A stretch of 22,994 nucleotides of DNA, taken from NCBI GenBank assembly GCA_934394595.1, contig CAKRRX010000037.1, positions 1-22,994 on the forward strand, in the 5' to 3' direction. Shown here piece by piece: positions 1 to 22,994 of the stretch (its first letter is position 1; every line of letters begins with the position of its first letter). The stretch is from an uncultured Blautia sp. (GTDB lineage Bacteria > Bacillota > Clostridia > Lachnospirales > Lachnospiraceae). Both the position numbers and the translations under genes were made by a program. The notes under the pieces are model-generated. The model was not told the origin of the DNA and did no database searches. It saw nothing but the letters and a program-made list of their open reading frames with translations.

Positions 1-1957
1 GCCCACAGGCGACCAGCCTCAGGCAATCGAGAAGCTGGTCAGGGGCTTTAAAGAAGGCAACCAGTTCGAGACTTTGCTGGGTGTCACCGGCTCCGGTAAG
101 ACCTTTACCATGGCCAATGTCATCGCCCGGTTAAATAAGCCGACTTTGATACTTGCGCACAATAAAACACTGGCAGCACAGCTGTACGGTGAGTTTAAGG
201 AATTCTTCCCTGAGAATGCGGTGGAATATTTTGTCTCCTATTACGATTACTATCAGCCGGAGGCTTATGTTCCCTCCTCCGATACCTATATTGCCAAAGA
301 CTCTGCCATCAATGATGAAATTGACAAGCTGCGCCTTTCCGCTACAGCTGCTATGTCCGAAAGAAAAGATGTGATCATTATCTCCTCTGTTTCCTGTATT
401 TACGGTCTGGGTTCTCCCCAGGAATTTCAGGATATGATGATTTCTCTGCGCCCCGGGATGACCAAGGACAGAGATGAAGTCATCAGGGAACTGATCGATA
501 TCCAATATACTCGCAATGAGATGGATTTTCACCGAAGCACTTTCCGGGTGCGGGGAGATACTCTGGAGATTTTTCCGGCAAACAGTTCTGATACCGCTAT
601 CCGTGTGGAATTTTTCGGAGATGAGATCGATCGTATTTCTGAAATTGACGTACTCACCGGCGAGATTAAGTGTCAGCTGGCTCATATCGGCATTTTTCCT
701 GCCTCCCATTATGTTGTACCTGCCGAACAGATCCAAAAAGCAGCCATTGCCATTGAAAAAGAGCTAAAAGAGCGGGTAGATTATTTCAAAAGCGAAGATA
801 AGCTGCTGGAAGCCCAGCGAATTTCCGAGCGTACCAATTTTGACATTGAAATGATGAAAGAAACCGGCTTCTGCTCTGGCATTGAGAACTATTCCCGTCA
901 TCTCTCCGGCCTTGAGCCCGGTCAGCCTCCTTATACCCTGCTGGACTACTTTGGGGATGACTTTCTTCTTATTATTGATGAGTCCCATAAGACCGTTCCT
1001 CAGGTAGGTGCCATGTATGCAGGAGATCAGAACCGCAAGCAGACTCTGGTGGACTACGGTTTCCGTCTGCCCTCAGCCAAGGACAACCGTCCCTTAAGCT
1101 TTGAGGAATTTGAGAACAAACTGGATCAGGTTCTGTTTGTATCTGCCACTCCGGGAGATTATGAATATGATCATGAGCTGCTCCGGGCAGAACAGATTAT
1201 CCGGCCTACCGGGCTTCTGGATCCCAGGGTGGAGGTACGCCCTGTAGAAGGCCAGATTGATGATCTGATTTCCGAAGTAAACAAAGAAACAGCGAAGAAA
1301 AACAAGATCCTGATCACTACCCTTACCAAAAGGATGGCAGAAGACCTGACCCAGTATATGAAAGATGTAGGAATCCGCGTCCGCTATCTTCATTCTGACA
1401 TTGACACCCTGGAGCGTGCGGAGATCATCCGAGACATGCGTCTGGACGTATTTGACGTTCTGGTAGGAATCAACCTTTTAAGAGAAGGACTTGACATTCC
1501 GGAGATCACGCTGGTTGCCATACTGGATGCAGACAAAGAGGGCTTCCTTCGTTCTGAAACATCACTGATCCAGACCATTGGCCGTGCGGCCCGAAACAGT
1601 GAAGGACATGTTATCATGTATGCTGATGTGATGACAGACTCTATGCGAAATGCCATTGAGGAGACAAACCGCCGCCGTGAGATCCAGGAAGCATATAATG
1701 AAGCCCATGGTATTACACCTACTACGATCAAAAAAGCTGTCCGTGATCTGATCGCAGTCTCCAAAGCAGTTGCCCAGACAGAAGTAAAACTGAAAAAAGA
1801 TCCGGAATCCATGAGCAAAAAAGAACTGAACGCCCTGATCTCCCAGCTTGAGAAGCAGATGAGGCAGGCTGCGGCAGACCTGAATTTCGAGCAGGCTGCA
1901 GAGCTTCGTGATAAAATGATCGAATTAAAGAAGAATCTAAATGACATGGAAAATTAA
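1..1957 (+). CDS. uvrB: UvrABC excision nuclease subunit B (5' end cut by window)
   Basis: UvrB is the damage-verifying helicase-like subunit of nucleotide excision repair. It is loaded by UvrA and recruits UvrC in the cytoplasm. The open frame runs from base 2 with no stop, so the gene starts before the window. 651 codons are visible and the family is about 660 residues, so only about ten residues are missing. Visible landmarks are the Walker A motif GVTGSGKT, the beta-hairpin stretch [20 protein letters not shown], the Walker B motif IIDESH, helicase motif V/VI stretches ([24 protein letters not shown]) and a C-terminal UVR domain ([20 protein letters not shown]) that contacts UvrC. A TTG at 74 lies in frame but is internal to the conserved N-terminus and is not the start. 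No frameshift was seen. No clear terminator follows. The uvrB call is near certain from many exact family motifs. Confidence 0.98.
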
Positions 1958-1970
1958 CTTTTGAAACATA

Positions 1971-1998
1971 TTGAAATCACTCATCCAGGTATTATAAT
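1971..1998 (+). promoter_or_regulatory. Candidate sigma-A promoter for the secreted LRR protein gene
   Basis: A -35 box TTGAAA (1971-1976) and a perfect -10 box TATAAT (1993-1998) are separated by 16 bases, 14 bases after the uvrB stop. Transcription would begin near 2005, giving a leader of about 65 bases to the ATG at 2072. A second TATAAT at 2044-2049 has no good -35 partner. Called from consensus match only. Confidence 0.6.
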
Positions 1999-2071
1999 AA
2001 AGCTGTAAATCTATCACCTGTCAGTAACATTTTTTGTTTCTGATATAATTCTAATCAACAAGGAGAGACGT

Positions 2072-4621
2072 ATGAAAAGAACAAACCATCTATCATCTGT
2101 TTTGCGACTGCTGTTCTGCAGTCTGTTTTTTCTGTGTCTGACCATGTGTATCCATCCGGTCAGCACATTTGCACTTACCCCGGCTGCACAGGACAACCTC
2201 AGCGTCAACCTGCGCAGGTCCTCAGATCTGATTTCTACTTCCGATGGCTATATGCGGGTTTTCCATAAGACCAATTCCGTAGGGATCGAATATTACAATA
2301 GCAGCCTTCAGATAACAGGACGTAAGGAAATTGCCATGGAGCTTCCTCTCTGGGGCGGTTTTTATGCAGGTTCTGACGGGTATTATCTTATTGAAGGCCA
2401 GAATAATACTGCTGAAGACAACTCTGCAGAAGTAATCCGTGTCATCCGCTATGACACTAACTGGAAACGAAGCGGAGCCGCTTCCATCACCAGCAATCCG
2501 GATCTTTTTGGCGGCCAGGTTCGTTATCCTTTTCATTACGGCTGTGTGGAAGTCACGGAAAACAATGGAAAGCTCTTTATCGTTACCGGTCATGAGGGAT
2601 ATGTAGACCCATCAGTAGGACAGGGACATCAGGGATTTCTTATGATCCAGGTGGATCCATCTTCTATGACTGGAAAGATCGTCTCATGCGATCTGTGGCA
2701 CTCCTTCTCCCAGTACATCAAATCCAAAGATACCTATCTGTATGTACTGGAACAAAGCGAAGGTTCTCGCTGCACCAAGCTTACCAGATATGACAATTCT
2801 ACTTTGGAAAGAAAAACAATCGAATTATTCCCTTATGGCGGTTCCCGTACATCTGTCTGGGCACTTCCCTGCTATGCAAGTGTAGATGGTATGGCGGTTT
2901 CTTCTGATCATATACTGTGTATCGGTACTTCCATAGATCAGTCCAAGTACGATCAGGTTACTTCAGAAACACCTCACAATCTTTACCTTACCGTTACTCC
3001 CATGTCTGACTTTTCCAAGGAGGCCACTGTCACCAGACAGCTTACCAGCTATACAGGCGGTGGAAAAGGGTTTATGGGAGTAAAGATCACCAAGATCACA
3101 GATAACCGTTTTATGATTTCCTGGGAAGAGTATGACCCCAATACAGAGGAATCTGAATCCAAATATACAGATGACGACAACCTCTCTTCCAGCACCCTCC
3201 ATTATCTTTTTGTTGATGGAAAAGGAAATAGCCTCAGCAGGGAATTTACCACAGCAGCCCCTGTTTCAGACTGTCAGCCGGTAGTAAAGGACTCCAAAAT
3301 CGTTTACTATGCATCCGATATGAACACCTTAAACTTTTACTCCATTGATTCCAACAACGGCGCGTCTTCAAAAAAGACCTACCGGATTGCCGGAGAAAAT
3401 GCTACCTGGGATTTCAAAAACGGAACCCTTACTATTTCCGGACAGGGAGCCCTTTCTCTTTCAGAAGATGACCATCACCGTTTCCCAGTCTCTTCTACTC
3501 AGAATGGATTCGTTTTTTCCAATAGTACCTCATGGAAAGCGATCAAAAATCAGGTCAAAAAGGTTGTAATAAAATCCGGAATCACCAGCATTTCAGACAA
3601 TGCTTTCAACGGTCTTCCAAATCTGGAGGAAGTAGAAATCGAAAGGGGTGTACAAAAGATCGGCAAAGAGGCCTTTGCCTACTGTAGGAATTTGAACAAA
3701 GTGATCATTCCATCCAGTGTGAACTCCATCGGAGAGGATATTGTATGGATTGGTTCCTACTGGTACAGCGGTGATCACGTAAACTATGCAGCCATTTATG
3801 CGCCTTACGATTCTTATGCCATTACTTACGCCAAAAAGAATAGTCTTCGCTATGCCTGCGACATTTCTGCTGCAAAAGTAACCGGAATTCAGAAAAGCTA
3901 TACCTACACCGGATCCTCTATCAAGCCCAAAACAACCGTCACTCTTGGTAAGCAGAAGCTGACTTCCGGTTCTGACTATAAGGTCACTTACAGCAATAAC
4001 AAAAAAGCAGGGACCGCCACAGTCAAGATCACGGGAATCAACAATTACTATGGAACTATTTCCGTTACTTTCCAGATTGTATCCAAATCCACAGACAAGC
4101 CTCAGAATACAGCTGTACGCACCTTCAGTGATGCTCACAATGTTTACACAGTAAATAAAACCGGTTCCACTGTTACCTTAAAGAAAACCCGTTCCCGCAA
4201 TATTGTGACTGCCACCATTCCTTCTAAGGTGAAAGCAAATGGAAAAACCTACAAGGTCACCGCAATTGGCTACGGTGCTTTCAAAAACTGCCGGAAACTG
4301 AAGCAGGTAACCATTCCCGGAAATATTTACACCATCGGTTCTGGTGCTTTCCAGGGATGCAGTTCCCTTCGCACCCTGAAGATCGGTTCCAGAGTCTCTA
4401 CTATTGGAGCAAAAGCTTTTTATGACTGTAAGTCACTGACCTCTGTCACCATTTCCTCCAAGAAGCTTACTTCCGGTAATACAGGAAAGAATGCCTTCAC
4501 AAAAGCCGGACGGAATAATTACAGAAAACTGAGAGTCCGCGTTCCAAAGAGCAAGCTCTCCACTTACAAAAAACTCCTGAAGAGCAAGGGACTTTCTTCT
4601 AAAGCCAAAATCACAAAATAA
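2072..4621 (+). CDS. Secreted BspA-like leucine-rich-repeat protein
   Basis: 849-residue exported protein of unknown binding target. Residues 1-34 form a Sec signal peptide (positive start, long hydrophobic core, likely cut after STFA). Residues about 35-430 are a beta-rich region without a recognised motif, with repeated Y-x-L/I strands that suggest a propeller-like fold. At about 440-465 comes the 'ATWDF..GTLTISGQGAL' element typical of BspA-type proteins. A first LRR_5-type block (about 495-565: ISDNAFNGLPNLEEVEI, IGKEAFAYCRNLNKVIIP) follows. Then comes an Ig-like module (about 600-671, with GTATVKITGINNYYGT), and then a second LRR block (about 728-803: IGYGAFKNCRKLKQVTIP and two more units). 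The C-terminus is lysine-rich, with no LPXTG motif and no membrane helix, so it is probably released or held by charge. The start is set by the AGGAGAG site at 2061-2067. Family knowledge suggests a role in adhesion or binding; this is inference. Confidence 0.85.
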   Translation: MKRTNHLSSVLRLLFCSLFFLCLTMCIHPVSTFALTPAAQDNLSVNLRRSSDLISTSDGYMRVFHKTNSVGIEYYNSSLQITGRKEIAMELPLWGGFYAGSDGYYLIEGQNNTAEDNSAEVIRVIRYDTNWKRSGAASITSNPDLFGGQVRYPFHYGCVEVTENNGKLFIVTGHEGYVDPSVGQGHQGFLMIQVDPSSMTGKIVSCDLWHSFSQYIKSKDTYLYVLEQSEGSRCTKLTRYDNSTLERKTIELFPYGGSRTSVWALPCYASVDGMAVSSDHILCIGTSIDQSKYDQVTSETPHNLYLTVTPMSDFSKEATVTRQLTSYTGGGKGFMGVKITKITDNRFMISWEEYDPNTEESESKYTDDDNLSSSTLHYLFVDGKGNSLSREFTTAAPVSDCQPVVKDSKIVYYASDMNTLNFYSIDSNNGASSKKTYRIAGENATWDFKNGTLTISGQGALSLSEDDHHRFPVSSTQNGFVFSNSTSWKAIKNQVKKVVIKSGITSISDNAFNGLPNLEEVEIERGVQKIGKEAFAYCRNLNKVIIPSSVNSIGEDIVWIGSYWYSGDHVNYAAIYAPYDSYAITYAKKNSLRYACDISAAKVTGIQKSYTYTGSSIKPKTTVTLGKQKLTSGSDYKVTYSNNKKAGTATVKITGINNYYGTISVTFQIVSKSTDKPQNTAVRTFSDAHNVYTVNKTGSTVTLKKTRSRNIVTATIPSKVKANGKTYKVTAIGYGAFKNCRKLKQVTIPGNIYTIGSGAFQGCSSLRTLKIGSRVSTIGAKAFYDCKSLTSVTISSKKLTSGNTGKNAFTKAGRNNYRKLRVRVPKSKLSTYKKLLKSKGLSSKAKITK

Positions 4622-4633
4622 CAGGATTTCCCC

Positions 4634-4662
4634 TTGCATTCCACTACCAAATATGCTATACT
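4634..4662 (+). promoter_or_regulatory. Sigma-A promoter of queT
   Basis: TTGCAT (4634-4639) and TATACT (4657-4662) are separated by exactly 17 bases. The start point would be near 4669, so queT has a leader of about 200 bases. The same TTGCAT/17-base layout recurs at sstT. Confidence 0.65.
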
Positions 4663-4668
4663 CATGCC

Positions 4669-4860
4669 CGTTGAAAAGCCCGTAAAAATAAGGTCTTAAG
4701 CGGCTTTTCCGCCGATTCCCGGCGTAGGCCATATGCCTTCCGGTATATGCCTCCGCGGCATTCGTCAAATGTCCATGCAAGCATGGCCGCTTGACCAAAA
4801 GCCGCGCGAAAATGAATCGAGTGTTCGTGACCTTCCACTCGTAAAACAAAACTAGAGGAG
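4669..4860 (+). ncRNA. Structured 5' leader of queT; candidate cis-regulatory RNA
   Basis: Almost every base between the promoter and the queT ribosome binding site can be placed in stems. P1 pairs GCGGCTTTT (4700-4708) with AAAAGCCGC (4797-4805). It closes a junction holding P2 (CGCCG 4710-4714 with CGGCG 4720-4724), P3 (4727-4737 with 4742-4751, 10 pairs and one bulged C) and P4 (GTCAA 4764-4768 with TTGAC 4791-4795, with an inner CCATG/CATGG hairpin at 4773-4786). CGCGGC (4754-4759) can instead pair with GCCGCG (4801-4806), breaking P1. A separate hairpin P5 (CGAGTG 4818-4823, CACTCG 4836-4841) stands before the ribosome binding site. No hairpin here is followed by a U run, so control of translation would be more likely than termination. 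It does not match the preQ1-I consensus I know. It could also be a structured dispersed repeat. Confidence 0.5.
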
Positions 4861-4870
4861 AAAAAAGAAT

Positions 4871-5371
4871 ATGAAGAACAAGAGTACCCTGTTTCTGGTG
4901 CAGGCAGCGCTGATCGCAGCTGTCTATGTTGTATTGACACTGGTGTTCGCACCGTTTAGCTATGGAGAGATCCAGGTTCGAATTTCCGAAGCCCTGACCA
5001 TTCTTCCATTTTTCACACCAGCTGCCATTCCTGGCCTTTTTGTAGGCTGCATCCTTGCCAATCTCCTTGGCGGTGCTATCCCTCTGGATATTGCATTCGG
5101 AAGTATTGCCACCCTCATTGGAGCTGTATTCACCTACAAGCTTAGAGGCAGCAGCAAATGGCTTGCACCTGTTCCACCGATCGTAGCAAACGCAGTTCTG
5201 GTTCCATTCGTACTTCGCTATGGGTATGGAACTAATCTTCCCATTCCGCTTATGATGCTTACCGTAGGCGCCGGAGAGGTTATTTCCTGTGGAATCTTTG
5301 GAATGGTGCTTCTCACCGCACTTTCCAAATACAAGAATACTCTTTTTGGCAGACAGGCAGCTGCCAAATAA
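4871..5371 (+). CDS. queT: QueT-family queuosine-precursor (preQ1) transporter, ECF S component
   Basis: 166-residue, very hydrophobic protein with about five membrane helices, of the QueT/COG4708 family. By family knowledge it is the substrate-binding (S) subunit of an energy-coupling-factor transporter that salvages a queuosine precursor such as preQ1 for tRNA modification. Recognisable features are the N-terminal helix (LVQAALIAAVYVVLTLVFAPFSYG), then IQVRISEALTILPFF and GLFVGCILANLLGG, and a C-terminal helix with GAGEVISCGIFGM. The start ATG lies 10 bases after AGGAG (4856-4860). The shared EcfA/EcfT energizing module is not in the window, as is usual for group II ECF systems. It is transcribed alone, from its own promoter to a strong terminator. 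The long structured leader suggests regulation by a ligand, but which ligand cannot be read from the sequence. Confidence 0.9.
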   Translation: MKNKSTLFLVQAALIAAVYVVLTLVFAPFSYGEIQVRISEALTILPFFTPAAIPGLFVGCILANLLGGAIPLDIAFGSIATLIGAVFTYKLRGSSKWLAPVPPIVANAVLVPFVLRYGYGTNLPIPLMMLTVGAGEVISCGIFGMVLLTALSKYKNTLFGRQAAAK

Positions 5372-5395
5372 AACAAAAGCTTAGAGCGTGTAGCT

Positions 5396-5447
5396 AAAAG
5401 GCCGTTTCCCGGTAATATCGTTTTTCGGGAAACGGCCTTTTTTATTT
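5396..5447 (+). terminator. Intrinsic terminator after queT
   Basis: A perfect 15-base-pair stem is formed by AAAGGCCGTTTCCCG (5397-5411) and CGGGAAACGGCCTTT (5426-5440), with a 14-base loop and a following T-rich tract (TTTATTTC). It starts about 25 bases after the queT stop. Confidence 0.92.
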
Positions 5448-5537
5448 CTACAGTACAAACCTTCTCTGCTGCAAATAAATATAAATCCATCTACAACGCA
5501 AAAGCAAAATTTATAATTGGAAATTTTGATATATACC

Positions 5538-5566
5538 TTGCATTCTCCATATTTATCCTTTATAAT
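5538..5566 (+). promoter_or_regulatory. Sigma-A promoter of sstT
   Basis: TTGCAT (5538-5543) and a perfect TATAAT (5561-5566) are separated by 17 bases. The start point would be near 5573, with a leader of about 43 bases. The rest of the 5372-5615 gap holds only the upstream terminator and AT-rich sequence. Confidence 0.7.
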
Positions 5567-5615
5567 TGCCGTGTTAATTTTTTATCATATTAAAGCGGAA
5601 AAGGAGAAGAGAAAC

Positions 5616-6839
5616 ATGAAAACTTTATGGAACAAATGGATCGGAATTGCCCTTGTAAAGCGAATCCTGATTGGACTCATCCTAGGTGCAGTCCTGGGAG
5701 TAGCTGTCCCTGGTGCTACCGGTATTTCCATTCTTGGGGATGTATTTGTGGGCGCTCTGAAAGCCATTGCACCCCTTCTTGTATTTTTCCTTGTAATTGC
5801 ATCCTTATGCAATGCTGGAAAATCCCACGGCGGTGTCATTAAGACCGTTATCATCCTTTATATGTTCAGCACTGTACTGGCCGCTGTGATCGCAGTGTTT
5901 GCCAGCATGATTTTCCCGGTACAGATGACACTGACTAATGCAGCTGCTGATGCCACAGCTCCCCAGGGGATTGTGGAAGTATTAAATAATCTCCTGATGA
6001 ATGTGGTTGCAAACCCGGTTTCTTCCCTTGTAAATGCCAATTACGTAGGTATTCTTACCTGGGCGATCTTACTTGGTCTTGGACTTCGTGCTGCAGCCGA
6101 CAGCACAAAGAAAATCCTTGCCGACATTGCAGACGGAATTTCCACAGTAGTAACCTGGATCATCAATCTTGCTCCTTTTGGAATCTTCGGTCTGGTATTT
6201 AACACCGTATCCACCAATGGTCTGGATATTTTTACCACCTATGGAAAGCTTTTGCTTCTGCTGGTGGGATGCATGCTTTTTATCTATTTTGTAACCAACC
6301 CACTTCTGGTTTACTGGTGTATCCGTCAGAATCCCTATCCACTGATCTTTCACTGCCTGAAAAAAAGTGCCATCACTGCGTTCTTCACCAGAAGCTCTGC
6401 TGCCAATATTCCGGTAAATATGAAAACCTGTGAGGAAATGGGGCTGGACCGTGACACTTATTCAGTAACCATTCCCCTTGGCGCTACCATCAACATGGAC
6501 GGAGCCGCTATCACTATCACTGTAATGACTATGGCCACTGCTTTCACACTTGGAATCCATGTAGATATCCCGACTGCCATTATCCTCAGCCTTCTGGCTG
6601 CATTATCTGCGTGTGGAGCTTCCGGTGTTGCCGGTGGATCTCTTCTGCTGATCCCAATGGCCTGCTCTTTATTTGGAATTTCCGATGACATTTCCATGCA
6701 GGTAGTTGCAGTTGGTTTCATCATTGGCGTTGTCCAGGACTCTGTGGAAACTGCCCTGAACTCCTCTTCAGACCTTCTTCTTTCCGCTTCTGCCGAATTC
6801 CGTCAGTGGAGATTAAATGGCAAACAAATCAAATTCTAA
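5616..6839 (+). CDS. sstT: Serine/threonine:Na+ symporter SstT
   Basis: 407-residue integral membrane protein of the dicarboxylate/amino acid:cation symporter family, SstT branch, importing serine and threonine with sodium. Landmarks are the N-terminal helices with ILIGLILGAVLGV, the serine-rich re-entrant loop FFTRSSAANIPVNM (about 256-269), the GATINMDGAAI motif (about 289-299) that contributes to sodium and substrate binding, and a second hairpin loop with SACGASGVAGGS. Its length fits the E. coli protein (about 414). The frame is open upstream to 5517, but the ATG at 5616 follows AAGGAG (5601-5606) by 9 bases and lies downstream of the promoter. The upstream start at 5517 would precede the promoter's start point, so 5616 is preferred. 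The gene stands alone, and no clear terminator follows. Confidence 0.93.
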   Translation: MKTLWNKWIGIALVKRILIGLILGAVLGVAVPGATGISILGDVFVGALKAIAPLLVFFLVIASLCNAGKSHGGVIKTVIILYMFSTVLAAVIAVFASMIFPVQMTLTNAAADATAPQGIVEVLNNLLMNVVANPVSSLVNANYVGILTWAILLGLGLRAAADSTKKILADIADGISTVVTWIINLAPFGIFGLVFNTVSTNGLDIFTTYGKLLLLLVGCMLFIYFVTNPLLVYWCIRQNPYPLIFHCLKKSAITAFFTRSSAANIPVNMKTCEEMGLDRDTYSVTIPLGATINMDGAAITITVMTMATAFTLGIHVDIPTAIILSLLAALSACGASGVAGGSLLLIPMACSLFGISDDISMQVVAVGFIIGVVQDSVETALNSSSDLLLSASAEFRQWRLNGKQIKF

Positions 6840-6936
6840 TGTAGAAAATTAGAGCGTGTTTGAAAAAGGCTTCCTGGACGATTATTTGCTCTCTCCTTTC
6901 CGCAATTATTTGATACTTAAAAGCAACTATCTGCAA

Positions 6937-6964
6937 GTGCATTTTCTCCCGTTCATGTTATACT
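6937..6964 (+). promoter_or_regulatory. Weak candidate promoter of the GH2 gene
   Basis: GTGCAT (6937-6942) and TATACT (6959-6964) are 16 bases apart. The -35 box is poor, so expression may need help or the call may be wrong. The start point would be near 6971, just before the inverted repeat at 6980-7007. Confidence 0.4.
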
Positions 6965-6979
6965 AAGGCTAAGATGATA

Positions 6980-7007
6980 TCAGGGGCAAAAGGTATTTTA
7001 CCCCTGA
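6980..7007 (+). promoter_or_regulatory. Inverted repeat in the GH2 leader (operator or RNA hairpin)
   Basis: TCAGGGG (6980-6986) and CCCCTGA (7001-7007) are perfect inverted arms around a 14-base loop, about 10 bases after the presumed start point and 21 bases before the ribosome binding site AGGAGG (7028-7033). It has no T run, so it is not an intrinsic terminator. It could be a repressor site or a leader hairpin. Confidence 0.4.
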
Positions 7008-7040
7008 CAAATAATCCGGTATATAACAGGAGGTTTTTAC

Positions 7041-9659
7041 ATGCAGATCATCGACTTAAGCGGTTCCTGGAATTATCGCACAGATGAAAAAGACAACGGA
7101 ATGCAGGAGCAATACTATAATCAGGAATTTGTTTCCTCCCCATTTTTACTTCCCGGTTCCACCTGTGACAACCACATTGGAACTCCGGCACAATATCACG
7201 AAGAATTTAACCCACAGACAGTCCGGGCGCCAAGAGAACGCTATGAATATGTGGGACCTCTTTGGCTTCAGAAAAAGATTACTATTCCTCAATCCTTTCA
7301 GGGGCAGACCATCTGCCTTTTCCTGGAACGTGTCAACATGGCTTCCCGGCTTTGGATCGATGGGACAAAGATTGACAGACAGGTGATTTCTTTTGGTACT
7401 CCTCATATTTATGACCTTACCCGCCACCTCACTCCTGGCAAACACACTATCACACTTCAGCTTGATAACCGCAATCTTCTCAATCTGGACACCATGTCCA
7501 GCGGCTACAGTACAGATACCCAGGGGTTCTGGAATGGAATACTGGGGAAAATACAGCTGATCTGCCAGCCCCCATTCCATCTGGAAAACATTCAGGTTTA
7601 TCCAGATGACAGCGGCATTCTGGTGAAGACTGTTCAGACCTGTGACATCTACTCACCGCTAGAACGAGGACAGGCAGCCATAGAACTTACCGTTGCCGGA
7701 CCTGATGGCAGATCTTACCCTATGCGCAGCTTTTCCTGTGAGTTTTTTAACTCTCGCCAGGTAAATTATTTCCGGTATGATATGGAAGATTTTATTCCCT
7801 GGAATGAGTTTCATCCTGCTCTTTACACCCTTACAGTAAAATACACCTATAAAGATTCCACAGACGAAAAGCAGGTCACTTTTGGAATGCGTACCATTCA
7901 GTCACAAGGCAATCAGCTTATGCTGAACCACGCCCCCCTGTCACTTCGCGGAACTGTAAACTGTGCTATTTACCCTCTTACCGGATATCCGCCTACAGAC
8001 TATGAGACATGGGAAAAACACTTTGGCATCCTTCAGTCCTATGGCCTGAACCATGTGCGTTTCCATACCTGGTGTCCTCCAGAAAATGCCTTTGTGGCAG
8101 CTGACAGGCTTGGTATGTATCTTTCTGTGGAAATGCCTCTCTGGCTGAATAAGGACGTTTGCACCCTGGAATGTGGCGATGATCCGATACACAGAAGCTT
8201 CTTCCACCAGGAAGCAGAGGCCATCTCCCGAACCTATGGCAATCATCCAAGTTTTCTTATGTTTGCCAATGGAAATGAAAATATGGGCGATTTTTCTCTT
8301 CTGGAAGACATCACTACCCAGATCAAGGCACTGGATAACCGCAGGCTTTATACACTCACCTCCAACTTTGATCACCCGATACTTCCCTGTGAAGACTATC
8401 TTTGCGCCTTTGAAGCAGGCGGCCACAAGATCCGTATCCAGGATCTCCACGATGAAGTAGGAAAGGATACCTGCCTGACCTATGAGGAAGCCGTAAAAGA
8501 CGTGCCGGTTCCTATTATTTCCTTTGAAACAGGACAGTACTGCACTTACCCGGATCTGGATATTATGGATAAATATACAGGCAACATGGTTCCGGTAAAT
8601 TACTACAGTGTAAAAAAGCACATGGAAAAATGCGGCGTTTCCAACCGCATGAAGGACTATGCAAAAGCTTCTGGCGACCTTGCAGTAAAGCTTTATAAAG
8701 AGGACATAGAAGCTGTCATGCGTACCCATCATATGGGCGGTTTCCAGCTTCTTGCACTTACCGATTATACAGGCCAGGACACCGCTACTATCGGCATTCT
8801 GGATGCATTTTTTGAAAGCAAGGGATTTATCTCTCCGGCAGAATTCCGAAATTTCTGCGGACCTGTAGTACCTTTGTTTAAAGCAAAAAGAATTTTTACT
8901 GTTGGAGAAATTCTTCATGCACAGCTGGATCTCTATGATTATGGCGAAACAGCCATCCCTGATCCCACCTATAAAATCACACTTTCCAAAGAAGATCAGG
9001 TTCTCTTTACTGCAAAGACCACGGATTCCCAGCTTGACATTCCTCTTGACTTTATCTCCCATGCAATGGAAGTAAAAGTCACCCTGTCAGTGGAACAGTA
9101 TCAGAATACCTGGAGGATTTTTGTTTTCACAAAAGAAAAAGCGCCCCGAAAGCCAACCGTTCTTAAAAGCCTCACCCAGGTAAAAGAACTATTGGAAAAT
9201 GGAGGTACCGGAATCCTTACACCTGCTCTTTTAAAGGAATCTATCCCAGGAAGCTTTATCCCGGTATTCTGGTCCCCCATGTTCTTCCCTACCACCAACC
9301 CATGCGGAGCCATTATCCACCAGGAGCACCCGATTTTCCAGGATTTCCCCACTAAACAGTATCCCGATTATCAATGGAAAGAACTTCTGGAAAACTCCCG
9401 TTCCATGGATTTTTCCGATTTTCCAGCTGATTTTACTCCGATTGTGGAAATGGTTCCAAACTATGCTGACAATACACCTTCCTCTTCTTTATGGGAGGCA
9501 AAAATAGGAAAAGCCAGAATCCTTTTCTGTGGATTTGATCTTTCCAAAGAGGATCCGGCTTCTGTACAGCTGAAACACGCAGTATACACTTACGTAAATT
9601 CCGACGCCTTCCAGCCGGAAAATACTATTTCAGAAGAACTCCTGTTGAGTAAGCTCTAA
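7041..9659 (+). CDS. Glycoside hydrolase family 2 protein, specificity unknown
   Basis: 872-residue cytoplasmic enzyme (no signal peptide) with GH2 architecture: a sugar-binding jelly-roll domain (about 1-175, 'LSGSWNYR', 'LFLERVNMASRLWIDG'), an Ig-like domain (about 180-285), and a TIM barrel (about 290-600). The probable acid/base is Glu413 in NGNENMG and the probable nucleophile is Glu496 in ISFETGQY. A beta-rich C-terminal part follows, and residues about 720-860 look like an amidotransferase-like or trimer domain (GKARILFCGFDLS). The barrel differs from classical LacZ, so beta-galactosidase should not be assumed; beta-glucuronidase, beta-mannosidase or arabinopyranosidase are open. The start is fixed by AGGAGG 7 bases upstream. 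The gene is convergent with the GH112/GH1 operon, suggesting but not proving a shared glycan diet. The family call is strong; the substrate is unknown. Confidence 0.85.
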   Translation: MQIIDLSGSWNYRTDEKDNGMQEQYYNQEFVSSPFLLPGSTCDNHIGTPAQYHEEFNPQTVRAPRERYEYVGPLWLQKKITIPQSFQGQTICLFLERVNMASRLWIDGTKIDRQVISFGTPHIYDLTRHLTPGKHTITLQLDNRNLLNLDTMSSGYSTDTQGFWNGILGKIQLICQPPFHLENIQVYPDDSGILVKTVQTCDIYSPLERGQAAIELTVAGPDGRSYPMRSFSCEFFNSRQVNYFRYDMEDFIPWNEFHPALYTLTVKYTYKDSTDEKQVTFGMRTIQSQGNQLMLNHAPLSLRGTVNCAIYPLTGYPPTDYETWEKHFGILQSYGLNHVRFHTWCPPENAFVAADRLGMYLSVEMPLWLNKDVCTLECGDDPIHRSFFHQEAEAISRTYGNHPSFLMFANGNENMGDFSLLEDITTQIKALDNRRLYTLTSNFDHPILPCEDYLCAFEAGGHKIRIQDLHDEVGKDTCLTYEEAVKDVPVPIISFETGQYCTYPDLDIMDKYTGNMVPVNYYSVKKHMEKCGVSNRMKDYAKASGDLAVKLYKEDIEAVMRTHHMGGFQLLALTDYTGQDTATIGILDAFFESKGFISPAEFRNFCGPVVPLFKAKRIFTVGEILHAQLDLYDYGETAIPDPTYKITLSKEDQVLFTAKTTDSQLDIPLDFISHAMEVKVTLSVEQYQNTWRIFVFTKEKAPRKPTVLKSLTQVKELLENGGTGILTPALLKESIPGSFIPVFWSPMFFPTTNPCGAIIHQEHPIFQDFPTKQYPDYQWKELLENSRSMDFSDFPADFTPIVEMVPNYADNTPSSSLWEAKIGKARILFCGFDLSKEDPASVQLKHAVYTYVNSDAFQPENTISEELLLSKL

Positions 9660-9665
9660 TACATC

Positions 9666-9717
9666 AAAAAAATGGATGTTTCCCAAAATTTTCCCAGGGA
9701 AACATCCATTTTTGATT
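9666..9717. terminator. Bidirectional terminator between GH2 and GH1 genes
   Basis: A 17-base-pair perfect stem (9668-9684 with 9697-9713; core TGGATGTTTCCC/GGGAAACATCCA) has a 12-base loop and is flanked by A and T runs. It therefore gives a U tract in both directions. It ends the + strand GH2 gene and the - strand sugar operon. Confidence 0.92.
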
Positions 9718-9723
9718 TTGCAC

Positions 9724-11070
9724 TTAATCCAGTCCACCCTTTTCCATAACCTGTCTGAACCAGTCAAAGCTCTTTTTCTTTATTCTTTTCTGGGTCTTGT
9801 GATCCACGTATACAAGGCCAAACTGGTTTTCATAGCCGGTAGCCCACTCAAAATTATCAAACAGGGACCACACAAAATAGCCGGCAAGAGGAACGCCCTC
9901 CTCCATTGCCTTGTGTGCCATTTCCAGATGGGTGTAGATATAGTCGATACGGGCCTCATCCAGGATCTGGCCGTTTCGATCCGGATGTTCCTGATAGCTT
10001 GCTCCATTCTCTGTAATATAAATTTTTGAAGGATGATAGTCCTTATGAAGCCTTATCAGGATCTTGTAAAGTCCCTCCGGGATCACCGGCATCTGATAAT
10101 GAGTCATGGGATTTCCACCGGAAAAGCCCGTTGCAAACTCAATAGGCCATACATTTTTGTCATCCACTGTGTAGTCAATATTGTAATAATTAAATCCAAG
10201 GAAATCCACAGGCACAGAAATCAGCTCCATGTCTTTGTCCAGAATTTCCGGCATTGTCACCCCACGTTTCTCATACCATTTCCACATATCTTCCGGATAC
10301 GTTCCGAAATAGACCGGATCCAGGAACCAGCGGTTTGCGTAGCCATCATGACGCACAGCAGCAGCCAAATCCTCTGCTTTATCCGTTAAGGGCTCCTTGG
10401 GACAAAGATTTAAGGTAAGTCCTATCTCTCCTTCCAGTCCCATGGAACGGAAAAGCTGTACCACCATTCCATGTCCCAGAAGCTGCACATGTGCAGTCTG
10501 GAGGGCTGCAGAAAAATCGTGCATTCCCGGTGCCATATCTCCCTGATAATGGCCTACAAAAGATACTACCCAAGGCTCATTTAAAGTAATCCAGTGATGC
10601 ACCTTTTCCCCAAATTCCGTAAAGACTACTTTACAAAAATCCCGAAAATGCTCTGCGGTCTTCCGGTTACACCATCCACCCTCATCCTGAAGTTTCTGGG
10701 GAAGATCCCAGTGATAAAGGGTCACATAAGGCACAATCCCAGCCTCATTGAGTCCGTCGATCAATTCCCGATAATAAGCAAGTCCTTCCTTTGAGACTTC
10801 CCCATATCCTCTTGGAAAGATTCGGGACCAGGCAATGGAAAAGCGATAAGCCTTTACTCCAAGCTCCTTTAAAAGGGCAATATCTTCCTGTACTCTGTGA
10901 TAACAGTCACAAGCCATATCCCCGTTGTCGCTATGCAGTACGCGGCCTGGGATGTGTGAGAAGCGATCCCATATGGTCTCGCCTCTTCCCCCTTCCTTTA
11001 CACCGCCTTCAATCTGGTAGGACGCCGTACTGACGCCCCACACAAAATCATCAGAAAACTGTATTTTCAT
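9724..11070 (-). CDS. Family 1 beta-glycosidase (beta-glucosidase type)
   Basis: 448-residue cytoplasmic GH1 enzyme that cleaves terminal beta-linked glucose or galactose. The acid/base is Glu165 in TLNEP and the nucleophile is Glu354 in ITENG. The N-terminal signature FVWGVSTASYQIEGG and the aglycone/glycone-site stretch FEWATGYENQFGLVYVD are present. The 'FEWATGY' and 'TQKR' forms point to the non-phosphorylated substrate branch rather than 6-phospho-beta-glucosidases, in line with an ABC transporter instead of a PTS. The frame is open to 11106, but the ATG at 11070 matches the family N-terminus (MKIQFSDDFVWG) and has GGAGG 12 bases upstream, while the 11106 start has no site. It is the last gene of the operon, 42 bases after the GH112 stop, and ends at the shared terminator. 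Confidence 0.92.
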   Translation of the reverse strand: MKIQFSDDFVWGVSTASYQIEGGVKEGGRGETIWDRFSHIPGRVLHSDNGDMACDCYHRVQEDIALLKELGVKAYRFSIAWSRIFPRGYGEVSKEGLAYYRELIDGLNEAGIVPYVTLYHWDLPQKLQDEGGWCNRKTAEHFRDFCKVVFTEFGEKVHHWITLNEPWVVSFVGHYQGDMAPGMHDFSAALQTAHVQLLGHGMVVQLFRSMGLEGEIGLTLNLCPKEPLTDKAEDLAAAVRHDGYANRWFLDPVYFGTYPEDMWKWYEKRGVTMPEILDKDMELISVPVDFLGFNYYNIDYTVDDKNVWPIEFATGFSGGNPMTHYQMPVIPEGLYKILIRLHKDYHPSKIYITENGASYQEHPDRNGQILDEARIDYIYTHLEMAHKAMEEGVPLAGYFVWSLFDNFEWATGYENQFGLVYVDHKTQKRIKKKSFDWFRQVMEKGGLD

Positions 11071-11112
11071 TTCCGGCTGTTTCCTCCATTTTTTCTGTCC
11101 ATGCACTACTTC

Positions 11113-13266
11113 TTACAGATCCATAACTACCTGATCATATGCACCGATGGTAAACTCTTTTGTTCCCCATTCAGTCTTTACGCTGGTCTTCTGCTCCTTA
11201 TCAGAGTTGTTGATCACAACCAGCTTGCGGCTTCCTGGATAGTATGCACACTCTGTATATTTGTTGTCTGTAAGATACATGCCATCAGACTCTTTATCTC
11301 CTACTGCAAGAAGCAGGTTCAGAAGCATACGGGTATTTTCCAGTGTATAGGAGAAACCTCCCATGTACACACCACAGCCTTTTCCAAATTCATGGATGGT
11401 AAGATCCGGATTTCCGTCATGGGCTGCCAGAACCTTTGCCTTCCCATCTGTAAGGAAGCGGTTTTCTTTTTCCGGTACAGTTGCTCCCTCCGGAAGGATT
11501 CCCTTGCTGTCCTCTACCTTAAACTGCCATTTTCCGTGGCATACCTTTGCACCTGTATCCTCATCCACGCCAAGTACCGGAGCCATGCGGTAATAACTGT
11601 CAAAGCCTTCCACTGCTGAAGGCTGATCAATACCGATAAATGCTCCGCCCTCATATACCCAGCGGTACAGACGGGTTACCACATCCTCATCCTTCCATGC
11701 ATCACCACCGCTCCATGCGCTGCCAGCACGTCCTGCATTGATCACAATGTCATATTTGTCCAGGATGCCTGCTTTTACGTCTTCAAAGCTGATGAAATCC
11801 ACATCTACAGGAAGTCCTGCAAGAGCCTCATTTACATGGATCAGATCATGCATATAAGTCTCATGGAAATGTCCGGAAAGTGTCCAGGAACGAAGGTGTC
11901 CCCAGTAATGAAGCACTGCAACCTTTGGTTTGATCACATAAGGGCTTCCGGATTTGTGGTATTCCTGCATCATACGGAATTCATCAGAAATTTTCTCGAT
12001 GTAATCCTGGAAATCCGGAAATTCTTCTGTGAGGTGCAGATATCCGCCAAGACCAATTCTCTGGATTGGCTGACGAAGAAGGGCACGGCGCACATTGTTC
12101 CAGTATTTCTTCGCATCCAGTGTGGGATTTCCACCCTCCATAAAGGTCGGTGCACCGCCAAGACCTACCGGGAACAGATACGGATGAAGACGGATCTCAT
12201 GAGTCTCTACCGGAACTCCGGCGCAAAGACGTACTTCGTATCCGTTAAATACGCATTTGATCAAACCGTCAAATCCAAATTCTTTAAATCTTTCGCCGTA
12301 AGGCTCCAGGCCTACCCAGCTGTCATCATAGAATACATAAGCTTTTTTGCCATATTTGTGCGTGATGTCGATCAGCTCTTTTGCAACCTCAATTACAAAG
12401 GAATTGATAAACTTCATCCAGTCTTTTTTTCTCTTGTCAGCAGGCATATGGGTTACATGACGGTCTCCCTTGTTCACGAAATCCTCTGCTGTCATGGAGT
12501 AGCCATACTCTTTTTCAAAGTCATCCAGAGCCTTGTCACTTACTGTAAAGTCATAAGAACCCCAGTCTGTGAAAAGATTGCGTTTTCTCTCATCAGAGCC
12601 CCAGATCCATACGAAATTGTAGAACAGAGAAGTGAAACGCACTACTGTGGTATCCGGATGAGTCTTACACCAGTTCTCCATCCAGTCTGTCAGATACTTC
12701 CTTGTTTCCGGATAGCGTGGATCCACCTGCATCAGATGCTCTTTGTCCCAGTTGTTTGTGGTATGGTTGTACATGGAAATCTCTTCCCAGATACGATAAG
12801 CCAGAAAGCTTACCGTGTATGTATGAAAGGGTTCAACACCGGAAATGGTCACTACCTGTGTCTCTTTGTTGTAGCTCCATTTCTCCCTGGGAACTTCTTC
12901 ATTTACAGTGCGGTCATATACCTGCCAGTATTTCATGGACGCATCTGTAGTATTTACCTGAAACTGCTCATCGAAAAATTCTTTCATGATCTCTACTTCC
13001 AGAGTGTCTGTGGAAGCAATCTGGGGAGAAGTCATCAGGAATGTCTGCTGAAGCTGATCCGGATGTGCCTTTGCCCACTCATTGTGATCACGGATGATAC
13101 AGATTGTAGAATAAATTCCATATCCGGCTTTCAGGATATCATCAGAAAGCACAGTTCCATCGCTGTCACGGATCACATCTGCACCCCATTTATCTGCCAT
13201 TTTTAATGTCAATGCCTCATATCCGGCTTCTCCCGGAAGGGTAAAGCCACCTTTTAATTTACTCAT
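11113..13266 (-). CDS. GH112 beta-galactoside phosphorylase (galacto-N-biose/lacto-N-biose type)
   Basis: 717-residue cytoplasmic phosphorylase of family GH112, which splits Gal-beta-1,3-HexNAc (or, in one branch, Gal-beta-1,4-Rha) with phosphate to alpha-galactose-1-phosphate and the free second sugar. It aligns along its length, from memory, with the Bifidobacterium enzyme: GGFTLPGE..., RDHNEW, SFLAY.IW, MYNHTTNNW, YGGYL-like GLGGYLHL, and the C-terminal VVINNSDKEQKT. The general acid is probably Asp315 in YDDSW. The position matching Bifidobacterium Val162, reported to affect acceptor choice, is Ile163 here. The ATG at 13266 follows GGGAGG by 6 bases and fits the family start; the frame opens at 13293. 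It lies 11 bases after the aldo/keto reductase stop. Galacto-N-biose, lacto-N-biose and galactosyl-rhamnose specificity cannot be separated with certainty. Confidence 0.92.
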   Translation of the reverse strand: MSKLKGGFTLPGEAGYEALTLKMADKWGADVIRDSDGTVLSDDILKAGYGIYSTICIIRDHNEWAKAHPDQLQQTFLMTSPQIASTDTLEVEIMKEFFDEQFQVNTTDASMKYWQVYDRTVNEEVPREKWSYNKETQVVTISGVEPFHTYTVSFLAYRIWEEISMYNHTTNNWDKEHLMQVDPRYPETRKYLTDWMENWCKTHPDTTVVRFTSLFYNFVWIWGSDERKRNLFTDWGSYDFTVSDKALDDFEKEYGYSMTAEDFVNKGDRHVTHMPADKRKKDWMKFINSFVIEVAKELIDITHKYGKKAYVFYDDSWVGLEPYGERFKEFGFDGLIKCVFNGYEVRLCAGVPVETHEIRLHPYLFPVGLGGAPTFMEGGNPTLDAKKYWNNVRRALLRQPIQRIGLGGYLHLTEEFPDFQDYIEKISDEFRMMQEYHKSGSPYVIKPKVAVLHYWGHLRSWTLSGHFHETYMHDLIHVNEALAGLPVDVDFISFEDVKAGILDKYDIVINAGRAGSAWSGGDAWKDEDVVTRLYRWVYEGGAFIGIDQPSAVEGFDSYYRMAPVLGVDEDTGAKVCHGKWQFKVEDSKGILPEGATVPEKENRFLTDGKAKVLAAHDGNPDLTIHEFGKGCGVYMGGFSYTLENTRMLLNLLLAVGDKESDGMYLTDNKYTECAYYPGSRKLVVINNSDKEQKTSVKTEWGTKEFTIGAYDQVVMDL

Positions 13267-13277
13267 TTTTTCCTCCC

Positions 13278-14282
13278 TTAGCTGATTTTGCAAATGCTGT
13301 TGATCTTTGCCTTTTCTTCGTCTGTAAATGTAGTATTTTCCACAATGGAAATATTTTCCAGAATCTGCTCAGGCTTGGAAGCTCCGATCAGTACAGAGCA
13401 AACCTCATCATCCTTGAGAATCCAGGAAAGTGCCATCTGTGCAAGTGTCTGTCCACGCTGGGCAGCCATTTTATTTAATTCTTCAATCTGATGGAGACGC
13501 TCCGGTGTCAGGGCATCTGCCTTTAAAAATCTGTGATCTCTTGCAATACGGCTGTCTTTTGGAATTCCATGGAGATATTTGTCTGTAAGAAGGCCCTGTG
13601 CCAGCGGACTGAATGCAATAATTCCCATTCCTTTTTCCTTACAGCATTTCTTCACACCATCCTCTTCAATGGTACGATCAAAAATAGAGTATCTTCTCTG
13701 ATTTACGATCAACGGGCAATGAAGCTCTTTCATGATCTCAACTGCTTTTTCGGTATACTCTTTGTTGTAATTGGAAATACCGGCATACAGAGCTTTTCCG
13801 CTTCTTACGATAGAAGCAAGTGCTTCCATTGTCTCTTCCAGCGGAGTCTCCGGATCCATGCGGTGATGATAGAAAATATCCACATATTCCAGTCCCAGAC
13901 GTTTCAGGCTCTGGTCAAGGCTTGCTGTGAGATATTTCTTGCTTCCCCAGTCACCATAAGGGCCTGCCCACATGTCATAACCTGCTTTTGTGGTAACCAC
14001 CAGCTCATCTCTGTAGGGTCTGAAATCCTCGCGAAGGATTCTTCCTGCATTTTCCTCAGCACTACCATATACAGGGCCATAATTATTTGCCAGGTCAAAC
14101 TGTGTGATGCCCACATCAAAAGCAGTTCTGCACATTGCCTTCATCACATCATAATTGTCCTTACTTCCAAAATTATGCCAGAAGCCAAGAGACACAGCCG
14201 GAAATTTCAGGCCGCTTTTTCCAACACGGTTATACACCATTTTTTCGTATCGCTTGTCGCTTGCAACGTATACATCTGCCAT
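13278..14282 (-). CDS. Aldo/keto reductase, YghZ/GPR (L-glyceraldehyde 3-phosphate reductase) type
   Basis: 334-residue NADPH-dependent oxidoreductase with an (alpha/beta)8 barrel. It resembles E. coli YghZ throughout (SLGFWHNFG, FDLANNYGP, GSAEENAGRILREDF, TKAGYDMW, GGS/WGSKKYL, SLDQSLKRLGLEYVDIFY). The catalytic tetrad is visible as Asp63, Tyr68, Lys99 and His140. Family members reduce L-glyceraldehyde 3-phosphate and small aldehydes such as methylglyoxal; a sugar-derived aldehyde is plausible here but unproven. AAGGAG lies 9 bases before the ATG. The gene sits 19 bases after the sensor kinase stop and 11 bases before GH112, so it is very likely co-transcribed with both. Why a reductase belongs to this sugar operon is not obvious. 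Confidence 0.9.
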   Translation of the reverse strand: MADVYVASDKRYEKMVYNRVGKSGLKFPAVSLGFWHNFGSKDNYDVMKAMCRTAFDVGITQFDLANNYGPVYGSAEENAGRILREDFRPYRDELVVTTKAGYDMWAGPYGDWGSKKYLTASLDQSLKRLGLEYVDIFYHHRMDPETPLEETMEALASIVRSGKALYAGISNYNKEYTEKAVEIMKELHCPLIVNQRRYSIFDRTIEEDGVKKCCKEKGMGIIAFSPLAQGLLTDKYLHGIPKDSRIARDHRFLKADALTPERLHQIEELNKMAAQRGQTLAQMALSWILKDDEVCSVLIGASKPEQILENISIVENTTFTDEEKAKINSICKIS

Positions 14283-14301
14283 CTTTCTTTTCTCCTTTTC
14301 T

Positions 14302-16062
14302 TTATATATTATTTTCCACTTCCTTTGTTTTCACATAAGGAACTGTCATAATTACCTTTGTTCCCACACCCAGTTCACTTTCGATCACCAGATCATAGGG
14401 TTCTCCATAGATTTCCCGGATCCTGTTCCGGACATTTGCCACGCCGATCTTTCGCACGCCGCCTTTTTGCTCATGTCCCGGACGCATCTGTTCGGCAAGA
14501 GTTTCCGGAGACATTCCCACACCATTGTCTTCTACACTGACTACCAGATGCTCGTTCTCTTTGCATACACTGATTTTCAGCTTACATTTCTCTTCCTTTG
14601 GAACAATTCCATGGAAAATTGCGTTTTCCACAGCCGGCTGTACCATAACATTCAGGATTTCACAATCCATCAGTTCTTCTGCACAGTCAATCTCATAAGT
14701 GAACTTGTCTGCATAACGGTATTTTTGCAGATACAGATAATTTTCCACAGTGCGAAGCTCTTTTCGCACAGTCTGGTATACAGAATCCCGCACATCCAGT
14801 GTACTCTGCAAAAGGGAGATAAACGCATTTGCAAAATCTGCAATCTGTCCATTTCCACTCATCCTTGCCATATACACAATGGAATTCATAGTATTATAGA
14901 TAAAATGAGGATTGATCTGAAGCATCAGATTTTCAATCTGCATCCTTCTCAAAACCTTTTCATGTTCTACAGACTGATGCATGTAATCCCGTATATCCAC
15001 TACCATCTTGTTAAACACATCTGCCAGCATCTCCAGCTCATCATCTGTGTGAATATCCACACTTACGTCAAAATTCCCCTGTCCAACCTCAACAGCAGCA
15101 GCGCTCAATTGATTCACAGGTGTAACGATCTGCCGGATAGCCCTTGGGAGAATGTATAAAAGTGCCCCCATGATAATGGCAAATATAGCAAGAAGATAAA
15201 GGTTTCCCCTCACTGCCTGCTCCATCAGCCGTACACCGGATATTTCCGAAACAAAAAGACAGTTGTCATCTATCTCATCTGCCACAATATACACATCTCC
15301 ACGTGAACTTTCAATGATTCCGTTTTCATTTTCCCTTTGGATCTGGTCATAGTCTTTTTTCAGTCTGCCGTGACAGATCACAGGCTCTGCATTGGAATCA
15401 TACAGACAGTATCCTTCCAGAAGATCTGAATCCAACTGCACCATTTTTTCCAGTTCCTTAAGTTTTACACTGACTACCAGCTTTCCAAGTTCTTTTCCTG
15501 CATTTTCTACAGAATAATAACTAAGCATATAGCTCATTACGTCTACCTGATAGCCATCCTGATCCGCTTCTGAAGGATGGATTTTGGTATATCCGGATGT
15601 CCGGCCAGATTCCCAGAACTCCTCATACCAGGGATTTTTTTCCGGATCAAAAGGATCCTTAATGTTTCTGCTGGAAAAAGTCCTTCCATCTTCTGTGTAG
15701 ATCATAATCTCATGAATAGACGAAATAATATGCAAATAAGTGGTCAGTGTTTCCTGCACTTTTCGTCTCTGATAGAGATAATTTCCCGTAGAATCCGCTG
15801 GTGCCGCAATTCCCTTCTGTACTACGTCATCATAAATCACCTGTTTGGCAATGTTGCTTATGGTGCTTTGTAGGTTGGAAATCTGAGCAGCAGTTTTATC
15901 CACCTGATTTCTCTGGTTGATGATTTCCTGAGTACGGTAGTAATTATAAGAAGTGGAAATCACCACAATAAAAATCAGAAAAAAGGCCACCAAAACAGGA
16001 AACAGCACTATACGTGTGATCCGAAGCTGCAGTTTTCCTTTTTTAATGCCTTTTTTATTCAT
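14302..16062 (-). CDS. Two-component sensor histidine kinase, YesM type
   Basis: 586-residue membrane sensor. A first membrane helix (about 17-40), an extracellular region of about 245 residues (Cache-like, with NPWYEEFWESGRTSGYTKIH) and a second helix (about 286-306) are followed by a HAMP linker. The His_kinase domain has QINPHFIYNTMNSI (phosphorylated His386) and the ATPase domain has VQPAVENAIFHGI, EDNGVGM and GVANVRNRI. This is the usual YesM layout that senses extracellular carbohydrates or their binding proteins. The ATG at 16062 follows AAGGA by 9 bases and starts one base after the regulator's stop. An in-frame ATG at 16071 would overlap the regulator by 8 bases but has no spaced ribosome site. 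Its partner is the regulator directly upstream. The ligand is presumably the operon's sugar (inference). Confidence 0.93.
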   Translation of the reverse strand: MNKKGIKKGKLQLRITRIVLFPVLVAFFLIFIVVISTSYNYYRTQEIINQRNQVDKTAAQISNLQSTISNIAKQVIYDDVVQKGIAAPADSTGNYLYQRRKVQETLTTYLHIISSIHEIMIYTEDGRTFSSRNIKDPFDPEKNPWYEEFWESGRTSGYTKIHPSEADQDGYQVDVMSYMLSYYSVENAGKELGKLVVSVKLKELEKMVQLDSDLLEGYCLYDSNAEPVICHGRLKKDYDQIQRENENGIIESSRGDVYIVADEIDDNCLFVSEISGVRLMEQAVRGNLYLLAIFAIIMGALLYILPRAIRQIVTPVNQLSAAAVEVGQGNFDVSVDIHTDDELEMLADVFNKMVVDIRDYMHQSVEHEKVLRRMQIENLMLQINPHFIYNTMNSIVYMARMSGNGQIADFANAFISLLQSTLDVRDSVYQTVRKELRTVENYLYLQKYRYADKFTYEIDCAEELMDCEILNVMVQPAVENAIFHGIVPKEEKCKLKISVCKENEHLVVSVEDNGVGMSPETLAEQMRPGHEQKGGVRKIGVANVRNRIREIYGEPYDLVIESELGVGTKVIMTVPYVKTKEVENNI

Positions 16063-16063
16063 A

Positions 16064-17587
16064 TCATTCATTCCTTATCTTTTTCAAATATTCTTTCGGA
16101 AGCATTCCTTCTTTTCGTTTAAATACATAGCTGAAATACTGTGCAGAAGCAAATCCTGTCTTACTCCAGATTTCAGTAAGATTCTCATCTGTATTTTTCA
16201 TCAGAAGCTTGGCAGATTCCAGACGATATTCCATCAGGTAATCCACAACCTTTATGTTCAGTTCCTGCTTAAACAGCCTGCGAAGATGTCCCTCTGAGAT
16301 TCCAACTGCTTCCGCAATATCCGGAACAGAAATATCCTGTCCGAAATTCCGGTGGATATACGTGATAGCCTGCTGTACATATATGGAATAATTCTGCCCT
16401 TTTTCCTGTCCCAGTTCCTCCAGGATCAGATCTAAACAGCCCTTTAACCGTGCTTCTGCCTGGCAGGTATCCGGATAGCTTTCGGGAATTTCCATAATAG
16501 CCTGGCTTAAATTTCTTTTCTTGATATAAGACTTCAAATAGCGATATACAGTCTGAAGATTCTCCGTATATTCCCATAATTTCAGGCACTTTTTCCAGCG
16601 GAAAAACAGTCCCTCCAGAAATATCTCTGCCTCATTTTTTTCTCTTTTTTCCAGGCATTTATCCAGAATTTCCATATTGCCATCCCAGACATAAGCCTGC
16701 TCTGCGGCATTTGGCATATCGCACATTACAAACACATTCTGCTGTGGTCTGGCATAAACGTACTCTGACAGATGCTTTAGTTCTCTGTACGCCCTCTGAA
16801 GCTCAAAAAAGTGATACTTTGTCTCGGAAATCAGGCTGCAAAAATGCAATCCCTGTTCTCCCAGATAGCGGCTGATCATTTTTCCTGCCTGTAACAAAAG
16901 GACCTGTCCGTCTGTTACATGTCCATGAATAAAAAAGATCCCGCACAGCTCACCGCTTTCCATCTCCGTGAAAGCACTGCACTCCATTCCCTCCGGATAA
17001 GCCAGATTATGAAGCTCATAACAGTCTACATTGGGCTTTGGCCCTTTTTCCACATGCCGTAGATTGATACTGGGCTGTTCCATCACGCTGATCAGCGCAT
17101 ATCTTTGCATGGAGCGGTGTTCATAGACATGATCCTCTATGGAATCTGTTTCACTTAGCAAAAAAGCCCTGACATTATGTTCCAAAATCAGGTGTGTTTT
17201 TTTCTTCTCTCCATACAGTTCCTGAGATGCTTTACTCAATACACGTTCCAGTTCTTTTTCCGTAAGCTCATTTTTCAGGATGTAATCGGCCACACCGATC
17301 TGAATACCCCTTTTTACGAAATCAAAATCCCGGTAAGACGTCAGAAGAAAAATCTTTACCGGAATCTGCGCCAGGATCTGTCTGGACAGTTCCAAGCCAT
17401 CCAGCACCGGCATATTAATGTCCATAAATACAACATCCGGCTTCAGGGAAACGATCTCCTTTAATGCCTTCATACTGTTGGTAGACTGTCCCACCAGCTC
17501 ATACTCTATATTTGTTCTTTCCATCAGGTACTGAAAATATTGGATTGCCATCCACTCATCATCTACAACATAGATTGTGATCTTCAT
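16064..17587 (-). CDS. Response regulator with AraC-type DNA-binding domain, YesN type
   Basis: 507-residue cytoplasmic regulator. The N-terminal receiver domain (about 1-120) has the acidic pair VVDDEW, the phosphorylated Asp56 in FMDINMP and the conserved Lys near LKNE. The middle part (about 130-400) has no motif I recognise. The C-terminal AraC/XylS domain (about 405-507) carries two helix-turn-helix units (ISVPDIAEAVGISEGHLRRLFKQELN and the FASAQYFSYVFKRKEGMLPKEY signature). It is expected to activate the transport and catabolic genes once phosphorylated by the adjacent kinase. GGAGGG lies about 11 bases before the ATG. It stands 64 bases after the second permease gene, with a perfect inverted repeat in the gap. 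AraC-type domains bind direct repeats about two helical turns apart, matching the 20-base repeats at 20801-20880. Confidence 0.93.
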   Translation of the reverse strand: MKITIYVVDDEWMAIQYFQYLMERTNIEYELVGQSTNSMKALKEIVSLKPDVVFMDINMPVLDGLELSRQILAQIPVKIFLLTSYRDFDFVKRGIQIGVADYILKNELTEKELERVLSKASQELYGEKKKTHLILEHNVRAFLLSETDSIEDHVYEHRSMQRYALISVMEQPSINLRHVEKGPKPNVDCYELHNLAYPEGMECSAFTEMESGELCGIFFIHGHVTDGQVLLLQAGKMISRYLGEQGLHFCSLISETKYHFFELQRAYRELKHLSEYVYARPQQNVFVMCDMPNAAEQAYVWDGNMEILDKCLEKREKNEAEIFLEGLFFRWKKCLKLWEYTENLQTVYRYLKSYIKKRNLSQAIMEIPESYPDTCQAEARLKGCLDLILEELGQEKGQNYSIYVQQAITYIHRNFGQDISVPDIAEAVGISEGHLRRLFKQELNIKVVDYLMEYRLESAKLLMKNTDENLTEIWSKTGFASAQYFSYVFKRKEGMLPKEYLKKIRNE

Positions 17588-17610
17588 GGATTATTATCCC
17601 TCCATTACAA

Positions 17611-17636
17611 GTGTGCAGATATAAATATCTGCACAC
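17611..17636 (-). promoter_or_regulatory. Perfect 12-base inverted repeat before the regulator gene
   Basis: GTGTGCAGATAT (17611-17622) and ATATCTGCACAC (17625-17636) are perfect inverted arms around AA. A TATAAT on the - strand (17645-17640) lies just upstream of it, with no convincing -35 box. No U run follows on the - strand, so it is not a terminator. It may be an mRNA hairpin that separates transporter and regulator segments, or an operator over a weak internal promoter. Confidence 0.55.
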
Positions 17637-17651
17637 CAGATTATAACATAT

Positions 17652-18467
17652 TTAGCCTTTTACTGCACCTGCAGTCATACCTTTAATAAATGTTTTTGAT
17701 CCAAAACAGAAGAGGATCAGTACCGGAATAGTAGAAAGAGTCAGGCCTGCAAGCTGTGCTCCGTAGTCTGTACGGTAAGCACTTGCAAGACTCTTTACAA
17801 AAATCGGGATTGTATAATTATCCTGCTTGTTTACAAATACCAGTGGGTACATGTAGCTGTTCCATGACCATAAGAACTGTAACAGGCAAAGGGTCAGGAT
17901 ACCCGGCTTGATACACGGAAGGGCGATGCTTCCGAAAATACGGAATTCGCCGGCTCCATCGATTCTGGCACTTTCTACCAGTTCAATAGGAAGACCGCTT
18001 TTTACAAAAGAAATCATCCAGTATGCGCCGATACCACTTGCCAGCCATACACAGATCATAGGAAGCAGGGTGTTATTCACTTTCAGGTTACGCATTTCGA
18101 TCATGTAACCGATGATACCGATCTGAGTAGGAACCATCATGGTCAGCATGATAAAAGCATTGATCAGCTTTTTGAAACGGAAATCATACACATTCATTGC
18201 ATATCCGGCCATTGCACAGATCAAAACACTAAGTACCATAACCGTTGCGGAAATAAAGAAGCTGTTCAGATAAGACTGTACAAAGTTGGATGCAAAAATG
18301 GTTTTCAGGTTTTCTCCAAAATAATTGGAGGGAAGCAATGGATTGTTCTGGAAGATCAGCTCACTCTTGTATGTAGACATAGAAAACATCAGCCAGAATG
18401 GTGTCAGAGAAATAAGGGAAATAATCGCAAGCACAATTCCCAGTGCTGCTGATTTTACATGTTTCAT
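17652..18467 (-). CDS. Carbohydrate ABC transporter permease (MalG/LacG-like)
   Basis: 271-residue inner membrane permease with six predicted helices. The EAA loop for ATPase contact reads ELVESARIDGAGEFRIFGSIALPCIKPG (about 179-206). The N-terminal helix ends in TPFWLMFSMSTYKSE and the C-terminus GSKTFIKGMTAGAVKG is the common ending of the CUT1 family. It is the second permease half, starting 2 bases after the first permease stop; its ribosome site AGGAGG is inside the end of that gene, which suggests translational coupling. CUT1 systems import oligosaccharides. No ATPase gene is found here, so it probably uses a shared MsmK/UgpC-type ATPase encoded elsewhere. Confidence 0.94.
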   Translation of the reverse strand: MKHVKSAALGIVLAIISLISLTPFWLMFSMSTYKSELIFQNNPLLPSNYFGENLKTIFASNFVQSYLNSFFISATVMVLSVLICAMAGYAMNVYDFRFKKLINAFIMLTMMVPTQIGIIGYMIEMRNLKVNNTLLPMICVWLASGIGAYWMISFVKSGLPIELVESARIDGAGEFRIFGSIALPCIKPGILTLCLLQFLWSWNSYMYPLVFVNKQDNYTIPIFVKSLASAYRTDYGAQLAGLTLSTIPVLILFCFGSKTFIKGMTAGAVKG

Positions 18468-18469
18468 GA

Positions 18470-19375
18470 TTATTTATCCTCCTTTCCATTCATAAGACGT
18501 AAACCAATTACAGAAACAACAGCAATAATCACAAACAGAACACAGGCCATGGCAGAAGCATAACCCATTCTCGGGTTGGAGCCGAATGCCTGGTTGTAGA
18601 AGTTCCATACGATAGTCAGACAGCTCTGCTGCGGTCCGCCTACAGTACTGCTTGACTGATTGGTAAACAGAAGGTTTGCCTCATCAAACATCTGGAACAT
18701 ATAAATGGTACTGGTAATCACAAGGAATGTAGTAACATTTTTTAATAGAGGTACTGTAATCTTGGTAAAGCACTGTACCCTGGAAGCACCGTCAATCTTT
18801 GCAGCCTCATACAGTTCATCGGAAATCGAGGTAATACCAGCCAGATACATGGTCATAAAATATCCGGTATTTCTCCAGATGATCATGAATGAAATCACAA
18901 GGGGAGCCCATTTTGCAGTGCCGATAAAGTTTATGGCATCCCCACCCAGTGACTCGATCAGTTTATTCAGGATACCAACATGCTCTTCAAAAATAAAGGT
19001 AAAAATCATACCGATTGCAACCGGTGTCGTAATATATGGCAGGAAATTTGCTGTCTGAAGCACATTCTTCAGATGTTTTACATTGCTGAGCAGTTCTGCG
19101 AAGATCAGCCCCAGGAAAATAGAAATGGGGAACCCAACAAGACCAATACGTAAGGTACTGAGAACAGATTTCCAGAACACCTTATCCTTTGTAAAAATAT
19201 TGATATAGTTCTTAAAACCTACAAAGACTTTCTCATTGTAACCAGCCCAGTCCAAAGTACTCATATAGAAAGAATAAAGAATTGGAAAAAGGCTAAACAC
19301 CAGAAAGCAGATAACAAATGGCGCAAGGAAAACAAATGGCCATACTGTCCTGTATTTCTTCATACTTTTATTCAT
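18470..19375 (-). CDS. Carbohydrate ABC transporter permease (MalF/LacF-like)
   Basis: 301-residue inner membrane permease of the CUT1 family with six predicted helices (FVFLAPFVICFLVFSLFPILYSFYMS near the N-terminus). The EAA loop is SDELYEAAKIDGASRVQCFTKITVPLL. It forms the heterodimer channel with the next gene and takes sugar from the binding protein encoded just upstream. The frame is open to 19447, but the ATG at 19375 follows GAGGAGG by 7 bases and matches the family start (MKKYRTVWPFVFLAP), so the longer form is rejected. The 81-base gap to the binding-protein gene holds a strong hairpin. Confidence 0.94.
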   Translation of the reverse strand: MNKSMKKYRTVWPFVFLAPFVICFLVFSLFPILYSFYMSTLDWAGYNEKVFVGFKNYINIFTKDKVFWKSVLSTLRIGLVGFPISIFLGLIFAELLSNVKHLKNVLQTANFLPYITTPVAIGMIFTFIFEEHVGILNKLIESLGGDAINFIGTAKWAPLVISFMIIWRNTGYFMTMYLAGITSISDELYEAAKIDGASRVQCFTKITVPLLKNVTTFLVITSTIYMFQMFDEANLLFTNQSSSTVGGPQQSCLTIVWNFYNQAFGSNPRMGYASAMACVLFVIIAVVSVIGLRLMNGKEDK

Positions 19376-19397
19376 TTTGCTGCCTCCTCGAATGCCA

Positions 19398-19438
19398 GAA
19401 GAGGAGCAGTCCCTTACGAGCAGGAACCGCCCCTCTTC
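19398..19438 (-). promoter_or_regulatory. Intra-operon RNA hairpin after the binding-protein gene
   Basis: On the - strand, 16 pairs form between 19438-19423 and 19413-19398 with a 9-base loop. Three of the pairs are G-U, and these would be mismatches on the + strand, so the structure favours the operon's mRNA. No U tract follows. This is the usual place for a hairpin that protects the binding-protein message and lowers permease expression. Confidence 0.6.
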
Positions 19439-19456
19439 CCTCTGCACATTTCTAAA

Positions 19457-20737
19457 TTATTTAATTGTTACACTGTCATCTGTTACCAGCTGTCCAAGTT
19501 CGTCAATTGCTGCCTCAACTGCTGCATCCAGAGTCATAGAGGAATCATTCATTACCTGCTGTGCAACATCATTACGTACGCTTACGATATCGTTATCATA
19601 TACAGACGGAGCTGCAATGGAAATAGAAGAAGCGATATCTTTGTAGTACAGATCAGAAATATTCTCACCGCCGAAGAAGTCTTCATCTGAACGTTTGCAG
19701 AATTCTTCTGTTGCGATTGTGGAATCATGTGTAATATAGCCAGCTTTGTCTTTTGCTACAGTTGCACCTTCCTCAGAAGAGATACACCATGTAATAAAGT
19801 CATAAGCTGCTGCCTTCTGCTCGTCAGATGCTGCGCTTGTAATACCCATTGCTGTACCACCATGGCTGTATCCTGTAGGAGCTTTGATCAGTCCCCAGTT
19901 TCCGGAGCCATCTGGATCGTTTGCTTCGATATAGTAGGTAAGAGCCCAGTCAGGACACGGATAGAAGATATGGTTCTTATCTGTGTAAGTTGCGTTTGCC
20001 TCAGCAGTACCATTCTGGTAGCTGTCTACAGCACCTGCATCTCTTAAGTCGATAAGTTTGCCCATAACATCTGTCATCTTGTCTGTCATGTTGATGGTGT
20101 CATCTGTTACGTTTGCAATGTCACTTGCAAAATACAGCCACTCAGCAACAGCCTGTCCTGAATGGAACAGATATACATCACCGTTAGATTTCTCGGATAC
20201 TTCTTTTCCCTTTTCTACATAGTCATCATAGGATGCGAACATTGCAGACAGTTCATCCGGATCATCTGTTCCGAAGTACTCTTTTGCAAGATCACGTTTG
20301 TAAGCGATACCAGCCGGGCAAACGTTCTCGAACAGACCGATCACTTTTCCGTCATCATCTGTAGCTGCATCGATCAGAGCCTGATTGTATACGCTTGTGT
20401 CAAGTCCGTATGATGTAAGGTCTTCCATGATACCCATCTTTTTCCAGTTTCCGATCAGAGTAATATCCATAGGAATGATGGTTGGAAGATCAGAGCCGGA
20501 AGCCAGCGCCTGCTGAGCTTTTGTAAGCATATCGCCCCACTCTGTAGCAGTTGCCTCAAATGTTACATTTGGGTGTTCCTCCATGTAAGCATCCATCATT
20601 GGCTGATAGTAGTTGGAATCCCATCCCCAATATGTAATGGTTACAGGCTCCTCAGCATCATCTGCCATTACCGGAACTGAAAAAGCAGAAACAGCCATCA
20701 TTGCAGCAACTACTGTGCTAATCATTTTTTTCTTCAT
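19457..20737 (-). CDS. Sugar ABC transporter substrate-binding protein
   Basis: 426-residue extracellular solute-binding protein of the CUT1 type. The signal peptide (1-25) ends VPVMA, followed by an acidic mature start (DDAEEPVTITYWGW). Typical stretches are ITYWGWDSNYY, TEWGDMLTKAQQALASGSDLPTI, GLFENVCPAGIAYKRDLAKEYFG, and the C-terminal FITWCISSEEG motif. It should bind the imported glycan and deliver it to the two permeases encoded next. The signal peptide has no cysteine, so no lipobox is present, which is unusual for a Gram-positive binding protein that must stay on the cell. AGGAGG lies 10 bases before the ATG. It is the first gene of the eight-gene operon. The bound sugar cannot be read from the sequence. 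Confidence 0.94.
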   Translation of the reverse strand: MKKKMISTVVAAMMAVSAFSVPVMADDAEEPVTITYWGWDSNYYQPMMDAYMEEHPNVTFEATATEWGDMLTKAQQALASGSDLPTIIPMDITLIGNWKKMGIMEDLTSYGLDTSVYNQALIDAATDDDGKVIGLFENVCPAGIAYKRDLAKEYFGTDDPDELSAMFASYDDYVEKGKEVSEKSNGDVYLFHSGQAVAEWLYFASDIANVTDDTINMTDKMTDVMGKLIDLRDAGAVDSYQNGTAEANATYTDKNHIFYPCPDWALTYYIEANDPDGSGNWGLIKAPTGYSHGGTAMGITSAASDEQKAAAYDFITWCISSEEGATVAKDKAGYITHDSTIATEEFCKRSDEDFFGGENISDLYYKDIASSISIAAPSVYDNDIVSVRNDVAQQVMNDSSMTLDAAVEAAIDELGQLVTDDSVTIK

Positions 20738-20763
20738 ATCATTACGTCCTCCTTTAATTTGTA

Positions 20764-20774
20764 ATTGTATTGTA
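20764..20774 (-). promoter_or_regulatory. Likely -10 region(s) of the sugar operon
   Basis: Two overlapping TACAAT boxes on the - strand (20774-20769 and 20769-20764) lie 26-37 bases before the binding-protein ATG. No good -35 box is found 16-18 bases upstream, where the sequence is a run of T's. This is expected for a promoter that needs an activator. The transcript would start near 20757. Confidence 0.5.
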
Positions 20775-20800
20775 GCATCCCATATGCAAAAAAGCTTTTC

Positions 20801-20880
20801 ATTATTTCACACATTTTTTAAGATTTTCAAACATCTTCTTTGATTGTTATCCATTTTTCATGATTGTTTTTCTTAATTTT
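20801..20880 (-). repeat. Four tandem units with 20-base period; candidate regulator binding sites
   Basis: On the + strand, TTTCACACAT (20805) recurs as TTTCAAACAT at 20825, and TGATTGTT (20841) recurs exactly at 20861, all at 20-base steps. Aligned as four units, five columns are identical in all units and about eight more agree in three of four. The block lies about 45-125 bases upstream of the presumed operon start point. The sequence is AT-rich, which lowers the weight of the weaker matches. Confidence 0.45.
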
Positions 20881-20888
20881 CCGGATTA

Positions 20889-22247
20889 TTATTCCTGATT
20901 TTCCATGGTTATACCATTTTTCAGGTCATTTTCAATCTGAGGATAAATCTTATCCAAGCGATAAAATCCCATAAGTACCATACAAATTACTGAGGTAACC
21001 AGCGGAATTCCCCCGAACATGATACGGATAGCCAGGATTGCAGACGGCCCTGCTGTCTGGTTTGCCACATAGTGTCCTGCATTTAAAATCACAGAGCAAA
21101 GAACGCCAGCCACTGCCACACCTATTTTCTGCACAAAGGTAAGCAATGAAGTAAATATCCCCTGAGGACGTTTGCCTGTTTTCCACTGACCATAATCAAT
21201 GGTCTGGGTAAGCATTACAAAGATCATTCCGGTGGCCATACTCCAGCCAATGCTGGTAAGCACATGAAGACCCACGATCAGAACTACATTTTTTCCTGCC
21301 AGCCAGGTTCCTGCCATGGAAATGCTCCAGCAGATATTTCCCACAAGCACACAGAAGCATAGTCCGTATTTCTTCACAATAGATGGAAGAATAAAAGAGA
21401 AGCAAAAGGCGATCACAGAAGTCATAGACAGCATCAGGGAGCTGACAGATTCTTTTTCCAGATAATATTTTGCATAATAGATAGTTCCCTGATTTCGTAT
21501 GATGTACGCAGAAAGTGTGAGGAACTGTACCACACATAATATCTGCCATGGACGGTTCTTTGCCACCACCTTCAGAGAATCCTTCAGACTGGCAGCGTTT
21601 TTCTGCTGTGTAAAAGCCCTTTCCCGAACATTGCGTACACAGATAAAAGTTACAGCCACAAAGAGGATACCAAGAACCACAGAAGTGCCTGTAAAACCAT
21701 TTTTTCCACCTTTTGAAAAAACAGCAGCCAGCTTCAGTGTCACTGCTGTCACAAATGTGGCTCCCACATTTGCTCCTACATTTTTGAACAGATTAAAAGA
21801 AATCCTCTGCTCATTATCTGCAGACAGAACATTCAGCATGGTAGAATAAGGGACATTCATGATCGGGTAGACAATACTGAATAAAATATACACCCCTATG
21901 GACATCATAACCTTACTGGTGCTGCTCATCCCTTCCGGCACAGAAAATAAAAGTACCATCAGGATACATGCCGGCAGGATCGCAGCTGCCACAAAGGGTC
22001 TGCACTTGCCATATTTGGTATTGGTCTTGTCTAAAATTGCTCCCATGATCGGGCTGCATGCCGCATCCACCACACGTCCCACCAGGATGATCAGACTGAT
22101 GGCCGAAAGCTCCAGATGCGCTACATCTGTGTAATAAAACATCAGATAAGTGGACACAAAGGTAAAAATGCCGTTCATGGCAAAATCCCCCAGCCCAAAA
22201 CTTATCTTTTCAACCATCCCCACTTTTTCATTCATTTTCTTACCCAT
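20889..22247 (-). CDS. GPH-family sugar:cation symporter (MFS-type)
   Basis: 452-residue membrane protein with twelve predicted helices of the glycoside-pentoside-hexuronide:cation symporter family. Landmarks are the N-terminal KISFGLGDFAMNGIFTFVSTYLMFYYTD, the loop motif ILVGRVVDAACSPIMGAILDKTNTKYGKCRPF, and NVPYSTMLNVLSADNEQRISFNLFK. The later IDYGQWKTGKRPQGIFTSLLTFVQKIG is the family signature region. It imports a glycoside or uronide with Na+ or H+; the substrate is not predictable. The ATG at 22247 has only a weak purine stretch (GGAAAAGAG); ATG at 22235 is an alternative. It is 151 bases upstream of the ABC operon and likely separately expressed. A possible -10 (TAAAAT, 22308-22303) lies upstream without a clear -35. 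No terminator was seen after it. Confidence 0.9.
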   Translation of the reverse strand: MGKKMNEKVGMVEKISFGLGDFAMNGIFTFVSTYLMFYYTDVAHLELSAISLIILVGRVVDAACSPIMGAILDKTNTKYGKCRPFVAAAILPACILMVLLFSVPEGMSSTSKVMMSIGVYILFSIVYPIMNVPYSTMLNVLSADNEQRISFNLFKNVGANVGATFVTAVTLKLAAVFSKGGKNGFTGTSVVLGILFVAVTFICVRNVRERAFTQQKNAASLKDSLKVVAKNRPWQILCVVQFLTLSAYIIRNQGTIYYAKYYLEKESVSSLMLSMTSVIAFCFSFILPSIVKKYGLCFCVLVGNICWSISMAGTWLAGKNVVLIVGLHVLTSIGWSMATGMIFVMLTQTIDYGQWKTGKRPQGIFTSLLTFVQKIGVAVAGVLCSVILNAGHYVANQTAGPSAILAIRIMFGGIPLVTSVICMVLMGFYRLDKIYPQIENDLKNGITMENQE

Positions 22248-22352
22248 CTCTTTTCCGATTTATTCCAGGCACCCGACACTGCCATGGCTTTTTAGCATTT
22301 CTATTTTAACAGACATCCTGCCTGTAAATAAATCAGAAAATATGGGCATTTC

Positions 22353-22994
22353 TTATGAAAAACGACTATTTTTTTCTTCTATCCTCTCATGAAGCCTGTT
22401 CAATATCCTTTTTTCCATTCTGGAAACCTGTACCTGGGAAATTCCAAGTCTGTCTGCAATCTGAGACTGGGTAAGCTCCTGAAAATAACGCATATAAATG
22501 AGTGTTCTCTCTTTTCCCTCCAGTTCTTCCAGAATCTGTTCCAGAAGTATTCTGTTCAACATTTTTTCCTGCGGATTCTCTTTGTCCGGTATCCGGTCCA
22601 TCAAAGAGATGTCATTTCCATCTCCCTGATATACTGTCCTGTGTAAGGATATTACCTCCTGTGCAGCATCCAGGGTCATCACAAGTTCCTCCACAGGAAG
22701 CTTCAACGTCCCTGCCAGCTCCGTCACAGTAGGCTCCCGGCCATAAAGTATCTCCAGCTGTTCTTTGCACTGGTAAACATGGTAATAATTTTCCTTAAGG
22801 GATCTGCTCACCTTCAAAATCCCGTCATCCCGAAGAAACCGTTTGATTTCTCCTGCGATCATCGGCACTGCATATGTGGAAAATTTTACCATATAGGTTT
22901 CATCAAATTTATCGATTGCCTTGAGAAGCCCAATGCTGCCAATCTGAAAAAGATCCTCCATCTCCACTCCTCTTCCCAAAAATCTTCTGGCAAC
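22353..22994 (-). CDS. sigF: Sporulation sigma factor, SigF type (5' end cut by window)
   Basis: 213 C-terminal residues of a sigma-70 family factor; about 40 N-terminal residues lie beyond the window. Region 2 shows VARRFLGRGVEMEDLFQIGSIGLLKAIDKFD and FSTYAVPMIAGEIKRFLRDDG. Region 3 begins ILKVSRSLKE, and region 4.2 has the helix-turn-helix SQIADRLGISQVQVSRMEKRIL. 'RDDG..KVSRSLKE' and 'ERLGISQVQVSRLEK'-like stretches match SigF better than SigG (RDNNPIRVSRSL), though SigG is not fully excluded. SigF directs early forespore transcription and is normally encoded after spoIIAA and spoIIAB, which would lie to the right of the window. This is the main evidence that the organism comes from a spore-forming lineage. 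A TTG at 22979 is in frame but internal. Confidence 0.9.
   Translation of the reverse strand, partial: VARRFLGRGVEMEDLFQIGSIGLLKAIDKFDETYMVKFSTYAVPMIAGEIKRFLRDDGILKVSRSLKENYYHVYQCKEQLEILYGREPTVTELAGTLKLPVEELVMTLDAAQEVISLHRTVYQGDGNDISLMDRIPDKENPQEKMLNRILLEQILEELEGKERTLIYMRYFQELTQSQIADRLGISQVQVSRMEKRILNRLHERIEEKNSRFS

What the first reader, a model, noticed from the sequence alone, without database searches (positions are those of the whole stretch)
4669..4870. Four-way-junction leader RNA before a queuosine-precursor transporter gene
A good promoter (TTGCAT-17-TATACT) starts a leader of about 200 bases in which nearly all segments pair. A 9-base long-range stem (4700-4708 with 4797-4805) closes a junction with three hairpins. 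The 3' arm of that stem can instead pair with 4754-4759, giving a built-in switch. queT genes in other bacteria are often controlled by preQ1 riboswitches (known), but this leader does not look like the small preQ1-I fold, and I could not match it to preQ1-II or preQ1-III from memory. It may be a new sensor class, a divergent known one, or a structured dispersed repeat.
Basis: partly seen in the sequence, partly recalled or inferred. Interest (0 to 1): 0.7.

Follow-up and report, generated by a model that had tools for sequence, protein, structure and literature searches.

The report
preQ1-I riboswitch with added front domain

Summary
The leader is real but is not a new sensor class. Its 3' end (4813-4861) is a preQ1-I aptamer over the queT ribosome-binding site: RF00522 aligns below its cut-off (24 bits against 39), and 64 of 80 queT loci have the same core there. 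By published criteria it is class I type I. The 'four-way junction' upstream has two parts. (1) A conserved 5' domain: hairpins H1 and H2 and a pseudoknot from the H2 loop to the linker, covarying; its H1 loop AAGGUC is complementary to aptamer loop GACCUU. Of 57 strong domain hits in 397 genomes, 56 precede the aptamer and 48 also queT. (2) An insert (about 4725-4809) whose core is a dispersed structured repeat, found in 20 of 64 genomes of the Blautia group. In relatives the same leader is an integration site of tyrosine-integrase elements, which bring a new promoter and 5' leader. Inferred: AAGGUC clamps the aptamer loop and keeps queT on until preQ1 binds.

The parts
4634..4662 (+). promoter-like TTGCAT-17-TATACT
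   Evidence: sequence; the same layout by eye in L001-L003
4673..4709 (+). hairpin H1: 4673-4680 with 4702-4709; loop holds AAGGTC
   Evidence: 6 of 8 H1 pairs with two-sided changes in relatives; coordinates
4690..4695 (+). AAGGTC, complementary to aptamer loop 4829-4834 (proposed clamp)
   Evidence: 56 of 57 strong domain hits; pairing itself inferred, no covariation
4710..4724 (+). hairpin H2: CGCCG-ATTCC-CGGCG; loop 4715-4718 pairs with 4814-4817
4725..4809 (+). insert of about 85 bases absent from L002 and L003; a small hairpin, then the dispersed repeat
4751..4808 (+). core of the insert: member of the dispersed structured repeat (model R1)
   Evidence: 71.3 bits, the window being in the model; 20 of 64 genomes; a weak reverse-strand hit at 4754-4809 (25.9 bits) is the same hairpin read backwards
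4810..4818 (+). linker AAATGAATC; GAAT (4814-4817) pairs with the H2 loop
4813..4861 (+). preQ1-I aptamer: P1 4819-4823 with 4836-4840, loop 4824-4835, A-rich tail with CTA at 4852-4854
   Evidence: RF00522, 24 bits, E 0.0067 and 0.0025 in two searches, full length
4829..4834 (+). GACCTT of the aptamer loop, target of AAGGTC
4855..4860 (+). ribosome-binding site GAGGAG at the end of the aptamer tail
4871..5371 (+). queT, 166 aa
   Evidence: PF06177

Best explanation
A translational preQ1-I (class I type I) riboswitch controls queT. It sits behind a conserved 5' domain, which in this genome is interrupted by a dispersed repeat. Proposed working: without preQ1 the H1 loop AAGGUC pairs with GACCUU of the aptamer loop (positions 11-16 in the published numbering), keeping the pocket and the tail pseudoknot open, so the ribosome-binding site is free and queT is made. 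With preQ1, the aptamer hairpin, A-rich tail and ligand fold together, displace the clamp and block initiation. H2 and its loop-linker pseudoknot hold H1 near the aptamer; the insert sits in a tolerant place between H2 and the linker. Shown by comparison: aptamer, 5' domain with covarying H1, H2 and pseudoknot, repeat, gene. Inferred: ligand binding, the clamp pairing and its direction.
For: RF00522 over its full length with standard stem pairs; same core in 64 of 80 queT loci; RF00522 below cut-off in 8 of 8 loci searched permissively. Type I marks from PMC11625349 and PMC8752633 are met: UU after the P1 5' strand, UC before the 3' strand, CUA in the tail. 5' domain: 53 aligned, 90.0% of cells paired against 81.7% shuffled, 9 pairs with two-sided changes against 4.6; loop-linker pairing 53 of 53; 56 of 57 strong hits precede the aptamer. 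AAGGUC kept in leaders without H2 (L007, L031, L044, L241, L247, L249, L250); GACCUU in 76 of 76 queT leaders with AAGGUC against 30 of 53 without.
Against: AAGGUC and GACCUU never vary together, so the clamp has no covariation support. On the QueT tree the link between domain and GACCUU is not significant (6 independent pairs, median p 0.5). L220 keeps an H1-like hairpin with AAGGCU, L228 has H2 without H1. L035, L221, L236, L238 and the leaders with the second insert type lack the loop-linker pairing. The aptamer is below the RF00522 cut-off in the window and in 20 of 20 loci. No ligand was tested.
Confidence: 0.75

Rival explanations
1. The 5' domain is the conserved end of integrative elements that recombine at this leader; its hairpins serve recombination at DNA level or merely ride along, and do not regulate the aptamer.
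For: Leader copies with the domain lie at both ends of integrated elements; element ends carry matching GGACAAA repeats; domain presence changes 18 times on a QueT tree of 128 rows.
Against: Stems change on both sides with pairing kept, including a crossing loop-linker helix, as expected of folded RNA; the domain starts at the transcription start and ends at the aptamer; the window and the other 80 loci searched show no integrase match.
Confidence: 0.25
2. The H1 loop is a decoy of the aptamer's own A-rich tail: AAAAACCAAGG resembles the tail, so the A-run docks on P1 and AAGGUC takes the place of the tail strand, with or without ligand.
For: Likeness to the RF00522 consensus tail AUAAAAAACUAAGgA; the A-run before AAGGUC is invariant in four columns of 15 domains.
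Against: The tail's CUA is not kept in the H1 loop; the reading rests on likeness alone.
Confidence: 0.15
3. A separate sensor for another signal lies in the 5' domain, in tandem with the preQ1-I aptamer.
For: A conserved, covarying structure of its own.
Against: The most conserved loop is complementary to the aptamer; no Rfam family matches; in a survey of tandem riboswitches preQ1-I is listed among classes without tandem arrangements (PMC9481103, passage).
Confidence: 0.07

Closest known systems
preQ1-I riboswitch, class I type I (Rfam RF00522; Carnobacterium antarcticus example in PMC8752633)
   Same: P1 hairpin, 12-base loop with UU and UC marks, A-rich tail with CUA running into the ribosome-binding site, queT downstream
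   Different: below the Rfam cut-off; a conserved 5' domain of about 75 bases in front, with a strand complementary to the aptamer loop
preQ1-II and preQ1-III riboswitches (both known before queT; passages of PMC11625349)
   Same: control of queT in Firmicutes
   Different: no match to any Rfam family but RF00522 and a chance-level nqrA-II hit (13.6 bits, cut-off 55) in the permissive search
Attachment sites in tRNA genes (recalled, no call)
   Same: an element inserts within a structured-RNA sequence and restores it from its own copy
   Different: the target here is a riboswitch leader, and the element also supplies a new promoter and 5' leader

Membership tests
preQ1-I (RF00522) | score at or above the curated cut-off (39 bits) | tested here: not met
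   24 bits; 0 of 20 related loci reach it
preQ1-I (RF00522) | full-length alignment with all stem pairs | tested here: met
   model 1-45 of 45, no non-standard pair; 8 of 8 further loci aligned over 1-45, stem pairs not displayed
preQ1-I class I type I | UU after P1 5' strand, UC before P1 3' strand, CUA in tail (PMC11625349 section 4, PMC8752633 passages) | tested here: met
   letters at 4824-4825, 4834-4835, 4852-4854
preQ1-I class I type I | binds preQ1 (two molecules) | not testable with these tools
   no binding data
preQ1-I | before queuosine genes | tested here: met
   queT in the window; core before queT in 64 of 80 loci
preQ1-II / preQ1-III | match to their Rfam models | tested here: not met
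   no match at E up to 10 on 4600-4900
dispersed structured repeat (insert only) | many copies at other places, fold kept | tested here: met
   12 BLAST matches in G004; 20 of 64 genomes, 35 copies in G017; folds of two dispersed copies z -2.11 and -1.87

The most novel reading that the evidence does not exclude
The queT preQ1-I leader of Lachnospiraceae is at once a two-part regulator, in which an upstream domain clamps the aptamer loop with an AAGGUC strand, and the attachment site of integrative elements that carry promoter, 5' domain and aptamer core, so that integration swaps a new working riboswitch in front of queT.
Probability: 0.45. Interest if true: 0.8.

Novelty: new variant of a known kind. 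Interest (0 to 1): 0.6.

Why it matters
preQ1-I is known as one of the smallest riboswitches and folds alone. A widespread group of queT leaders with a covarying upstream domain facing the aptamer loop would show how a minimal sensor gains an opposing partner. A riboswitch used as an integration site would be a route by which mobile DNA replaces the regulation of a host gene, and could explain why the leaders change more often than the gene behind them.

Tried and rejected
New ligand class: unnecessary once RF00522 was found. The 9-base stem as a conserved helix: private to the window. Repeat as the whole explanation: rejected, because H1, H2 and linker occur in leaders without it. GGUCAC of the second H2 type pairing with GUGACC of the aptamer: only in leaders with T at loop position 10 (by eye). 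Covariation for the clamp: looked for, not found; the tree test was not significant. Free phage with the core: three exact-pattern scans of viral contigs gave 0; the one match in phage records (MT835501.1) precedes a queT gene among transporter-like genes and looks bacterial. Integrase near queT in the first 80 loci and the window: 0 matches at E 1e-5, 71 of 81 having 1.5 kb or more upstream. Literature, open-licence library only: 'preQ1 riboswitch'+'queT' 7 papers; 'preQ1-I'+'Lachnospiraceae'+'riboswitch' 0; three of four terms preQ1, riboswitch, upstream hairpin, Blautia: 3 papers; 'riboswitch'+'attachment site'+'integrase'+'attB' 16 papers, listing only, none by title about a riboswitch as a site; 'preQ1'+'integrase'+'attB' 2 papers, one listed, unrelated by title. 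I do not claim that it is not in print. Two of my notebook entries are superseded here: AAGGTC is at 4690-4695 (not 4691-4696), and only three of the five relatives named in note 9 have leader and queT directly next to the flank.

Full report
Check. Rfam gives nothing in the window at gathering scores. The permissive search of 4600-4900 gives RF00522 (preQ1-I) over its full length at 4813-4861, 24 bits, E 0.0067, and one chance-level hit, nqrA-II at 13.6 bits; the alignment shows no non-standard stem pair.

The aptamer is general. A scan with QueT gave 80 loci (101 relatives were found and the best 80 kept). A core pattern (12-base loop with at most 3 substitutions, 5-base stem with at most 1 mismatch) occurs before queT in 64 of 80. 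Of the 16 without it, L029 and L057 begin at queT and hold no leader, and L022 shows a degenerate form by eye. None of 20 loci reached the RF00522 cut-off, but 8 of 8 loci searched permissively hit RF00522 before queT at 23.8-32.3 bits. Loop and tail letters fit class I type I as described in PMC11625349 (section 4 whole, section 9 part 1 of 2, other passages) and PMC8752633 (passages). In that numbering the loop is U6 U7 C8 G9 U10 G11 A12 C13 C14 U15 U16 C17.

The 5' domain. Of 72 distinct leaders held at that point, 24 have AAGGTC upstream of the aptamer, among them 21 of 21 with hairpin H2. A covariance model of the domain, R2 (75 positions, the last six of them the start of the aptamer stem, so adjacency is slightly favoured), matches 66 of 397 family genomes at E <= 0.01, 74 places. 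All 57 places with E <= 4e-6 were examined: 56 have AAGGTC, 56 are followed by the aptamer, 48 also by queT. The nine without queT are two contig ends (L171, L179), one copy without aptamer (L214) and six orphans. Of the 17 weaker places 13 were fetched: six precede the aptamer (L220, L241, L243, L247, L249, L250) and seven do not, several looking like terminators by eye. In the 64 genomes of the Blautia group 26 have a match at E <= 0.1; the weak ones there show no aptamer.

Covariation. On 53 insert-free domains (51 distinct rows; the alignment was fitted to the model, which favours H1 and H2 but not the pseudoknot), 90.0% of cells pair against 81.7% shuffled, 9 pairs have two-sided changes against 4.6, and the score is 0.240 against 0.138, each reached by 0 of 500 shuffles; the number of pair types is reached by 3 of 500. 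These shuffles ignore relatedness. H1 has 6 of 8 pairs with two-sided changes, H2 2 of 5. The H2 loop and the linker occur as ATTCC or ATTTC with GAAT or GAGT, GTTCC with GAAC, and GTCAC with GTGC. Allowing one unpaired loop base, four pairs form in 53 of 53 (212 in sum, shuffled mean 174, 0 of 2000 as high). Outside this set the pairing is missing in L035, L221, L236 and L238 (first insert type), in the leaders of the second insert type (linkers GGCG or GGCA), in L216, and in leaders without H2; L165, an orphan, has three of four.

The clamp. AAGGUC matches loop positions 11-16, which include A12 of the published pocket ceiling (C8-A12-U32), so this pairing and the bound pocket should exclude each other. 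For it: conservation, retention of AAGGUC in leaders without H2, and GACCUU in 76 of 76 queT leaders with AAGGUC against 30 of 53 without. Against it: no covariation, and a tree test with 6 independent pairs in which the loop follows the domain 2.1 times on average, never opposes, median p 0.5. It is the likeliest mechanism, not a shown one.

The insert. Between H2 and the linker the window has about 85 bases that L002 and L003 lack. BLAST with this stretch found 12 places in G004, the genome of L004 (Blautia schinkii), whose own queT leader lacks it, and one weak place in G008; 9 of 11 genomes had none. A model of 11 copies, R1, finds the repeat in 20 of 64 genomes, 35 copies in G017 and 19 in G004. 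R1 also matches the insert of 13 of 13 leaders that looked alike by eye (three of them, with the window, are in the model) and 0 of 7 others tested. A second kind of insert, a hairpin ending CGCTnAGGCG, is seen by eye in L012, L225, L227, L237 and L243, and L006 and L235 have an insert in the H1 loop.

Integration site. Seven of 136 leader copies are not followed by queT; six of them share the sequence to AAAACAAAACT and then diverge, while L213 diverges earlier, after the stem. In six genomes orphan and queT copy lie in the same orientation on one contig, about 3.1 (G220), 6.2 (G328), 6.5 (G480), 6.9 (G297), 12 (G279) and 15.5 kb (G203) apart, partly computed from coordinates. In G297 the stretch holds a tyrosine integrase (PF00589) and an AntA antirepressor, with paired GGACAAA repeats at both ends. 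In G203 it holds sugar-metabolism-like genes and only an integrase remnant, by eye. Of 27 integrase places in 25 of 299 genomes, 5 loci hold an aptamer copy, all among the 9 places with at least 57% identity to the query; 4 of those 9 and all 18 others do not, though one of the four, L269, lies about 2 kb from a queT leader by the coordinates. The pair in G228 is not in the same orientation; pairs in G288, G431, G054 and G207 lie on different contigs.

Empty sites. G461 shares the host flank with G297 at 98% over 1.2 kb; there the insert-bearing leader runs straight into queT, whereas in G297 that leader ends in the element and queT has a second, insert-free leader. For the group of G288, 15 of 16 genomes hold the flank and 12 loci were looked at: in three the leader and queT are next to it (L299, L301, L303), in two about 1.3 kb away (L300, L302), two are occupied (L298, which is G288, and L304), L308 has queT behind an altered hairpin, and four show no leader or queT. 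The exchange point is unresolved: stem letters of G297 and G461 suggest upstream of P1, those of G207 the A-rich tail. The window itself shows no integrase match.

Verdict. Known: a preQ1-I riboswitch for queT. New as far as these searches reach: the conserved, covarying 5' domain facing the aptamer loop, the dispersed repeat inside it, and the use of the leader by integrative elements.

Noticed in passing
L252 1059-7981; L253 1601-4655; L254 1880-17397; L262 with L314; L304 with L318; L265 with L320: The queT preQ1-I leader is an integration site: element-like DNA lies between an orphan leader copy and the queT copy, with an integrase near the orphan in several cases; G461 and relatives of G288 show the site empty.
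   Followed up: partly
window 4751-4808; R1 hits: Dispersed structured repeat of about 57 bases or more, 20 of 64 genomes of the Blautia group, up to 35 copies; what moves it is unknown.
   Followed up: partly
L012, L225, L227, L237, L243; L006 and L235: A second hairpin insert at the same place of the leader, and inserts in the H1 loop, by eye.
   Followed up: no
window 5396-5445, + strand: Strong inverted repeat followed by T run after queT, a likely terminator (seen in the sequence; not scanned).
   Followed up: no
MT835501.1 7663-12709 (L321): A record filed as a bacteriophage holds a preQ1-I leader with AAGGTC and a queT gene beside transporter-like genes; it looks like bacterial chromosome.
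   Followed up: partly
L058 4093-4197: TPP riboswitch (RF00059, 69.9 bits) about 0.6 kb downstream of the queT match.
   Followed up: no
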